Shown here one piece after another: positions 1 to 64,000 of a stretch of 64,000 nucleotides of DNA. This stretch comes from Nitrosomonas sp. Nm166 (GTDB lineage: Bacteria; Pseudomonadota; Gammaproteobacteria; Burkholderiales; Nitrosomonadaceae). Made by a program: the position numbers and the translations under genes. The DNA is taken from assembly GCF_900112825.1 (NCBI RefSeq), contig NZ_FONE01000010.1, positions 1 to 64,000 of the forward strand. The letters run 5' to 3'. Each line of letters opens with the position of its first letter. Positions within the stretch are counted from its first letter, which is position 1. The notes under the pieces were generated by a model. It did no database searches. It saw only the letters and a program-made list of their open reading frames with translations, and was not told where the DNA came from.

Positions 1-96
1 GAAGAGGACGAAGAAGACGAGAGCGAAGGCGCTAGTCCAGCCGTAGAAAGTGAAGCTCAGGGTGAAGATGACGATGAGGAGGAAGATGAAGAGTAG
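1..96 (+). CDS. C-terminal tail of an acidic protein (partial)
   Basis: An open frame runs from the first base to a TAG at 94-96 and gives 31 residues that are almost entirely Glu and Asp with a few Ser, Ala, Gly and Pro. The gene begins outside the window. Such acidic tails occur on many unrelated nucleic-acid-binding and ribosome-associated proteins, so no function can be assigned. It is followed by two hairpins before rhlE. Confidence 0.6.
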   Translation, partial: EEDEEDESEGASPAVESEAQGEDDDEEEDEE

Positions 97-193
97 CTTA
101 ATTACTTACTCTGAGTTATTTTTCCTGAGTTTTAGTATCATTTTGGAGATATTTAATCTCTGCGGGTTCAATTCCCCGCTCCTTAGGGCAAAA

Positions 194-252
194 GCTGGTT
201 GAAAACCAGCAGATTGAAAAGCGCAGTTAATACCCCGCTGCTTGCGGCGGGG
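194..252. repeat. two short hairpins downstream of the acidic-tail gene
   Basis: Positions 194-200 and 204-210 form a 7-bp perfect stem with a GAA loop. Positions 233-252 form a GC-rich stem (CCCCGC pairing with GCGGGG plus a wobble and two inner pairs). The second is followed by a moderately T-rich stretch, so it could terminate the upstream gene or be a REP-like palindrome. Which one cannot be decided from this window. Confidence 0.45.
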
Positions 253-290
253 TGCTTTATTTCCAAATAATGGAATTGATAACGTAATCG

Positions 291-329
291 AAAGAACCCG
301 TACAAGAAGAATATTTGTACGGGTTCTTT
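291..329. terminator. bidirectional intrinsic terminator
   Basis: A perfect 15-bp stem (291-305 pairs with 315-329) with a 9-nt loop is flanked by an A-run on the left and a T-run on the right. This is the layout of a rho-independent terminator that could work in both directions. It separates the upstream acidic-tail gene from rhlE. Confidence 0.75.
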
Positions 330-458
330 TATTTTATTCAATTCAAAGTAGTTATTAGTTAACAGAGCAAAGAGCCAGAAGATCTTCGAGATCCTTATGA
401 CTTTAGGAGGATATAGCAAATTGAGCAAATACTTAGCAGGAGTAGTGAAATAAAAGAT

Positions 459-1940
459 ATGTCATTTGAGCAACTCGGTTTATCAATCGATTTATTGCGC
501 GCTGTCTCTGATCAGGGATATGCTAAACCAACACCAATTCAAGAACAAGCAATACCAGTAATTTTGCAAGGCCACGATGTCATGGGTGGCGCCCAGACAG
601 GCACAGGTAAAACAGCAAGTTTTACTCTTCCAATGTTACGAAGACTGGAGACTTATGCCAATAATAGTATGTCACCAGCAAAGCATCCAATTCGTGCGTT
701 AATCTTAGTTCCAACCAGAGAGCTTGCTGTTCAAATATATGAAAATGTAAGAATATATGGAAAATATTCATTTCTCAAATCCGCCGTTATATACGGTGGG
801 GTGAATATCGATGCTCAAATCGACACTGTTCGTTCAGGTGTAGAAATTTTGGTAGCAACACCGGGTCGATTATTGGATCACCTTCAGCAAAAGACCATAA
901 CACTGACTAAAGTAGAAATGTTGATTCTAGATGAAGCTGATCGGATGTTGGATATGGGCTTTTTGCCTGATATCAAACAGATTATTCAGCAATTACCTGA
1001 GCACCGGCAGAATCTGATGTTTTCAGCTACCTTCTCTGAAGAGATCAAAAAGCTCGCAAGTAAGATATTGAGAAAACCGATATTGATCGAAGTTGCAAAG
1101 CAAAATTCAGTCAATGAATTAATAACTCATATTGTTTATCAGATTGAATCTATAAGAAAACAGGAATTCTTAGTTTTCTTAATTAAGCAGAAGGACCTGC
1201 AACAGGCATTGGTTTTTACACGAACTAAACAAGGTGCAGATCGTCTGGTGCAGCAATTGAGCCGCCATGAGATCTCAAGCGCAGCGATACATGGTGATAA
1301 AAATCAGCTACAGCGCACTCAAGCATTGAATAGCTTTAAGCAAGGCCTTATCCGGGTACTTGTGGCTACTGATGTAGCGGCACGGGGTCTTGATATCGAA
1401 GAATTAACATATGTGATTAATTTTGAGTTACCGAATAATCCTGAAGATTATGTGCATCGTATTGGCCGAACAGGTCGAGCAGGAGCGAAAGGATTTGCAA
1501 TTTCTCTAGTAAGTAAGGAAGAAAATAAGTTATTACTAGGAGTAGAGAAATTGCTTAAAACCAAAATTAGAACAGAGGAAATAAAAGAATTTGAATTAAA
1601 AAGAGCATCATCGCAAATTTCAGATAAAGATTCCGCTGAGAAAAGAAAATCAAAATATAATGCTCTAACTGCTCAAAGTAAGAAAACAATCTCCTCTTCG
1701 ATAAGGCAAGGGGAAATAAGAGATTCTTTCAATGATGAAATAACTTGTAAAAAAACGAAGCGTATTGAAAAAGTTGAAGACCCATTATTCACACAACCCT
1801 ATGTACCTAGAATTTCTGAGGTAAAAGCTATAGAGCAGGATGAGTTAAGCCAAAAAGTGGCATACCATAAAAAATTAAGGCAACCAAATAGACCGTTACC
1901 TGCCTTATTTATTTCACCGGTAATTAACAAACAAAAATAA
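459..1940 (+). CDS. rhlE: DEAD-box ATP-dependent RNA helicase, RhlE type
   Basis: This is a 493-aa RNA helicase that unwinds structured RNA using ATP and probably acts in ribosome maturation or RNA turnover. All core motifs are visible: the Q motif near residues 20-28, Walker A AQTGTGKT (~45-52), PTRELA (~86), TPGRLLDH, the DEAD box in DEADRMLDMGF (~152), SAT (~186), and the second RecA domain ending in HRIGRTGRAG (~340). The last ~120 residues are basic and low in complexity, as is usual for RhlE tails. The ATG at 459 follows a GGAG about 15 nt upstream, a loose ribosome-binding site. The gene stands alone behind a strong terminator. RhlE versus other DEAD-box subfamilies is judged from overall resemblance. 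Confidence 0.93.
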   Translation: MSFEQLGLSIDLLRAVSDQGYAKPTPIQEQAIPVILQGHDVMGGAQTGTGKTASFTLPMLRRLETYANNSMSPAKHPIRALILVPTRELAVQIYENVRIYGKYSFLKSAVIYGGVNIDAQIDTVRSGVEILVATPGRLLDHLQQKTITLTKVEMLILDEADRMLDMGFLPDIKQIIQQLPEHRQNLMFSATFSEEIKKLASKILRKPILIEVAKQNSVNELITHIVYQIESIRKQEFLVFLIKQKDLQQALVFTRTKQGADRLVQQLSRHEISSAAIHGDKNQLQRTQALNSFKQGLIRVLVATDVAARGLDIEELTYVINFELPNNPEDYVHRIGRTGRAGAKGFAISLVSKEENKLLLGVEKLLKTKIRTEEIKEFELKRASSQISDKDSAEKRKSKYNALTAQSKKTISSSIRQGEIRDSFNDEITCKKTKRIEKVEDPLFTQPYVPRISEVKAIEQDELSQKVAYHKKLRQPNRPLPALFISPVINKQK

Positions 1941-2090
1941 AATAGGGTTCCATATTGGCTTAAGTTTATAACTTAATCTGTATAGATTTTATTCAGTTTC
2001 TCAAATTCTTACATCTCTTTGCTTTGAGCGGTAGATATTGATTGTATGAGTTGTTAGTTATAGAAGCGCTATCAATCATCAGTATGGACA

Positions 2091-2135
2091 GGCGCTTACT
2101 CTCTAGTATTCATATGTATCAGAGTAATAAGCGCC
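2091..2135. terminator. imperfect hairpin 3' of the secreted-protein gene
   Basis: GGCGCTTA-CTCT pairs with AGAGTAATAAGCGCC with a 3-nt bulge. It lies 21 bp beyond the stop of the leftward gene that ends at 2157. There is no clear T-run on either strand, so termination is only suggested. Confidence 0.35.
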
Positions 2136-2156
2136 GCCAGCCTTACCGGTTACTCA

Positions 2157-3521
2157 TTAGTCTGCTACTCCTCGGGTATTGGTACCCCCTTTTGAAGATG
2201 TTACTGTAACTACTGCTGGTGGCACTGGAATATTTGCCAGCACCAACTCATACCGACCAGCAGCGCCAGACTGGGTCATTTGATGAGCTGCCGAACCTAT
2301 TTTCAGGGTAAGCACGGGAATATCGCCTGCAACAATCTTGTCGCTGGAAACGGCTACTACTTTTAGCGTTTGTGCTGATCTGCTCCAAGTGGCTGTTGTG
2401 ATATTTACTTGATCGATGACATTGACGAGCTTAGTCGTACTGTCACCGCTAGCATTGGTGGCAACAATCTCTACCTGAGCAGGCATTGGATCGCTATTGG
2501 CTGCATTTAATGTAGCGCGTTTAAAGAACGTACTTTCCCCATCAAATGTCATGAGTCCATTTTGGCTAGCTTGTGGACCATTAAACGTCACGGTTGAAGT
2601 GGGTGGTGCTTTTACCCATGAATTGATACGGGACGTCGTTACGCCAGATGCGTTAGTGGAACGCAAGTAGCTTGTGCGTACAGGCTCAATTCCCGGTGGG
2701 GCACTCGACGGATCAAAAATTTTACCTTGGACTGAAAATAGATTAGTTTCCACAACATTACTACCGTTACCATCCAAGTCCACCCCGACCGGACCTTCGA
2801 TGCGGAAGGAGTTAACACCGCAACGGCCATTCTTCACTTGGTGAGGAATATTGGGATCGCCCACATAACCAGCCGGTGCAGTCGGAGCGATGGCTGGATC
2901 CCATACTAAGAAAGGGCCGACTTCACTGGTTAACGCGGCGTCAAATGGGGCGCCGCCGCCAACATCGCGCGTTACATTAATCGCGCGAGGACCGGTCGTT
3001 GTAACGTTAAAGACTTCGTCGTCGCAGCTGGCTCCTAGATAGGGGTGCCGGACTTTATAGATGCCTTCACCGCCTGCAGGCACATCGATTCGGATACGGA
3101 CGCGCCCAAAGGCAATTTGTTCGTTCGGCGCTGGATCTCCCGAAGCATAGGCTGCCTCCAATGCCAGCACTAAAAGAGCACCTCCGCCGCCAGCCAAATC
3201 TATATCAGCTTCAGCCGACCACCAGAACGCCTCTTCACCAAAGCCGCTCGCTTCGGAAACAGCATTGCCTGCTATGACGGGGTCATAGAAACATGGGCCA
3301 GTAGCGCCATCGCCATCTAAACACATCTGCAAGGCAAGGCCATTAGCATCGGAAAACCAGCTAGGAAAATGATGATTAGGATCTGCTATGCCTTTGCCAA
3401 CCAGCGCTGATTTTGCTGGTGGTGATATGCTCAAGCCAATCAGTAGCACCATAAATGCGACAGCAATACTAAATTTTTTGCTTATGTTAATAGCTAATAT
3501 TTTATTTTCTGACGGTTTCAT
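2157..3521 (-). CDS. secreted protein of unknown function
   Basis: The 454-aa product carries an N-terminal hydrophobic signal (FSIAVAFMVLLIGLSISPP followed by AKSA), so it is probably exported. I do not recognise a catalytic motif. The body contains Gly/Asp-rich segments, several Cys residues and, in the last third, beta-rich Ig-like sequence (residues ~300-450). A GTG 9 nt further upstream (3530) also opens the frame, but that GTG is part of the AAGGTG that serves as ribosome-binding site for the ATG at 3521, so the ATG is preferred. The gene is monocistronic. Confidence 0.7.
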   Translation of the reverse strand: MKPSENKILAINISKKFSIAVAFMVLLIGLSISPPAKSALVGKGIADPNHHFPSWFSDANGLALQMCLDGDGATGPCFYDPVIAGNAVSEASGFGEEAFWWSAEADIDLAGGGGALLVLALEAAYASGDPAPNEQIAFGRVRIRIDVPAGGEGIYKVRHPYLGASCDDEVFNVTTTGPRAINVTRDVGGGAPFDAALTSEVGPFLVWDPAIAPTAPAGYVGDPNIPHQVKNGRCGVNSFRIEGPVGVDLDGNGSNVVETNLFSVQGKIFDPSSAPPGIEPVRTSYLRSTNASGVTTSRINSWVKAPPTSTVTFNGPQASQNGLMTFDGESTFFKRATLNAANSDPMPAQVEIVATNASGDSTTKLVNVIDQVNITTATWSRSAQTLKVVAVSSDKIVAGDIPVLTLKIGSAAHQMTQSGAAGRYELVLANIPVPPAVVTVTSSKGGTNTRGVAD

Positions 3522-3682
3522 ATGATTCACCTTATAATTTTTTCAGGAAATAACGCTCAGTTAAATATTTTTTGTAATGTATTGGGCAGAGTAACTGAAT
3601 GCTGAACATCAATTCTCGGACGATACCCGTTCGATAGTAGAGTTGCTAATTTAATAAGTAAAGTAGGATATTACTCATTATT

Positions 3683-3702
3683 ATCTAAGTATTTACTTAG
3701 AT
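3683..3702. promoter_or_regulatory. perfect 20-bp palindrome in a 380-bp gap
   Basis: ATCTAAGTA-TT-TACTTAGAT is a perfect inverted repeat about 160 bp upstream of the leftward secreted-protein gene. It could be a regulator-binding site or a small hairpin. Nothing else is recognisable between 3522 and 3901, which is AT-rich and has no supportable ORF. Confidence 0.3.
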
Positions 3703-3901
3703 TCGATAGCTACAATTTATTCGATTATTAATTCGATGAGTTTATACGTCAGCGATGACAATCAATAGCTGAGTAACAATTTTTGCGCAATTAATCTTCA
3801 CTGCAGGGTTTATTGCATGAGTTGTCAGAATTATTGAATAATGGAGGTTCGAGACAGGTAAGTAAGGGAAATCCACAAAGTGGAGCCCGTAAATTTGGCT
3901 T

Positions 3902-5977
3902 CTAAGGTAAATCGCAATAATGTTCCAGGAGCTGTTGTTGTGCCGAGCGCGGTTTAGAGGTGCCTGGCTTCAGGTGCTTGTACGAGCCATCACTTTGCAG
4001 TAACCAAGCTTGCGTGTTGTCGGACAAATAACTGAGCAATCCATATTCGATGACGCTATCACTGGTGCGTTTTTCTTCAATCGGAAAGCATACTTCCACC
4101 CGGTAATACAGGTTACGTGTCATCCAGTCAGCGCTGGAACAAAATACCAGCTCTTCGCCACTATTGTAGAAATAATAAACGCGGGTATGCTCCAGAAAAC
4201 GCCCTACGATTGAGCGTACACTGATATTTTCAGAGACGCCTTTAATGCCAGGGCGCAGGCAGCAGATGCCGCGGATGATCAGATCAATCTTGACGCCGGC
4301 CTGCGAGGCTTTATACAGTGCAGCAATGATTTCCGGATCAGCCAAGGCATTCATTTTGGCGATGATCCAGGCTTTCTTTCCTTTACTCGCAGCATCGATT
4401 TCTTTCTCGATATGGTTGAGTATGCCTTTATGCAGCGTGAAAGGTGATTGCAAGAGTTTTTTCAGTTTTCCTGCACGGCCCAATCCGGTCAGTTGATGAA
4501 ACAGCTTGTTGACATCTTCACCAATTGCCTTGTCGCACGTCAACAGACCATAATCAGTATACACGCGTGCAGTTCGCGCATGATAATTGCCGGTTCCCAA
4601 ATGAACATAACGGCGCAGCGCGCGGCCTTCCCTTCTGACCACCAGGATCATTTTGGCATGCGTCTTGTAGTTGACTACGCCATATACTACATGCGCCCCG
4701 GCCTGCTGTAATTCACTGGCCAGTTCGATATTGGCCTCTTCATCAAACCGTGCCCGCAATTCAATCACCACCGTGACTTCTTTGCCGGTGCGGGCTGCAC
4801 CCTTTAATATTTCGACAATTACTGAATCAACGCCCGTCCGATAAAGGGTCTGCTTGATGGATAACACATTGGGATCAGCGGCGGCTTGGCGCAGAAAATC
4901 GATGACTGGCGCAAATGATTGAAAAGGATGATGCAACAGGATATCGCCATTATGCAGTGCATCAAAAATATTGGTATTCTTGAGCAAGCGTCTGGGTATG
5001 TCGGGCGTAAATCCGACAAATTTCAGTTCCGGGCGATCAACCAACTCACATATCGCCAGTAAACGTCCTAAATTGACAGGCCCCATCACCTGATAGAGAT
5101 CGCTTTGCTGCAGTTCAAACTTTTGCAACAGAAAATGACTCAGATTATCCGGGCAATTATCCGCGACCTCCAGGCGCACCGCATCGCTGAATCTTCGGGA
5201 AGGTAATTCACCTTCAAGCGCACGCAGCAAATCGTCTATTTCTTCATCGTCGATAAATAAATCACTATCGCGCGTGACCTTGAATTGATAGCATCCGGTG
5301 ACATTCATGCCTGGGAACAGATCACTCACATGGGCATGGATAATGGACGAGAGCATCACAAAATCATGATTTCCGCCACTATATTTTGCAGGAATCTGGA
5401 TGACTCTCGGTAATGAGCGTGGTGCCTGTACGATGGCTAATCCTGAGTCTCGCCCAAAGGCATCTTTTCCATCCAGCGAGACGATGAAATACAGATTTTT
5501 ATTCAATACTCTTGGGAAAGGGTGTGCCGGATCCAGGCCGATCGGACTCAATACCGGTAATACTTCATCTTTGAAATAACGATGTATCCAGCGGCTGGGC
5601 TGGGGTTTCCATTGCGCGCGGCGTAACAGTCTTATTTTATCTTTGGACAGTGCCGGTATAATCATATCGTTCCAAACGCGGTATTGTTCCTCGACAATCT
5701 GATGCGCTGTTTCACTGACACGTGCCAGCACTTCTGCCGGAGACAGATTGTCCGCGCCTGTTTGTGTCGAGCCATATTTAACTTGCTGCTTCAAACCGGC
5801 AACACGTATTTCAAAAAACTCATCCAGATTGGTGCTGGCGATGCATAAAAAGCGCAGCCTTTCCAGTAATGGCAAGCTTTCATCTTTTGCCTGCTCGATA
5901 ACGCGCCGGTTGAATTCCAGCAGACTCAGCTCGCGATTGATATAAAGCGTGGGATTTTTGAGATCGATTGCATCCAT
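3902..5977 (-). CDS. ppk1: polyphosphate kinase 1
   Basis: This 691-aa enzyme makes polyphosphate from the gamma-phosphate of ATP and is normally membrane-associated. The four-domain PPK1 layout is present: the N-terminal helical domain with [15 protein letters not shown] (residues ~12-26) and [15 protein letters not shown] (~48-62), then the head domain, then two phospholipase D-like C-terminal domains. The autophosphorylated histidine is in KTHAKM (His ~440). The second conserved histidine is in [10 protein letters not shown] (~596). Arg-rich ATP contacts appear in LYRTGVDS and [15 protein letters not shown]. Length matches the family. No ppx is adjacent. The ATG at 5977 sits directly before the MDAIDLKNP start. 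Confidence 0.96.
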
Positions 5978-6133
5978 TATTGACGACTGTTGGGATGTAT
6001 TTGCATAAGGTAACGACAGATTCCATCTGTGTTAGGAAAAGATTGGCAGGAAAATATCTAACGCGCTTAATTCTAGCGTAGTTTCGGGTGGTATCGTGCC
6101 TTTTAACGATACAAATTTTTGCAAGCATTCAGA

Positions 6134-7285
6134 TTACTTACGCTTCGGTGTTAGCTTTAGCTTCGGTGTTAGCTTTAACAATTTTCCATTTTCTTCGTCT
6201 GTCAACAGATACAATGCACCATCCGGACCTTGTTCCACATCGCGAAAACGTGCGGTATGCATCAATAACTGTTCTTCACCGAGAACTCTCTTTTCATCCG
6301 TCGATAATCTGGAAATCAGCTTGCCTGCTAATGCGCCGATAAATAAATTGCCGCGCCATTCCGGAAACTGATTGCCGGTATAAAACACCATGCCGGAAGG
6401 TGCGATGGAAGGTGTCCAGTAATAGAGGGGTTCTTCGAAACCCTGTTCGGCATGTTCATCTTTTATTGGCATAAAGTTGTAATGACTGCCATAACTTGCC
6501 TTGGGCCAACCATAGTTTTTCCCGGGTTGAGGAATATTGATTTCATCGCCGCCGCGTGGACCATGCTCATGAATCCACAGTTCGCCGGTTTTAGGATGAA
6601 TAGCGGCGCCTTGAACACTGCGGTGGCCATATGACCAGATTTCCGGTTTTGCTTGTGGATGATTGACAAAGGGATTATCGGTGGGCACTGAACCATCAGG
6701 ACGGATGCGGATGATTTTGCCAAAGTAATTATCCACTTGCTGCGCTTTATCCATATAGTCGCCACGATCGCCCAAGGTGATGAAGAGATTTCCATCAGGC
6801 GCAAAAGCCAGGCGCGAACCAAAATGTATTCCGCCCTCCGTTTTTGGCAATTGGCGGAATATGACTTGCAGGTTTTCTAAACCGCCATTGATCAATTCAG
6901 CTCTGGCAACCGCAGTGCTGGCTTTGGATCCTTCGGGTTCCGCGTAAGACAAATAAATGAGACGATTCTTGGAAAATTCCGGATCCAGCGCAACATCCAG
7001 AAGACCACCTTGCTGCTGATTAAACACGGCTGGGACGCCCTTAACCGGTTCCGACACGCGACCGTCTGGTGTGACAATGCGCAATTGACCATTGCGTTCT
7101 GTCACCAATATCTTGCCATCCGGCATGAAAGCCATGCCCCAAGGAAACTGTAACCCGCGGGCAACGAGCTTGATCTCAAATTCTGCCTGGATGCGCTGCG
7201 CTTGTGCAATGGATGAAAGGAAAAAACTGCCGCAGAGACAAGCGACTATAAAAATCCTGGTGACTTTGAATAATTTGAGTGCCAT
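6134..7285 (-). CDS. periplasmic PQQ-dependent sugar dehydrogenase (YliI/GSDH family)
   Basis: The 383-aa product has a clear signal peptide (hydrophobic ~10-24, SIAQAQ cleavage region) followed by a six-bladed beta-propeller of the soluble aldose/sorbosone dehydrogenase type. Family signatures are visible: LQFPWGMAFMPDGKILVTER, GGLLDVALDPEF, IHFGSRLAFAPDGNLFITLG with GDRGDY, and HEHGPRGGDEINI. It should oxidise aldose sugars with PQQ as cofactor; the substrate cannot be read from sequence. The C-terminus ends LKLTPKLKLTPKRK because an 18-bp segment (6142-6159) is tandemly duplicated at 6160-6177. It is divergent in content from its neighbours and appears monocistronic. Confidence 0.88.
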   Translation of the reverse strand: MALKLFKVTRIFIVACLCGSFFLSSIAQAQRIQAEFEIKLVARGLQFPWGMAFMPDGKILVTERNGQLRIVTPDGRVSEPVKGVPAVFNQQQGGLLDVALDPEFSKNRLIYLSYAEPEGSKASTAVARAELINGGLENLQVIFRQLPKTEGGIHFGSRLAFAPDGNLFITLGDRGDYMDKAQQVDNYFGKIIRIRPDGSVPTDNPFVNHPQAKPEIWSYGHRSVQGAAIHPKTGELWIHEHGPRGGDEINIPQPGKNYGWPKASYGSHYNFMPIKDEHAEQGFEEPLYYWTPSIAPSGMVFYTGNQFPEWRGNLFIGALAGKLISRLSTDEKRVLGEEQLLMHTARFRDVEQGPDGALYLLTDEENGKLLKLTPKLKLTPKRK

Positions 7286-7381
7286 TTTATTTTTTACGGT
7301 GTTCTCGGATCATTAACTGTAACATCCCTGCAAGCCTGCCTCAACTACTTGGCGCTTGATGCCTGATTTGTTTCTGAAAGC

Positions 7382-7530
7382 TAAGGAAACGCTGATTAAT
7401 TGACTGCACGGGCTAATCGCTTCGTTGCGCGGTACTCGCTTCCTCGTCTATCTGATTGATATGTCTCGGTTGCTGCGTTCCGTGCGCCTCGCGCTTCATC
7501 ACGTTCGCCGAATTAATCAGCGTTTCCTTA
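7382..7530 (+). mobile_element. MITE-like repeat element, copy 1
   Basis: This 149-bp element is bounded by perfect 20-bp terminal inverted repeats, TAAGGAAACGCTGATTAATT and its reverse complement. It has no transposase gene. Two other copies in the same orientation lie at 18841-18990 and 30538-30686, with nearly identical interiors. Copy 1 carries one extra base in the interior compared with the others. No convincing target duplication is seen. It ends 22 bp past the stop of a decayed epimerase-like gene. A non-autonomous transposable element is the best reading. Confidence 0.8.
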
Positions 7531-7552
7531 GCACTCGGGATAGGCAAGAATA

Positions 7553-8092
7553 TCAGAATCGATAAGGAATTTTGTCAGTATCGTGCGGTAATCGCCATTC
7601 ATCCGGGTCAGTATAGATATAGGGACGGTCAAAATAATTGATGAAGCTGCTCTCCGAATTTTCCATATTCTGCAAGCCATGCCAAATACCAGGGGGGATG
7701 CTAATCAATGTTGGTCGCATGCGGCTGAGATGAAATACATCTCAATCTTACCCGTGTGGTTGAATCAGGGCGGTATCAAATAACACCAATTTAATCGAGC
7801 CGCTGGTGACAAAAATGGTATCCGTCTGGTATTCATGCACGTGCCAGGCGCTGATGGTATTGGCTCGCAGGATTACGTGAATAATGTGGCGTACCTGATC
7901 AGGACCGATTGCCCATTCCGGCCGGTAAAGCTCAGTGGTAACACCATTGCGTGTAATAATATTGGATATTTTCTTATGTGTCACACCTTTAAAAAAGTAC
8001 TCACCAGCTTGCCATCCGCAGATGCTGTTTGTGGGTCCTTTTTTGTATCTTTCAACATTATTCAGTTCTCCACCTTTTTTAAGAACATTCAT
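7553..8092 (-). pseudogene. dTDP-4-dehydrorhamnose 3,5-epimerase-like cupin (broken)
   Basis: The first part reads as a sugar-epimerase-type cupin (KGVTHKKISNIITRNGVTTE, then ISAWHVHEYQTDTIFVTSGS, KLVLFD). The frame then hits stops near 7748. Downstream bases 7553-7740 on the same strand encode the expected remainder (VFHLSRMRPTLISIPPGIWH, GLQNMENSES, SFINYFDRPYIYTDPDEW, RLPHDTDKIPYRF, stop TGA at 7553-7555). The joint can be repaired by assuming two lost bases and a two-base gain around 7735-7775. The true start is uncertain; an ATG at 8092 is used. It is likely a WxcM/RfbC-like remnant next to repeat copy 1. Confidence 0.6.
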
Positions 8093-8226
8093 CACCAAAA
8101 TAATCAGAATTAGGGAAAGTAGAGAAAGTTCAAGCCTGCTCACCATTACCTATTCATCCCGTTATAATTTTTTATCATATCTAATTAGCCGTTTTCTTTC
8201 TGAATAAATTTTTTCCATACAGATAC

Positions 8227-10350
8227 TTAAAACACCACAATGCGTACACGTACACCACCAAATACATTGAGCGGCGGACCAGGTTCAAAATAGCGCCCGA
8301 ACGCAGCATTGATCCGGGTATTGGCGTTGTATTGCGCATCGAACAGGTTATTGATACCGACAAACACGGAACCTTCAATCCATTTGCGTTTCGTCTCCCA
8401 GCCCAGCAGCAGTTGCCCCAGGTTATAAGCATGGTTGGTCGCGGTATTGGTGTCATTGACAAAAAACTCACCGACGCGCTGCACATGAATTTGCCCATAA
8501 AAGCCGAAAGGATGCGCATAACGCACCAAGCCTTCCCAGCGATGCTCAGGAATATCGGGAAATACATTGCCTTTCAGATTCACGTCATTGATCACATATT
8601 TCTCAAATTCAAAGTTGGAATAGGTGTAGCTGACCTCGCCGCGCAGGCCTTTCCATTCCGGGGTAGCTAAACGGGTTTCTACGCCAATTCGGCGCGATTG
8701 TCCGGCATTGCGAAAAAATGCCCTGCCTGGTGATGAGGGCAATTCAAATGGCGTAATCTCATCCCAGGTGCGAATAAAAAATATCGCCGTATCATATTGA
8801 AATCCGGCCGAATTGCCGCGGAAGCCGAGTTCGTTGCTCAGTGATGTCTGCGCATTCAGATTCGGATTGAATCCGCCTCTGCCGGCCGGATTATTGATCA
8901 ACTCGGTAGTGGTGGGCGCTTCAAATACCGAAGCGACATGCGTATAAATCTGCTGCTGTTCCGTGAGGTGATAGACCAACCCAGCCGAGCCGCTGGCCTG
9001 CGATACCGTTCGGGAGCCGGATTGATTGCCGTCGGTTTTAAAGGTGTCTTTCACCTGATAATGCAACCAATCCCAGCGGCCGCCGATGACCAGATCGAGT
9101 TTATCCAGAATGTTCCATTCATTGCGGAAGAACGGTCCAACGCTTTGTACGCGCTCGATTTGACTTAAATTTAGTGCACCTCTTAAACCAAAATTGTTAT
9201 TGAAACGCTGCCGGTTATCATTCTGTATGCCGTAATCGACGCCGATCAGGAAACGATTAGGTCGCTGAAACAGAATATGGTCGTTGACAAACTGCACCAT
9301 CAACCCGCCTACCCAGCGATCAAACTGTACTTGCCCACCATCAAAAAACTGCAAGCGATTTTGGAAATCACGGTGCAGCAAGTGTGTGGTGACGGTAAAC
9401 TCTTTTCCCGCGGAAGGCCTATTGCGGAAACGCACGCCCATTTCTTCCTGCCGGATTTCTTCACCGGCGTTGTATTCCACATTGCGTGCCGAAGCCTGTC
9501 TGGGATTGTCGCGCACTTCCGCGCTGGTTAAAGCCCCTGGATCCTTGGATAACGGAGAATAAAATTCTCGGAACACCAGCATCAGGTCAGAATTGCTACT
9601 TGTCTGGAAATTCAGTTTGGCCTGGGAGAATGTATTCTGCATCGCGCTATGATCGCGCCAGCCATCTTGCTGCAAATGCGAGCCGAAAATACCGTAACCG
9701 AACTTACCATGGCGGCCGCCCACAAACAGCTCGGATTTTAAGTAATCAAACTGACCAAACACCTGGCGCGGCATGACGACGAATTTTTCCTGCGGTGCTT
9801 CGCGCGTGGTAATGTCAATCATGCCACCCGAAGCATTGCCGTATAGTGAAGCGGAAGGTCCGCGCAGAATATCCATGCGTTCAATCAACGAAGGATCAAT
9901 CGTATCCAATTGTGTTTGCCCATCCGGCAAGGTCTGCGGAATGCCATCTACGCGCATTTGAATGCCACGCACGCCAAATGGAGAGCGTGCGCCAAACCCG
10001 CGGATAGCGATGCGCAAATCCTGTGTAAAGTTAAACTGGTTCTGGAAGAAAACGCCAGGAGTACTGCGCGCGAATTCATCCAGCGTGGCGCCGGGTTGAA
10101 AGCCTTGCAGCGCATCGCGCTTAATCTGCGTAATACTGTTCGGAATCTGTGATGGTGAGCGCTCACTGCGGGTTGCGGTGATGTTGATGGCATCGAGTAT
10201 GACGGGTTTTGATGTATCAGATTGTTGTGCCCAAGCAGGGCATGCAATTACAACGAAACCGGCCAGAATGGTTAAGTAATTGAGCGAAATAGAAACCCAG
10301 CCGAAATAACACTGGTGAGTGATGCTCGATGGTGCTTTAACAAAAGACAT
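8227..10350 (-). CDS. TonB-dependent outer-membrane receptor
   Basis: The 707-aa product is an outer-membrane beta-barrel for energy-dependent uptake, probably of a ferric siderophore or other metal chelate. A signal sequence ending CPAWAQQ (~35-42) precedes a TonB-box-like stretch (DAINITATRS), the plug domain (RIAIRGFGARSPFGVRGIQ, DGIPQTLPDGQ, ERMDILRGPSASLYGNASGG) and a long barrel with alternating aromatic strands. The chain ends in VRVRIVVF, the terminal Phe expected for BamA-dependent insertion. The N-terminal ~20 residues before the hydrophobic core are longer than usual, so a downstream start is possible. It is divergent from the SGNH gene across 131 bp that include a palindrome. The ligand is not predictable. 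Confidence 0.88.
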   Translation of the reverse strand: MSFVKAPSSITHQCYFGWVSISLNYLTILAGFVVIACPAWAQQSDTSKPVILDAINITATRSERSPSQIPNSITQIKRDALQGFQPGATLDEFARSTPGVFFQNQFNFTQDLRIAIRGFGARSPFGVRGIQMRVDGIPQTLPDGQTQLDTIDPSLIERMDILRGPSASLYGNASGGMIDITTREAPQEKFVVMPRQVFGQFDYLKSELFVGGRHGKFGYGIFGSHLQQDGWRDHSAMQNTFSQAKLNFQTSSNSDLMLVFREFYSPLSKDPGALTSAEVRDNPRQASARNVEYNAGEEIRQEEMGVRFRNRPSAGKEFTVTTHLLHRDFQNRLQFFDGGQVQFDRWVGGLMVQFVNDHILFQRPNRFLIGVDYGIQNDNRQRFNNNFGLRGALNLSQIERVQSVGPFFRNEWNILDKLDLVIGGRWDWLHYQVKDTFKTDGNQSGSRTVSQASGSAGLVYHLTEQQQIYTHVASVFEAPTTTELINNPAGRGGFNPNLNAQTSLSNELGFRGNSAGFQYDTAIFFIRTWDEITPFELPSSPGRAFFRNAGQSRRIGVETRLATPEWKGLRGEVSYTYSNFEFEKYVINDVNLKGNVFPDIPEHRWEGLVRYAHPFGFYGQIHVQRVGEFFVNDTNTATNHAYNLGQLLLGWETKRKWIEGSVFVGINNLFDAQYNANTRINAAFGRYFEPGPPLNVFGGVRVRIVVF

Positions 10351-10401
10351 GCCGACGCAATTAGTTTGCTGATTGTTTAAAATATGATCTTTTCAGAAGG
10401 C

Positions 10402-10420
10402 CATGATATCGGTAATCATG
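10402..10420. promoter_or_regulatory. inverted repeat between divergent genes
   Basis: CATGAT and ATCATG form a 6-bp inverted repeat around 7 bp, followed by a similar CATGATTGCGATTATG. They lie about 50 bp upstream of the TonB receptor start and 62 bp upstream of the SGNH gene. This is where an iron- or substrate-responsive regulator might bind. It does not match a classical Fur box closely. Confidence 0.3.
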
Positions 10421-10481
10421 CCATGATTGCGATTATGCTGATCAGTATGAAGATAAAAATACAAAAATAAATTCTGCGAGA

Positions 10482-11291
10482 ATGGCTAATCAAACAGATA
10501 AAAATATTCAGTTACATCATTTAGAAAATCGAATTATCCTGCTCGGCGCAAGCAATCTGACTTTATCGTTACGCCTCGTTATCCATTTAATGCAGCAGCG
10601 GTTGGGTAGTCCGAGCGAAGTTCTGGTGGCTTCCGGGCATGGTCGTGCGTACGGGGTATTCAGCCAAATGCTGTTGCGCGGATTGCCGGGGATTGTTGCC
10701 AGTGGATTATGGCGGCAACTGGATGTGATGCAATTACGCCCATCTTATGCTTTGCTAACAGATATCGGTAATGATATTTTGTACGGGTTGATGCCAGAGC
10801 AAATTCTGCGACAGATGGAGTGGTGTATTGAGCAATTACAGCAACAGTCTGCGCAGATTGTGGTGACTAATCTGCCGATGGCTTCGATTGAAAGTTTGTC
10901 CAAATCTCTTTACACACTCTTTCGCAATATTTTTTACCCATTTTGCCGGTTGTCCAAGGAAGAAACGCTAAGCCGCGCCCGAGCGGTGTATCAAGGGCTC
11001 ATCGATATGGCAGCGCGGCGGCATTTCAAGCTGTATGAACAGAAACCTGTCTGGCTTGGGTCGGATGGCATTCATGTACATTACTGGAAACGACGAGCAT
11101 TTTATGAGGATATTCTTGCGCAGTTTTCCCTAACCGATAATAGTCATATGTGCATACAGAGCAAGGAGGAATTATTGCTAACCTGGCAGCGGCGGTCACA
11201 CTTTGCCTACAAAACGATCTTGGGACGAGAAATACACTGCCCGCAGCCGAGCGGCCGGTTAGCGGATGGCACAACGATCTTCAAGTACTGA
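10482..11291 (+). CDS. SGNH/GDSL-like hydrolase
   Basis: The 269-aa protein has the block order of SGNH hydrolases: LLGASNLTLS (nucleophile region, Ser ~25), GHGRAYG (~53), TDIGNDILYG (Asn of block III ~95) and WLGSDGIHVHYWKR near residue 190, which supplies the C-terminal Asp and His. No signal peptide is seen, so it may be cytoplasmic. Substrate is unknown; an ester or acyl group is typical. The stop lies 116 bp before the ketosynthase start and, with the following ACP, it could belong to a small acyl-modification unit. The start has only a weak ribosome-binding site. Confidence 0.6.
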   Translation: MANQTDKNIQLHHLENRIILLGASNLTLSLRLVIHLMQQRLGSPSEVLVASGHGRAYGVFSQMLLRGLPGIVASGLWRQLDVMQLRPSYALLTDIGNDILYGLMPEQILRQMEWCIEQLQQQSAQIVVTNLPMASIESLSKSLYTLFRNIFYPFCRLSKEETLSRARAVYQGLIDMAARRHFKLYEQKPVWLGSDGIHVHYWKRRAFYEDILAQFSLTDNSHMCIQSKEELLLTWQRRSHFAYKTILGREIHCPQPSGRLADGTTIFKY

Positions 11292-11406
11292 TCAATGGTT
11301 GATGCTAGTAGCAGGTTTGACAGCCCATTCGGCTTTCAGTATATTCATAGCGCTGTCAAGAATGCTTTTAACGATATCCTGCCTAAAATCCTCTGTTCAG
11401 ACTTAT

Positions 11407-12624
11407 ATGCGTGTAGTTGTTACTGGAATGGGTATTATCTCACCGATCGGTACTGGCATTGAGCAGTTCTGGAATGCAGCGATCAATGGAACGAGTGGAA
11501 TAAGCAACATTCAATGCTTCGATGCATCCGGCCAGCGTTCGCGAATCGCCGGTCAAATTACTGGATTTGATCCTACTGCTTTTCTTTCAGCCAAACAGGT
11601 GGAACAGACCGACAGATTCACACAACTGGCGTTGCGCGCTGCCAACCTGGCGCTGGAAGATGCTGGTGGACTGGAAGGCTATGAGCCACGGCGTCTGGCC
11701 GTTAGTCTGGGCTCTGGCATGGGTGGGTTTTCAACGTTTGAATCCTCTGCGGCGCGCAAATTTCAGAATAAGTCCGCACCTCCTTTTACTGTTCCCCGCA
11801 TCATGGCCAATTCCGCTGCTGCCTGGATAGCGATTAAGCATGGATTGAAAGGAGCGAATTTGACATGCAGTACGGCGTGTTCTTCGGCAGGCAATGCAAT
11901 TGGCATGGGGCTCGATCTTTTGCGTACAGGAAAAGCAGATGCCGTAGTTGCCGGTGGTGCGGAAGCATGTGTATTGCCACTGACTATGGCTGGTTTTGAA
12001 GCATTGCTTGCGTTATCCACTGGCTTTAATAACGATCCGATGAGTGCATCACGGCCTTTTGCCAAAGGTCGCGATGGTTTCGTGATGGGGGAAGGCGCAG
12101 GCATACTGATTCTGGAAAAAGAAGAAGAAGCGCAGCGGCGCGGCGCAAAAATCTATGCCCGGCTTGCCGGCTATGGTTGCACCTGCGACGCAACACACAT
12201 CGTGGCACCGGATATGGACGGGCAGGTAGCAGCCATGCAGGCTGCCATTGAGGATGCCGGCATGACGCCAGATAGGGTGGATTACATCAACGCGCATGCG
12301 ACTTCCACGCCATTGGGAGATATTGTAGAAACGAAGGCGATCAAGCAGCTTTTTGGAGAGCATGCGCCTGAAATTGCCATCAGCGCCACCAAGTCGCTGA
12401 TCGGACACACTATAGGTGCATCGGCTGCCATTGGCAGCATTGCCACTGTCATGGCATTGCATACGGGTACGATACATCCCACCATCAACCTTATGGAAGC
12501 GGACCCCGAATGTGATCTCAACTACACGCCCAACCAGGCTGTTCAGAAAAAAATACAAACCGGTGTATGTAATGCATTCGGATTTGGCGGCAATAATGCC
12601 AGCCTCATTTTTACAACCCTCTAA
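11407..12624 (+). CDS. beta-ketoacyl-ACP synthase II (FabF family)
   Basis: The 405-aa protein is a condensing enzyme that extends acyl-ACP with malonyl-ACP. The Cys-His-His triad is complete: Cys158 in STACSSAGN, His297 in NAHATSTPLGD and His334 in IGHTIGASAA, with Lys329 in ATKSLIG. The frame continues upstream to 11266, overlapping the SGNH gene, but homology starts at MRVVVTGMG, so the ATG at 11407 is chosen; no strong ribosome-binding site precedes it. It is followed after 23 bp by an acyl carrier protein. The housekeeping fab cluster (fabD, fabG) is not here, so this pair may be a dedicated second ketosynthase/ACP set. Confidence 0.9.
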   Translation: MRVVVTGMGIISPIGTGIEQFWNAAINGTSGISNIQCFDASGQRSRIAGQITGFDPTAFLSAKQVEQTDRFTQLALRAANLALEDAGGLEGYEPRRLAVSLGSGMGGFSTFESSAARKFQNKSAPPFTVPRIMANSAAAWIAIKHGLKGANLTCSTACSSAGNAIGMGLDLLRTGKADAVVAGGAEACVLPLTMAGFEALLALSTGFNNDPMSASRPFAKGRDGFVMGEGAGILILEKEEEAQRRGAKIYARLAGYGCTCDATHIVAPDMDGQVAAMQAAIEDAGMTPDRVDYINAHATSTPLGDIVETKAIKQLFGEHAPEIAISATKSLIGHTIGASAAIGSIATVMALHTGTIHPTINLMEADPECDLNYTPNQAVQKKIQTGVCNAFGFGGNNASLIFTTL

Positions 12625-12647
12625 AAACCACAAGCACAAAATCAGAC

Positions 12648-12902
12648 ATGGACACAGCAGAACTCGAAGCAAAAGTGATAGCGTTTATCGCCTCAAAAGT
12701 TGAGAATGCGGATGCTTCCAAGATAACTACCGCCTCCCAGTTTGAAGAACTCGGACTCGATTCCCTGGATACTGTTCAACTTCTATTTGATGCGGAAGAA
12801 ACCTTTGGTGTCCGCTTTGACGGCGATGAAGTCAAGAATCTTCGCAGCGTGGGGGATATTGTTGACTATATCAGCCAGCATCCGCCGGCGAGTTCGTCGT
12901 AG
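12648..12902 (+). CDS. acyl carrier protein
   Basis: The 84-aa protein has the ACP four-helix pattern with the phosphopantetheine-attachment motif GLDSLDTVQLLFDAEE (Ser39). The acidic helix II follows, and a helix III-IV region RSVGDIVDYIS completes the fold. It carries acyl chains on a 4'-phosphopantetheine arm, probably for the ketosynthase 23 bp upstream. Helix II differs from housekeeping AcpP (VQLLFDAEETFGV instead of VELVMALEEEF), which supports a specialised role. A broken paralogue of its C-terminal half lies at about 14020-14159. Confidence 0.9.
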   Translation: MDTAELEAKVIAFIASKVENADASKITTASQFEELGLDSLDTVQLLFDAEETFGVRFDGDEVKNLRSVGDIVDYISQHPPASSS

Positions 12903-13072
12903 AATTGTAAATTACATTATTTTAGAAGCTTAATTGTAGTTGGGCTGAGGGTAAGTAGCGAGCTATGCAAATGACAAGATGACGTGAGCATGATTATAGG
13001 GTAACAGCATGGGTGGTTTCGGCCCGAAGGTGAATGTATTCCTTAGAGACCAACGATAAGGGAAATATAAAA

Positions 13073-13681
13073 ATGTCTGATCTTTTTATTTCAATTGGGG
13101 AGTTGCTGTTTAAACTCGTAACTACTGGATTTGCAGGATTTCGGGAGAATCGCAAAAGTTTCTTTGAGACGCATTTGGAGCCGATACATGTGCAAATGAG
13201 TTCGATTCATAAAGATTACACAGATGCGTTCAAGGAAATTGAGAGTCGTCTAAGAAACAACACGCGGCCAACCCAAGAGCTTTTAGAGTTTCTTAAAGAG
13301 CGTCGGCGCGACTATGAATCGGAACGTACATTAGCTCGAAACCTTGCTAATGAATTGCAAAAGATCAGAAACCGTGGCCTTAGTGACGACAATTGGAGTG
13401 TCGTTGAAGAGTACTGTAAGACTATCGTCAATTACTTCAATGTGGGCAACAATATGGACGGAGTCAGTGGCTTTTCGTGGTTCACAGACTTTCTTTACAT
13501 CGTTGAGAGAAACTGCAGAAATGAGCGCAGGCAAGACATCTGGTGGACGACTAGCATTGGCGGCTGCGATCCGCACCAGGAACTTCTAGAGGCAGTTCAG
13601 GCAGTACGAACTGATGGACTTCCGAAGGCGTATGAGTCAATGGCTAAACAGTATGCGATCGTGCGGGCCCGCTTACTTTAG
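13073..13681 (+). CDS. hypothetical helical protein
   Basis: The 202-aa protein is not recognised. It begins with a short amphipathic/hydrophobic stretch (FISIGELLFKLVTTGFAGF), then long charged helices (residues ~35-110) with coiled-coil character, and a C-terminal part with Trp and Cys residues (FSWFTDFLYIVERNC, DIWWTTSIGGC). The frame opens at an ATG at 13034. The ATG at 13073 is preferred because AAGGGA lies 9 nt upstream of it. It sits between the intact ACP gene and the hydrolase/ACP chimeric pseudogene. Confidence 0.6.
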   Translation: MSDLFISIGELLFKLVTTGFAGFRENRKSFFETHLEPIHVQMSSIHKDYTDAFKEIESRLRNNTRPTQELLEFLKERRRDYESERTLARNLANELQKIRNRGLSDDNWSVVEEYCKTIVNYFNVGNNMDGVSGFSWFTDFLYIVERNCRNERRQDIWWTTSIGGCDPHQELLEAVQAVRTDGLPKAYESMAKQYAIVRARLL

Positions 13682-13684
13682 TTT

Positions 13685-14159
13685 CTGTTGGTGGTGATCC
13701 TATCAGGTTTGTATGCATCAGAAATTCGTTAGTAGGCCTTATCCTCGCTGGAGAGAAGGAAGTCATATCGATTAATCCGATGGTAATGGGTTACTGATTT
13801 TACCGCACTTTCTTCATCAGAACTCATCAAAGCGCGAGCTTGAGTGCTGCTGGTTCACGGCATGAATAAATATGTCGAGCTTTATGACAAGCGGCCCATT
13901 ATTTTGCGCTGCAGTTTATTTTTCCGGGTTTCGTTTTTTATAATCATGGTCTTTCCAATCCGTATTGCAACAAACGGACCTGGCGTTGGGGCTATGGTGC
14001 AGACAGAGGTCAGCGACGCTTTCCTGGATACCGTCCAATTTCTGTTTGATGCAGAAAAAATCTTTGGTTATCAGTTCTGAGGGAAACGACGAGAGTCTCC
14101 GCAGAATGGGCGATATTATTGATGATATCAGGCAAGCATCCCCATCGGTTTTATCGTGA
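13685..14159 (+). pseudogene. chimeric pseudogene: alpha/beta-hydrolase fragment joined to ACP 3' half
   Basis: Bases 13685 to about 14015 align by eye with the first ~350 bp of the intact alpha/beta-hydrolase lipoprotein gene at 19064. Shared blocks include the segment from the signal region to the CTGCTGGTTCACGGCATGAA stretch and CATGGTCTTTCCAATCC. The frame is broken by many substitutions, indels and stops. From about 14020 to the TGA at 14157-14159 it switches to the 3' half of the ACP gene at 12648 (CTGGATACCGTCCAATT onward). The attachment serine codon TCC reads TTC here, and a frameshift follows. No functional product is expected. Confidence 0.75.
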
Positions 14160-14273
14160 AATCAGTATGCTAAGCAGATCAGGAATATTTCATCCTGAAA
14201 ATTCTTGATGTAATATAGAACGACATTCCGAAAGTCCAATTCTAGCTAGAATCTCTAACCAGAGGAGGTCGTT

Positions 14274-14936
14274 ATGCGAAATAAAATTCTATCGTTCCTA
14301 TTGGCGGCGATATTGACTTTAGGCGGGTGTGCATTCATTCCCCCGGAAGCACCAGAACTTTCAGCCCAGCTTGGTGCCCGCATATCGGCTCTTGAGTCGG
14401 CTCACATTCGACTGCTACAAGAATTTTTCCTGGAGAAAAGACGAAGAATCGATGACTTCATCCAGCAAACGTGGGTTCCCGTGTTTGCTCAGGAATTTTT
14501 TGGCGATGCACGGGTTGATGAAGTATGGCAGCAGGTAGTGCGATCCCGGGATCCCAAGGAGCGCTTGAAGTTCATCACGCTGGTTGGTCCAAAATTACAG
14601 GAAAAAATTAATCAAAAGCGCATCGAGCTCATTCAGCCGCTCGACGAACTAGAAACAACCCTAAAAAACAAGCTCAAGTTCGAATATGATCAAGTCCGAG
14701 CGATCAATAACACGCTTACGGCTTTCCTTCAGTCGGCTTCCAAAGTCGAAGAAAACAGAAAGCGCTACCTCGACATGATCAGAATCACCGACAAAGAGGT
14801 AGACAAATTTGTCAACGAAACAGATCAAGCAGTCTCAGAATTAGTGGACGCCTCACGAAATATTGAAGACCGGATAAAGAATGCGGAAAAATACCGCGAG
14901 AAAATCAAAGAGATTCTCGACAAACTTCGCAAATAA
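14274..14936 (+). CDS. lipoprotein with long coiled-coil region
   Basis: The 220-aa product starts with a lipoprotein signal peptide: LSFLLAAILTLGGC, with lipidated Cys at ~19. The mature part is almost all charged helix with strong heptad character from ~100 to the end. A GAGGAGG ribosome-binding site lies upstream. It should sit at the inner face of the outer membrane or on the inner membrane. Function is not recognised. The stop is 10 bp before a second small helical protein, so the two form an operon and may work together. Confidence 0.75.
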   Translation: MRNKILSFLLAAILTLGGCAFIPPEAPELSAQLGARISALESAHIRLLQEFFLEKRRRIDDFIQQTWVPVFAQEFFGDARVDEVWQQVVRSRDPKERLKFITLVGPKLQEKINQKRIELIQPLDELETTLKNKLKFEYDQVRAINNTLTAFLQSASKVEENRKRYLDMIRITDKEVDKFVNETDQAVSELVDASRNIEDRIKNAEKYREKIKEILDKLRK

Positions 14937-14946
14937 AGGAGTGATC

Positions 14947-15231
14947 ATGGCAATAGACTGGGACAAATTTCAAGGTGAACTGGATAAACTGATTGATGAA
15001 GCAGGCGACAAAACCGATGAGAAGCTGGCAGGAAAAATTTCAACCATCACCCACCTGACGGACGAGGAGGTTAAGAGACTATTTCCTGACCCTGCGGATG
15101 TAAAAAAACTTGCCGAGTTGATGGAAATTGTCAAACGGGAAGGTGATCGAAACAACAAAATCAACCAAATTGTTACCAATGCGGAAGAATTTGGAGGAAT
15201 CATTCTTACCCTGATGAGCAAGTTTGTGTAA
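14947..15231 (+). CDS. small helical protein, partner of the lipoprotein gene
   Basis: The 94-aa soluble protein (MAIDWDKFQGELDKLIDEAG...) is acidic and predicted helical. It has no signal peptide and no recognised motif. The frame is open further upstream inside the lipoprotein gene, but AAAGGAGTG directly before the ATG at 14947 fixes this start. Spacing of 10 bp from the lipoprotein stop implies co-transcription and possibly translational coupling. Confidence 0.75.
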   Translation: MAIDWDKFQGELDKLIDEAGDKTDEKLAGKISTITHLTDEEVKRLFPDPADVKKLAELMEIVKREGDRNNKINQIVTNAEEFGGIILTLMSKFV

Positions 15232-15532
15232 TGGGAACTGCAGGTTTTTTTCAATGGAATGATTAAAACAGAAGTTAACTCAAGAACTCGGATTGAGGCT
15301 TAACGTTTAGCTTTTTTATCTGATACTGAAGAACTTTCTTTGAAGTCATCCGCCGGTAGTTCGTCATGAAACCCGGTACTGATTAAGATTCGGTTGGTTA
15401 GAAGTCACACAGATTAGAGATATACCTACCTGATACAGTAAGCAGGGTTTATATTTATGAATCTAATGGATGCTAGCCCGCAAGCGAAGGCTGGATGTGG
15501 ACTATACTCTACTCCAACGAAAAGGAGTTCCT
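15232..15532. other. intergenic region with a short ACP-like remnant
   Basis: No gene is supported in these 301 bp. Bases 15347-15369 resemble the last codons of the ACP gene (CATCCGCCGG followed by AGTTCGTC), with one indel. This may be a trace of another duplicated ACP 3' end. A TATACT at 15503-15508 could be a -10 box for the downstream PfpI gene, but no good -35 is seen. Confidence 0.35.
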
Positions 15533-16252
15533 ATGGCTAGGACAAACAGAATTCTGATCATCGTCACTAATGCTGACGAGTACGAGAAGGTTGGCTTTAG
15601 AACGGGGTTGTGGTTAGGCGAGCTGACCCATTTTTACGATGTCGCTGAAGAGGCTGGGTATCAGATGGATATCGCAAGTCCCTCAGGTGGTAAAATTCCT
15701 CTCGACCCGGAGAGCCTGATCATTTCAGAAGTAAGCCACACAGTTGGCATGGGAGGCTCCGTATCTCAGCGGTATGAGAATAGGGCCTACATGAACCTGC
15801 TGCAAAACACGCCAAAAGTATCGGAATCGAATGTCGCCGCTTACGATGCCATTTACATGACAGGCGGTCATGGCGTCATGTTCGACTTTCCTAAGAGCGC
15901 CGCGCTAGCGAAGTTGACGGTTAAATTCTACGAATCCAACAAAATCATTGCCGCTGTGTGCCACGGCCCTGCAGGCTTACTGGAAGTGAAGCTTGGCAAC
16001 GGCGATTCTTTGATTAACGGTAAAGCTATCACGGGCTTTTCGTGGAGGGAAGAAGAATTGGCAAAACGGGACCATGCGGTTCCATTCAACCTTGAGGCGG
16101 AACTGCAAAAGCGCGGCGCTAAGTACAGCAAAGCATTGTTGCCCTTTGGCTCGCATGTTGTGGAGGATGGTCTTCTGATTACCGGTCAAAATCCCCTCAG
16201 CGCTCATGATGTCGGAAAAGCGGTTGTCAAAAAACTGCAAGAGGCACCATAA
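15533..16252 (+). CDS. DJ-1/PfpI superfamily protein (Hsp31-like)
   Basis: The 239-aa protein belongs to the class I glutamine amidotransferase-like DJ-1/PfpI family. The nucleophile elbow is AAVCHGPAGLL with Cys143. The TGGHGVMFDFP motif and the N-terminal Glu in LWLGELTHFYDV complete the usual pocket. Family members act as glyoxalase III, deglycase-like or protease/chaperone proteins, and the exact activity cannot be chosen here. The frame opens earlier (15470), but AAAAGGAG ending 7 nt before the ATG at 15533 decides this start. It is monocistronic. Confidence 0.85.
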   Translation: MARTNRILIIVTNADEYEKVGFRTGLWLGELTHFYDVAEEAGYQMDIASPSGGKIPLDPESLIISEVSHTVGMGGSVSQRYENRAYMNLLQNTPKVSESNVAAYDAIYMTGGHGVMFDFPKSAALAKLTVKFYESNKIIAAVCHGPAGLLEVKLGNGDSLINGKAITGFSWREEELAKRDHAVPFNLEAELQKRGAKYSKALLPFGSHVVEDGLLITGQNPLSAHDVGKAVVKKLQEAP

Positions 16253-16464
16253 TTCAAAGAAAGACGCCAGGTTGCTCAGGCTGACGGACACGGTTTAATT
16301 CTCGTTTAGGATGAGGCCGGAATGCAAGGAGGGTGCTGTGAAATCACAATCTCGGTATTTGATTTTAGCTGTAAAAGTTTAATTTGATCGATGGTTAATT
16401 GAAAGGTCAAATTTTGCATAATGATGTATTGCAGTCTAACCGCTGGCTCAAGTCCAGGCTTGGA

Positions 16465-18291
16465 ATGCTGTGTTTTCACCAACGCTGCAGTAAGTGGAGT
16501 CGAGGCTGTTTTTTGTGTTTGCCAACTCAGCCTATGAGCTATCTCCTCGCATGCTTGCTGGCATGGGCCAGTATTTCGGTGGCGTTGGCCGAGGATTATT
16601 CATGCGAAGAAACTGACGAGACGCATATCTGGATCTCACCCCTCAATCCCAAAGCCGATGAGCAGGTCAAGATTATGGCTGTGTCCACAGACGGTCCTGT
16701 ATCGGGATTGTCCCTGATCGACAGCCAAGATCAGCGCATACCCCTGCAATCCCGCCGCCGGGGTGGCCCGCCTTGGAGTCTTGTCGCCGCATTGGAAAAG
16801 CTCAACAAGGGGCATTATCGCGTGGTGGCAGATCGGAATGGCAAGCTTGCCGCATGCCAGCTACTCACCATCGGCGGATCAGATGCACAAGAAACACCCA
16901 AAGTATGGGGCCTTGCCACAGAAGCCTTTTATTCCGCCTGGATCGAAGCGTTGTTTGGTGCGCCGCCTGAGGAGAGTCTAAGCTTCTCCTCCTTGGAGCC
17001 GATATTGCGCAATGCCGAGCGTAACTTCCTGCACAACCATCTCGGTCTCAACGAAGACAAAAATCTGCCGCTAACCCCCGATTGTGCTGACCTACCTTAC
17101 ACCTTGCGGGCTTATTTTGCCTGGAAGGTTGGTCTACCATTCGCCTTCCGCGCCTGCGGGCGTGGCTCGACCAAGGCACCGCCGCATTGTGGTGTAGCCA
17201 CCATCGTTACCGAATTTACCCAAGGCATCAGCTCGCAGGCCAGCTTCAGGAAATTCAGCAGACAGTTGGTAAATACCGTCCATTCAGGCTCAGCGCGAAC
17301 CGGGCTTGAGGACGAGTCCACGGATTTGTATCCCATTTCGTTCAGTCGGGAGACGCTGTGGCCGGGAACGGTCTATGCTGATCCCTACGGCCATATTCTG
17401 GTACTGGTCGAATGGGTGCCGCAGACGGCGGATCATCCTGGCGTATTGCTGGCTGTCGATGCCCAGCCGGACAACTCGGTCGCCCGTAAGCGGGTGTGGG
17501 AAGGCACGATGCTGTTCGCCAATACTGAAAACGCCGGGCCAGGCTTTAAGGCTTTCCGGCCGGTGATGCGCATGGTCTCGGGCAAATGGCGGATACTCAC
17601 CAATGACGAGCTAATTGACCAACCTGACTTCGCTGCCTTTTCCTTGGAACAAGACCAACTCTCTCCTGACAATTTCTATGCCAAACTGGTCAAGCTTATC
17701 AATCCTCAAGGACTTGATCCCAGGCAAGCTTATGAAGCTACCTTGAATGCCTTGGTGGAACAAATCGAGACCCGTGTGACCTCGGTGGACAATGGTGAAG
17801 CGTATTTCCGCAAGAGCCCTCGCAGTGTCATTCCGATGCCTGGCGGTGCGGCAATTTTTGAGACCGTCGGTCCTTGGGAGGATTACTCCACGCCTTCCCG
17901 GGACATGCGTCTCATCATCGCCATCAATGTTCTAAATAGCTTACCCGAGAAGATCATGCGCTACCCCGAATTGTTCCTGATGAACGGCAAGCACCCTGAA
18001 GAGGCCAAGGCCGAGATCGAACAGCATCACGCCAAGCGCATTCATGAACGCAGTATTCACTATGTGCGCACGGATGGTAGTCCTTGGGAGCTTTCTGTGG
18101 CCGAGGTGCTGGCACGTAGACCGGCCTATGAAATGGCTTATAATCCCAACGATTGCGTCGAAATACGCTGGGGCGCAAAGCCGGATACGGAGGAGTATTC
18201 CACCTGCCGACGCCGCGCGCCCGCGGAACAGCGCGCGAAAATGGAGCAATACCGGATTTGGTTTCGTGAAGCGCGAAGACCGGCACGATGA
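16465..18291 (+). CDS. exported protein with a possible Cys-His catalytic core
   Basis: The protein is about 608 aa with a hydrophobic export signal (LLACLLAWASISVALA then E-D) about 25-42 residues into this start. The start is uncertain: TTG 16399, ATG 16465 and ATG 16534 are all possible and none has a strong ribosome-binding site. 16465 is used because it gives a basic region before the hydrophobic core. The central part has DCADLPYTLRAYFAWKVGLP, and later YADPYGHILVLVEW and VDAQPDN. A Cys, then a His, then an Asp in this order resembles papain/transglutaminase-fold enzymes, but that is inference. No family name is offered. Confidence 0.6.
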   Translation: MLCFHQRCSKWSRGCFLCLPTQPMSYLLACLLAWASISVALAEDYSCEETDETHIWISPLNPKADEQVKIMAVSTDGPVSGLSLIDSQDQRIPLQSRRRGGPPWSLVAALEKLNKGHYRVVADRNGKLAACQLLTIGGSDAQETPKVWGLATEAFYSAWIEALFGAPPEESLSFSSLEPILRNAERNFLHNHLGLNEDKNLPLTPDCADLPYTLRAYFAWKVGLPFAFRACGRGSTKAPPHCGVATIVTEFTQGISSQASFRKFSRQLVNTVHSGSARTGLEDESTDLYPISFSRETLWPGTVYADPYGHILVLVEWVPQTADHPGVLLAVDAQPDNSVARKRVWEGTMLFANTENAGPGFKAFRPVMRMVSGKWRILTNDELIDQPDFAAFSLEQDQLSPDNFYAKLVKLINPQGLDPRQAYEATLNALVEQIETRVTSVDNGEAYFRKSPRSVIPMPGGAAIFETVGPWEDYSTPSRDMRLIIAINVLNSLPEKIMRYPELFLMNGKHPEEAKAEIEQHHAKRIHERSIHYVRTDGSPWELSVAEVLARRPAYEMAYNPNDCVEIRWGAKPDTEEYSTCRRRAPAEQRAKMEQYRIWFREARRPAR

Positions 18292-18374
18292 AGGCTCTCC
18301 GCCTCTCTATAAAACCTGCTGGAATTTACCACTTGCAGCTCCAGGATTATTATCACCCCAGCTTCAAGCCATTA

Positions 18375-18791
18375 TTATTCCTCTTCAATCTTGCCGCGTA
18401 ACGACTTTCTCCGACTTTGAATCGCTTTACTTTCCAAACGCTTTGCCTCAGAAGCTTTTGTTGGCGCGGTAGGCTTCCGCTGTTTCCTCTGGACAGTAAC
18501 GCTTTTGATCATCTCTTGTAGCCGACTGAGCGCATCTTCTTTGTTCTTACTCTGACTACGATACCGCTGAGCCTTGATGATAATAACGCCCTCACTAGAG
18601 ATTCGGCTATCCTTTAAATTCAAGAGTCTTTCCTTATAGATTTCTGGTAGTGAGGAAGCTTTGATATCGAATCGCAAATGAACTGCAGTCGACACTTTGT
18701 TTACATTCTGGCCACCTGAACCCTGTGAGCGTACAGCTTGTATTTCGATCTCAGTCAAGGGTATTGCTATACTGTTGGATATTCTCAACAT
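18375..18791 (-). CDS. arfB: alternative ribosome-rescue factor (ArfB/YaeJ)
   Basis: The 138-aa protein is a release-factor-like peptidyl-tRNA hydrolase that frees ribosomes stalled on mRNAs lacking a stop codon. It has the GGQ motif (residues 26-28, in [13 protein letters not shown]) that triggers ester hydrolysis. The C-terminal tail is basic and Lys/Arg-rich (from ~95), and in ArfB it inserts into the empty mRNA channel. It lacks the codon-recognition domains of RF1/RF2. Length is normal. The gene is monocistronic and ends near the 3' end of the converging exported-protein gene. Confidence 0.92.
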
Positions 18792-18840
18792 GATTGGTCG
18801 CTCAATTATCGCTTGATTATATTTATTAAGAACAGATTAT

Positions 18841-18990
18841 TTAAGGAAACGCTGATTAATTGATTGCACGGGCGAATCGCTTCGTTGCGCGGTACTCGCT
18901 CCTCGTCTATCTGATTGATATGTCTCGGTTGCTGCGTTCCGTGCGCCTCGCGCTTCATCACGTTCGCCGAATTAATCAGCATTTCCTTAA
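18841..18990 (+). mobile_element. MITE-like repeat element, copy 2
   Basis: This is the same element as at 7382-7530, bounded by TTAAGGAAACGCTGATTAAT and its inverted counterpart with one mismatch (GCATTTCC for GCGTTTCC). The interior differs from copy 1 by only a few bases. It lies between arfB and the alpha/beta-hydrolase gene, where it may supply or disturb promoter sequence. It has no coding capacity for a transposase. Confidence 0.8.
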
Positions 18991-19063
18991 TTCATGTTCA
19001 GAAAGATACTGTGTTGATTCCTGCTTTATTTGGACCAATGGTGCTATTGGGCTAATGACTTAA

Positions 19064-20275
19064 ATGATAATACACCACAAGCAGAATCTTATGGCTTTAA
19101 CAGGCCTGCTCCTGATGCTGACAATGCTGTCCGGCTGTGTGCATCAGCAATTTACTAGTGAACCTTATCCACGTTGGGGAGAAGAAAGCGGTATCACGCA
19201 ATCTGGCGACAATAGGTCACTGATTCTGCGGGTACTTTTTCCGCCGGAGTCTGCCAAAGCGCGAGCCTGTGTGCTGCTGGTTCACGGCATGAATGAACAT
19301 ATCGGACGTTATGGTGAGGTGGCTCGTTATTTTGCCCGGCGGTTTATCGTTGCGGGTTTCGATTTATACGCGCATGGTCTTTCCAATCCAGTTCTGCAAC
19401 AAGCAGATCAGGCAATGGTCAGCGGTGCGGGTAAGCAGGATGTCAGTGATGCTTATTTGGCGCAAGCATTATTGCGTGATCTGGAGCTGCTGCGCTGGGA
19501 TCTGGATCAAGCACTCAAAAAGACTATAACACTCTGTGATGCACAAGGCGGTATAGAGCGGCCTGTGTTTATTATTTCGCACAGCCTGGGCGCTTTGGTC
19601 GCCGCTTCTTATCTGGTGCAGCGCCGGAATGAGGATGACCCGACCCGACGAGTGCAGGGTGTCGTTTTTCTGGCCCCGGCTTTTGCGGTCAGCGAACCAC
19701 CCGGCTGGCGCGGCTGGCTGGCAAATCCGTTAATTAAGCTGTCTTTCCATGCCGAAACACATTTTCTGTATCCCCAAAATGAGCCTTTGCCGCTGTTAAT
19801 ATCTAATCAGTTGCTATCGTTGGTGACCGTGCCTCTGCTGGATGGCCTATTCGAAGTGTTTTCCTGGCCGGGTTTGCGAAATTTTCTGACACCTACCGTG
19901 CCGGATTGGGTGATGGATTATCTGACCAATAGTGAAGAGGAAAAGGCGCGGCTGCGTGCCGATGGCTGGATTGTCCGCCGCAGCCTGTTGCGCTACGTAA
20001 AAGGCATTGAACAAGAAATTGTTCACTTTCGTCGCCAGATGGATGAATTCACAATACCGTACTATCTGGTTTATTCGGAATATGACCCGATTACACCATC
20101 CTGGGGTGGCAAGGACTTTGCTCGTGCCACTTTGATGCATGCTGCTGATAACGAAGTTCTGGTGCTGCCAAATCTGCCTTATCATCAGCATCTGTTTCTA
20201 AAAGAACCTGCGCGTACCGAGTTGCTGAAAAATGTTGAACAATGGATGAATCGGCGGCTTCGCTCATTGGAATAA
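19064..20275 (+). CDS. alpha/beta-hydrolase lipoprotein (lysophospholipase/monoglyceride lipase-like)
   Basis: The 403-aa product starts with a lipoprotein signal (LLLMLTMLSGC, lipid Cys ~25), so it is membrane-anchored. The catalytic core is a serine hydrolase of the S33/monoacylglycerol-lipase type. The oxyanion HG is in LLVHGMNEH, the nucleophile is in SHSLGALVAA (GxSxG-like), the Asp is probably in SEYDPITPSWGG and the His in NLPYHQHLFLKE. It is expected to hydrolyse lysophospholipids or monoglycerides. ATG 19064 has no strong ribosome-binding site; ATG 19091 is an alternative. A decayed copy of its 5' part is fused to an ACP remnant at 13685-14159. Confidence 0.82.
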   Translation: MIIHHKQNLMALTGLLLMLTMLSGCVHQQFTSEPYPRWGEESGITQSGDNRSLILRVLFPPESAKARACVLLVHGMNEHIGRYGEVARYFARRFIVAGFDLYAHGLSNPVLQQADQAMVSGAGKQDVSDAYLAQALLRDLELLRWDLDQALKKTITLCDAQGGIERPVFIISHSLGALVAASYLVQRRNEDDPTRRVQGVVFLAPAFAVSEPPGWRGWLANPLIKLSFHAETHFLYPQNEPLPLLISNQLLSLVTVPLLDGLFEVFSWPGLRNFLTPTVPDWVMDYLTNSEEEKARLRADGWIVRRSLLRYVKGIEQEIVHFRRQMDEFTIPYYLVYSEYDPITPSWGGKDFARATLMHAADNEVLVLPNLPYHQHLFLKEPARTELLKNVEQWMNRRLRSLE

Positions 20276-20441
20276 TGCTTATAAAGTATATAAATCAGAA
20301 AAATCGTGCTTTTGCAAGAGCCTGTCCTCTTATCATGGTATGTTTAGAATATGCCGTGACTGTTGGTATCGGTTACCGGGTTCACTTATACTTGAATTTT
20401 AATCAACAAGCGTAGCTTAAACAGGACATAAGGAAATAGCG

Positions 20442-20780
20442 ATGATGAAAGCAACGATAGCTGATCTGATGAGACAAATACCGGGCAAGGCTAGTGCGGA
20501 ATGGCCAATGGGTGAGCCCTTTGTGCAGGCTTTTACGCATGGCTCCATGTCGGTGGAAGTATATGCGCCCAAAGAAACCGATATACAAACACCGCATGAT
20601 CAAGATGAGCTGTATTTCATCCATTCCGGTCACGGCGAGTTAGTCATAGCTGGTGAACGCCATCCATTCGAGCCAGGCATGGTATTTTTTGTTGCAGCTA
20701 ATATTGAGCATCGTTTTGAAAATTTTTCAGCAGATTTTTCTACCTGGGTAGTGTTCTGGGGACCTAAGGGCGGGGAATAA
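20442..20780 (+). CDS. small single-domain cupin
   Basis: The 112-aa protein is a cupin_2 beta-barrel. The metal-binding motif 1 is recognisable in PHDQDELYFIHSGHGELVIA (His, Asp/Glu positions) and motif 2 in FEPGMVFFVAANIEHRFEN (His ~91). The ligand and role (enzyme, sensor or storage) are not readable. AAGGAAAT precedes the start; two consecutive ATGs (20442 and 20445) are possible. The next gene begins 37 bp later on the same strand. Confidence 0.75.
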   Translation: MMKATIADLMRQIPGKASAEWPMGEPFVQAFTHGSMSVEVYAPKETDIQTPHDQDELYFIHSGHGELVIAGERHPFEPGMVFFVAANIEHRFENFSADFSTWVVFWGPKGGE

Positions 20781-20817
20781 AGATATGAGATGTTTCTCGA
20801 ATACAAAGATATGAGAT

Positions 20818-21171
20818 ATGCTTAAGTTTTATGGCTATAAACAGTGCAGCACCTGCCGCAAGGCAGAACAATTTTTACAGCGAGCCGGAATTGGCTACGA
20901 ATTTGTTGATATCACCGAAAATCCGCCAGCCGCGGAAGAACTCGCTGCCATTATTGAGCGTGCTGATGTGCCACTGAACAAACTCTTCAATACCACCGGT
21001 ATACAATACCGCGAATTAAGAATCAAGGAACGATTGCCTGCGCTCTCGCAGCGGGAAGTGCTTGCTTTGCTGGCGAGCAACGGCCGGTTGATAAAAAGGC
21101 CATTGATTACCGATGGGAAGCGAGCGACAGTGGGTTTTAATGCAGAACAGTTTGCTGCTGTCTGGCGTTGA
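20818..21171 (+). CDS. ArsC/Spx/YffB-like reductase-fold protein
   Basis: The 117-aa thioredoxin-fold protein has CSTC at residues 10-13 near the N-terminus and the family pattern DITENPPA, LNKLFNTTGIQYRE and GRLIKRPLI, with the conserved Arg-Pro of ArsC/Spx relatives. Arsenate reductase, the YffB glutathione-dependent type and Spx regulators all share this fold. No ars genes are nearby, so arsenate reduction is not supported by context. Confidence 0.85.
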   Translation: MLKFYGYKQCSTCRKAEQFLQRAGIGYEFVDITENPPAAEELAAIIERADVPLNKLFNTTGIQYRELRIKERLPALSQREVLALLASNGRLIKRPLITDGKRATVGFNAEQFAAVWR

Positions 21172-21320
21172 TACTGCTGCTAGCTGTTGTAGGGGTGTGA
21201 AACGCTTTAGCGATATTCATAGTCCCTGTAACGAACAAGCTTGCGCTTTCGCGCTCATGCTTGTACTCTTTTCGACCATGAACAGGTCTATTCGATAATC
21301 GAATCAAGCAGGAGGCGAAA

Positions 21321-23849
21321 TTGGGTGATAAAAGATTTTTAGTGCGCAAGGTGGCGGTACTGGGAGCTGGTGTGATGGGGGCGCAGATTGCGGCGCACCT
21401 GGTGAATGCCAATATCGAAACATTACTGTTTGAATTGCCAGCTGATGCGGACAATCCCAATGCCAATGTAATCAAAGCCGTCGAGAAACTCAAAAAACAG
21501 GAGCCTGCGCCGCTGTCGGTCAAAGCCAAAGCCACCTGCATCCAAGCGGGGAATTACGATCAGAATCTTGAATTACTGAAAGATTGCGATCTGGTCATTG
21601 AAGCGATCGCCGAACGTATGGACTGGAAGCGCGATCTGTACGTAAAAGTCGCACCCTATCTGGGCGAGCATACCATTTTCGCCAGCAATACTTCCGGATT
21701 ATCGATCAATCAATTAGCCGAGGCTTTTCCGGAAGCATTGCGCCACCGCTTTTGCGGTATCCATTTTTTCAATCCGCCACGCTATATGCATCTGGTCGAG
21801 CTGATTCCCTGCCAGGTCAGCGATGCAGCCATGCTTGATCATTTGGAAGAATTCTTGGTGACCTATCTGGGCAAGGGCGTGATTCGTGCCAAAGATACGC
21901 CGAATTTCATTGCCAATCGCATTGGCGTGTTCTCTTTGCTGGCCACCATGCATCACGGCAAAGAATTCAATTTTGGTTTTGATCTGGTCGATGCGCTCAC
22001 CGGTACTCTGATAGGTCGCCCAAAAAGCGCCACATTTCGCACTGCCGATGTGGTGGGCCTGGATACCCTGGCGCATGTCATCAATACCATGCGCGATACC
22101 TTGCCAGATGATCCCTGGCATCCTTATTTTGCTGTGCCGGATTGGCTGCAAGGCCTGATTCAGGCAGGCGCGCTGGGGGAGAAAGTCAAACGCGGGGTGT
22201 ATCAGAAAATCAAGAATGAAATCCATGTATTTGACCTGGCAAAACAGGCGTACCGGCCGTCTGCCGCGGAAGCGGACGAGGATCTGAAGCGTTTGCTGAA
22301 ATACAGCAGCCCGGCTGAGAAGTTTGCCGCGTTACGCAATAGCCAGCAGCCGCAGATGCAGTTTTTATGGGCAATTTTCCGCGATCTGTTTCATTATTGT
22401 GCCGTGCAGCTGCCAGCGATCGCAGATAGTGCGCGTGATCTGGATCTGGCTGTGCGTTGGGGGTTTGGCTGGAATCAGGGACCTTTTGAGATCTGGCAGG
22501 CAGCTGGCTGGAAACAGATTGCAACATGGATTCAGGAGGATATCGCAGCCGGTAAAAGTATGAGTCAGACACCGTTGCCACAATGGGTGATGACCATTGT
22601 CGCAAGTGGTACGCAAGGTGTGCATGCACCACAAGGTTCCTTTGCGCCGGCATCAGGAAAAATACAGTTACGCTCAAAACTTCCGGTGTATCAGCGCCAG
22701 CTGTTTCCTGATCGGTTAATCAGCGAAGAAGCGATCTACGGCGAAACCGTTTTTGAGACAGACGCTGTAAGGATGTGGCATACCGGTGATCGAATCGCCA
22801 TTCTCAGCTTCAAAAGCAAAATGCACACCGTCGATATCGAAGTGTTGGCGGGTGTGCAGCGAGCGATCAAGGAAGCCGAACAGAACTGGCGTGCCTTGGT
22901 GATCTGGCAAACCGAGCCACCGTTCTCAGCCGGAGCTAATTTGCAGAAAGCCACTGAACGCCCTAAATCGGATGCAAAGCCAAGCAGCGCACCGCCTCCT
23001 CCACCGGCACCGCCATCGGCATTTCAGTCATTGATAAAGAAATTCAAGAAGTCGGCGCAGGCCACAGTGCTCCAAGTGGCACGCGAGCTTGATCTGGCTG
23101 ATGTATTGATGGCCAAGAAGCTGGCGGAAGTTAACAACATGATCAAACAGTTCCAACAGACTTCGCAGGCACTGCGCTATTCGATGATTCCAACCGTTGC
23201 CGCTGTGGATGGGCTGGCATTGGGCGGTGGATGTGAATTTGTCATGCACTGTGATCGTGCCGTGGCGACATTGGAAAGCTATATTGGCCTGGTGGAAACA
23301 GGTGTTGGATTGTTGCCAGCAGGTGGCGGATGCAAGGAATTTGCGCTAAGAGCTGCGCAGAATGCCAAAGATGGCGATCCTTTTCCACAATTGAAATATT
23401 ATTTCCAGACGGTGGCGATGGCGGAACTGGCAAAAAGCGCTGATCAGGCAAAAGAACTCGGTTATCTGCGTCTCGCCGATACTGTGGTAATGCATCGCTT
23501 TGAACTGCTATATGTCGCCAAAGCGCAGGCACTGGCGCTGGCGGAAACCGGTTACCGTCCGCCCTTAAGACCTCGGGAGATCCCGGTGGCCGGCAATACC
23601 GGCATTGCAACGATCCAGAGCCAGCTTGTTAACTTGCGTGAGGGAAACTTTATTTCCGAGCATGATCATCTGATTGGCGGCAAGGTGGCGCATGTGATGT
23701 GCGGTGGCGATTTAACGCCTGGGAGCCTGGTGGATGAAGACTGGTTCCTGGAACTGGAACGCGCCGCCTTTATGGAATTGCTGGCGACTGAAAAGACACA
23801 GGCGCGTATTGAACATACGCTAAAAACCGGCAAACCATTGAGAAACTGA
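21321..23849 (+). CDS. 3-hydroxyacyl-CoA dehydrogenase/enoyl-CoA hydratase fusion (FadN-like)
   Basis: The 842-aa bifunctional beta-oxidation enzyme has its domains in dehydrogenase-first order. The Rossmann motif VAVLGAGVMGAQIAAHL is at residues ~8-24 and the catalytic-His motif GIHFFNPPRYMHLVEL at ~147. The dehydrogenase C-terminal domains run to ~400. A Pro-rich linker (SSAPPPPPAPPS, ~553) interrupts the crotonase domain, whose oxyanion-hole GLALGGGCEFVMHCDRA follows at ~632. The order matches FadN-type proteins rather than FadB. Translation probably starts at TTG 21321, 6 nt after a strong AGGAGG. The thiolase gene follows after 59 bp, so the pair should carry out the last steps of fatty-acid breakdown. 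Confidence 0.9.
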   Translation: MGDKRFLVRKVAVLGAGVMGAQIAAHLVNANIETLLFELPADADNPNANVIKAVEKLKKQEPAPLSVKAKATCIQAGNYDQNLELLKDCDLVIEAIAERMDWKRDLYVKVAPYLGEHTIFASNTSGLSINQLAEAFPEALRHRFCGIHFFNPPRYMHLVELIPCQVSDAAMLDHLEEFLVTYLGKGVIRAKDTPNFIANRIGVFSLLATMHHGKEFNFGFDLVDALTGTLIGRPKSATFRTADVVGLDTLAHVINTMRDTLPDDPWHPYFAVPDWLQGLIQAGALGEKVKRGVYQKIKNEIHVFDLAKQAYRPSAAEADEDLKRLLKYSSPAEKFAALRNSQQPQMQFLWAIFRDLFHYCAVQLPAIADSARDLDLAVRWGFGWNQGPFEIWQAAGWKQIATWIQEDIAAGKSMSQTPLPQWVMTIVASGTQGVHAPQGSFAPASGKIQLRSKLPVYQRQLFPDRLISEEAIYGETVFETDAVRMWHTGDRIAILSFKSKMHTVDIEVLAGVQRAIKEAEQNWRALVIWQTEPPFSAGANLQKATERPKSDAKPSSAPPPPPAPPSAFQSLIKKFKKSAQATVLQVARELDLADVLMAKKLAEVNNMIKQFQQTSQALRYSMIPTVAAVDGLALGGGCEFVMHCDRAVATLESYIGLVETGVGLLPAGGGCKEFALRAAQNAKDGDPFPQLKYYFQTVAMAELAKSADQAKELGYLRLADTVVMHRFELLYVAKAQALALAETGYRPPLRPREIPVAGNTGIATIQSQLVNLREGNFISEHDHLIGGKVAHVMCGGDLTPGSLVDEDWFLELERAAFMELLATEKTQARIEHTLKTGKPLRN

Positions 23850-23908
23850 TGTGCGAACTGTGATTCACTTTTAAAGTATTCCAAGATAGACGATTCACGG
23901 AGAAACCA

Positions 23909-25108
23909 ATGACTAAGCAAACTCAAGAAGCCTATATCGTAGCGGCTGCCCGCACACCAGTTGGTAAAGCCCCACGCGGCATGTTCAGAAACGTGCGTCC
24001 CGATGACATGCTGGTGCATGTGTTGCAGACGGTAATGAAACAGTGTGAAGGACTCGACCCGGCAGCCGTCGAGGATGTGATCGTAGGTTGCGCGATGCCT
24101 GAGGCGGAGCAGGGTATTAATGTCGCACGTGTGGCGCTGCTATTGGCAGGGTTGCCCGATCATGTCGCTGGCATGACGATTAACCGTTTCTGCTCATCTG
24201 GTCTGCAATCGGTTGCGCTTGCAGCCGACCGTATCCGGTTGGGAGAGGCGGATGTAATGATTGCAGGTGGCACTGAAAGCATGAGCATGATACCGATGAT
24301 GGGTAATAAGGTTGCCATCAATCCGGCCATGTTCGAGCATGAGGAAAATGTCGCCATTGCTTATGGCATGGGTATAACCGCTGAAAAGGTGGCGGAACAA
24401 TGGAAAGTATCCCGTGAAGATCAGGATGAATTTGCCTTGACCAGTCACCTGCGTGCCTTAAAAGCTATTGAAACCGGAGAGTTCAAGGATGAAATTGCTC
24501 CCTATCAAGTAGATGAGAAACGCCCGGATCTCGCTACCCATCAAGTGCATGAAGAGATTGTTATCAAAGGTACTGACGAAGGGCCGCGCGCGGATACGAA
24601 TCTCGAGGCGCTGGCTAAATTGAAGCCGGTTTTTGCCGCCCAAGGTTCGGTAACCGCAGGCAATAGCTCGCAGATGTCCGATGGTGCGGGCGCGGTGGTA
24701 CTGATGAGTGAAGCGGCAATGCGAAGTTTTAATTTATCTCCAATCGGTCGCTTTATTGGATTTTCAGTTGTCGGCGTGCCTCCTGAGATCATGGGCGTAG
24801 GACCTATTAAAGCCATTCCCAAAGTGCTGGCGCAAACCGGCATCAAGCAGGATGACCTGGACTGGATTGAACTGAACGAAGCGTTTGCTGCGCAGAGTCT
24901 CGCCGTGATTCGTGAGCTGGGATTGGATCGCAATAAAGTGAATCCCTTGGGAGGTGCGATTGCACTGGGCCATCCGTTGGGAGCAACCGGTTCCATTCGT
25001 GTGGCAACCCTACTGCACGGATTGCGGCGCCATCAGCAGAAATATGGCATGGTGACCATGTGCATTGGGACCGGCATGGGCGCAGCTGGTATATTTGAAG
25101 CGCTTTAG
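23909..25108 (+). CDS. fadA: acetyl-CoA acyltransferase (thiolase)
   Basis: The 399-aa thiolase cleaves 3-ketoacyl-CoA with CoA. Active-site residues are all present: acylated Cys95 in NRFCSSGLQS, His355 in ALGHPLGATG and Cys385 in CIGTGMGAAG. The pairing with the hydroxyacyl-CoA dehydrogenase/hydratase 59 bp upstream marks it as the beta-oxidation enzyme rather than a PHB-type acetyl-CoA acetyltransferase, although the family boundary is narrow. A 10-bp hairpin follows the stop. Confidence 0.9.
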   Translation: MTKQTQEAYIVAAARTPVGKAPRGMFRNVRPDDMLVHVLQTVMKQCEGLDPAAVEDVIVGCAMPEAEQGINVARVALLLAGLPDHVAGMTINRFCSSGLQSVALAADRIRLGEADVMIAGGTESMSMIPMMGNKVAINPAMFEHEENVAIAYGMGITAEKVAEQWKVSREDQDEFALTSHLRALKAIETGEFKDEIAPYQVDEKRPDLATHQVHEEIVIKGTDEGPRADTNLEALAKLKPVFAAQGSVTAGNSSQMSDGAGAVVLMSEAAMRSFNLSPIGRFIGFSVVGVPPEIMGVGPIKAIPKVLAQTGIKQDDLDWIELNEAFAAQSLAVIRELGLDRNKVNPLGGAIALGHPLGATGSIRVATLLHGLRRHQQKYGMVTMCIGTGMGAAGIFEAL

Positions 25109-25118
25109 ACAGAGATAG

Positions 25119-25143
25119 ACTGGCATAATCTGCTTATGCCAGT
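25119..25143 (+). terminator. hairpin after the beta-oxidation pair
   Basis: ACTGGCATAA and TTATGCCAGT form a perfect 10-bp stem with a 5-nt loop, 10 bp after the thiolase stop. It lacks a T-run, so it may be a weak or factor-assisted terminator, or an mRNA-stabilising hairpin. Confidence 0.5.
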
Positions 25144-25301
25144 GGCTACTAAGCACTAAATCTAGGAGAAGAATTACACAAGAGAATGGACAGAATCAGT
25201 AATACCGGTATTCATATTTCCAATTTTCAGCGTTGAATATTTGCCCATGCAATAAACGGGATAGCTTGATTTCACTATGGCTCTACTTGGCTTTGCGCAT
25301 T

Positions 25302-27791
25302 TTAAGAACGAGGCGTGCGCTTCGGTCTCGGGGAAGTGAATAAACCCTCACTAATGTTTATTTTGGCTGCAGTATGCTCAGTGGGCTGAGACAGGATCGT
25401 AGCGGTATTTACGGACACGAACTTGGCAGCAAGTGCCTCTGCACTGACCGCGATATCTTCCAACCCCATGACGAAGACTGGTTTTTCTCGCTCCTCGATT
25501 TTGACTTCTTCTCTTCCTGTTTCTTCTGATATGTTGCCAGCGAGTGCCGGAGGATACGGAGGGTTAACGGTTTCTTCCAGGTTTTCGAAACCTGCAAAGA
25601 AAAATTCTTTCTCCTCCTCCTTGCCGTCTTCTTTTTTACCTTCACCTTCTGGGATAGTACTGGGAGGGATAGGTACAGGAGGGATGGGCATAGCGCCAGG
25701 AATTATTGGACAACACGGAGAGTAGCGGGTAACGGTTTGTTTGTACAGTTTTTCCGTGTACTCGATTCCCAGTCCGCTGATGGTGACATCCCATTTAATA
25801 ATGAAGTCCTGTTGAATCTGTCTGCCGGGTTGGGATCGCTCTTTCGGAGGCTCAGGAGCTTTAGGCCGGATTGGTGGTTCGCCTTGTGCTTTCTTATTCC
25901 AATTATTCCAATCCTCTAAAAACTTCTCCGCGGCTTTTTTGTATTCTTTTAACTTGCGCTGATAATCCAATTCTTCTTCGGCGACACAGGAGTTATTTGC
26001 TTTTGCTGGCGCTGTTATGACATCCACCTCTAATGTCAGGGAAACCGTGCCGAGAGTGGGAATGGGAATGCCTGCGCTTTTCGGCCCGTAGAGCTTGGGT
26101 GCCTGCTGCTCGATTTGGATCGAATCGAAATTCTCACAGTTACCGATACAGGTGAAGTTTGTCACTAATTCAGGGTTGATTGCGTCAACAATATCTTTTA
26201 TCTGCTGTTTTGTTATTCGTATTTTTCCAACTAATGGAACTTCTGGAATTATTGGGTTGATGTTCTCGTCTATAAATTTAAAAGCCATATCGACAAGCCC
26301 CTGCTTGGTGAAGCCAAACGTGGCATCTTCTTCCAACTCACCAAACATCATGATCTTCTCGTCTGGGCTAACCTTTGTCTCTTCGTCAGAACCATTCATT
26401 CTCAATAACAAGGTTTGCGCCATTTGCCCCAATGCGGGAAGATTAAAGGCGAGCAAGGATAGGTTGGAAAAATTGATGTCGCGAAGTCCCGGTGTCATGT
26501 GCGCTAAGCCAGTCATATCAAACGCCAGGTCGGGCAGATAAAACGCATTAACATCCCTGTCCGGAGTCGGCATTTCCGGCCAGGACACTGAACCTACCGG
26601 CACCAGCATCTCAATCGGCGGAGCGGAAACCTGCGGCTGCTCGAGCGAGGTTTCATTGATTCCGAAAGGGCTTGGAGATTCTTCCAGAGTGGGAAGGCTC
26701 ATTATTTCCACGTCCGGCATTTCTTCTTGCACGACTGCTGTGAATTCGGCAGGAAGTAGCGTACCCCTCAGGAGTGGGTAGCGAAGTCCCTGTGTCGAAT
26801 GGGCAACCCCGCCCAGCTCAAACAGTACATCGCTCAAATAAAAGGGTGTCCGGGTCTCCTGCTCCACATCACAACCCTCAGTGCAGCTCACGTAGCCAGC
26901 TGCCACAATAGTCAGATATTCGAGTACCGTGAAGACGTGATTTTGGGTGTACGGCCAGGGTTGGCGGAAGTCGGTTCGAGCTATGAAAAGGATGGCGTTT
27001 CCATCACTTTTTCCGGAAGGGTAATGATCGTGCCACGGCCGAGGTATTAAGTTCTTATCTTTGACCTGGTTGGTTTTCCTGAATTTGTTGACGCACTTCG
27101 TGCTGTATGGAATGACGAGATCCGGAGGCACTCCCGGTTCTCCGATTCTCTCGAAAACCGTATCGAGAACCTTTACCCCCTTTTTTCGGGGACCGACGAC
27201 CCGCCTCAAGCCGTGGGCCAGTTCGTGCGCCAGCATCAAGGGACTTGCTCGATCGTATCGATTCAACCCGATGAGCGGTTCTGTTTGGTGATTGGCGCTG
27301 GCATGCACTCTGGTGCCCGCAGGGTGGAGGGGGACCCACCACTCGTCCAGAAATAGCACAATGAGTTTCTTTGGCTGCGCAGTGGCAATGACACTATAGA
27401 TGTCCATTACTGTTTCTTGGACTTTGACGTATGTCTCCTGGAGTGCTCCCTTTCCCTTTGGGATCTGGATGGTCCGAGACTCATAGAGCTTAAGGAGGGT
27501 CTCGAGCTCCTTCTTTTTCTTTTCGAACTCCCTCGTTCTCTCCTCAAACTTCTTCTCTTTCTCGCCGGGCTTGCGCAGCGGGGGATCGAGCGCAAATTCC
27601 TTGAATGTCAGTTCGATGCAATACTTCCTGAACCATGTCTTTGCGTCTGTGATTTGCTGACTCGCTTCGGCCTCAGTCCATTCTATCGGTAGACGAAACC
27701 AGATCACCTCTGCAGAGCATTTGCACTCCACCTCGAAGTTTTTGATATCCCGGTCGTTCTCGATGGTGTCGTCTATGAAGGGTGGTCTCAT
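25302..27791 (-). CDS. large zincin-like protein with PGL-type repeats
   Basis: The 829-aa protein is not assigned to a family. A HELAHGLRRVVG motif (HExxH at residues 189-193) points to a zinc metalloprotease core in the N-terminal third, after a charged coiled-coil (~80-105). Two copies of a module follow: FYLSDVLFELGGVAHSTQGL (~317) and FYLPDLAFDMTGLAHMTPGL (~414). A third copy lies in the upstream neighbour. The rest is Pro/Glu/Lys-rich, with paired Cys residues (FTCIGNCENF, SPCCPII). There is no signal peptide. It is the last gene of a three-gene operon behind the capsid-fold gene. The third zinc ligand was not identified, so activity is uncertain. Confidence 0.65.
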   Translation of the reverse strand: MRPPFIDDTIENDRDIKNFEVECKCSAEVIWFRLPIEWTEAEASQQITDAKTWFRKYCIELTFKEFALDPPLRKPGEKEKKFEERTREFEKKKKELETLLKLYESRTIQIPKGKGALQETYVKVQETVMDIYSVIATAQPKKLIVLFLDEWWVPLHPAGTRVHASANHQTEPLIGLNRYDRASPLMLAHELAHGLRRVVGPRKKGVKVLDTVFERIGEPGVPPDLVIPYSTKCVNKFRKTNQVKDKNLIPRPWHDHYPSGKSDGNAILFIARTDFRQPWPYTQNHVFTVLEYLTIVAAGYVSCTEGCDVEQETRTPFYLSDVLFELGGVAHSTQGLRYPLLRGTLLPAEFTAVVQEEMPDVEIMSLPTLEESPSPFGINETSLEQPQVSAPPIEMLVPVGSVSWPEMPTPDRDVNAFYLPDLAFDMTGLAHMTPGLRDINFSNLSLLAFNLPALGQMAQTLLLRMNGSDEETKVSPDEKIMMFGELEEDATFGFTKQGLVDMAFKFIDENINPIIPEVPLVGKIRITKQQIKDIVDAINPELVTNFTCIGNCENFDSIQIEQQAPKLYGPKSAGIPIPTLGTVSLTLEVDVITAPAKANNSCVAEEELDYQRKLKEYKKAAEKFLEDWNNWNKKAQGEPPIRPKAPEPPKERSQPGRQIQQDFIIKWDVTISGLGIEYTEKLYKQTVTRYSPCCPIIPGAMPIPPVPIPPSTIPEGEGKKEDGKEEEKEFFFAGFENLEETVNPPYPPALAGNISEETGREEVKIEEREKPVFVMGLEDIAVSAEALAAKFVSVNTATILSQPTEHTAAKINISEGLFTSPRPKRTPRS

Positions 27792-27861
27792 GTTGTGCGT
27801 TTCCCGCCTTATTTATCCGCTGCTGTGCTTTGATCCGGATCGAAGATGGCTATTTCTTCCC

Positions 27862-29337
27862 CTATTTCCCCCGACAAGGTTCAAGAAACTTGTGAGCAAA
27901 GTCTTGGATGATCTTGCACTGAGAGGGCAGAATGCGGTCGCCTGTATAGGTTTTCTGCATGATATTGTTATCCTGATCCGAGCTTGTATCTTTCTTGTAT
28001 TCATCATCGACCTTTTTCATGTTATCGATGAGTTTCATACGATCAGGGCTGTCTTTGTTTTTGGGGCCTGTGGGGTCCTTCTCGTCTATGGGGTCATCGG
28101 GGGCTGGGATTTTGTCTTTGACGTGAAATTCGTGCCCCGTGGAGTGGATTACTTCGTGGGCGATATTTCTTCCCAAATCTCCTTCGACGACCCCCATGGG
28201 CGTATAAGGTTCTCCTATTGCGCCAGAGTTTTTCTGCTTGCTGTACCCCTTTGTCTCTATGCCAGGTAAGTCCGGGTTTGCTTTTGATTGTTGGACGTCA
28301 TTCGCGTAGAAGAGATGGATGCATTGGCGGTTGAACTCAGCGCGAAAATGGACTTCCAGCGTCACAAACAGCCAATCGATCGGATCCGGATCACTTTCAC
28401 CATAAACAATGCCGTTCGTAAACACCAGCTCAGCCAGCTTCTTGGTGCCACCCCCGGGCTGGTCAGGAGCAACGACCTTGCTGGTGTCGAGAACATACAC
28501 TTTGCAAAGATCGAGTTGCATGGCGGTACAGGGACTGGCTTTGAAAATCTTGTTTGCCTCCCGGATGTCTTTGGCTATGCTATCTACTGCTTGCTGCGTG
28601 GGGGTTCCAAGGGCCTTATTGAATCCTCCCCAGTCGGTCGCGCCCTGTGCATGCTTGTGGCCTCCTTTGGCACCGGTCAAGATCCACGCAATCACACACC
28701 AGCCCGGGATTGCAGGGTCGCCCGCAATCTTAGGCGGGATTGTCCCTTGAGACGTTTCCGGAATCGTGACAACCTTGCCGTTACCTTTGGCTTTGCCGTT
28801 GCCTTTGTCCTCATCTTCATTTCCGCCATCACCGGCAAAGCGAAGCATGAGTTGATCTATCGGCAAGCCAGTAAGTTGCAGCAGCCCCGGCGTCATATGC
28901 TTAACCCCGCTCAAATTGAGCGTCAGGTCGGTGAGATAAATCGCCCCGGCTTCTTCCTTTCTCCCAACCTCTGTCAGCGGTTTTGGGAGCACTTCCGGTG
29001 TCATCCAGGAAACGTCCTTCCACTTCGGTTCAATCGGCACCGCAAGCTGTGGCTCGGGAAATTCCTCCGGCCATACTTCAGTGGGCATCTCCGGCATCGG
29101 CCTCTCCACAGGCGGTCTCTCCATTTCGGCAGGCCCTGGGAAATCTTCCGGGGCGGCCGGCGGTAGCACCTCCGTAGAGGGAGCGAATTCCCGTGCGGCC
29201 TTCAGGAATTCTGCCGGTATTGCTGCACTGCGCAATAGTTCAAGCGCCTGCGGCGAGATTTTCATTGTTCGTCTGCCACGGGTTCGGGTTTCGGGCTGGC
29301 AATCAGGACACGGCCGTTCGTCTTCCTTTCTGGGCAT
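27862..29337 (-). CDS. zincin-like protein sharing the PGL module
   Basis: The 491-aa protein begins with a Cys-containing basic segment (CPDCQP) and a Pro/Glu-rich region to ~120. The module IYLTDLTLNLSGVKHMTPGL (~131) matches the two copies in the downstream neighbour. The C-terminal half holds NIAHEVIHSTGHEFH (HExxH at 394-398 with Gly and further His residues), close to a metzincin HExxHxxGxxH but with the last His one residue out of register. This suggests a metalloprotease or a derivative of one. AGAGGAG before the ATG at 29337 fixes the start. No export signal is seen. The capsid-fold gene ends 33 bp upstream of its start; the next zincin gene begins 70 bp downstream. Confidence 0.65.
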   Translation of the reverse strand: MPRKEDERPCPDCQPETRTRGRRTMKISPQALELLRSAAIPAEFLKAAREFAPSTEVLPPAAPEDFPGPAEMERPPVERPMPEMPTEVWPEEFPEPQLAVPIEPKWKDVSWMTPEVLPKPLTEVGRKEEAGAIYLTDLTLNLSGVKHMTPGLLQLTGLPIDQLMLRFAGDGGNEDEDKGNGKAKGNGKVVTIPETSQGTIPPKIAGDPAIPGWCVIAWILTGAKGGHKHAQGATDWGGFNKALGTPTQQAVDSIAKDIREANKIFKASPCTAMQLDLCKVYVLDTSKVVAPDQPGGGTKKLAELVFTNGIVYGESDPDPIDWLFVTLEVHFRAEFNRQCIHLFYANDVQQSKANPDLPGIETKGYSKQKNSGAIGEPYTPMGVVEGDLGRNIAHEVIHSTGHEFHVKDKIPAPDDPIDEKDPTGPKNKDSPDRMKLIDNMKKVDDEYKKDTSSDQDNNIMQKTYTGDRILPSQCKIIQDFAHKFLEPCRGK

Positions 29338-29370
29338 TCTGTCTCTCCTCTCGTTTGATCAGCGAGATCA

Positions 29371-30384
29371 TCATCCCTTACGCTTCGAGCTATAGCCGTC
29401 GCCTTTCGGAATCGTTGCGTTCTTGATCACTGCAAGGGCACAGGCACTGCCCAGCGCAATTCCCACCGGCATCGTCAGGTGGTACACCAGCGTGGAAGCG
29501 TCTGCCTGGATGGTGGAGCGGGTAATAATGCTGCGTGCCTTCTCCGGCATGATGCCATGCAGATTTCCCTGCCCTAAGACAAAAAACCAGATGTTGGTTG
29601 CGACCGATGGATCAAACCCGTCCAGATTGAGGGCTTTTTCCGGCGGAATCAGTTTGTCCGGCTTACTGCCGTCACATGCATAGATCTGGTTGAGGTCGTT
29701 GATATAAACAGGTGCGCCGTCGAACTTGAGCACTTGCTGCATTCTGCTGCTGCCATCGGGGCCGGGAAAGGTCATTTCTTCATACTCTGGCGCCACTGCC
29801 CGGTTCCAGTAGGCGGCATGGATTGCGCGTTTACCGATGCTGCTGGTGAAGATCACTGTGTGTCGGCCATCGTTCGTGCGCACCATCTCCTTGGCACTGT
29901 CCATATCTTCCAGCGTCAGCTCGCGTCCTCCCAGATCGACTACTTTCGAAGGATCCACCAGCTTCAGCAGGCCATCGAATTCATCCGGGTTGACCGATGA
30001 GTCACCGCTTTCGAACAATGTCCAGAACTTGTACAGCAGCTCCCGCACCGCCAGCGCCATCTGCACCGCGACCTGGTCGTTCACATTTGAGGAGAAGATG
30101 TCCTGCGCTTTGTAGCAGACGCGGAACTGCGTAGCAATCTCGGCAAAACGGTAAATCCGGTTGGTGTCATTGGGCTGTTTGGTATCCTCGGCGATGGTGC
30201 CACATTGACCAATAGCTATCCCCGGTATCAGCGGCCCGGTCGTTGCATACCGCAGTGCATCACCTGCGACGGGAAGAAAGGGGAAAGCCGTTGAAAGTTG
30301 TATGCGAAACGGAAAATCTTCCAGTAGCCACTTTGCCAGAACGTCATTAGAAAGCAATCGAGCGTTATTACCTATGGGTTGCAT
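29371..30384 (-). CDS. HK97-fold phage major capsid-like / encapsulin-like protein
   Basis: The 337-aa protein reads like phage major capsid proteins of the HK97 fold. Visible blocks include VAVQMALAVRELLYKFWTLF, NPDEFDGLLKLVDPSK, ELTLEDMDSAKEM with HTVIFTSSIGKRAIHAAY, APVYINDL, VLGQGNLHGIMPEKARSI and a C-terminal GIALGSACALAVIKNATI. The matches are by recognition, not alignment. No portal, protease, terminase or tail gene is nearby, so this may be a domesticated shell protein. The frame opens at TTG 30423, but AGAGGGGA six nt before ATG 30384 fixes the start. It heads the leftward operon with two zincin-like proteins. Confidence 0.6.
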   Translation of the reverse strand: MQPIGNNARLLSNDVLAKWLLEDFPFRIQLSTAFPFLPVAGDALRYATTGPLIPGIAIGQCGTIAEDTKQPNDTNRIYRFAEIATQFRVCYKAQDIFSSNVNDQVAVQMALAVRELLYKFWTLFESGDSSVNPDEFDGLLKLVDPSKVVDLGGRELTLEDMDSAKEMVRTNDGRHTVIFTSSIGKRAIHAAYWNRAVAPEYEEMTFPGPDGSSRMQQVLKFDGAPVYINDLNQIYACDGSKPDKLIPPEKALNLDGFDPSVATNIWFFVLGQGNLHGIMPEKARSIITRSTIQADASTLVYHLTMPVGIALGSACALAVIKNATIPKGDGYSSKRKG

Positions 30385-30537
30385 TATTTTCCCCTCTGGA
30401 TTTTCAAGATAGTTTATAACCAAAGAACGTAAGGTTCTGTATCACCTCTCTTACTTTTGTTTTTCAATCAGCCAGCACTCTATATATTACCTTTGCACTC
30501 AGCTTAGCCGAGTACGTTGATAAAAATCAAGAGTTCT

Positions 30538-30686
30538 TTAAGGAAACGCTGATTAATTGATTGCACGGGCGAATCGCTTCGTTGCGCGGAACTCGCTCCT
30601 CGTCTATCTGATTGATATGTCTCGGTTGCTGCGTTCCGTGCGCCTCGCGCTTCATCACGTTCGCCGAATTGATCTGCGATTTCTTA
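30538..30686 (+). mobile_element. MITE-like repeat element, copy 3
   Basis: The left end is identical to the other copies. The right end is degraded (GATCTGCGATTTCTTAA instead of AATCAGCGTTTCCTTAA). It lies in the 641-bp divergent gap between the capsid-like operon and the oxidase/PatG-like cluster. Apart from this element and the promoter candidate at 30943-30957, nothing else is recognised in that gap. Confidence 0.78.
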
Positions 30687-30942
30687 AGTTAAATTACGCA
30701 TAGACAATTCATGGGTAATTCGAGAAACTGACATAATTGGAAGTTTTGGGATGCTTATTTTTTATATTTAAAAGCTGGGTTTATTTTGACCCATAAATGG
30801 ATTTGATTGATGCATGTGCTTATGAGCAAGTGCCTCTAACCAATGAGTTAATTTAAATGCTGGTAATGGGGGTATGAAATATCCGCGGTTCTAATGGTTA
30901 ATCTGGAAAATTATTATCTATCAGTATATTGATATCTTATCC

Positions 30943-30957
30943 TGGCATACTATTTGT
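30943..30957 (+). promoter_or_regulatory. candidate sigma-54 promoter
   Basis: TGGCATACTATTTGT fits the -24/-12 layout (TGGCAY-N5-TTGC) with one mismatch, GT for GC at the -12 element. The predicted start would leave a leader of about 57 nt before the oxidase gene at 31026. No enhancer-binding protein gene or upstream site has been identified here. Confidence 0.35.
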
Positions 30958-31025
30958 GACTTTGATGGGATTGAGTGGATATGCACTGCATACCGTCATA
31001 AAAAACAAAAGAGGAGGGAAGGCTT

Positions 31026-34000
31026 ATGCGTTATGACATCAGAGGACGAGTCATCGATTCATTTACCGGTGACGGTATAGGCGGTGTGCGTGTCGAAGTG
31101 TGGGACAAGGATTTCATTCTGGACGATTATCTAGGTTCTGCCAGTACAGTGACAGATGGCTCTTTTTCGATCAGTTTTGAAGATAGTGCATTCCATGACT
31201 TATTCTTTGACAGGTGGCCGGATCTCTATTTTAGAGTTTACTGTTACAACGAGCTGCTTGCTTCAACCGAGAGCTCGGTGCTATGGAACATCAGAAATCC
31301 ACAAACTGGCGTCACCATACATGCGGCCCATCCAAAGCCGCTGGCTTGCGATGAGCGTCATATTTATCTGAAAATCGAGCGGATCGAGCATTACAGTCCG
31401 GTCAGACCACAGGAAAAGGTAGTACCTCCAGTGCAATACGGCCGGGATTGCATGCGCGGGGATGGGCATGAGAATGGCTTGATTCCGCAAACAGAAATCG
31501 ATGCACGTGCGCTGACTGCAGTCGTATACCGCGCGTATCTTGACTCAGGTTACCTGATTCCCAAACCCGACAAGCTGATTGCTGCGGATATCAATGAGCC
31601 TGTTTATACTCATCGTGTTCCCGGTACGGTTATTTACACCCGGCCATGTCAGCGGCTGAAAATTCATGTGTGGAATACCGACGATGTGCCGCACTCGCTG
31701 CATATGCATGGATTGCGTTATGGCATCGATTCCGATGGCTCATGGCCGTTTGGCACGCAAGCCGCTCACCATGGCAGCAGATCGGATGCCATCTGCCCGG
31801 GACAAACATGGATTTATACGTTTGATGTTCCTGATAATACGCTGGGTGCCTGGCCATTTCATGATCATACTTACCATCACGATACTAAGATCGATCAGGG
31901 TTTATTCGCTGGTGTGGTGGTGCTTGGTGCATGCGATCGGCCGCCCCGCCACTTCAGGTTTCCATGGGAAGTATTGCGGCCGATTTATCTTGATATCGAG
32001 CGGTTTGAACGATCCCCGGTATTTTTGGATAAGGAAATACCAGAATTATTCGAGTTTGATGAAGAAACCGTTATTCAACTTGCGCCGTATATCCATGCCC
32101 AACGATTGAAAGATGAGACGCGCTTGATCCTCAAGCAGCGGCTTGATTTTCTGGAAGAATTCACCCTCAAGGAATTGGCACTGCCACGGCGTGTCATCAA
32201 TACCGATCATGTACCGGTATTTCTTCATGTGATGTCGAATCCTGAGGCAAAACCGGTATTTGATACGGATGATATCGAAGAACTCGGGGGTGAAGCCGAA
32301 ATCGTGTTCAATACGGCAGGCGATTATGATTATTTCTGCCGCCACCATCCTGAAATGACCGGTATTGTTCATGTTGTGCCCGGAGGGCCTGACCCGGTGA
32401 CGGTCACCATTGCGGCTGGTCCGCCGATGGTGTTTTCGCCTGATGAGGTAACGGTGGGTGTGGGAGGAACGGTCAAATGGATCAACAACAGCAATGCCCA
32501 TCATACCGTTACCTCAGCACAGGGTGCATCGATGCCAACGCACTGCATCAATGGCCGCGGCTTTACCGGCAATACACCCACCATTGTCGGCCGCAGCGGC
32601 CAGCGTATCCGCTGGTATGTATTTAATCTCGATACCAGTCCGACCTGGCACAATTTTCATCCCCATGCCATGCGCTGGAAATTCGGTGGCGAGTATCTCG
32701 ACGTTCGTAGTTTAGGACCGGCGGAATCATTCATCGTCGAAAGTGAAATTCCACCGGTGCTGTTGCTGACCGCCGAGGAGGAAAAAGCGCAATTGCCTGA
32801 ACACCGTCCGCCGGGAGCAACACTGCATCAGCTCAAAGGCGATTTCCTGTTCCATTGTCACGTTCATCACCATATGATGAACGGTATGGTGGGGTTAGTG
32901 CGCGCACGTCAGAGCTTATGGCTGACAGAGGATATGGCGCATGAAATCAGCCACCGCACCGGTTTGCCGCTGGATGATGGCAGCAATGCTTGCCCGGATG
33001 TTAATCCGCACCCTTGCCGCGGCCATGGCGGTGGCCGCTGGGAAGAGGTTCCTGGTGCACCCGAAGTTGCCTTCATGCATTCTGTGCTGTTGCCCAATAC
33101 ACAGCGTGTGCTGTATTGGGGTTACACACGTGCCGATCAGTCGCGCGTATGGGATTACTCAACACTGGCGGGCAGTTATCTGCTGCCAGCTAACCAGCCA
33201 GCCGATTCTCCAGGGTTGGATATCAATACATCCAACCTATGGTCAGCGGAGCATACCATCCTCGATACCGCAGCAGGCACGTTATTGATTCACGGGGGAT
33301 TTTCACCTAACAAAGCATTTACGTTCGATCCGGCATCGTTGACCTGGACCCGGGTTGCCGATACCGTTGGTGACCGTTTCTATGCAACTACCCTGATATT
33401 GGCTGATGGTCGTGCCGTTACACTGTATGGCAACGTCAAAACTATCGAGATCTATACACATGGTGCTGGATGGGCAGCGCCCATTGCGATGCCAGCCAGT
33501 ATGAATCATCATCAGTATTACCCATGGACCTATTTATTGCCTGATGGACGCTTGTTCATTGCCGGACCGCATGATCCAACGCACCGCATCGATCTGGCTG
33601 TGCCAGGCGCGCCAGAAGCGTTCAGCACAATCAACGGAGACCGCAGTACCGGCGGTGAGAAGGGTTCTTCTGTGTTGTTCATATTGCGTCCGCCTGCATA
33701 CCAGCCGATTGCCTGCATTATGGGCGGCAATCCTGCAGCTGCGCAAAAGACGGTTGAAATGATCGACTTATCCGCACCCGTACCTGCATGGACTGCGCTG
33801 CCAGACTTTAATATTCCACGCGCTGAGCAATTTACGGCGACCCTGCTGCCCGACGGACGCATATTTGTTGCGGGTGGCGTGAGCGGTGGCCCTGATGGCG
33901 GCGTCTGCGAGATCTTCGATCCGCGTGATCCCGGCGCTGGATGGGTGATGGGTCCGGCGATGAAGTATGTTCGTACTTATCACTCGTCATTCATTCTGCT

Positions 34001-34391
34001 TGCCGATGGCAGTGTGCTTGCAGGCGGCGATCCACAATCCAATGGTGCGCCTACTCCGCATGAGCGCTTCTTCCCCGACTACTTCGATATGCTGCGCCCG
34101 GTAATTTCCAATGCACCCGCTACGGTCAATTACGGTGCCAGTTTCAACATTGCTACGCCGAATGCCGCCGATATCACGGAAGTGGTGCTGCTACGTGCTG
34201 GTGCGGTAACGCACGGCTTCAACATGTCGCAACGCGGACTTGAATGCGTAGTGAGCGGTATCGGGGCAGGTGTGTTGACGGTTGACATGCCGGCAAATAC
34301 CAATCTTGCCCCGCCAGGCTGGTATTTGTTGTTCATTCTCAACGCCAGTCGTGTTCCTTCCATGGGGCAGTGGGTGCGGGTTACAACATGA
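31026..34391 (+). CDS. multicopper oxidase fused to a galactose-oxidase-like kelch domain
   Basis: The 1121-aa protein starts with a transthyretin/carboxypeptidase-regulatory-like domain (~1-100). A cupredoxin oxidase follows, with copper motifs HSLHMHGLRYG (~220), WPFHDHTYHH (~276), FHPHAMRW (~543) and FHCHVHHHMMNGM (~609). Between them are plastocyanin-like segments (YFCRHHPEM ~436; WINNSNAHHTV ~485). From ~678 a kelch propeller and a DUF1929-like C-terminus resemble galactose oxidase: the YHS (~985) and THGF (~1062) motifs match its Tyr/His and His ligands. The cysteine that would crosslink to tyrosine is not evident, where SNLWSAEH reads in place of an FCxG-type motif. No signal peptide is seen. 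GAGGAGGGAAGG precedes the ATG. It heads the PatG-like cluster. Confidence 0.82.
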   Translation: MRYDIRGRVIDSFTGDGIGGVRVEVWDKDFILDDYLGSASTVTDGSFSISFEDSAFHDLFFDRWPDLYFRVYCYNELLASTESSVLWNIRNPQTGVTIHAAHPKPLACDERHIYLKIERIEHYSPVRPQEKVVPPVQYGRDCMRGDGHENGLIPQTEIDARALTAVVYRAYLDSGYLIPKPDKLIAADINEPVYTHRVPGTVIYTRPCQRLKIHVWNTDDVPHSLHMHGLRYGIDSDGSWPFGTQAAHHGSRSDAICPGQTWIYTFDVPDNTLGAWPFHDHTYHHDTKIDQGLFAGVVVLGACDRPPRHFRFPWEVLRPIYLDIERFERSPVFLDKEIPELFEFDEETVIQLAPYIHAQRLKDETRLILKQRLDFLEEFTLKELALPRRVINTDHVPVFLHVMSNPEAKPVFDTDDIEELGGEAEIVFNTAGDYDYFCRHHPEMTGIVHVVPGGPDPVTVTIAAGPPMVFSPDEVTVGVGGTVKWINNSNAHHTVTSAQGASMPTHCINGRGFTGNTPTIVGRSGQRIRWYVFNLDTSPTWHNFHPHAMRWKFGGEYLDVRSLGPAESFIVESEIPPVLLLTAEEEKAQLPEHRPPGATLHQLKGDFLFHCHVHHHMMNGMVGLVRARQSLWLTEDMAHEISHRTGLPLDDGSNACPDVNPHPCRGHGGGRWEEVPGAPEVAFMHSVLLPNTQRVLYWGYTRADQSRVWDYSTLAGSYLLPANQPADSPGLDINTSNLWSAEHTILDTAAGTLLIHGGFSPNKAFTFDPASLTWTRVADTVGDRFYATTLILADGRAVTLYGNVKTIEIYTHGAGWAAPIAMPASMNHHQYYPWTYLLPDGRLFIAGPHDPTHRIDLAVPGAPEAFSTINGDRSTGGEKGSSVLFILRPPAYQPIACIMGGNPAAAQKTVEMIDLSAPVPAWTALPDFNIPRAEQFTATLLPDGRIFVAGGVSGGPDGGVCEIFDPRDPGAGWVMGPAMKYVRTYHSSFILLADGSVLAGGDPQSNGAPTPHERFFPDYFDMLRPVISNAPATVNYGASFNIATPNAADITEVVLLRAGAVTHGFNMSQRGLECVVSGIGAGVLTVDMPANTNLAPPGWYLLFILNASRVPSMGQWVRVTT

Positions 34392-34519
34392 TTGTTACAG
34401 CTAAGGTCTGTTTATAAGTAAGAAGAAAGATGCGGCGATAGTGAACTCTTTATTGCTGAAGAGAATCTAATTAAAGGATACGTAATCAGTTGATTTAACA
34501 GTAAAAAGGAGCAAAAATT

Positions 34520-34618
34520 ATGGTAATGACAAAAGACTGCTCTTTTCGCTTGACAATAAAAGGATTAAGAAAAATCCATGACGCCGCTGGAGTTGGTCAA
34601 GCTTACTGCATTACTTAA
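34520..34618 (+). CDS. short upstream ORF overlapping the protease start
   Basis: A 32-codon frame (MVMTKDCSFRLTIKGLRKIH...) begins 6 nt after AAAAGGAGC, a better ribosome-binding site than that of the protease. It overlaps the first 41 bp of the protease gene in another frame. It may be a leader peptide that couples translation, or simply a chance frame. Confidence 0.3.
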   Translation: MVMTKDCSFRLTIKGLRKIHDAAGVGQAYCIT

Positions 34619-35453
34619 CCAGACGCGCGGCAGGCGTGATGTGCGGATCGGTCTCATTGATGGTCCGGTGGCGATGAATCATCCTGAGCTTGCCAGTCAG
34701 CATATTCGCGAGATCGCCGGAAGCGGTAGCGGTGCCTGCGCGCAGGCGGGCAGCATAGCCTGTTCGCACGGTACTTTTGTAGCCGGAATCTTAAGCGCAG
34801 AGCGGGGTTCTTTCGCTCCGGCTATCTGCCCCGATTGCACATTACTGATTCGTCCCATTTTTTCCGAGACGATATCCGGGCGTGAATACCTGCCCAGCGC
34901 GAAACCCGAGGAACTGGCTGCGGCGATTATTGAATGTATTGCAGAAGGGGCGCATTGCATCAATTTGAGCCTTGCGCTGGCACAGCTTTCGTCAAAAGGA
35001 GAGCATGAGTTAGAGCTGGCGCTGGATCATGCCACCAAACGCGGCGTCATTATCGTCGCTGCGGCAGGCAACCAAGGCACACTCGGCAGCACCGCCATCA
35101 CCCGCCATCCATGGATTATCCCGGTAGTCGCTTGCAATCTTCAAGGCAGACCGATGAATGAGTCGAATCTGGGCAATTCAATCGGAAAACGCGGTTTATG
35201 CGCACCTGGCGACGCTGTTACCAGTTTAAATGCGGCAGGACAGTTACTCACCCTGGGCGGAACGAGTGTTGCTGTACCTTTTGTGACCGGTGCGATTGCG
35301 CTGCTGTGGTCAGAGTTTCCTGCGGCAACGGCGGCACAAATCAAACTGGCCATCACCCAGGCTGTCTTACCACGACGAGCCTCGGTGGTTCCACCGTTAT
35401 TGGATGCCGCGGCAGCCTACCAAGTTTTGTTAACAATGAACGCGAGGAGGTAA
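34578..35453 (+). CDS. subtilisin-like serine protease, PatA/PatG type
   Basis: The 291-aa protein is an S8-family protease with an intact triad. The Asp is in RIGLIDGPVAMNHPEL (~25), the His in CSHGTFVAGILSA (~63) and the Ser in LGGTSVAVPFVTGAIALL (~232), and the oxyanion Asn is in VAAAGNQGT. The GLIDGPV opening and short single-domain length resemble the protease domain of the cyanobactin proteases PatA/PatG, which cut precursor peptides. No signal peptide is present, so it would act in the cytoplasm. Stop and next start are 5 bp apart. It probably processes the short leader-bearing ORFs further down, an inference from context. Confidence 0.82.
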   Translation: MTPLELVKLTALLNQTRGRRDVRIGLIDGPVAMNHPELASQHIREIAGSGSGACAQAGSIACSHGTFVAGILSAERGSFAPAICPDCTLLIRPIFSETISGREYLPSAKPEELAAAIIECIAEGAHCINLSLALAQLSSKGEHELELALDHATKRGVIIVAAAGNQGTLGSTAITRHPWIIPVVACNLQGRPMNESNLGNSIGKRGLCAPGDAVTSLNAAGQLLTLGGTSVAVPFVTGAIALLWSEFPAATAAQIKLAITQAVLPRRASVVPPLLDAAAAYQVLLTMNARR

Positions 35454-35458
35454 CTTTC

Positions 35459-35677
35459 ATGACAAAAGAAAGCAAACGGAATGACTCTTTGCACCAGAGC
35501 GAGCACTTGCCTCATCGGATGCGCTTGCCTGGATTTATTAGCGATGAGGAGATCGGGCTGGGCGATGCAATTCAACGGACAACTGCCTATTTTGGCATTA
35601 AGCCCTGTGGCGGCTGCAAACAGCGGGCGGCGATGCTCAACCGCTGGCTGGTTTTCACCCGTCAACAGCCGAGGTAG
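35459..35677 (+). CDS. small protein with CGGC motif
   Basis: The 72-aa protein contains RLPGFISDEEIGLGDAIQR and FGIKPCGGCKQRAAMLNRW. The PCGGCxxR-x-LNRW segment recurs in many small uncharacterised bacterial proteins and could bind metal or be redox-active. AGGAGG lies 6 nt before the ATG, and the gene starts 5 bp after the protease stop, so it is translated with it. The PGF tripeptide also occurs in the leader-bearing ORFs, though in a different setting. No function is known to me. Confidence 0.72.
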   Translation: MTKESKRNDSLHQSEHLPHRMRLPGFISDEEIGLGDAIQRTTAYFGIKPCGGCKQRAAMLNRWLVFTRQQPR

Positions 35678-35744
35678 CGAAATCATTTGCATGGGGATTC
35701 ACAAGCTAGTTAAGTAACACAAGACTTATTACGAAGGAGAAAGT

Positions 35745-36689
35745 ATGAACGAACAGACTGAAACGATAGAGCAGCCAGTAGCGCAAGCGGAGCATGATAT
35801 AATGGCAAGCCCATCTTCTCCAGATGTCCGCCAAAATGCCGCAATTCTTCCGCAGGTGGAAGGCGGTGCCTGTGGCTGTAGCGGGGCTGCCGGTTCGATG
35901 CTCCCCAATGGTACTGGCACGGTTTCTTATGTCTATGCTATCGGCCGGGTGGAAGCACGCTTCCCGAATCTGGCAGCGGAAAAGGAATTTGCCCAGGCGA
36001 CGGGACGGGCAGATACCGCCGGGAAGACCGATCAACAAACCTTCCACGCCGTCTTGTCCAAGCGCGAGAACCGCTACCTGGTGCGCCAGCTTTGCTGGGT
36101 GCTGACTATCCAAGGACTCGAAACCTATCTGTTGCAGCCGCGCGACCCGGCGGACATCGATCTGCTGGTGGAAGCGATCCGTCCTGCCCCTACACCCAAT
36201 GACATCGATGTCGTCATTGGCCTGCGTGGCCCCATTGCTCCGCCGCAGATGTGCAATGGATTGATGGTGCCCATCGTCCTGTTCGACCAGATCTATTCCT
36301 TTGATCGCGATACGCTCATCAAGGCTATCCCCAAGCCAGAAAAGACCACCGATGCGCAGTTCGGCCCGGCGGCTGAAGAGCTGTTCAATCGGATCATGCA
36401 GATGACAGACAATGCTGGCGCAACTGATGAGCATCGTGTCTTGAATTACCTCGTCATGCGCTATCCCGCCATTTATGCAAAGACAGTCGAGCAATTTGCC
36501 AAGGATTTTTCATTGACTGGCGTGGAAGTGCGTCCCTCGCCCTTGAGCAGCACGCGCAACATCGTCGATGTGATCTTTTCCTATACCAATCGTAATACCG
36601 ATTTCACGGAGAAATTTTTTGTGCGTGTCGACGTGACCGAGGAGTTTCCGTTCCTCGTTGCCAAGATGTCGCCGTACTATGACCGTTAA
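35745..36689 (+). CDS. PatG C-terminal-domain-like protein (cyanobactin maturation family)
   Basis: The 314-aa protein resembles the region that follows the protease domain in PatG-type proteins, here as a separate polypeptide. Recognisable stretches are VSYVYAIGRVEARFPNLAAE (~60), RYLVRQLCWVLTIQGLETYL, DVVIGLRGPIAPPQMCNGLM, VLFDQIYSFD and a C-terminal FVRVDVTEEFPFLVAKMSP. A Gly/Cys-rich linker (GGACGCSGAAGS) lies near residue 45. In cyanobactin pathways the PatG C-terminal region accompanies the macrocyclase, but its function is not settled. AAGGAGAAAGT precedes the ATG. The first leader-bearing ORF starts 29 bp after the stop. Confidence 0.75.
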   Translation: MNEQTETIEQPVAQAEHDIMASPSSPDVRQNAAILPQVEGGACGCSGAAGSMLPNGTGTVSYVYAIGRVEARFPNLAAEKEFAQATGRADTAGKTDQQTFHAVLSKRENRYLVRQLCWVLTIQGLETYLLQPRDPADIDLLVEAIRPAPTPNDIDVVIGLRGPIAPPQMCNGLMVPIVLFDQIYSFDRDTLIKAIPKPEKTTDAQFGPAAEELFNRIMQMTDNAGATDEHRVLNYLVMRYPAIYAKTVEQFAKDFSLTGVEVRPSPLSSTRNIVDVIFSYTNRNTDFTEKFFVRVDVTEEFPFLVAKMSPYYDR

Positions 36690-36718
36690 ACCTAATCAAC
36701 CGAAAAAGGAGATGTGAA

Positions 36719-36958
36719 ATGAATACTGGGAACATACCAAGATTTACCGCTGAAGCTTCGTTCTATAGGAGTAGAAGATACTCCCAAGTAGGTGCGATGT
36801 TGACTGATCTTCAGCAAGGAGGGAGAGTTTTACTTCACCCCGCTGCCCGGCCAATCGCTTATTGTTCAATGAAGGGATGTTGCGTCGACCTAAGAGACCT
36901 GGGATTTCCGCGTATTTGCTGTAATGGGGACGAGTGTGGACCCGATGTGCTAATTTAG
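36719..36958 (+). CDS. candidate precursor peptide 1 (PGFTAE-type leader)
   Basis: A 79-aa ORF with a good ribosome-binding site (AAAAAGGAGATG). It begins NIPRFTAEASFYRSRRYS, the shared leader of four neighbouring ORFs, here with Arg in place of Gly. The tail holds six Cys residues, two of them in CC pairs (KGCCVDL, RICCNGDEC). Such a conserved N-terminus with a divergent Cys-rich tail fits a RiPP precursor or secreted Cys-rich peptide, but the cleavage site is unknown. Confidence 0.65.
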   Translation: MNTGNIPRFTAEASFYRSRRYSQVGAMLTDLQQGGRVLLHPAARPIAYCSMKGCCVDLRDLGFPRICCNGDECGPDVLI

Positions 36959-36986
36959 GTTCGTGCAAAAAGGAAGGAGATATGAG

Positions 36987-37298
36987 ATGAAAATAATGAA
37001 TATGCCTGGGTTTACTGCAGAAAACTCATTCTATCACACGAGCAGGCGCTATCAGATGACGAGCTCTATTCACAGAATCGAATTCAACGCAAGCTTGGTT
37101 CAACCATCGGCCGCGATTTACAGCGGAGGAAGATTTGTGTGCTATGGTGAAGTAACAGAAGAAGGATTCATCAACTGTTATCCGCCCGATGGCGGGCTCT
37201 CCGAACCAGCCGAGCTCGTTTGTGGCCCGTGTATAAGCGGGCGACAGCGCTGCGGTATACCGGGTGTTGGTTTTAGCTGGGGGCCATGCATCGACTGA
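36987..37298 (+). CDS. candidate precursor peptide 2 (PGFTAE-type leader)
   Basis: A 103-aa ORF that starts MKIMNMPGFTAENSFYHTSR and then RYQMTSS, giving the best match to the leader consensus. The tail carries six Cys (FVCYGE, FINCYPP, LVCGPCISGRQRC, WGPCID). AAGGAGATATGAG precedes ATG 36987; an upstream in-frame codon at 36963 is not favoured. It is 28 bp after precursor 1. Confidence 0.68.
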   Translation: MKIMNMPGFTAENSFYHTSRRYQMTSSIHRIEFNASLVQPSAAIYSGGRFVCYGEVTEEGFINCYPPDGGLSEPAELVCGPCISGRQRCGIPGVGFSWGPCID

Positions 37299-37330
37299 GC
37301 CCTTATAAGGCTGATTAGGGATAGAACTTG

Positions 37331-37361
37331 AGGCTGGGTTAGGAAAGCTGTAACCCAACGA
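37331..37361 (+). repeat. 31-bp direct repeat with hairpin, copy A
   Basis: This 31-bp sequence recurs exactly at 37780-37810. Its inner part forms a TGGGTTA...TAACCCA hairpin. Each copy lies just upstream of a leader-bearing ORF (24 bp before precursor 3 and 17 bp before precursor 4). A weaker third relative lies around 37685-37720. They may mark duplication of whole precursor units or act as RNA processing or attenuation sites. Confidence 0.6.
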
Positions 37362-37384
37362 ACTGATTTGAAAGGAGATATAAA

Positions 37385-37648
37385 ATGATGAACACCATGA
37401 ACATACCAGGATTTAATGCGGAATCATCGCTTGGCCCACCAGCTATGGGCATATATCAGAGAAAGGCTGTTTCCGGCAGATTTCCTTCGGAAGGGGGCGG
37501 AGACATTATGCCGCAACTTCGTTTCCAGTCGGATCCGGATTTAGGTGCGTACTTGAGATGCAGGGCAAATGGTGGAAGTGATCTTATATGCCGTTTCTTT
37601 GGCGGGCTTCCTCCTTTCACAATCGGTGGCCTCCTGATCGTTGGATGA
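37385..37648 (+). CDS. candidate precursor peptide 3 (PGFTAE-type leader)
   Basis: An 87-aa ORF starting MMNTMNIPGFNAESSLG, with Asn for Thr in the leader. Only two Cys remain in the tail (YLRCRANGGSDLICRFF), and the end is Gly/hydrophobic (GGLPPFTIGGLLIVG). GAAAGGAGATATAAA gives a clear ribosome-binding site. The tail differs completely from peptides 1, 2 and 4, as expected of variable cores. Confidence 0.62.
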   Translation: MMNTMNIPGFNAESSLGPPAMGIYQRKAVSGRFPSEGGGDIMPQLRFQSDPDLGAYLRCRANGGSDLICRFFGGLPPFTIGGLLIVG

Positions 37649-37779
37649 GCGCAGGATGCGTTGAAGTATAAAGGACCGTAGCTTTAGGTTGGTGAAATGA
37701 AGTCGTAACTCAACAAACTGGCACAGCCTTCGCGATCATTCGCTAGGATTCAGAAGTCACTTTTATGCAAGAAGCCCGT

Positions 37780-37810
37780 AGGCTGGGTTAGGAAAGCTGT
37801 AACCCAACGA
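37780..37810 (+). repeat. 31-bp direct repeat with hairpin, copy B
   Basis: This is identical over 31 bp to 37331-37361 and carries the same 7-bp stem. It lies in the 178-bp gap between precursors 3 and 4, immediately before the precursor 4 start. Confidence 0.6.
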
Positions 37811-37826
37811 GCTAATAAGATATGAA

Positions 37827-38224
37827 ATGAACACCATGAATTTACCTGGTTTTACCGGAGAGTTGGTACTCTATCCAACTGCTCGACACTATCAATCGAC
37901 AATTTCAGTCAATCATGAACCGAGCGGAATATCCGTTGTTCCATCTGTCCTCCAAAGCTGGTTGGGCGATTCGTCGAGTATAGGATTGAGCTGGGGCCGC
38001 TGTTTGGTCACGCACCTGTTTGGAAAGGTGGTTCGGCAGGAGGTGGTTTGCCAATTGGAGGTTTTGACGCATCAGGCGGAGGAGGAACCACCATGGCACA
38101 AGACTGTATGTCTGGCTGCCTACAAGATTGCCATGATAAGTGTATTAATAGCAATCAGCCTTTGAAGTGCTATTTCACGTGTAAAAGTAGTACTTGTTTG
38201 CGAATTTGCTACGGGATAGGTTGA
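37827..38224 (+). pseudogene. frameshifted precursor peptide 4 with CxxxC-rich core
   Basis: The ATG at 37827 opens MNTMNLPGFTGELVLYPTAR, then HYQSTIS, a leader match. The same frame continues to 38165 as unlikely sequence. The frame two bases on, from about 37990 to the TGA at 38222-38224, instead encodes LGPLFGHAPV, a Gly-rich linker (GGSAGGGLPIGGFDASGGGG) and an eight-Cys tail (DCMSGCLQDCHDKC, then LKCYFTCKSSTCLRIC). The Cys are mostly spaced CxxxC. A shift between roughly 37920 and 37990 joins leader and core. No slippery heptamer is seen there, so mutation or an assembly error is likelier than programmed frameshifting. Confidence 0.6.
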
Positions 38225-38225
38225 T

Positions 38226-38240
38226 TCACACGTAGTGTGA
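38226..38240 (+). terminator. hairpin after the precursor cluster; gap to the next gene
   Basis: TCACAC-GTA-GTGTGA forms a perfect 6-bp stem two bases after the peptide 4 stop, with only a short pyrimidine stretch following. It may end the cluster transcript. From here to 38587 no supportable gene or further signal is seen. Confidence 0.4.
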
Positions 38241-38587
38241 CCTCCTTGGCATGGTTTTAGTTATAAGTAGACAAAACGACAAAACACTGATGAGACGTGA
38301 TCATCTTATTTTTTAGAAACAAACACTTGGATGTCATTTGCAAAGCAATCTAATGTAGCTGATTCATTGGAAGGAATTACGCATTGGTGGTGGAAAAGTA
38401 ACGCTATTGAATGGTACGGTGCTGTATAAGAGAAATGGATAAGAAGCTCAGGGTGAATGATTGAACGATGGGGTGGTGCCGGATGAATACCCAAGCCAAA
38501 AGAAAAAGGGGATAATTTCTTCGATCAGCCAAGGCTGTTCCATCACAGGCAATGCGAAGTATTATGACAATAAAAAAGGAATGTTTC

Positions 38588-39061
38588 ATGAGTGCTATTT
38601 GGTTTAAAGATTATACCGTTGAGTATCTGGAAGGTCTGCGTAATGCCAATATGGGGGAGCATATCGGTATTCGATTTACTGAACTGGGGCCGGACTTTCT
38701 GAAGGCGCGTATGCCTGTCGATAAACGTACCACGCAACCATTCGGTATCCTGCATGGCGGTGCCAGTTGCGTTTTATCCGAAACGTTGGGCAGTGTGTCG
38801 GGTTGGATGACAATCGATCCGGAAAAGTATCGCGCAGTAGGGTTGGAACTTAATATTAATCACATCCGTGCAGTTACCAAAGGTCATGTCATCGGTATTT
38901 GCACACCGCTGCATACTGGCCGCCGTACCCAAGTCTGGCAAACGGATATTATTGAAGAGGTTACTGGCAAACGCGTGGCGATTTCGCGATTGACGCTGGC
39001 AATCATTGAACAAGGTACGCTCAGCGCCCAAAAGGAACATGTGATTGTCGACAGAACGTGA
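38588..39061 (+). CDS. hotdog-fold acyl-CoA thioesterase (YdiI/MenI/PaaI-like)
   Basis: The 157-aa hotdog-fold thioesterase hydrolyses acyl- or aryl-CoA, in the style of DHNA-CoA thioesterase. The motif QPFGILHGGASCVLSETLGS contains the family HGG with the catalytic Glu (~70). A second strand region (AVGLELNINHIRAVTKGHV) matches the family. The frame opens at 38552; the ATG at 38588 after AAAAGGAATG is preferred. No menaquinone genes are adjacent, so the specific substrate is open. Confidence 0.85.
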   Translation: MSAIWFKDYTVEYLEGLRNANMGEHIGIRFTELGPDFLKARMPVDKRTTQPFGILHGGASCVLSETLGSVSGWMTIDPEKYRAVGLELNINHIRAVTKGHVIGICTPLHTGRRTQVWQTDIIEEVTGKRVAISRLTLAIIEQGTLSAQKEHVIVDRT

Positions 39062-39163
39062 TACAGCGGAGAATCAGCCAGCTGGTTCTGTAAAAGAGCC
39101 CTCCGCTAGGTATGAGCGGGTTGCTGGAGAGCAACAACTCGTTGAACTCTTATATGAGCCATT

Positions 39164-39574
39164 CTAGGCATCCTTGCTCTTGTCAGTATAGGTTCCTTTA
39201 TTCACTAATTTCTCATCGGGTGATTCATTATCACTGGCTTCAGCATCAGCTGCATCGACAGATTTTTTGTCATCGCTTGCTGGAGTATCGTGTCTACCTT
39301 TGCTGTTCCACATGAAATAAGCCGCACCCAACGTGACTACCACGACCGGCAGAGCAATAAAGACTAAAAGCGCGTATTCCACCGTAATGTCCGTTCCCTG
39401 CGGGGGCGGACTGCTGACAATCACGTAAGCATGCGTCAAAGCAACGCCATACACAGGTAGCAATGCAGCCAGGTAACGGTTAGTGATTAACGGACGTACC
39501 GTTAGCATATTCAGAATATTGGAACCATAGTATCCAACGAAATAAATAAAAATATAAAAGAAAATGGCACCCAT
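39164..39574 (-). CDS. small membrane protein with acidic tail
   Basis: The 136-aa protein has about three hydrophobic segments (residues ~3-20, ~35-52, ~67-90) and then a charged, Asp/Ser/Lys-rich soluble tail (KSVDAADAEASDNESPDEK). No family is recognised. CAGGAAAACC upstream of the ATG at 39574 is a usable ribosome-binding site. It stands alone between two rightward genes. Confidence 0.6.
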   Translation of the reverse strand: MGAIFFYIFIYFVGYYGSNILNMLTVRPLITNRYLAALLPVYGVALTHAYVIVSSPPPQGTDITVEYALLVFIALPVVVVTLGAAYFMWNSKGRHDTPASDDKKSVDAADAEASDNESPDEKLVNKGTYTDKSKDA

Positions 39575-39892
39575 AGGGTTTTCCTGTATTGATCAAGTTT
39601 ATCGGTTACAAAAATCAGATTTCCTAGCATGTTGAAAATCTTCAAACTTATGATACACAGATTGCCATGAAAAATGTACTGATAAAACTGCACGAGAAAA
39701 CCGTACGGATTTATTTTTCAGAAAACTAGACATATTGGCCCACATGCTGAGAATCGGGATACTGGGTGTTACTGTAACGTAATATTCAATTTTGCGTTTC
39801 ACTACACAGCGCATAGCTTGTCATCAAAGATTCATCTATTGATAATGAAAATGAGGTATGTTAAAACCCTTCAATCGAACCAGGTCTTTTTT

Positions 39893-41248
39893 ATGAATTC
39901 TTCTACCTCGCTATCTTCATTAATTACCGAAGCCAGAGATCTTTCTAAAGAAAGCTTATTAAATATTCCAGAATATTCAGAAAGGCTGGAGTTACATTCT
40001 GAGTTAAATGCGGTGGCGTATGAATTACTGGCACCACCTGTGCAGCTTTCCCATTTGGTATTAATGTCTGAACGCCTGTGGATCGATCAGGAACGCAAGC
40101 TGATCGGTGAATTATGCGAGCGTTATGGCATGAGCCCGCCCAATCTGCATGAAAATGATTTCGGCGCGAATTTTGGCGAGTTTCGTCTCCGCTGGGAGCG
40201 CCATACCGAATATTCGACATATACTGTTTATCGCGCGAAGCCATTTGAGATCCCTTTCGAGCATCCTGCAATTGAGTATGTGCCGCAGGAGTGGCTGGCT
40301 CGTTTGCCCGGTGAATTGCTGGTGGCCACCCATATCGCTTTAGAGGATCGGTCGCGGCCCAAACGCAGCCTGCATGAACTAGCCACTTTATTTGCTTCCG
40401 GAACGGTGATCGGTTCCAAAGTGGCCGGGGGAGCTGCCAGTGTATGGAGCGACAATCAGATCCACCAGGATAATTTTGGCCGCATCTTGATTCATGATGA
40501 AAACTTGCGCAGTCGTCAGGTTGGGCGACTGATACAACGCTTGCTTGAAATCGAGACTTACCGCATGCTGGCAATGCTGCCGCTGCCGATCACCCGCAGG
40601 ATCATTCCGCAATTGGCGCGGGCCGATCAGCGGCTAGCTGCATTGATTGCCGACAATGTGGAACTGACCAGCATTGAGGACGAGCAGCGCTTGCTGGACG
40701 AGCTAACTCGGTTAGCGGCAGAAACCGAGCGTTTGTCCGCCCAGACCGGTCATCGCTTTAATGCATCCAGAGCTTATTACAATATCGTGAAACTGCGTAT
40801 TACTGAATTACGGGAAGAGCGTATTGAGGGATTGCAGATGCTGCAGGAATTCATGATTCAGCGATTGTCATCGGCGATGGGAACCTGCGAGCTGGTGCAC
40901 ACCAAGCTTGAGACGCTCTCAATGCGTCTGGGACGTGCATCAGCATTACTGCGCACACGGGTTGATCTATCCATGGAAGCACAAATCCGTGACTTGCTGA
41001 AGTCGATGGACCATCGTGCGCATGTGCAGTTACGCATGCAGGAAACGGTCGAGGGATTGTCCGTTGTCGTGCTGAGTTATTACCTGCTGGGTATCGTGGG
41101 CTATGGATTAAAAGCACTCAAGGCGGCAGGGCAGGATATGAATGTCGAATTACTAACCGGTATCGCTATTCCAATCGTGGTACTCAGCGTTTTCTTTATC
41201 GTCAGAGGATTTAGACGTGGTATCAGTAAATTACATAAAGATAAATAA
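39893..41248 (+). CDS. DUF3422 family membrane protein
   Basis: The 451-aa protein matches the DUF3422 pattern: ELNAVAYELLAPPVQLSHLV near the N-terminus, GEFRLRWERHTEYSTYTVYR (~80), a long helical middle (~230-370), and two C-terminal transmembrane segments (VVVLSYYLLGIVGYGLKALK ~390 and LTGIAIPIVVLSVFFIV ~425). Function is unknown for the family. The frame starts at 39818, but the homologous sequence begins near MNSSTSLSSL, so 39893 is used with modest support from an upstream AGG. It converges on sdaA with 7 bp between stops. Confidence 0.8.
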   Translation: MNSSTSLSSLITEARDLSKESLLNIPEYSERLELHSELNAVAYELLAPPVQLSHLVLMSERLWIDQERKLIGELCERYGMSPPNLHENDFGANFGEFRLRWERHTEYSTYTVYRAKPFEIPFEHPAIEYVPQEWLARLPGELLVATHIALEDRSRPKRSLHELATLFASGTVIGSKVAGGAASVWSDNQIHQDNFGRILIHDENLRSRQVGRLIQRLLEIETYRMLAMLPLPITRRIIPQLARADQRLAALIADNVELTSIEDEQRLLDELTRLAAETERLSAQTGHRFNASRAYYNIVKLRITELREERIEGLQMLQEFMIQRLSSAMGTCELVHTKLETLSMRLGRASALLRTRVDLSMEAQIRDLLKSMDHRAHVQLRMQETVEGLSVVVLSYYLLGIVGYGLKALKAAGQDMNVELLTGIAIPIVVLSVFFIVRGFRRGISKLHKDK

Positions 41249-41255
41249 TTGCTGA

Positions 41256-42632
41256 TTAACATTCAGTGATACTGACTGCCAGGCCACCCAACGAGGTTTC
41301 CTTGTATTTGACCGACATCTCCAACCCGGTCTGTTTCATTGCGGCGATGCAATTATCCAGGGACATAAAATGCTGGCCATCACCCCGGATTGCCAGTGAG
41401 GCAGCGGTATATGCCTTGATGGCGCCAAAGCCGTTGCGTTCAATACAGGGCACCTGCACCAAGCTGCCTACGGGGTCACACGTCATACCCAAGTGATGCT
41501 CCAATGCGATTTCTGCGGCATTCTCAATTTGTTCGGTAGTCCCACCTTTGATTGCACATAATCCTGCCGCTGCCATGGCTGAAGCAGAACCCACTTCCCC
41601 TTGGCAACCTACTTCAGCACCGGAAATCGAACTGTTATGCTTGATCAATCCGCCAATCGCGCTCGCTACCAGCAGGAAATCGCGCACTTGCTCCAGCGTT
41701 GCGCCTTCATGTTTTACTGCATAATAGATCACTGCCGGTATGACACCTGCTGCGCCATTGGTGGGTGCTGTGACGACCATATGACCGGCGGCATTTTCCT
41801 CATTCACCGCCATGGCGTATGCACACAGCCAGTCATTCAGATTGGCTTTCTGCGGATTGTTCTGTAACTGCTGATATAAGGAATGGGCGCGTCGTTTAAT
41901 GTTAAGTCCGCCCGGTAATCGGCCTTCTGCCACCAGACCATTTTCAAGGCAGGTACGCATCGCATCCCAGATAGCATCCAATCGAACATTCAGCTCTGTT
42001 TCGCTTATGCGCTCTTGTTCATTGCTGCGCTTCATGGCAGCAATTGATAAGCCGCTGTCAGCGGACATTTTCATCATCTGATTGGCGGAATTAAAGGGAA
42101 AACCACAGGAACTGGCTTCCATTTTGATGGGTGCAACCAGCTTGCCAATTTCAGACAAAGTAGTAATAAAACCGCCACCAATCGAAAAATAAGTCTCTGC
42201 TAACAAAGTCTTTCCAGTTCCATCCAGTAATTGAAAAATCATGCCATTCGGATGTTCCGGCAATGGTTCTCCGCGATCGAAAATGATATCTTCAGGCGGA
42301 TTGAAGTGAATCAATGTGGATTCATTAATCTGAATCGTATTTTGCTGCCAAAGTTTTTCGAACAATGCATTCACATCCAGTTTCGCCAATCCTTGCGGTG
42401 TATATTGATGCATACCCAATGTCACCGCACGGTCGGTGGCATGGCCCTTTCCCGTGAATGCCAGGGATCCGCGTAAAGTGCAGCGAACTTGCAAAAATGG
42501 TGGAATGGGATGACAAGAAACAAATACTTGAATGCGGTCACGAAAATCCTTGGCTGCAACCATGGGTCCCATGGTATGCGAACTGGATGGACCAATGCCG
42601 ATTTTAAAAAGATCAAGAACACTGATGAACAT
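41256..42632 (-). CDS. sdaA: L-serine ammonia-lyase, iron-sulphur type
   Basis: The 458-aa single-chain L-serine dehydratase converts serine to pyruvate and ammonia with a [4Fe-4S] cluster. The N-terminal beta domain starts MFISVLDLFKIGIGPSSSHT. The alpha domain has SGAEVGCQGEVGSASAMAAA, EHHLGMTCDPVGSLVQVPC and IERNGFGAIKAY, which hold the conserved cluster Cys residues. The length equals fused alpha-beta enzymes of proteobacteria. It is monocistronic. Confidence 0.95.
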   Translation of the reverse strand: MFISVLDLFKIGIGPSSSHTMGPMVAAKDFRDRIQVFVSCHPIPPFLQVRCTLRGSLAFTGKGHATDRAVTLGMHQYTPQGLAKLDVNALFEKLWQQNTIQINESTLIHFNPPEDIIFDRGEPLPEHPNGMIFQLLDGTGKTLLAETYFSIGGGFITTLSEIGKLVAPIKMEASSCGFPFNSANQMMKMSADSGLSIAAMKRSNEQERISETELNVRLDAIWDAMRTCLENGLVAEGRLPGGLNIKRRAHSLYQQLQNNPQKANLNDWLCAYAMAVNEENAAGHMVVTAPTNGAAGVIPAVIYYAVKHEGATLEQVRDFLLVASAIGGLIKHNSSISGAEVGCQGEVGSASAMAAAGLCAIKGGTTEQIENAAEIALEHHLGMTCDPVGSLVQVPCIERNGFGAIKAYTAASLAIRGDGQHFMSLDNCIAAMKQTGLEMSVKYKETSLGGLAVSITEC

Positions 42633-43057
42633 TAAATTGCCTGTGAAAAATTGAAATTCTATAGAGGATCAGGACGATACCTTAAGGAATATAGGTACTA
42701 AAAATTAAAGCGCAGCTAGTATGCTATATGTCTTGCACCGACTCAACAAATTTTTATGAATCATCCTAAAGATGAACTTCGATTACTTTTATAGTCAGTA
42801 AGATCAAATGAATCATTCAAGTTCGCCTCGGGAAGGTACAATACCGTGTCAACAGAAAGTGAGCTATTTATCGTCATTTTGCTTAAATATTTTTGTGCGC
42901 AATATAATTTTATAGGCTCTAGACTAACAGATTGTATCTGCTGGTCTAGACCCTTATATATTTATCTACTTTAGATTGACATTCCCTTTTAATGTTGCAT
43001 TGCTAGAATTGAAGCATGTCATTATTCCGGCTCACGTGATATTTATAAATCCACTTC
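42633..43057. other. 425-bp divergent intergenic region
   Basis: This AT-rich gap contains the start regions of sdaA (leftward) and the first GGDEF-EAL gene (rightward). A TTGACA at 42976-42981 is present, but the nearest good -10-like sequence is 22 bp away, too far for a standard promoter. No ORF, repeat or hairpin of note is seen. Confidence 0.4.
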
Positions 43058-46003
43058 ATGAGTAACGATCATATAGTTTCAGAAGAATTTCCCAAAATAA
43101 ATGCACCGATTCATGTCTCAACTATTTTAAGTGAAGGGCAACTAAGTGAACTGTTCGATGAGATAAAAGATTTGATTCAGAGTGTCGCGCTGAATGGACA
43201 TTTTCTCTTTGCCAATCGTGCCTGGCGTGAAACACTTGGATACTCAGTGGAAGAAGTGGCAACGCTAAATATCTTTAACATCATTCATCCAGATCATCAT
43301 CTGCATTATCAAAAATTCCTGCAACGTATGATTACCGGTGACGGTGAGAGCGTTGGACTTATTGAGATACCATTCTTATCAAAGGATCGGCAGATTATCG
43401 TGTTGGAGGGTAATGTAAATCTTTATTCTATAGATAATTTGCCGATCGCCATACGCGGCATATTTCGCAATATTTCTAAGCGTAAAGCGGTAGAAGCGGA
43501 GATTTCGGCACTCAAAGAGAAGCCAGTTGACATCACTTCGCAAAATCGGATGGAAATGGCGCCATGTAATAACGAACAGCTTTTTCGCGGTCTGACTGAA
43601 GTGGCGCCAGTCGGCATCTTTCGTACTGATGCAACGGGTAAATGTCTCTATGTGAATGAACGTTGGTGCAATATTGCGGGTATGGATGCCAAGACAGCTT
43701 CAGGTTATGGATGGATTGCTGCGATTCACCCCGATGACTGTGCGAGAGTGATGAATGAATGGGACAAGGCGGTGCAATACCACCGGCAATTCTTGTCTGA
43801 ATATCGCTTTCAAACCAAGGAACAAATCATTACCTGGATTCTGGGACATGCGCAGGCGGAGCGTGATCAGAATGGCGAATTAGCGGGTTATGTAGGTACT
43901 ATTACCGATATCACCGACCAAAAAATGAAAGAAGCTGCACTGGCCGAATCACGTAATTTACTCGAAACCATTATCGATACCGCACCTGTGCGTATTTTCT
44001 GGAAAGACAGAAGCTTACGCTTTCTGGGCTGTAACTCCATGTTTGCCAGGGATGCCGGGGCTAAATCTGTACAGGATGTAATTGGCAGCGACGATTATCA
44101 GTGGAGCTGGAGAGCGCAGGCAGAAAGTTATCGTAACGATGATCAAGTGGTAATCAATTCAGGCATTCCAAAACTTGCTTATGAAGAACCGCAGACGACG
44201 CCTGATGGGAGGATGATCTGGCTGAGAACTTCCAAAGTGCCTTTGCGTAACGGCCATCAGGAAATCATTGGCGTACTCGGCATCTATCAAGATATTACTA
44301 AACAAAAAAGGATTTATGAGTCGATGCGCTTGGCGGCGACGATTTATCAATCCAGTAATGAAGCCATCATGGTGACGGATGAGAATGATCTGATCATTCA
44401 TATTAATCCGGCTTTTACGCGTATGACTGGTTATGAGAAAGCGGATGTCGTGGGCAAAAGTCCTGAGATATTCCGGTCAGGGCGGCATGATGCAGTTTTT
44501 TATCAGGACATCCGACGCAGGCTTCTGAATGAAGATTACTGGCAAGGTGAAATCTGGGATTTGCGCAAGGATGGCACTGCTCACGCCAAGTGGCTCAATA
44601 TGAGTGTTATCCGACATCCGGATGGCCGGATTCATTACCATGTTTCGCAGTTTACGGATATCACCGAGAAAAAGAAAAAAGATGAACTCATTTTGTCTCA
44701 AGCGAATTATGATCAGTTAACCGGCTTGCCCAATCGTAATTTGTTCAAGGATCGATTGGAGAGGAAAATCAAGCAATCGCGCCGTATTGGGCAGCCCCTG
44801 TCATTGCTGTTTCTAGATTTGGATCATTTTAAGGATATCAATGATACATTAGGACATGACAAAGGTGACGATCTGCTGAGGGAAGTTGCAGCGCGTATCA
44901 AATCTTGTATAACCGGGACAGACACCGTTGCCCGCTTGGGTGGGGATGAATTTGCAGTGATCTTATCAGATTCCGTGAGCAATCAACGGGTCGAGCCAAT
45001 TGCCTCTCATATTATTCAGAACTTGAATAAGCCATTTAATTTTAATCAGAACCGAACAAATTATCATATTTCCACCAGCATTGGTATCGCCTTCTATCCA
45101 CAAGATGGAGCCGATATGAAAAGCTTGATGAAGCATGCAGACCAGGCGATGTATGCAGCGAAATTGGAAGGGCGTAACCGGTTTTGTTACTTTACACCTT
45201 CGATGCAGCGAGAAGCCTATGAAAAAATGGCGTTGATTCATGATCTAAGGGAGGCGAGAGGCAGAAATGAATTGCAGGTTTATTATCAGCCGATTCTAGA
45301 GCTATCTAGCGGACGCCTTATTAAAGCCGAAGCACTGGTGCGCTGGAAGCATTCACGGCGGGGTATGATTAGTCCAACTGTTTTTATTCCGCTGGCTGAG
45401 GAAAGCGGCTTGATCCTGGAAATTGGCGAGATGGTTTTCAAGCAGTCGATCGCCCTCATCGATCAATGGCAAAAACGGCTGGGTTATATGATTCAAATCA
45501 GTGTCAATATGTCGCCAGTTCAATTCAAGTTTATGAACAAATTCAGCTGGCTGGATGAACTAACCCAACTTGGATTGCCCGGCAGTTGCATCAATGTGGA
45601 AATTACTGAAGGCTTGCTGCTAAAAGATTCTGCTATTGTTCAGGAGTATTTGCTGGAGTTTCGTAACAGTGGCATTGAGGTATCTATCGATGATTTTGGT
45701 ACCGGTTTTTCCTCACTTTCTTATCTTAAGAAATTCGATATTGATTATCTTAAAATAGACCATTCTTTTATCAGTCAGTTAATCGATAGTGAAACGGATC
45801 GCACGCTGGTAGAAGCGATTATTGTGATGGCGCATAAATTAGGTATCAAAACTATTGCTGAAGGTGTGGAAACAAAGGAACAACTGGATTTGCTGACTCA
45901 GTTTGACTGTGATTATGTGCAAGGCTTTTTTTATTCAGAGCCTATCAAGGGGAAGGCATTTGAGAAACTGCTTTTCGAACAATTGAATCGGACTAAGCAA
46001 TAA
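43058..46003 (+). CDS. PAS-GGDEF-EAL c-di-GMP signalling protein 1
   Basis: The 981-aa protein combines about four PAS domains (~45-150, ~180-290, ~305-415, ~430-550) with a GGDEF and an EAL domain. The cyclase motif RLGGDEFAVIL is intact. The phosphodiesterase region has EAL in KAEALVRWKH, NVEITEGLLL, SIDDFGTGFSSLSYLK and EGVET, so both activities are possible. PAS 4 has the AIMVTDENDLIIHINPAFTR pattern. No transmembrane segment is seen, so it is likely a cytoplasmic sensor of redox state, oxygen or ligand. A close paralogue lies at 46887. The start has a weak ribosome-binding site. Confidence 0.92.
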   Translation: MSNDHIVSEEFPKINAPIHVSTILSEGQLSELFDEIKDLIQSVALNGHFLFANRAWRETLGYSVEEVATLNIFNIIHPDHHLHYQKFLQRMITGDGESVGLIEIPFLSKDRQIIVLEGNVNLYSIDNLPIAIRGIFRNISKRKAVEAEISALKEKPVDITSQNRMEMAPCNNEQLFRGLTEVAPVGIFRTDATGKCLYVNERWCNIAGMDAKTASGYGWIAAIHPDDCARVMNEWDKAVQYHRQFLSEYRFQTKEQIITWILGHAQAERDQNGELAGYVGTITDITDQKMKEAALAESRNLLETIIDTAPVRIFWKDRSLRFLGCNSMFARDAGAKSVQDVIGSDDYQWSWRAQAESYRNDDQVVINSGIPKLAYEEPQTTPDGRMIWLRTSKVPLRNGHQEIIGVLGIYQDITKQKRIYESMRLAATIYQSSNEAIMVTDENDLIIHINPAFTRMTGYEKADVVGKSPEIFRSGRHDAVFYQDIRRRLLNEDYWQGEIWDLRKDGTAHAKWLNMSVIRHPDGRIHYHVSQFTDITEKKKKDELILSQANYDQLTGLPNRNLFKDRLERKIKQSRRIGQPLSLLFLDLDHFKDINDTLGHDKGDDLLREVAARIKSCITGTDTVARLGGDEFAVILSDSVSNQRVEPIASHIIQNLNKPFNFNQNRTNYHISTSIGIAFYPQDGADMKSLMKHADQAMYAAKLEGRNRFCYFTPSMQREAYEKMALIHDLREARGRNELQVYYQPILELSSGRLIKAEALVRWKHSRRGMISPTVFIPLAEESGLILEIGEMVFKQSIALIDQWQKRLGYMIQISVNMSPVQFKFMNKFSWLDELTQLGLPGSCINVEITEGLLLKDSAIVQEYLLEFRNSGIEVSIDDFGTGFSSLSYLKKFDIDYLKIDHSFISQLIDSETDRTLVEAIIVMAHKLGIKTIAEGVETKEQLDLLTQFDCDYVQGFFYSEPIKGKAFEKLLFEQLNRTKQ

Positions 46004-46041
46004 AACCCATCAGAGTCGCCCATCATTTATCTGCCTTCATA

Positions 46042-46701
46042 TCATAGGGCAGTCTTTAGTAAAAAAATATTCTCTTGCAGTCGACTCAAGCCGCGCTCTA
46101 TAAAGCGTGGATTCTGTGCAAGCACATCCTGTTGTGTTAACAGCTTGATTTCAGCGTGTAACTGGTACAGCGTAACGACCTCATCTACAGAAACCGAAAA
46201 GGGCGGACCTGACATTTCAGAAGCGGGATAATCCAGCGTAATGAGTAAGATCTGCACTGCCGGTGGCAGTATGTGCAACAGATGATGTACATATTGTTTG
46301 CGCATTTCTGACGGTAACGCAATGAATGCTGCGCGATCGTATACCGCACCGATTTCTGCCAGATGATTGTTATCCAGAGCAAAAAAGTCACCACATAGGA
46401 TGTGTATATTATTTGCTTCGAGATGAATGAATTTTTTATTGATAGTGCATTGTGGCGTATGACCGCTTTCTCTAAAAAATGCTTGTGCTGCAAGATGGCT
46501 TAATTCAACACCCAGCACCTTATGACCTTGTTCATGAAGCCAAAGCATATCGCGGCTTTTCCCACATAGCGGCACAAATACTCTACTGTTTTGAACAGGA
46601 TGTAATCGCTGCCAATATTCACGCAAATAGGGATTAATCGCGCTTTGATGAAAGCCAATATCTCCCCATTTCCATCGATCCAGCCAATATTCTTTTTTCA
46701 T
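46042..46701 (-). CDS. tpm: thiopurine S-methyltransferase (TPMT family)
   Basis: The 219-aa SAM-dependent methyltransferase has the TPMT signatures YWLDRWKWGDIGFHQSAINP, VFVPLCGKSRDMLWL (SAM-binding) and GVELSHLAAQAFF. Bacterial members methylate thiopurines or metalloid oxyanions such as selenite and tellurite. It is transcribed opposite to both GGDEF-EAL genes and converges with the first, with 38 bp between stops. Confidence 0.92.
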   Translation of the reverse strand: MKKEYWLDRWKWGDIGFHQSAINPYLREYWQRLHPVQNSRVFVPLCGKSRDMLWLHEQGHKVLGVELSHLAAQAFFRESGHTPQCTINKKFIHLEANNIHILCGDFFALDNNHLAEIGAVYDRAAFIALPSEMRKQYVHHLLHILPPAVQILLITLDYPASEMSGPPFSVSVDEVVTLYQLHAEIKLLTQQDVLAQNPRFIERGLSRLQENIFLLKTAL

Positions 46702-46886
46702 CTAAAGTATCGTGAGCTTATCAAAAAATATATTCATAGCCCTTTATGTTACCTGAGCATGGCAATTACAAATGTAGCTTTTTTGTAACAAGTCACTTAA
46801 AGACTGCAAATAGTGAGGCGCAGCTATTGCCATGCATAAGCATTTGTGTGTAAAAGTACTGATGAGAGAGATGGTGAACAAAAATC

Positions 46887-49820
46887 ATGTCATCAAAAGA
46901 TCAAATTAAAACAGATCGGCTGGAAATATCAATTTCATCCTCGACTGAGTATCCGCTCAACTCAGCGGCAAATGCTATGGTAAGTTCTCTAGAAAAAAAA
47001 ATTAGCCAGCTAGAAGAAATTTTTAATCATGTGGATGCGTACATTTGTACGAAGGGTGGGGTAGAGCGCTATCGTTATGATGACCAGAATGTTCTAAACC
47101 TGCTTGGTGCATTCATTGAATACATGATCGACCATAAAAATAAGCAGTTTCTTAACTCAGCATTATCAAATAACTTGATACTCAATGACAACCCCGTTAT
47201 TGAGTTAGAACAAACAATCAAATGTGAAAAAAGAAGTGCCCCCAAGCCATCGGATGAAAGGCGGATCTTCTGTACTGTCAATAGGCCGACACACCATGAT
47301 CAAGATCAGATCATGGGCGAGTTTGGGGGTTCTATTGGTCTCGCCGAGCACAAACTGGCGGAGAATATGTGGCATTTTCATAGAGAGATGTTATGGGATC
47401 TGCCCATCGGGATATGCCTTATTCGTGCCAATGATAAACAAATTGTTTATTTGAATTCGCGTTTTGAAACCAGCGTTGGTTATGAGGCTGAAGAACTGCT
47501 AGGTCAGCATATCAGTGTAGTAAAGGTATCCACCTTCGACGGCCCACTGATAACCGCCAGCTCAGTCATGGCTGAACTTGAGCGAGCCGGAAAATGGACT
47601 GGGAAAGTACATAGCATTCAAAAGAATGGGACGGCCTTTGGATGTTATGCAATGGTCTTTACTTTTAATCATCCGCTACTTGGAAAAACCTGGGTTTTGG
47701 CGCTCATTGATAACACTGAGCACAAACGGGCAGAAGACATGTTGCACTTCAGCTGGCAACGCTTATCTCTGGCAACGCGTACTGCAGGCATTGGTATCTG
47801 GGAATGGGATATCGTGCTGGATAAACTGATTTGGGATGAGCAGATGTTTGCGTTATATGGTATTTCTCAGGATAACTTCCTTGCCAGATACATGACTTGG
47901 CGTACCAGCATTCATCCGGAAGACCGGCAGCAAGTAGAGAAAAGAATCCAACTGGCATTGCGCGGAAAAAAGGATTTCAATATTGAATTCCGTGTTTGCA
48001 GACCGGATGGGACTATCCGCTGTATTCATGCGATTGCCACGATACTCTATGATGCTTCCGGACAGCCGATACGCATGATAGGTACTAACTGGGATATTAC
48101 CAGTCTCAGGCAGACTTATGATTCCATGCTACTGGCTGATGCGATTTATCAGGCCAGTGGTGAAGCCATCATGGTAACCGATGAGCATAACCTGATAAAA
48201 CACGTGAACCCTGCTTTTACCCGATTGACCGGCTATAAGTTGTCAGAAGTAATTGGTAAAAATCCGCGGATTTTTAGTTCGGGGCGTCATGATAAAGCCT
48301 TTTATCATGAAATGTGGAGGGATATCAAAAGAAAAAAGCATTGGCAAGGCGAAATCTGGGGACTGCACCGAGATGGTACGGTTCGTGCCAGATGGCTAAA
48401 TATCAGTGTTATTCATCGTCCATCCGGTCATATCTATGGTTATGTCGCCCAATTTTCTGATATTACCGAAAAAAAGCAGAAAGAGGAGCTCATCTTATTT
48501 CAGGCCAATTTCGATCAACTGACCATGCTGCCCAACCGTCTTTTATTCAAAGACCGGCTGGACCAGGAAACCCGAAAATCTCACCGCAGTGGTCAGTTGC
48601 TGTCAGTGATATTTCTCGACTTGGATCATTTCAAGGATATTAATGACACACTGGGCCATGCTGCAGGAGACCAATTACTCAAGGAAGTCGGACAGCGTAT
48701 CAAGTCATGTGTGCGCGATACTGATACCGTCGCTCGTCTTGGTGGAGATGAGTTTGCAATCATCTTATCCAACATTGACGTCAGGCGCCACGTCGAAAAA
48801 ATTGCCAAGCATATTATTCATGAGCTGAATAAACCATTCAATCTTCTGACTGACCAGGTCGACTATCACATTTCTACCAGTATCGGTATTGTTTTTTATC
48901 CAGAAGATGGCAGTGATATAGAAAGCTTAATGAAGCATGCAGACCAGGCCATGTATGCAGCGAAACAGGGAGGACGTGATCGTTTTTGTTACTTCACACC
49001 TTCTCTACAGCAAAAAGCCAATGAAAAAATGATTCTTACCAATGATCTCAGAAAAGCGTTGGAACGTAAGGAATTGCATGTTTATTATCAACCTATTCTG
49101 GATTTAACTCGCGAGCGCATTATTAAAGCTGAAGCTTTATTACGCTGGAAGCACCCTCACCGTGGCATGGTCAGTCCGCATATTTTTATTCCCTTGGCAG
49201 AAGAAAGTGGCTTAATTGTGGAAATAGGCGAATGGGTGCTTGATCAATCGATTGCACATATTCAGCAATGGTTTAGCCGCTTTGGCTATATTATTCAGGT
49301 GAGTATCAACAAATCACCGATTCAGTTTCAAGAGATAGATATAAAATCAAACTGGCATGAGAGGCTCATTCAGCACGGTTTGCCGGGTAATTGCATTAAT
49401 GTGGAAATTACTGAAGGATTATTATTAAGGAGCTCTTCCACAGTACAGAACTCCTTGCTGGAATTCCGCAATAAAGGCATTGAAGTTTCTATCGATGACT
49501 TTGGTACTGGTTTCTCATCGCTATCTTATCTGAAGGAATTCGATATCGATTATATTAAAATAGACCGCTCCTTTATCAGCAATCTGAGCAACAACGCAAC
49601 TGATCGCGCATTGGTTGAGGCCATTATTGTGATGGCGCATAAACTGGATATCAAGACTATTGCCGAGGGCGTGGAAACCAATGCACAACAGGATTTATTG
49701 ATTCATTTCGACTGTGACTACGTGCAAGGTTTTCTTCACTCTCCTCCTGTTCCTGTAGAAGAATTCGAAAGATTGATTGTTCAGCAACAGGATCAGGGAT
49801 ATCAGGGATATTTGATCTGA
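46887..49820 (+). CDS. PAS-GGDEF-EAL c-di-GMP signalling protein 2
   Basis: This 977-aa paralogue of the protein at 43058 is strongly similar from the last PAS to the end (RLGGDEFAIIL, KAEALLRWKH, NVEITEGLLL, DDFGTGFSSLSYLK, EGVET). The N-terminal ~150 residues have no recognisable domain, unlike the first copy, where a PAS sits there. Three PAS domains follow (~165-275, ~285-410, ~415-540). Both catalytic domains look intact. The pair arose by duplication, and the divergent N-termini suggest different inputs. Confidence 0.92.
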   Translation: MSSKDQIKTDRLEISISSSTEYPLNSAANAMVSSLEKKISQLEEIFNHVDAYICTKGGVERYRYDDQNVLNLLGAFIEYMIDHKNKQFLNSALSNNLILNDNPVIELEQTIKCEKRSAPKPSDERRIFCTVNRPTHHDQDQIMGEFGGSIGLAEHKLAENMWHFHREMLWDLPIGICLIRANDKQIVYLNSRFETSVGYEAEELLGQHISVVKVSTFDGPLITASSVMAELERAGKWTGKVHSIQKNGTAFGCYAMVFTFNHPLLGKTWVLALIDNTEHKRAEDMLHFSWQRLSLATRTAGIGIWEWDIVLDKLIWDEQMFALYGISQDNFLARYMTWRTSIHPEDRQQVEKRIQLALRGKKDFNIEFRVCRPDGTIRCIHAIATILYDASGQPIRMIGTNWDITSLRQTYDSMLLADAIYQASGEAIMVTDEHNLIKHVNPAFTRLTGYKLSEVIGKNPRIFSSGRHDKAFYHEMWRDIKRKKHWQGEIWGLHRDGTVRARWLNISVIHRPSGHIYGYVAQFSDITEKKQKEELILFQANFDQLTMLPNRLLFKDRLDQETRKSHRSGQLLSVIFLDLDHFKDINDTLGHAAGDQLLKEVGQRIKSCVRDTDTVARLGGDEFAIILSNIDVRRHVEKIAKHIIHELNKPFNLLTDQVDYHISTSIGIVFYPEDGSDIESLMKHADQAMYAAKQGGRDRFCYFTPSLQQKANEKMILTNDLRKALERKELHVYYQPILDLTRERIIKAEALLRWKHPHRGMVSPHIFIPLAEESGLIVEIGEWVLDQSIAHIQQWFSRFGYIIQVSINKSPIQFQEIDIKSNWHERLIQHGLPGNCINVEITEGLLLRSSSTVQNSLLEFRNKGIEVSIDDFGTGFSSLSYLKEFDIDYIKIDRSFISNLSNNATDRALVEAIIVMAHKLDIKTIAEGVETNAQQDLLIHFDCDYVQGFLHSPPVPVEEFERLIVQQQDQGYQGYLI

Positions 49821-49964
49821 TAGAACGACAGTTAAACATGCCCGGGCTGTATCATTCCATTAAGCCCAATCTCAAGCCTATCTTTTTTCATCAGAACTCG
49901 ATTCAAAACTGCAGTGGGATAGAATACGGGCATCTTTATACTTAATAATTTACCAAGTTAGCCT

Positions 49965-51164
49965 ATGAATTTTATTGGTTGTTGCCTGCTGCGACTGTTG
50001 TCATGCATCATTCCGATAGTTCTCGCAGGCTGTGTATCGCCGATAGCGCTGAATCGTGCTGTTATTGCTTACGATGAAGCGGTTACCAATGCCGCATCTC
50101 AGCAGTTATTGATCAATATTGTGCGTGCGCATCATCGTCAACCTGTTCATTTCACTGGCGTTTCAAATATTGCTGCAACCTTCAATTTTCAGGCAAACGC
50201 GGGAGCAGCGCCTGCAGCGGGTGGGCTTGCCGGAGCATCGATGGTGCCAGTTTTTGGCGGAAGTGTTGCTGAAAGTCCAACCATCAGTATTGTTCCGATC
50301 GAAGGAGAAGAATTCACCAGGCGGCTTTTGACGCCATTTTCACAAAACAAACTGATATTGCTGCTGCGTCAGCGTTTCGATGTCGACCTCTTGTTAAGAA
50401 TGATAGCGCAGGAAGTACGGTTAACGAATTCTGAACAATATAGCGTCTATCACAACAGTCCAATGGATAAAACCGGTTATGAGATGTTCCGCCGTGTGGT
50501 CCTGCACCTTTCGGCGATTCAGGATCACAACAAACTGTATGCGGAACCGCTGCCACTCATATACACCTGGATCATCCCGGCTGGTTCTATTGCGCCGGAT
50601 GGCTTTCAGGCGCTGCAAAAAGAATTTATCGTGCATTACAATCCCAACGATAATACCTATACACTACGTAAACAAGTCGCTGGGCCGATTCTGATTACTA
50701 ACTATGATCCCAATACCTTATCCCATGAAGAGCAAGAAAGCTTGCGGAGACAGTTGGAAAACCGGAGTGACAGCGATATCGCTTTTGATATCCGATCCGG
50801 TCATTACGGCGGAGAATGGCCGATAAGCGGTGTTTTTCGGCTCAGGAGTTTTCACTCGATTCTCAGTTTTCTTGGAAAAGCGCTTGGTGATGAACTGGAA
50901 TATTATGTTGAGAAAGATTCACGAACACCGCCCATACTCAGAGACGAGAATCCTGACCTGACCATAGAATTTGTGGTTTCCAGCATTCCCCCTGCGGATG
51001 TTGATTTTTCAACCCGCTGGAGTGGCCGGTTTTACGCTGTTAATACAGCGGGAGCACATGCGCGCTGGAACCGGGATGCCTTTCAGTTATTGTTTCTCCT
51101 GTTTCAAATGACCGTCACCGACATTCCGCGTGTCGGCGTGCCAAGTATTACAATTGCCAAATAG
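49965..51164 (+). CDS. outer-membrane-type lipoprotein of unknown function
   Basis: The 399-aa protein has a lipoprotein signal (IIPIVLAGCVSP, lipid Cys ~23). It then reads RAVIAYDEAVTNAASQQLLI, NIVRAHHRQPVHFTGVSNIA and FNFQANAGAAPAAGG, a pattern I have seen only in uncharacterised proteobacterial lipoproteins. No catalytic motif was found. It follows the second GGDEF-EAL gene after 144 bp, enough for its own promoter. Exported localisation is well supported; function is not. Confidence 0.7.
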   Translation: MNFIGCCLLRLLSCIIPIVLAGCVSPIALNRAVIAYDEAVTNAASQQLLINIVRAHHRQPVHFTGVSNIAATFNFQANAGAAPAAGGLAGASMVPVFGGSVAESPTISIVPIEGEEFTRRLLTPFSQNKLILLLRQRFDVDLLLRMIAQEVRLTNSEQYSVYHNSPMDKTGYEMFRRVVLHLSAIQDHNKLYAEPLPLIYTWIIPAGSIAPDGFQALQKEFIVHYNPNDNTYTLRKQVAGPILITNYDPNTLSHEEQESLRRQLENRSDSDIAFDIRSGHYGGEWPISGVFRLRSFHSILSFLGKALGDELEYYVEKDSRTPPILRDENPDLTIEFVVSSIPPADVDFSTRWSGRFYAVNTAGAHARWNRDAFQLLFLLFQMTVTDIPRVGVPSITIAK

Positions 51165-51243
51165 ATTTCTTGAATCAAGTCAAAATGCAGATTTTTATGA
51201 TCTTCAAGATGATGGGGATTAAAACCACTTGTACAGATTAGGA

Positions 51244-52368
51244 TTAAGTCCAAGTCATGCTTCGTTCTATTAACCAAATGAATGCAACGAATGCAATCAT
51301 CAGAGAACCAAAGTTAAGAATAAACCGCTGGTAAAACCAGGAGCGGCGAACCCAAAATGCCAGTGGAGTAAATATGCCCACAATCACGACTTGTCCTATT
51401 TCTACACCAAGATTAAATCCAGCCAACGCCAGCGCCAATGATTTTTGTGGAAGGTCAAAATCAATAAGAACAGACGCAAATCCAAGCCCGTGAATTAAGC
51501 CAAAAATAAATGTGATGACCCATAAACGGGTTTGAATAATCGGATAGAGGTTATGGAGAGCAACAATGAGAACAGATGCGGCAATGGCCGATTCTACCCA
51601 GCGTGAAGGAAGACTCACGAATCCAAGAACAGCCAAGCTTAAAGTGATGGAATGAGCAAGTGTAAAGGCCGTGACGATTTTGAATACTTCCCAAAATGCT
51701 AGGCGAAAAGATTGTTGAGGATACCAGCGCCCTGCTTTCCACTGTAAAACAGCAGGTAAAAGAAGGCTAATCAAAAAAAGAATATGATCGTAGCCAATCC
51801 AGATATGCCATACACCTTCTCGCCCAAATTGGATAAATTCATGCCAAGAAGAGCTTTTGTTTAAATTGAGACGAATTGTTTGGTGTTCAGGGCTGAAAAT
51901 TCCGGTTTGCACCTGCTCATCGTAAGCAACTTGAAGCAATCCCCGATGAAGCAAGTCTAAATCGAATAGTAAACTGTATTCTATTTCAAATATACTCACG
52001 GTTTCAGGACAAGTCACCGTGAAGTGGAGAACTGCATAAGCTCCGTCAGTGTGATGATCGACAAGATGGTCAGGAAGATTGCTCCAGCATTTAGCACCAT
52101 CTCCTCTTATTTGAAGATGAGTAAATGCATAATTAGTGATGGCTTGATGCCTAACGCGAAGTTCACCCCAAGTAATACGTCTATCAGCGTCTTCATCTAA
52201 TCCGATGGCATAATCGAGATCACGTAGCGCGATGTCCCATCGCCCTTGAATAATTCCATCATTAATCTCGAACCGTAAATAACTATCGCTTGCCTTGTGT
52301 GCAACTGTAATTTCTGAAAATATAGCCAGTAAAATACCGATGAGAATGAAAATAATCGGTTGTTTCAT
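51244..52368 (-). CDS. HupE/UreJ-like membrane protein
   Basis: The 374-aa protein has an N-terminal signal (IIFILIGILLAIFSEITVAH), a ~170-residue periplasmic region, and about six to seven transmembrane segments with the HupE_2 motifs GVWHIWIGYDHILFLISLLL and TAFTLAHSITLSLAVLGF plus FGLIHGLGFASVL. HupE/UreJ relatives are nickel or cobalt transporters, but this two-part subfamily is uncharacterised. The frame extends to 52428, but the ATG at 52368 overlaps the stop of the TPR gene in an ATGA, which fixes the start and shows translational coupling. Confidence 0.82.
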   Translation of the reverse strand: MKQPIIFILIGILLAIFSEITVAHKASDSYLRFEINDGIIQGRWDIALRDLDYAIGLDEDADRRITWGELRVRHQAITNYAFTHLQIRGDGAKCWSNLPDHLVDHHTDGAYAVLHFTVTCPETVSIFEIEYSLLFDLDLLHRGLLQVAYDEQVQTGIFSPEHQTIRLNLNKSSSWHEFIQFGREGVWHIWIGYDHILFLISLLLPAVLQWKAGRWYPQQSFRLAFWEVFKIVTAFTLAHSITLSLAVLGFVSLPSRWVESAIAASVLIVALHNLYPIIQTRLWVITFIFGLIHGLGFASVLIDFDLPQKSLALALAGFNLGVEIGQVVIVGIFTPLAFWVRRSWFYQRFILNFGSLMIAFVAFIWLIERSMTWT

Positions 52369-53561
52369 AACAACTCTTTCGCGAGTTTCGCAAGTTGCAC
52401 ATCTTCTAAATTTACGGACATTAGCCAATCTAATACGGGTTGTGCCGCAGATCGATCATTGTTTTTAAGCGCAGCTTCCAGAAGTATTCGCGCATCCCAG
52501 GGTTCTCGCTGGATATGCCAGTTTTTCTGAGCCAATTCCAAAGCTTGTTTAGGTTGATGCAAGAGATGCAGTGTAAAACGAGACTCATCTCGAAGGTGCT
52601 GAGCTTCCTCTCGCATTCTATTGGCTGCAAAGCGGGTTTTAAGTTCTTCAATATACTTTTCATACGTAGGGGCTTGGATTTGTTGTTCTGCAAGCGCTAA
52701 ACGCAACAGTAGCCCATCATGCTGGGTCATATGTTTAAGTAGAGTTTGCACTTCCTTCGTTCTACCTTGATCCAACAAAAAATCGCAGTAAGCGCCTAAT
52801 AAATAAACATCTCTTCGATCAACAGCAAAGGCAGCCTTGAAATATTGCTCAGCTTCTGAATTTTTCCCGAGACGTGTAGCCGTCTCAGCAAGGATTGTTA
52901 ACGCCCACAGTTTTTCCTGGGGTGCCGAAACAGCGTCATTCTCGACAATTTTCTGTAAGGCAAGATAACTCTTCTGTGCATTGCCATTCAAACTTGCGAC
53001 ATTCGCTATACATGATATTGCTATCAAAGCGCCACTCAGCCGGAGTAAGGGAAGACAACTTTGATGAGCATCCTGATAATGCCCACGTACTTGGTGGATG
53101 ACCGATTGTGTAAGCCATGCTTGGGAGTTATTGGGTTGAATCTGAAGAACTTGATGAAGGTCATTGAGAGCGAGATTAAAATCATGTCGACGTTGACGAA
53201 GGATCGCGCGCAAAAGAAGCACTTCTGGAGGGGGTTGAGCCATATTCCACCAAGGCTGGAGTGCAGCCTGGGCATAACCATCATAACGGGGATCTGCCAT
53301 TGTGTGGCCTATTTGAAGATACTTTTGTGCAAGCTCCACAGCAAGTGCTAAATCAGTTGGAGTGTTCGACAGCTTGTTTCGCAGTTGACGCAATTCTTGA
53401 ATATCGGAATTTCCTGATGCAGGAAGTGTTTCCAAAACAATGGAATCATTATTAGGAATATAGGGTTCTGCATAAATAATAGAAGCAGATAAAATCTGAT
53501 ATGTGATAGCCCAACTTATTAAAAAAAGGAATTTCTGAAAATGATTATCAAAAACTACCAT
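52365..53561 (-). CDS. exported TPR-repeat protein
   Basis: The 398-aa protein has a signal-anchor or signal peptide (FLFLISWAITYQILSASIIY) and then tetratricopeptide-like helical repeats over most of its length, e.g. ALNDLHQVLQIQPNNSQAWL and GKNSEAEQYFKAAFAVDRRD. TPR proteins act as protein-interaction scaffolds. Its stop overlaps the start of the HupE-like gene, and the DUF4331 gene lies upstream, so the three form an operon. Confidence 0.8.
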   Translation of the reverse strand: MVVFDNHFQKFLFLISWAITYQILSASIIYAEPYIPNNDSIVLETLPASGNSDIQELRQLRNKLSNTPTDLALAVELAQKYLQIGHTMADPRYDGYAQAALQPWWNMAQPPPEVLLLRAILRQRRHDFNLALNDLHQVLQIQPNNSQAWLTQSVIHQVRGHYQDAHQSCLPLLRLSGALIAISCIANVASLNGNAQKSYLALQKIVENDAVSAPQEKLWALTILAETATRLGKNSEAEQYFKAAFAVDRRDVYLLGAYCDFLLDQGRTKEVQTLLKHMTQHDGLLLRLALAEQQIQAPTYEKYIEELKTRFAANRMREEAQHLRDESRFTLHLLHQPKQALELAQKNWHIQREPWDARILLEAALKNNDRSAAQPVLDWLMSVNLEDVQLAKLAKELL

Positions 53562-53688
53562 CTATCATCTGCCCAAAAAGAGAAAAAGGTTAGCGAATAG
53601 GCTCTCGAGGACTTCGATGAATAAATGGTTTTTTTGAATAAATGGTAGAGAATCGTTATGCAACCAATTGATAAGTTTTTAATTATAT

Positions 53689-53741
53689 TTGACATTATTG
53701 TCAATTCGATACTCTATTTGCTCACCTCTCAGGAGGTGAGC
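53689..53741 (-). promoter_or_regulatory. palindrome and hairpin between the DUF4331 and TPR genes
   Basis: Bases 53689-53704 form TTGACATTATTGTCAA, a 16-bp interrupted palindrome. Bases 53720-53741 form a perfect 9-bp GC-rich stem (GCTCACCTC with GAGGTGAGC) with a 4-nt loop. The hairpin sits 25 bp beyond the DUF4331 stop and could end or attenuate that transcript before the TPR gene. Confidence 0.45.
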
Positions 53742-53765
53742 TCTCGATGTACTTATCGCGGATCA

Positions 53766-55280
53766 TTAATTGCAGGGGCTGGCTTCAGTCCCATTGCAAT
53801 CAATATCGCGCCCCGGCGTTGGTGTTGGAAGAAATGGAAAAATCTTATAAATACCATTTGATGTTAGATTAGACCCTGGTGCATTCTCAAGAAAGTTGAC
53901 ACCATCACCAACACGAGCATCTAAGAATGCTTGACCACCAACAACCCGAATTGCGATGTCTGTGACATCATCATTGGGGCGGCGGCCGTTAGGAAATCCA
54001 GCAGGATCCGGTGGCGATGCCAGACCGCCTAAACGTTTTTGATTTTCGGGAGGTGTGGGAGGTATACTCAGATTCAATCTAAGCAATTCGGCGCAAGGTG
54101 AACCACAATGGCTTTCCTGCAATGGTTGACCTGGGTATTTCAAGAATACCTGCATTAAATCTGTACGTGGAGTAGTCGGAACTGGAAGGCCAAAAATTAA
54201 ATTGAGCGCTGTAGCGAGTGAAGGGGCTTTGTAAAACTCTTGAAATTGACTTTCTTCCTCAGGCTCAGAAGTATTCCACAGATCTTTGGTTGGCGTATCA
54301 ATAATCAATTCATTTATTAGCGGATTTGCCATTCTTGAAACCTGAACAAACTTTCTCACACTCTTCGTTTGTTCGTTATCATTATTGCTGAGAATTCTGG
54401 TCTTCTGCCTGCTCGTTGAAGCATACATGCCAATGATTGGCGTTGTGCTCGTATCTGCTGGAAGATAATCGTGGGTGATTCTATTAATCGGCACTTCTAT
54501 GGCAATGCTATTGATATTAAAACCCTTGAATCGATTGATCCCAAAGGGATTGATGTGATCATTGGTATCTTCTTCCGGCGTAAGCGCTGGAACTGGTCGG
54601 CGTAGATTAACTGTATCAAAGACGGCGCCAAGATCAATATAGAAAGTTTCATATCGTTGACCCGCAAAAACGCGAACCCCTGTTTCGCTATCATTATAGA
54701 TGCCTTGTGCGGCCAAGGTTTCATAGTTCGGCATCGTGTTGGGTCCTACATTGGATGGCACCGCTACCAGCGTTTGGCCTTCAAAGAGCTGCTGGCTTTT
54801 ATTACCACGAACTTCCGTAACTGTATAAGTTTGACGTCGCGTCAATCCCTCTGAACCAGGACCGTCCAATGCTGTTATTCCTTGAAGTTCGGGGATAGGA
54901 ATATTAGGATTGCCAACGAAAGGAAGCGGGAAATTCAACGAACCTAATGCTGGTCGGGTTTCTGTTTTAAATCGGATTTGGTAAACAATGTCTTCAGCTT
55001 TGCCATCCTGATTGTTGTCAATATGGATTTCGTAAAGAATTCTGTCATCAAAAGCAAAATAATTCGGGCCATCTGCTGGTTGCTGGCCTGGTATTGTGTT
55101 AAGAATAAAGACTACCTTGTCAGGATTTTCCCAGCTTCTGAAGGCATACACGTCTGTATTATCTGCGGCTGGATCAAACGCGATCAACGGCGCCTCACGG
55201 TGACTGGCCCCAAAAGCCAGAGCTATAAAACATTGCGTTAATATGAAAGCTAAAAAGCTCTTTAATTTTATACTTTTCAT
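53766..55280 (-). CDS. DUF4331 family exported protein
   Basis: The 504-aa exported protein has a signal peptide (SFLAFILTQCFIALAFGAS) directly followed by the DUF4331 hallmark SHREAP and AADNTDVYAFRSWENPDKVV. The body continues with family patterns (FDDRILYEIHIDNNQDGKAE, INPFGINRFKGFNINSIAIE) and a C-terminal DVTDIAIRVVGGQAFLDARV. The family function is unknown. It is the first gene of the operon with the TPR and HupE-like genes; the same gene combination appears in other bacteria as far as I recall. Confidence 0.85.
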   Translation of the reverse strand: MKSIKLKSFLAFILTQCFIALAFGASHREAPLIAFDPAADNTDVYAFRSWENPDKVVFILNTIPGQQPADGPNYFAFDDRILYEIHIDNNQDGKAEDIVYQIRFKTETRPALGSLNFPLPFVGNPNIPIPELQGITALDGPGSEGLTRRQTYTVTEVRGNKSQQLFEGQTLVAVPSNVGPNTMPNYETLAAQGIYNDSETGVRVFAGQRYETFYIDLGAVFDTVNLRRPVPALTPEEDTNDHINPFGINRFKGFNINSIAIEVPINRITHDYLPADTSTTPIIGMYASTSRQKTRILSNNDNEQTKSVRKFVQVSRMANPLINELIIDTPTKDLWNTSEPEEESQFQEFYKAPSLATALNLIFGLPVPTTPRTDLMQVFLKYPGQPLQESHCGSPCAELLRLNLSIPPTPPENQKRLGGLASPPDPAGFPNGRRPNDDVTDIAIRVVGGQAFLDARVGDGVNFLENAPGSNLTSNGIYKIFPFLPTPTPGRDIDCNGTEASPCN

Positions 55281-55441
55281 CTGAACCTCCGCTAAAGTAA
55301 GAGTTAGGTAATGCCAATTTCCTGCCAGAAGTGATGAAGCGAAAATTAAACTACACCTTTTTTGAAAATATTTGAAGAAAGAAGATTTGTCTGTACGATA
55401 ATCAACTTAAATCGAAAAAAAATAATTCACCTCCAAGGTCA

Positions 55442-55470
55442 TTGACAATTATAGATAAGTACCTCATAAA
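55442..55470 (+). promoter_or_regulatory. candidate sigma-70 promoter for groEL; 361-bp gap
   Basis: TTGACA at 55442-55447 and CATAAA at 55465-55470 are separated by 17 bp, about 170 bp upstream of groEL. The -10 matches four of six consensus bases. No heat-shock (sigma-32) promoter was convincing. The rest of 55281-55641 is AT-rich with no other feature seen. Confidence 0.35.
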
Positions 55471-55641
55471 TAGAAATAAACTCGTAATATTGAAGTTCTC
55501 GTATTATGAATAAAAATACTACGAAGCACATTTATAATTCAATGATGGGGTATGTAGAGTTAGGAGATCCGGAGAAAAGATGTTCAGGTAGTAGTAATAA
55601 ATGTTGATCAAGGTTTATAAATATTCGTTTAGGAGATTCTG

Positions 55642-57264
55642 ATGTCGGCAAAACAAATCTTGTTTCATGACGGTGTCCGTACCAAGATAGCAGAAGGTGT
55701 GAATATCCTGGCAAATGCAGTAAAGGTTACGCTCGGTCCAAGAGGGCGCAATGTCATTATCGAGCGGGCATATGGTCCACCTCTCGTCGCCAATTCTGGT
55801 GTTGTCGTAGCAAAGGAAATCGAGCTTGAAGATAAGTTCGAGAACATGGGAGCACAGATGGTGAGAGAGGTCGCCAGTAAAACATCTGATGTAGCGGGGG
55901 ATGGTACAACTACCGCCACGGTATTGGCGCAAGCAATTGTTCGGGAAGGAATGAAATTTGTCGCAGCAGGCATGAATCCGATGGATTTGAAGCGAGGTAT
56001 TGATTTGGCGGTTGCTGCCACTGTAGAAGCGCTAAGGAAAGCATCCAAACCCTGTGCAACCAGTAAAGAAATTGCACAGGTTGGGGCTATTTCCGCCAAT
56101 GCTGATGTGGTGGTGGGTGAACTCATTGCGGAAGCCATGGAAAAAGTTGGAAAGGAAGGTGCGATCACCATCGAAGACGGCAAAGGCCTGCAAAATGAGC
56201 TCGAAATCGTGGAAGGAATGCAGTTTGATCGCGGCTACTTGTCTCCTTATTTTATTAACAATCCTGACAAGCAGATCGTGGCGCAGGATGATCCCTATAT
56301 TCTTCTGTATGAAAAGAAGATTGGCAGTGTTCGTGATCTGCTTCCATTGCTGGAAAATATTGTCAAGACCAGCCGTCCCTTGCTGATTATTGCCGAAGAT
56401 ATCGAAGGTGAAGCACTGGCGACTTTGGTAATCAATACGATTCGCGGGACGTTAAAAATTGCGGCAGTCAAGGCCCCGGGTTTTGGCGATCGCCGCAAGG
56501 CCATGCTGGAGGATATCGCCATTCTGACGGGTGGTAAGCTTGTTGCTGAAGAAATCGGTCTTACGCTGGAGAAGATTACCCTGGAGCATCTCGGGCAGGC
56601 CAAGCGTATTGAAATTGATAAAGAAAACACAACGATCATCGGGGGCGCCGGCGATACGCCGCAAATTCAGAATCGTGTCAAACAAATTCGTCAATTGATT
56701 GAAGAATCCACCAGTGATTATGACAAGGAGAAATTACAAGAACGTGCAGCCAAGCTGGCAGGCGGCGTTGCGGTCATCAAAGTCGGTGCAGCTACGGAAA
56801 CAGGGATGAAAGAGAAAAAGACCCGTATCGAAGATGCCTTGCATGCAACTCGTGCTGCCGTGGAGGAAGGTATTGTGCCTGGCGGCGGTGTGGCGTTGCT
56901 GCGAGCACGTGCTGAAATCGGCGGTTTGAAGGGTAGCAATAATGAGCAGGATGCGGGTATCCAGATTGTGCTACGCGCCTTAGAAGAACCTTTACGGCAA
57001 ATCATAGCCAACGCTGGCGGTGAACCGTCAGTGGTATTGGCAAAGGTTATTGAGGATAAAGGCGACTTCGGATACAACGCAGCTACTGAGGAATATGGTG
57101 ATCTGATAAAAATGGGCGTTGTCGACCCTACCAAAGTGACGCGCTCCGCTTTACAGAATGCTGCTTCGATAGCCAGCCTGATTCTTACTGCCGATGTCAT
57201 GATAGCTAATCTCCCTGAGAAGAAAGAGGCGGCGGTTAGTCAAATTAATGAAATGGGCATGTAA
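55642..57264 (+). CDS. groEL: 60-kDa chaperonin GroEL (no adjacent groES)
   Basis: The 540-aa chaperonin has the conserved [20 protein letters not shown] start, [19 protein letters not shown], the ATPase motif [20 protein letters not shown], the apical [14 protein letters not shown] region and [14 protein letters not shown]. The C-terminus ends NEMGM rather than a Gly-Gly-Met repeat. AGGAGATTCTG precedes the ATG. No groES lies upstream, so this is probably an additional paralogue borrowing the co-chaperonin from elsewhere. It begins an island with hsp70-, lon- and dnaJ-like genes. Confidence 0.95.
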
Positions 57265-57376
57265 ATTCTGAGAAATTTTATTAGTAATCAGCAGCGATAC
57301 TGGCTGATGCACTATATAGATAATCGCGATATATAGGTTGCATCATAATCATCATTAAAAATTTAAGAGAGAATGT

Positions 57377-59197
57377 ATGGCTATTATCGGTATTGATTTA
57401 GGTACTTCAAATTCAGCCGCCGCCGTTCTGCGGGGCGGTCGGCCAGTCATTATTCCTAGCGCCGAGGGCGTCAGTATAGGAGGAAAAGCATTTCCCAGTT
57501 ATGTTGCCCTGACTGCCGATGGTCAGATCCTGGTGGGTGAGCCTGCGCGGCGTCAGATGATAGCAAATCCCGAGGGTACCGCGACTGCTTTCAAGCGCAG
57601 AATGGGCAGGCGCGAAGTTGTTCGCCTCAGGGATAAAGAATATTCGCCCGAGCAACTTTCCGCATTTCTGCTGCAAAAAATCAAGCGTGATGCCGAAGCT
57701 TTTCTCGGCGAGCCAGTGGAAAAAGCGGTGGTAACGGTGCCCGCTTATTTTGACGACAATCAGCGCGCAGCGACCAAGGATGCTTGCCGGATTGCCGGAC
57801 TGGAGGTAATACGCCTCGTCAATGAGCCTACCGCCGCTTCGCTAGCCTATCATGGAATTTGGTAAAGGCGTATTCGAAGTCAAAGCCACCAGCGGCGATA
57901 CTCAGCTCGGCGGCACGGACATGAATCAGTGTGTTTTCGAACACTTGGCGGATCGTTTTCAGATGACCACCGGTATCAATATCCGCAATGATCCCAAAGC
58001 TGCAGCGCGTTTAATCGAGGCAGCAGAAACCGCAAAGATTGAGCTCAGCACCAGCGTCAGCACGCATATCAGTTTGCCATACCTTGCTTCCAAGGAGGGT
58101 GCGCCATGCCATCTTGAACTGGATTTGAACCGTACCGAACTTGAGCGTCTGGTGCGACCGGTCATAGAACGCTGTCGTGCTCCGATTGAGCAAGCTTTGC
58201 ATGACGCCGGCATTAAACCCAACGATGTAGATCGCGTGGTATTTGTCGGCGGACCGACGCGTATGCCGATAGTCCGTGCTTTTTTCGAGGAAGTCTTCGG
58301 GCGCAAAGCAGAGATGGGCGTTGATCCGATGGAATGCGTGGCCGCGGGTGCAGCCATTCAGGCCGGGGTGCTGGCAGGCGAAGTGGGCGGTATTGTACTG
58401 GTGGATGTAACGCCGCTGACACTGAGGGTAGAAACGCTGGGAGGGATTGCGACCTCATTGATTGCACGCAATACCCCGATCCCGGTTAAACGCATGGAAA
58501 CCTTTACTACTGCCGCTGACATGCAAAGCAGTGTTACCATTCATGTGTTCCAGGGCGAGCGTCCCATGGCAATGGACAATGTGAGTTTGGGTGAATTCAA
58601 TCTGGACGGTTTGCCTCCTGCACCGCGTGTGTTCCAAAGATCGAGGTAACATTTGATATCGATTCAAACGGTATTTTGAGTGTTTCTGCGCGGGATATGG
58701 CCAGCGGAAAATCCCAATCTATCAGTATTTCTGGATCTACCCGTTTATCAGAGGCTGACAAGAAGCGCATGGTGGAAGATGCTGAGCACTATGCGGAAGC
58801 GGATAAAAAACGGCGCGAAGATGCAGAAAAACTCAATACTGCAGATGCAACTTGCTATGAAGCTGAGAAAATGCTTGCCAATTTTGCCGAGAAACTAACT
58901 GACGAATTAAAAAAACGCATCGAGGCGTCCTTGCGTGAAACCAAGGAAGCATTCGTTAAGAAAGACGTCGTGCTGGCAACCGAACGCGCTGAAGCATTAA
59001 AAAAATTGTTGAAAGAAGCAGGTATGGCGCTGTATGCGCAATCAGGCCAGGCTCAGAGAGGAGGTCCATACGCAGAAACCCCTTGGGAAGGACCAGAACC
59101 ACCTCCAAATATCAATGCGCCGTCAGGAGAACCACGTCCAAGCGGATCAGGTCCGCGTGGAAAGGTAGTGGATGCTGAGTATCATGAGAACAAGTGA
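57377..59197 (+). pseudogene. Hsp70/DnaK-family chaperone with internal deletion and frameshift
   Basis: The first part reads [20 protein letters not shown] to [13 protein letters not shown] (57377-57847), with the phosphate-1 loop. The frame then jumps to [20 protein letters not shown] (57857 on). About 20 codons carrying the DLGGGT phosphate-2 loop are missing and the frame changes. A second shift near 58630 (one G lost in CGT-GTGTTCC) separates LPPAPR from [19 protein letters not shown], whose frame ends at 59197 in a GKVVDAEYHENK tail. Neither part can bind ATP normally. The rest is well conserved, so inactivation looks recent. Confidence 0.82.
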
Positions 59198-59326
59198 TTT
59201 TAAAATTATTTGCATATTAATAAGGATCTATTGAGCCAGTTGTTTGATCGCACACACAGAAAGGTGACTGTCTTCAGAATAAATAAGAAAGACAAGATCA
59301 TATTATTTTTTACTTAGAATAAAAAA

Positions 59327-61756
59327 ATGACAAACCATTCTCCTCTGCAGCCGCAACAGTTAAGCAATTCCTGTGATCCTGAGCAGTTCAGTTTCCAGAC
59401 TACGACTGACCTTGAAGATTTAACTGAAATAATTGGGCAGGCACGCGCTATGAATGCAGTGCGGTTCGGTTCTGGTATTCGGCATGAAGGCTACAATCTT
59501 TTTGTGCTTGGCCCATCCGGTATGGGCAAGCAGAGTTTGGTACGGCAACTTCTTGCAGAAAAGGCGAAGCAAGAGAACAAACCTGCCGACTGGTGCTATA
59601 TCAATAATTTTTCCCAGCCACACAAACCCCTTATGCTTAAGCTACCGTATGGTAAAGGCGAACAATTACGCCTGCATATGGATAAGCTGATCAATTATTT
59701 GCGTGGCGCAGTTCCTGCGTTGTTTGAGAGTGATGAATATCGTGCCAAGACCAGGGCGATTCAGAAAGCATTTACTGACCAGCAGGAACATGCGTTAAGG
59801 GAATTAAGGGCAGATGCTGAGAAAAGGAACATCGTACTATTACAAACACCCGATGGATTTGCTTTTTCTCCTACGCGTAATAAGGAGGTGATTTCGCCGG
59901 ATGAATACGATAGGCTGCCTCAACAGGAAAAAGAACAAATAGAAGCTGCTATCAATGAGTTACAGGAACGACTGGAAAAGATTTTAAGTCATCTGCCACA
60001 GTGGAGACGAGAGCGGAACGAGCGGATACGAGAGCTTAACCGGGAAATGATGTTGTCAACCGTTGCGCATGTGCTCGATGAATTACGCACTATTTACTCA
60101 GATCTGCCTGAAGTATTGAAGTATTTTAATGCTGTGCAACAGGATATGGTCGAACATGTGGATGATTTTCGCAAGCAGGAGGAATCCATTAACGTTTCAG
60201 GCATGATAGTTACAACGCATCAAACTTTTCATAATTATCAGGTCAATGTGCTGGTAACCAATAACAGAGAACCTGGCGCACCTATCATCAGCGAAGACAA
60301 TCCGACTTACAGCAACCTGGTGGGACGGGTGGAACATATTTCGCAGTTTGGGGCGTTGGTGACGGATTTTACGCTTATCAAGCCGGGTGCCCTCCATCGG
60401 GCGAATGGCGGTTATCTGCTACTGGACGTGCGTAAGGTGCTGATTCAGCCATTTGCATGGGAAGGTCTTAAGCGCGCGCTGCAATCGCGTGAGATTCGCA
60501 TCGAATCTCTAGGGCAAATGTATAGCCTTATTAGTACCGTATCCTTAGAGCCGCAGCCGATTCCACTGGATATCAAAATAGTTTTGTTCGGGGACCGCAT
60601 ATTTTATTATCTGTTGCAAGAATACGACCCGGAATTCAGTGAATTGTTTAAGGTAGCAGCAGATTTTGAGGAACTTATTGAGCGTAATGCTGATATTCAC
60701 TTGCTTTACGCCCGTCTGATCGCCACACTGGTTCGCAAGGAAGCATTATTGCCGTTTGATCGCCATGCGGTGGCAAGGGTGATCGAGTACAGCACGCGAC
60801 TGGCGGGTGATGGAGAAAGGCTTTCCATGCACATGCGAAGCATAGCGGATTTATTGCGTGAGGCTGATTACTGGGCGCGTGAGGAGAATCATAAGGTAGT
60901 GATGGCCAGTCATATCCAACAGGCCATTGATTCCCAGATACGGCGGCAGGATCGCGTGAGGGATCGGCTGTACGATGCCATCCTGCGGGATACTTTAATG
61001 ATCGATACTCAAGGCGCAGTAACTGGTCAAGTCAATGGCCTTACTGTGATCGAGCTGGGGAATTTCTTTTTTTCGCAACCTACGAGAATTACTGCTACCA
61101 GCCGGTTTGGCAAAGGAGAATTTGTAAATATTGAACGCGAAGCAAAGCTATCCGGCGCTATTCACTCCAAAGGGATTCTGATTCTTTCCGCTTTCCTGGC
61201 ATCACGTTATGCCAGAAATCAGCCATTGGCGCTTTCTGCCAGCCTGGTTTTTGAACAGTCGTATGGGATGGTGGAGGGGGATAGCGCTTCCTTGGCGGAA
61301 TTATGCGCACTGCTTTCCCACCTCGCGAATGTGCCCATCAAACAATCTCTCGCAATGACCGGATCAGTGAATCAACTGGGCCAAGCGCAGGCAATCGGGG
61401 CGGTTAACGAAAAAATTGAAGGATTCTTTGATATTTGTGCTGCGCGAGGATTAACTGGTGAACAAGGGGTGATCATTCCTGTTGCTAACATCAAGCACTT
61501 GATGCTGCGACAGAATGTGATTGCAGCCGCTACTGCCGGGCAATTTCATATTTATGCTGTAGAAAATATTGATCAGGCCATCACGCTTCTGACCGATTTG
61601 CCAGCCGGAGAAGCGGATATCAAGGGTGAATATCCCGAAGGAAGCCTTAATCAGAAAGTGGCGACTCGACTCAATGAGCTAGCCAAGATTAGTGAATCAT
61701 TTGCGAAGAAGTCGGGAATAGGCAGTCATGAAGAAATAGACGACAACGAAGAATAG
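59327..61756 (+). CDS. Lon-related ATP-dependent protease (AAA_32/LonC-like)
   Basis: The 809-aa protein has an N-terminal AAA-like ATPase (Walker A FVLGPSGMGKQSL, ~60-72), a helical middle rich in charged residues (~150-260), LDVRKVLIQPFAWEGLKRAL (~352) and a C-terminal Lon proteolytic domain. The Ser-Lys dyad is intact: Ser653 in VEGDSASLAEL and Lys696 in AVNEKIEGFFD, 43 residues apart as in Lon. Such proteins are an uncharacterised soluble Lon relative. The gene lies 129 bp after the broken hsp70 gene and 41 bp before the dnaJ-like start. No clear ribosome-binding site is seen at the ATG (59327). Confidence 0.88.
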   Translation: MTNHSPLQPQQLSNSCDPEQFSFQTTTDLEDLTEIIGQARAMNAVRFGSGIRHEGYNLFVLGPSGMGKQSLVRQLLAEKAKQENKPADWCYINNFSQPHKPLMLKLPYGKGEQLRLHMDKLINYLRGAVPALFESDEYRAKTRAIQKAFTDQQEHALRELRADAEKRNIVLLQTPDGFAFSPTRNKEVISPDEYDRLPQQEKEQIEAAINELQERLEKILSHLPQWRRERNERIRELNREMMLSTVAHVLDELRTIYSDLPEVLKYFNAVQQDMVEHVDDFRKQEESINVSGMIVTTHQTFHNYQVNVLVTNNREPGAPIISEDNPTYSNLVGRVEHISQFGALVTDFTLIKPGALHRANGGYLLLDVRKVLIQPFAWEGLKRALQSREIRIESLGQMYSLISTVSLEPQPIPLDIKIVLFGDRIFYYLLQEYDPEFSELFKVAADFEELIERNADIHLLYARLIATLVRKEALLPFDRHAVARVIEYSTRLAGDGERLSMHMRSIADLLREADYWAREENHKVVMASHIQQAIDSQIRRQDRVRDRLYDAILRDTLMIDTQGAVTGQVNGLTVIELGNFFFSQPTRITATSRFGKGEFVNIEREAKLSGAIHSKGILILSAFLASRYARNQPLALSASLVFEQSYGMVEGDSASLAELCALLSHLANVPIKQSLAMTGSVNQLGQAQAIGAVNEKIEGFFDICAARGLTGEQGVIIPVANIKHLMLRQNVIAAATAGQFHIYAVENIDQAITLLTDLPAGEADIKGEYPEGSLNQKVATRLNELAKISESFAKKSGIGSHEEIDDNEE

Positions 61757-61797
61757 AATTTATATTTTTAAATTCAAAATAAAATCAGGGTGCAGCC

Positions 61798-62895
61798 ATA
61801 TCTGATCAGCGTGATTATTATGAGGTGCTTGGTATTGCCAAGAATGCCGATCAAAAAGAGATCAAGGATGCCTTCCACAACCTTGCGATGAAGTATCACC
61901 CAGACCGCAATAAGGAAGCGGGGGCTGAGGAGCGCTTCAAGGAAATTGCTGAAGCCTATGCGATCCTGTCCAATCCACAAAAGCGGGCTGAGTACGATGC
62001 GCGGGGATTCGCAGGTGTTGCAGGAACCAGTCAGGAAGATTTATTCAGCACCATCAATTTTGACGATATTTTCGGTGGGATCAATTTTGATTTTGGTGCA
62101 GATAGTTTATTGGGCGGTTTTTTTGGACGCCGTCGCAAAGGGCCTCCGCATGGCGCGAATATTGAAATAGATCTCTATATCACATTGGATCGGATTGCTC
62201 GGGGTGGCGAAGAGGTTGTTCATTTTAAACGGCCGGTAACTTGTTATGCCTGTCATGGAACGGGAGGAGAAGGCGGGGCTGCGCCACGTCAGTGTGAAGC
62301 CTGCAGCGGTACGGGGCGTATCACCCATAGCCAACGCAAGGAAAAAGATCATGTGCTGATTCAGCATATTGTTCCTTGCTCAATCTGCAGCGGGCGTGGC
62401 AGCATCAATGAACACCCCTGTCCGGAATGCTGCGGTAGCGGAGAACTGGAACAAGCTGAGGAATTAACGGTAAAAATTCCGGTGGGTGCCGAAGAAGGCA
62501 TGGCGCTGCGCATTCCCGGCAAAGGGATGCCAAGTTTAGCAGTGGGCGGCGTGAATGGCGATTTGTTGGTATTGATACGTTCCCGCCCTGATCCTCGTTT
62601 CGAGCGATCTGGTGCCGATTTGCTACATACTGAGGCCTTATCGCTGCCGGATGCTGTTCTTGGCACTACGCTTAAGGTGCCTACCCTATTGAATGGCTGG
62701 GTCGATGTAACAGTTCCCCCTGGAACGCAATCGGATACCATATTGCGCCTAAAGAGAAAACGCTTGCCAGAGTTTGGAGGAAATCGGCAAGGTGATCTTT
62801 ATTTGCGCATAAGTTTATGGGTGCCGCAACATCTTTCCAATGAAGAACGCGAACTCTACGAGCGATTGCGGGCAATAAGTAACCAAACACATTAA
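61798..62895 (+). CDS. dnaJ: DnaJ (Hsp40) with apparent ATA start
   Basis: The 365-aa protein is a type I DnaJ: J domain with HPD (KYHPDRN ~30), a short G/F region, four CxxCxGxG zinc repeats (CYACHGTG, CEACSGTG, CSICSGRG, CPECCGSG; ~115-190) and a C-terminal substrate-binding domain. The natural N-terminus S-D-Q-R-D-Y-Y-E-V lies in frame from 61801 with ATA immediately before it and a TAA at 61780. The first ATG/GTG/TTG-type start in frame is GTG 61825, which would delete the start of the J domain. ATA initiation, or an ATG-to-ATA mutation, is therefore proposed. CAGG lies 8 nt upstream. Confidence 0.8.
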   Translation: MSDQRDYYEVLGIAKNADQKEIKDAFHNLAMKYHPDRNKEAGAEERFKEIAEAYAILSNPQKRAEYDARGFAGVAGTSQEDLFSTINFDDIFGGINFDFGADSLLGGFFGRRRKGPPHGANIEIDLYITLDRIARGGEEVVHFKRPVTCYACHGTGGEGGAAPRQCEACSGTGRITHSQRKEKDHVLIQHIVPCSICSGRGSINEHPCPECCGSGELEQAEELTVKIPVGAEEGMALRIPGKGMPSLAVGGVNGDLLVLIRSRPDPRFERSGADLLHTEALSLPDAVLGTTLKVPTLLNGWVDVTVPPGTQSDTILRLKRKRLPEFGGNRQGDLYLRISLWVPQHLSNEERELYERLRAISNQTH

Positions 62896-62972
62896 CTTCT
62901 GGGTAGCAAAAAATTACCGCATTGTTCTCAGTAATACTGAGAAATTCCTTATCATCTCTGCAGAGTATCAGA

Positions 62973-63467
62973 TTAACGATGACGTTGATAGCGCCCAATT
63001 AATTCAGCCTGGGCAATGACATGGCCTTGCATGGCTTGTTCAAGCGTAGCCTTGGCAGGATGCTGCAAATCCGGTAGCACCGTATTCAGCGCATACAGCT
63101 TGTGAAAATAACGGTGAGTACCGATTGGCGGGCATGGACCGCCATAGCCTGTACGCTTCCAGTCGTTAATTCCCTGTAAGGTACCTGGCGGAAGGTCTTT
63201 TTCTGAAATACCTTCGGCTAAAGCGGTGGTACTTGGCGGAATATTGTATAGCACCCAGTGGACCCAGGTCATTTTAGGAGCGGCTGGATCAGGTGCATCC
63301 GGGTCATCGACGATGAGTACTAGACTTTTAGTGCCTTCAGGTATGCCCGTCCAGGTAAGCGCCGGTGAGATATCCTTTCCATCACAAGTATAACGGGATG
63401 GAATGGTGTCATTATGAGAAAAGGATGTTGATGCGAGTGTAAACACAGTCATAATCAGAGCGGCCAT
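62973..63467 (-). CDS. YbhB/YbcL-type phosphatidylethanolamine-binding-like protein
   Basis: The 164-aa PEBP-family protein has the signature SPALTWTGIPEGTKSLVLIV, DDPDAPDPAAPKMTWVHWVL and YGGPCPPIGTHRYFHKLYAL, which outline the anion-binding pocket. The first ~17 residues are hydrophobic and may be a short export signal. AAGGAGAAAAATT precedes the ATG at 63467. Bacterial members have no settled function. Confidence 0.88.
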   Translation of the reverse strand: MAALIMTVFTLASTSFSHNDTIPSRYTCDGKDISPALTWTGIPEGTKSLVLIVDDPDAPDPAAPKMTWVHWVLYNIPPSTTALAEGISEKDLPPGTLQGINDWKRTGYGGPCPPIGTHRYFHKLYALNTVLPDLQHPAKATLEQAMQGHVIAQAELIGRYQRHR

Positions 63468-63631
63468 AATTTTTCTCCTTGATTCCGAATGATTCCTTGA
63501 ATCCGTTGAGTCGTCTCTAGTATGTTATTATCATCAAAAGAAGAAGCTGTAAAGATTTTTCATATGAATTCAGATCCTATTTTTTTAGCAAGAAGTTTTC
63601 GTTGTCTTGTAAAACATAACGGAGTAATTGG

Positions 63632-64000
63632 ATGCGAGCTGTTTTCCTTGATCTCGGTTCTGTGACCCGTGGTGATCTGGACTGCACGGTACTGGAGCAA
63701 GCGATATCGCCATGGCAGTACTATCAGGATTCTTGCGAGCAGGAAATTGTGGAACGAGTCAGCGAAGCTGAAGTGATTGTCAGCAATAAAGTTTTCCTCA
63801 GTCGCGCAGCAATAACTGCTGCGCATCGTCTGAAACTCATCTGTGTGGCTGCTACTGGCTACAACAATATCGATCTCGTTGCGTCGGCTGAGCGCAATAT
63901 CCCGGTGTGCAACGTGCGCGGTTACGCTACGCCTTCTGTAGCGCAACATGTTTTTATGCTGATGCTGAATCTTGCGCGCCGTTTCGTGGAGTATCAGGAG
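63632..64000 (+). CDS. D-2-hydroxyacid dehydrogenase (partial, N-terminal)
   Basis: From ATG 63632 (preceded by ACGGAG) the frame is open to the window end, 123 codons. It reads MRAVFLDLGSVTRGDLDCTV and SEAEVIVSNKVFLSRAAI, then LICVAATGYNNIDLVAS and VRGYATPSVAQHVFMLMLNL. This is the substrate-binding half of the NAD-dependent glycerate/2-hydroxyacid dehydrogenase family (HprA-like), which reduces hydroxypyruvate or similar acids. The Rossmann and catalytic regions are beyond the window. Confidence 0.88.
   Translation, partial: MRAVFLDLGSVTRGDLDCTVLEQAISPWQYYQDSCEQEIVERVSEAEVIVSNKVFLSRAAITAAHRLKLICVAATGYNNIDLVASAERNIPVCNVRGYATPSVAQHVFMLMLNLARRFVEYQE

What the first reader, a model, noticed from the sequence alone, without database searches (positions are those of the whole stretch)
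31026..38224. PatA/PatG-like peptide-maturation cluster with a copper-oxidase fusion
A PatA/PatG-type subtilisin (34578), a separate PatG-C-terminal-like protein (35745), a small CGGC protein (35459) and four short ORFs with a common leader lie in one direction behind a 1121-aa multicopper/galactose-oxidase-like protein. Seen: order, motifs and ribosome-binding sites. Known: PatA and PatG process cyanobactin precursors. Inferred: this is a RiPP-like pathway in which the oxidase modifies the peptides. Cyanobactin loci are not known to me with such an oxidase.
Basis: partly seen in the sequence, partly recalled or inferred. Interest (0 to 1): 0.9.

Follow-up and report, generated by a model that had tools for sequence, protein, structure and literature searches.

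The report
Leader-guided maturation of cysteine-rich bacterial peptides
A Nitrosomonas genome carries a three-gene processing kit, related to part of the machinery that makes cyanobactin peptides, beside four small precursor genes that share one leader; the kit and leader recur in many bacteria and probably trim off the leader to release peptides with paired cysteines, while the copper oxidase next door looks like an unrelated neighbour.

Summary
In detail: an S8 protease (34578), a CGGC protein (35459), a stand-alone PatG_D/PatG_C protein (35745) and four leader ORFs in a row. Relatives recur: of 80 fetched loci, 67 have S8 just upstream, 56 CGGC, 56 a leader ORF downstream. The oxidase role is not: a 90%-identical orthologue lies in a genome without trio or leader. 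Cyanobactin membership fails: no YcaO in this genome, no AYDG in 152 precursors.
New: (i) a second motif, V-x-P-Q, 25-32 residues after the leader's F in 56 of the 59 precursors that show it. (ii) Cysteines counted from there are even in 111 of 115 precursors, 72 of 74 clusters: the leader is probably removed there and the product's cysteines paired. (iii) The PatG-like N-tail carries the same motif plus a Cys pair.
Best reading: leader-guided proteolytic maturation of disulfide-rich peptides by a split PatA-like apparatus; which enzyme does what is inferred.

The parts
34578..35453 (+). S8 subtilisin-like protease, PatA-like, 291 aa, no DUF attached
   Evidence: Asp28, His64, Asn165, Ser230 present in 73 of 73 aligned S8 sequences
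35459..35677 (+). CGGC small protein, 72 aa, with LPGF and CxxC motifs
   Evidence: no Pfam or NCBIfam hit; PHROG 32048 hit 6e-7
35745..36689 (+). Stand-alone PatG_D + PatG_C protein (split PatA/PatG DUF), 314 aa
   Evidence: profile of 36 relatives matches PatG-DUF structure 4uvq, E 1.4e-8
35844..35879 (+). N-tail of the PatG-like protein: I-L-P-Q and C-G-C, like the precursors' V-x-P-Q plus cysteines
   Evidence: 34 of 61 tails have the motif, shuffles mean 4.4, max 12
36719..36958 (+). Leader ORF 1, 79 aa, 6 Cys after residue 30
36987..37298 (+). Leader ORF 2, 103 aa, 6 Cys after residue 30
37385..37648 (+). Leader ORF 3, 87 aa, 2 Cys; product region shared with L010, L012, L013 and L026 (Nitrotoga, Nitrosomonas, Nitrospira by record title)
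37827..38165 (+). Leader ORF 4, 112 aa; probably frameshifted, Cys-rich stretch in another frame to 38224
36833..36844 (+). ORF 1 predicted processing region (LHPA), loose variant of V-x-P-Q
   Evidence: placed by eye; family motif
37098..37109 (+). ORF 2 predicted processing region (VQPS), loose variant
   Evidence: placed by eye; family motif
37505..37516 (+). ORF 3 predicted processing region (IMPQ), the only strict match of the four
37935..37946 (+). ORF 4 predicted processing region (VVPS), loose variant
   Evidence: placed by eye; family motif
31026..34391 (+). Multicopper-oxidase + galactose-oxidase-like protein: neighbour, probably not part of the system

Best explanation
A leader-guided maturation system for disulfide-rich peptides, built from a split PatA-type apparatus. 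SHOWN from sequence: precursors consist of a conserved N-terminal leader (PGFTAEASLYxTxxxY type), a variable linker, often a V-x-P-Q motif, then a Cys-rich region whose cysteines are even in number; they occur with an S8 + CGGC + stand-alone PatG-DUF trio. INFERRED: the PatG-DUF protein, perhaps with the CGGC protein, recognises the leader; the PatA-like S8 protease cuts at or near V-x-P-Q; the product carries disulfides. The CGGC protein has a leader-like LPGF motif and a conserved CxxC and may dock at the same place as a dithiol helper. No further enzyme family recurs widely at the loci, YcaO was tested and is not there, and the copper oxidase is not needed. Export and activity of the products are open; one cargo is a phospholipase A2 domain, so secreted activity is plausible.
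For: Trio and leader recur: of 80 loci S8 just upstream 67, CGGC 56, leader downstream 56; leader hits 135 downstream, 6 upstream, 1 on the other strand (most profile rows come from these loci). Leader/PatG_C co-occurrence 16 of 16 versus 1 of 109 genomes, P 2.7e-19. In four of eight precursor families leader identity .76-.93, linker .36-.62, V-x-P-Q onward .71-.84. [VI]xPQ in 61 of 152 precursors versus 2.2 in shuffles, max 7. Cys parity peaks at 111 of 115 counted from motif +28 to +32, 97 from the motif, 66 from +45; one per cluster 72 of 74, simulation mean 51%, max 72%. V-x-P-Q plus Cys pair in the PatG-like N-tail. PLA2 match starting at residue 41, just behind ITPQ at 37-40, in L085. 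S8 catalytic residues in 73 of 73.
Against: No biochemistry. 13 of 80 loci lack S8 just upstream, 17 lack any CGGC hit, 24 have no leader hit of 18 bits or more within 6 kb downstream (some contigs are short, and weaker leader-like ORFs were seen by eye). Loci L057, L059 and L073 (archaea by title) show neither S8 nor leader; archaeal support for the leader rests on one MAG, L032. Strict [VI]xPQ is absent from 91 of 152 precursors, and three of the four window ORFs have loose variants. [quoted passage not shown] The precursors show no hydrophobic run longer than 6 in their first 35 residues and no transporter is general at the loci (an ABC-type family, named by eye, occurs in 8 of 85), so export is unexplained. 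One parity control is itself above one half (488 of 725), and whole-precursor parity is 95 of 115. Structure prediction failed.
Confidence: 0.72

Rival explanations
1. A cyanobactin pathway variant: heterocyclised and/or macrocyclised peptides, with the oxidase replacing the usual thiazoline oxidase.
For: S8 is nearest to cyanobactin proteases and the DUF to PatG; E[AP]S, as in the PatA site G(L/V)E(A/P)S given in PMC10885120, occurs in the first 25 residues of 59 of 152 precursors.
Against: No YcaO in this genome; 10 of 45 trio genomes have one, but none within 20 kb of a stand-alone DUF on the same contig, the nearest about 46 kb away in G528 beside other, fused PatG_C genes (draft contigs limit this). 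Neither the full PatA site nor AYDG occurs in any of 152 precursors. Cysteine parity fits disulfides, not azoles, and a cut after E-A-S alone would leave linker cysteines in the product.
Confidence: 0.08
2. One reading: the copper oxidase modifies the peptides.
For: Adjacent and co-directional in the window; another galactose-oxidase-like protein precedes the trio in L005/L012; the oxidase lies within 15 kb of the trio in 4 of 8 trio genomes that have it; enrichment 8 of 16 versus 13 of 109.
Against: 13 family genomes have it without PatG_C, one at 90% identity; in 4 of 8 trio genomes it is 0.69 Mb away or on another contig; within the 80 fetched loci a homologue appears only in L012, L017, L020 and weakly L088. 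It recurs beside tyrosinase genes.
Confidence: 0.08
3. A protein-sorting or secretion system: the leader is a targeting signal and S8 a processing peptidase, the cargo ordinary disulfide proteins rather than natural products.
For: The best NCBIfam model for S8 is mycosin of type VII secretion; non-redundant precursors range from 62 to 441 aa and one has a PLA2 domain; 26 of 125 leader hits lie far from the trio.
Against: The mycosin score is far below its cut-off (123 versus 279 bits); no transporter or secretion gene is general at the loci; the nearest solved relatives are cyanobactin proteases.
Confidence: 0.2
4. A protease-gated defence or toxin system: S8 releases toxic Cys-rich peptides on infection or competition.
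For: S8 matches subtilase models of a defence library, best 2e-18; PLA2 cargo.
Against: Such hits may be general subtilase similarity; the other trio proteins have no hit in that library; no partner or neighbourhood recurs.
Confidence: 0.1

Closest known systems
Cyanobactin PatA/PatG maturation proteases (TIGR03895; PatG_D PF18047, PatG_C PF18065)
   Same: PatA-like S8 domain and the C-terminal DUF; leader-bearing precursors
   Different: S8 and DUF are separate genes with a CGGC protein between; no YcaO in the genome; no PatG-type S8 + oxidase protein at the locus; no AYDG or full PatA site in the precursors
QhpE, protease of quinohemoprotein amine dehydrogenase maturation (NF049966)
   Same: S8 model matches at 2.6e-15
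   Different: Far below its cut-off (56 versus 165 bits); other parts of that pathway were not searched for
Dispersed-precursor RiPPs such as prochlorosins (recalled)
   Same: One apparatus and several distant precursors with one leader: 26 of 125 hits, 25 of them in Nitrosospira/Nitrosovibrio
   Different: The leaders gave no Pfam or NCBIfam hit (four window ORFs); lanthipeptide enzymes were not searched by model
Knottins and other disulfide-rich mini-proteins of eukaryotes (recalled)
   Same: Short Cys-rich products; leader or propeptide
   Different: Prokaryotic, with a dedicated trio; no homology was tested beyond Pfam on 14 precursors

Membership tests
PatA/PatG protease family (TIGR03895) | S8 and DUF in one chain, score over the cut-off of 421 bits | tested here: not met
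   S8 95 bits and DUF 29 bits in two proteins
PatG DUF (PF18047 + PF18065) | Both Pfam domains over gathering score | tested here: met
   124.1 vs 27 and 119.3 vs 25.9 bits; 4uvq E 1.4e-8
PatG DUF | Same fold as 4uvq | tested here: inconclusive
   Sequence profile match only; structure jobs failed
Cyanobactin pathway | PatD-type YcaO heterocyclase at the locus (absent in some cyanobactins; recalled) | tested here: not met
   None in G000; none within 20 kb of a stand-alone PatG_C on the same contig in 45 genomes
Cyanobactin pathway | Macrocyclase PatG with its own S8 and oxidase domains | tested here: not met
   DUF-only protein and one S8 gene in the cluster; rest of the genome not searched for it, except that PatG_C occurs once
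Cyanobactin pathway | Precursor with G(L/V)E(A/P)S and AYDG | tested here: not met
   0 of 152 precursors have either
RiPP-like pathway | Conserved leader, variable product region, leader-linked maturation genes | tested here: met
RiPP | Leader removed and product post-translationally modified | not testable with these tools
   Only inferred from parity and motif
QHNDH maturation (QhpE) | QhpE model over cut-off | tested here: not met
   56.4 versus 165 bits
Mycosin of type VII secretion | Model over cut-off | tested here: not met
   123.3 versus 278.75 bits

The most novel reading that the evidence does not exclude
An undescribed class of prokaryotic disulfide-rich RiPP-like products, made across many phyla by one apparatus: the PatG-type DUF, without known function since its structure was solved, is the leader receptor; the CGGC protein mimics the leader (PGFxx[ED]) and hands over disulfides through its CxxC; the S8 protease trims the DUF protein's own substrate-like N-tail and then the precursors at V-x-P-Q.
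Probability: 0.3. Interest if true: 0.92.

Novelty: new variant of a known kind. Interest (0 to 1): 0.83.

Why it matters
The cyanobactin DUF has a solved structure but no known function; its authors report no binding to the most plausible substrates (PMC4259220, abstract). Here the DUF stands alone in a small system with a clear leader motif and a putative cut site, so its function becomes directly testable. The system also points to many unannotated small proteins with paired cysteines in nitrifying, soil and other bacteria: 136 precursors in 76 sequence clusters from 85 loci and a handful of extra stretches.

Tried and rejected
Oxidase as part of the system: judged unlikely, though enriched in trio genomes. 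Cyanobactin heterocyclisation: against it the YcaO search and precursor motifs. Cut after E-A-S as the final cut: disfavoured by parity. Homology of leader and CGGC protein: only a 10-column PGF match, hhalign probability 39%, kept as a lead. Coupling between V-x-P-Q in the DUF tail and in precursors of the same locus: borderline, P = 0.053. A match of the DUF profile to formaldehyde-activating enzyme was not significant (E 0.43). The promoter and terminator scan was no better than shuffles. Structure prediction could not be obtained, so no fold comparison was done.

Rows dropped: L005 and L012 are the same contig and L001-L004 are pieces of known loci, so L001-L005 were left out of the counts from then on (L005 stayed in alignments A1 and A2). 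For whole-genome leader, PatG_C, YcaO and oxidase searches 44 of 80 loci were given. Of 67 CGGC rows 51 were aligned; in L024 and L025 the CGGC reading frame ends before the CxxC (66 of 68 best CGGC ORFs have it). The four precursor families measured are four of the eight printed. The distance and neighbourhood counts were made by hand.

Literature: ten full-text searches of open PubMed Central papers listed nothing that I recognised as this leader or a stand-alone PatG DUF with it; most subscription papers and preprints are not held. Of PMC4259220 I read parts 1 and 2 of 4, not the binding results in full; of PMC10885120 passages; all others only as listings.
Full report
What is there. Downstream of a 1121-aa copper-oxidase/galactose-oxidase-like gene lie, on one strand, an S8 protease, a 72-aa CGGC protein, a 314-aa protein made of PatG_D and PatG_C, and four short ORFs that begin with a common leader. 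At E <= 1 the leader profile (A3, 55 rows, four of them from the window) finds only these four places in the 3.2-Mb genome.

It is a recurring system. A scan of a bacterial and archaeal genome collection with the PatG-like alignment gave 94 relatives, of which the best 80 were kept. By record title they come from Nitrosomonas, Nitrosospira, Nitrotoga, Methylococcaceae, Nitrospira, Brocadia, Acidobacteria, Cyanobacteria, Caldilineaceae, Streptomyces and other actinobacteria, Chitinophagaceae, Planctomycetota and a few archaea. In these 80 loci an S8 gene lies just upstream in 67, a CGGC gene just upstream in 56 (anywhere in 63), and a leader ORF of 18 bits or more within 6 kb downstream in 56; 135 leader hits lie downstream, 6 upstream, 1 on the other strand (the profile was largely built from these loci, so the direction is informative but not independent). 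Among 58 loci with enough flank the numbers are 48, 40 and 40. In 85 loci compared, no neighbour family other than the trio is general; an ABC-type family (named by eye) occurs in 8, an AMP-ligase-like one in 7 and a tyrosinase in 6. PatG-like proteins of the window and of a Mesorhizobium plasmid are 89% identical over 82% of the protein, which suggests horizontal transfer. Archaeal support is thin: L032 has S8 and leader but no CGGC hit; L057, L059 and L073 have neither S8 nor leader.

Is the leader tied to the trio? In the 125 genomes of the family that were searched, PatG_C occurs in 16 and the leader in 17; all 16 have both, and one genome (G567) has a single orphan leader ORF next to an integrase-like gene, named by eye (P 2.7e-19). 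Eight of the 16 (G568-G572, G578, G584, G586) contributed no row to the profile. In a sample of 398 genomes of the phylum the leader occurs only in this genome; PatG_C occurs in one other, in a longer frame with an S8-like part by eye and no leader. In 44 trio genomes (44 of the 80 loci were given) the leader profile hits 125 places in 37 genomes; by hand comparison with PatG_C, 99 lie within about 6 kb of a PatG_C gene and 26 elsewhere, 25 of them in eight Nitrosospira/Nitrosovibrio genomes. I read 18 stretches, distant places and a few near ones: several hold a solitary leader gene, for instance beside a gene that looks like a DNA polymerase in L096, L099 and L101. The apparatus therefore probably acts in trans there.

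Anatomy of the precursors. Columns outside the search pattern are conserved too: Tyr at +15 in 77% of 101 leaders. In four of the eight families printed, identity is high in the leader (.76-.93), lower in the linker (.36-.62) and high again from V-x-P-Q onward (.71-.84). [VI]xPQ occurs in residues 21-60 of 61 of 152 candidates, against a shuffle mean of 2.2, max 7; among 136 candidates of 18 bits or more, 59 show [VILM]xPQ and in 56 of these it starts 25-32 residues after the first F. In the 116 of 152 with a looser form of the motif, Cys makes up 12% of what follows; in the first 30 residues of all 152 it is 0.5%.

Cysteine parity. Of 152 candidates 136 score 18 bits or more; 117 remain after removing near-duplicates, and 115 of these have at least two cysteines. 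Counting from leader motif +28, +30 or +32, the number is even in 111 of 115; from the motif itself 97, from +20 106, from +38 87, from +45 66. With one precursor per BLAST cluster it is 72 of 74, against a simulated mean of 51% and maximum of 72%. Controls: neighbouring proteins with 2-12 cysteines 328 of 585 even; small ORFs with at least four cysteines 488 of 725, a control I think is biased upward by its threshold. Counting after residue 30 of the protein gives 110 of 115, whole precursors 95 of 115. One of the five odd ones after residue 30 is the window's own fourth ORF, which looks frameshifted. The simplest reading is that the product starts near V-x-P-Q and its cysteines are paired, most likely as disulfides; paired metal ligands are not excluded. 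In L085 a phospholipase A2 match (E 2e-9, profile positions 17-64 of 110) begins at residue 41, right behind ITPQ, and 18 cysteines follow residue 30; the nine other precursors in that call gave no Pfam domain.

The apparatus. S8: catalytic Asp, His, Asn and Ser in 73 of 73 aligned sequences, plus C54 in 62, C62 in 64, C84 in 68 and C87 in 65 of 73; only C87 lines up with a cysteine in the solved cyanobactin protease. CGGC: both Cys of CxxC invariant in the 51 aligned, present in 66 of 68 best ORFs, with an LPGF motif that recalls the leader (weak). No CGGC hit was found in the cyanobacterial loci L038, L039, L046 and L088. PatG-like: the profile matches the PatG-DUF structure over residues 8-249 of 276 (4uvq, E 1.4e-8); two Cys are invariant in 58 of 58. 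Its N-tail carries [VILMA]xPQ in 34 of 61 (shuffles 4.4, max 12), with a Cys pair close behind PQ in 31 of 61; the bare motif occurs in 16 of 77 S8, 12 of 61 DUF bodies and 2 of 68 CGGC ORFs. I take this as a hint that the same protease trims the DUF protein.

The oxidase. Homologues with the copper-oxidase region occur in 21 of 125 family genomes (hand count): 8 of 16 with PatG_C, 13 of 109 without. One without (G547) is 90% identical over the whole length, and within its 20-kb stretch only that gene matches the window at DNA level; upstream of it lies a tyrosinase/VWA protein. In six Nitrosospira/Nitrosovibrio loci a tyrosinase-family gene lies upstream of the trio (Pfam-checked in L017), and in two of them the oxidase too. 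Within 15 kb of the trio it occurs in G000, G572, G582 and G584; in G587 it is 0.69 Mb away, in G011, G543 and G586 on another contig. So a separate copper-protein cluster sometimes sits beside the trio.

Known or new. In print, PatA-like enzymes cut after G(L/V)E(A/P)S (PMC10885120, passages), and the PatG DUF has a novel fold and no known role (PMC4259220). This system shares those two protein parts. It lacks YcaO (none in this genome; 10 of 45 genomes have one, none within 20 kb of a stand-alone PatG_C on the same contig), has no S8-plus-oxidase PatG at the locus, and its precursors have neither cyanobactin motif. I file it as a new variant of leader-guided, PatA-type peptide maturation, not as a cyanobactin pathway.

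Noticed in passing
window 25302-29337 (- strand): Two large proteins (829 and 491 aa) share a motif of the type YLxDLxxxxxGxxHMTPGL, and each has an HExxH-like stretch (HELAH, HEVIH); no Pfam or NCBIfam hit (the second given from residue 25 on).
   Followed up: partly
window 29371-30423 (- strand): 350-aa protein that by eye recalls a phage capsid-like protein; not searched in any family library.
   Followed up: no
window 37331-37379 and 37780-37828: 49-nt repeats, 86% identical, in front of leader ORFs 3 and 4; they may reflect duplication of precursor genes.
   Followed up: no
L039:11248-11655, L072:11570-12025, L078:6457-6918: Partial second copies of the PatG-like C-terminal part lie downstream, among leader genes.
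   Followed up: no
G528 contig C12, 153-168 kb: YcaO hits next to PatG_C in long frames (675 and 806 aa): a likely separate azole-type cluster about 40 kb from the stand-alone PatG_C gene.
   Followed up: no
L014, L015, L017, L019, L020, L022: Tyrosinase-family gene and a companion of about 269 aa upstream of the trio in six Nitrosospira/Nitrosovibrio loci, a third of about 161 aa in four of them.
   Followed up: partly
window 35459-35677: The CGGC region matches a phage protein family of unknown function (phrog_32048, 6e-7, residues 32-66).
   Followed up: no
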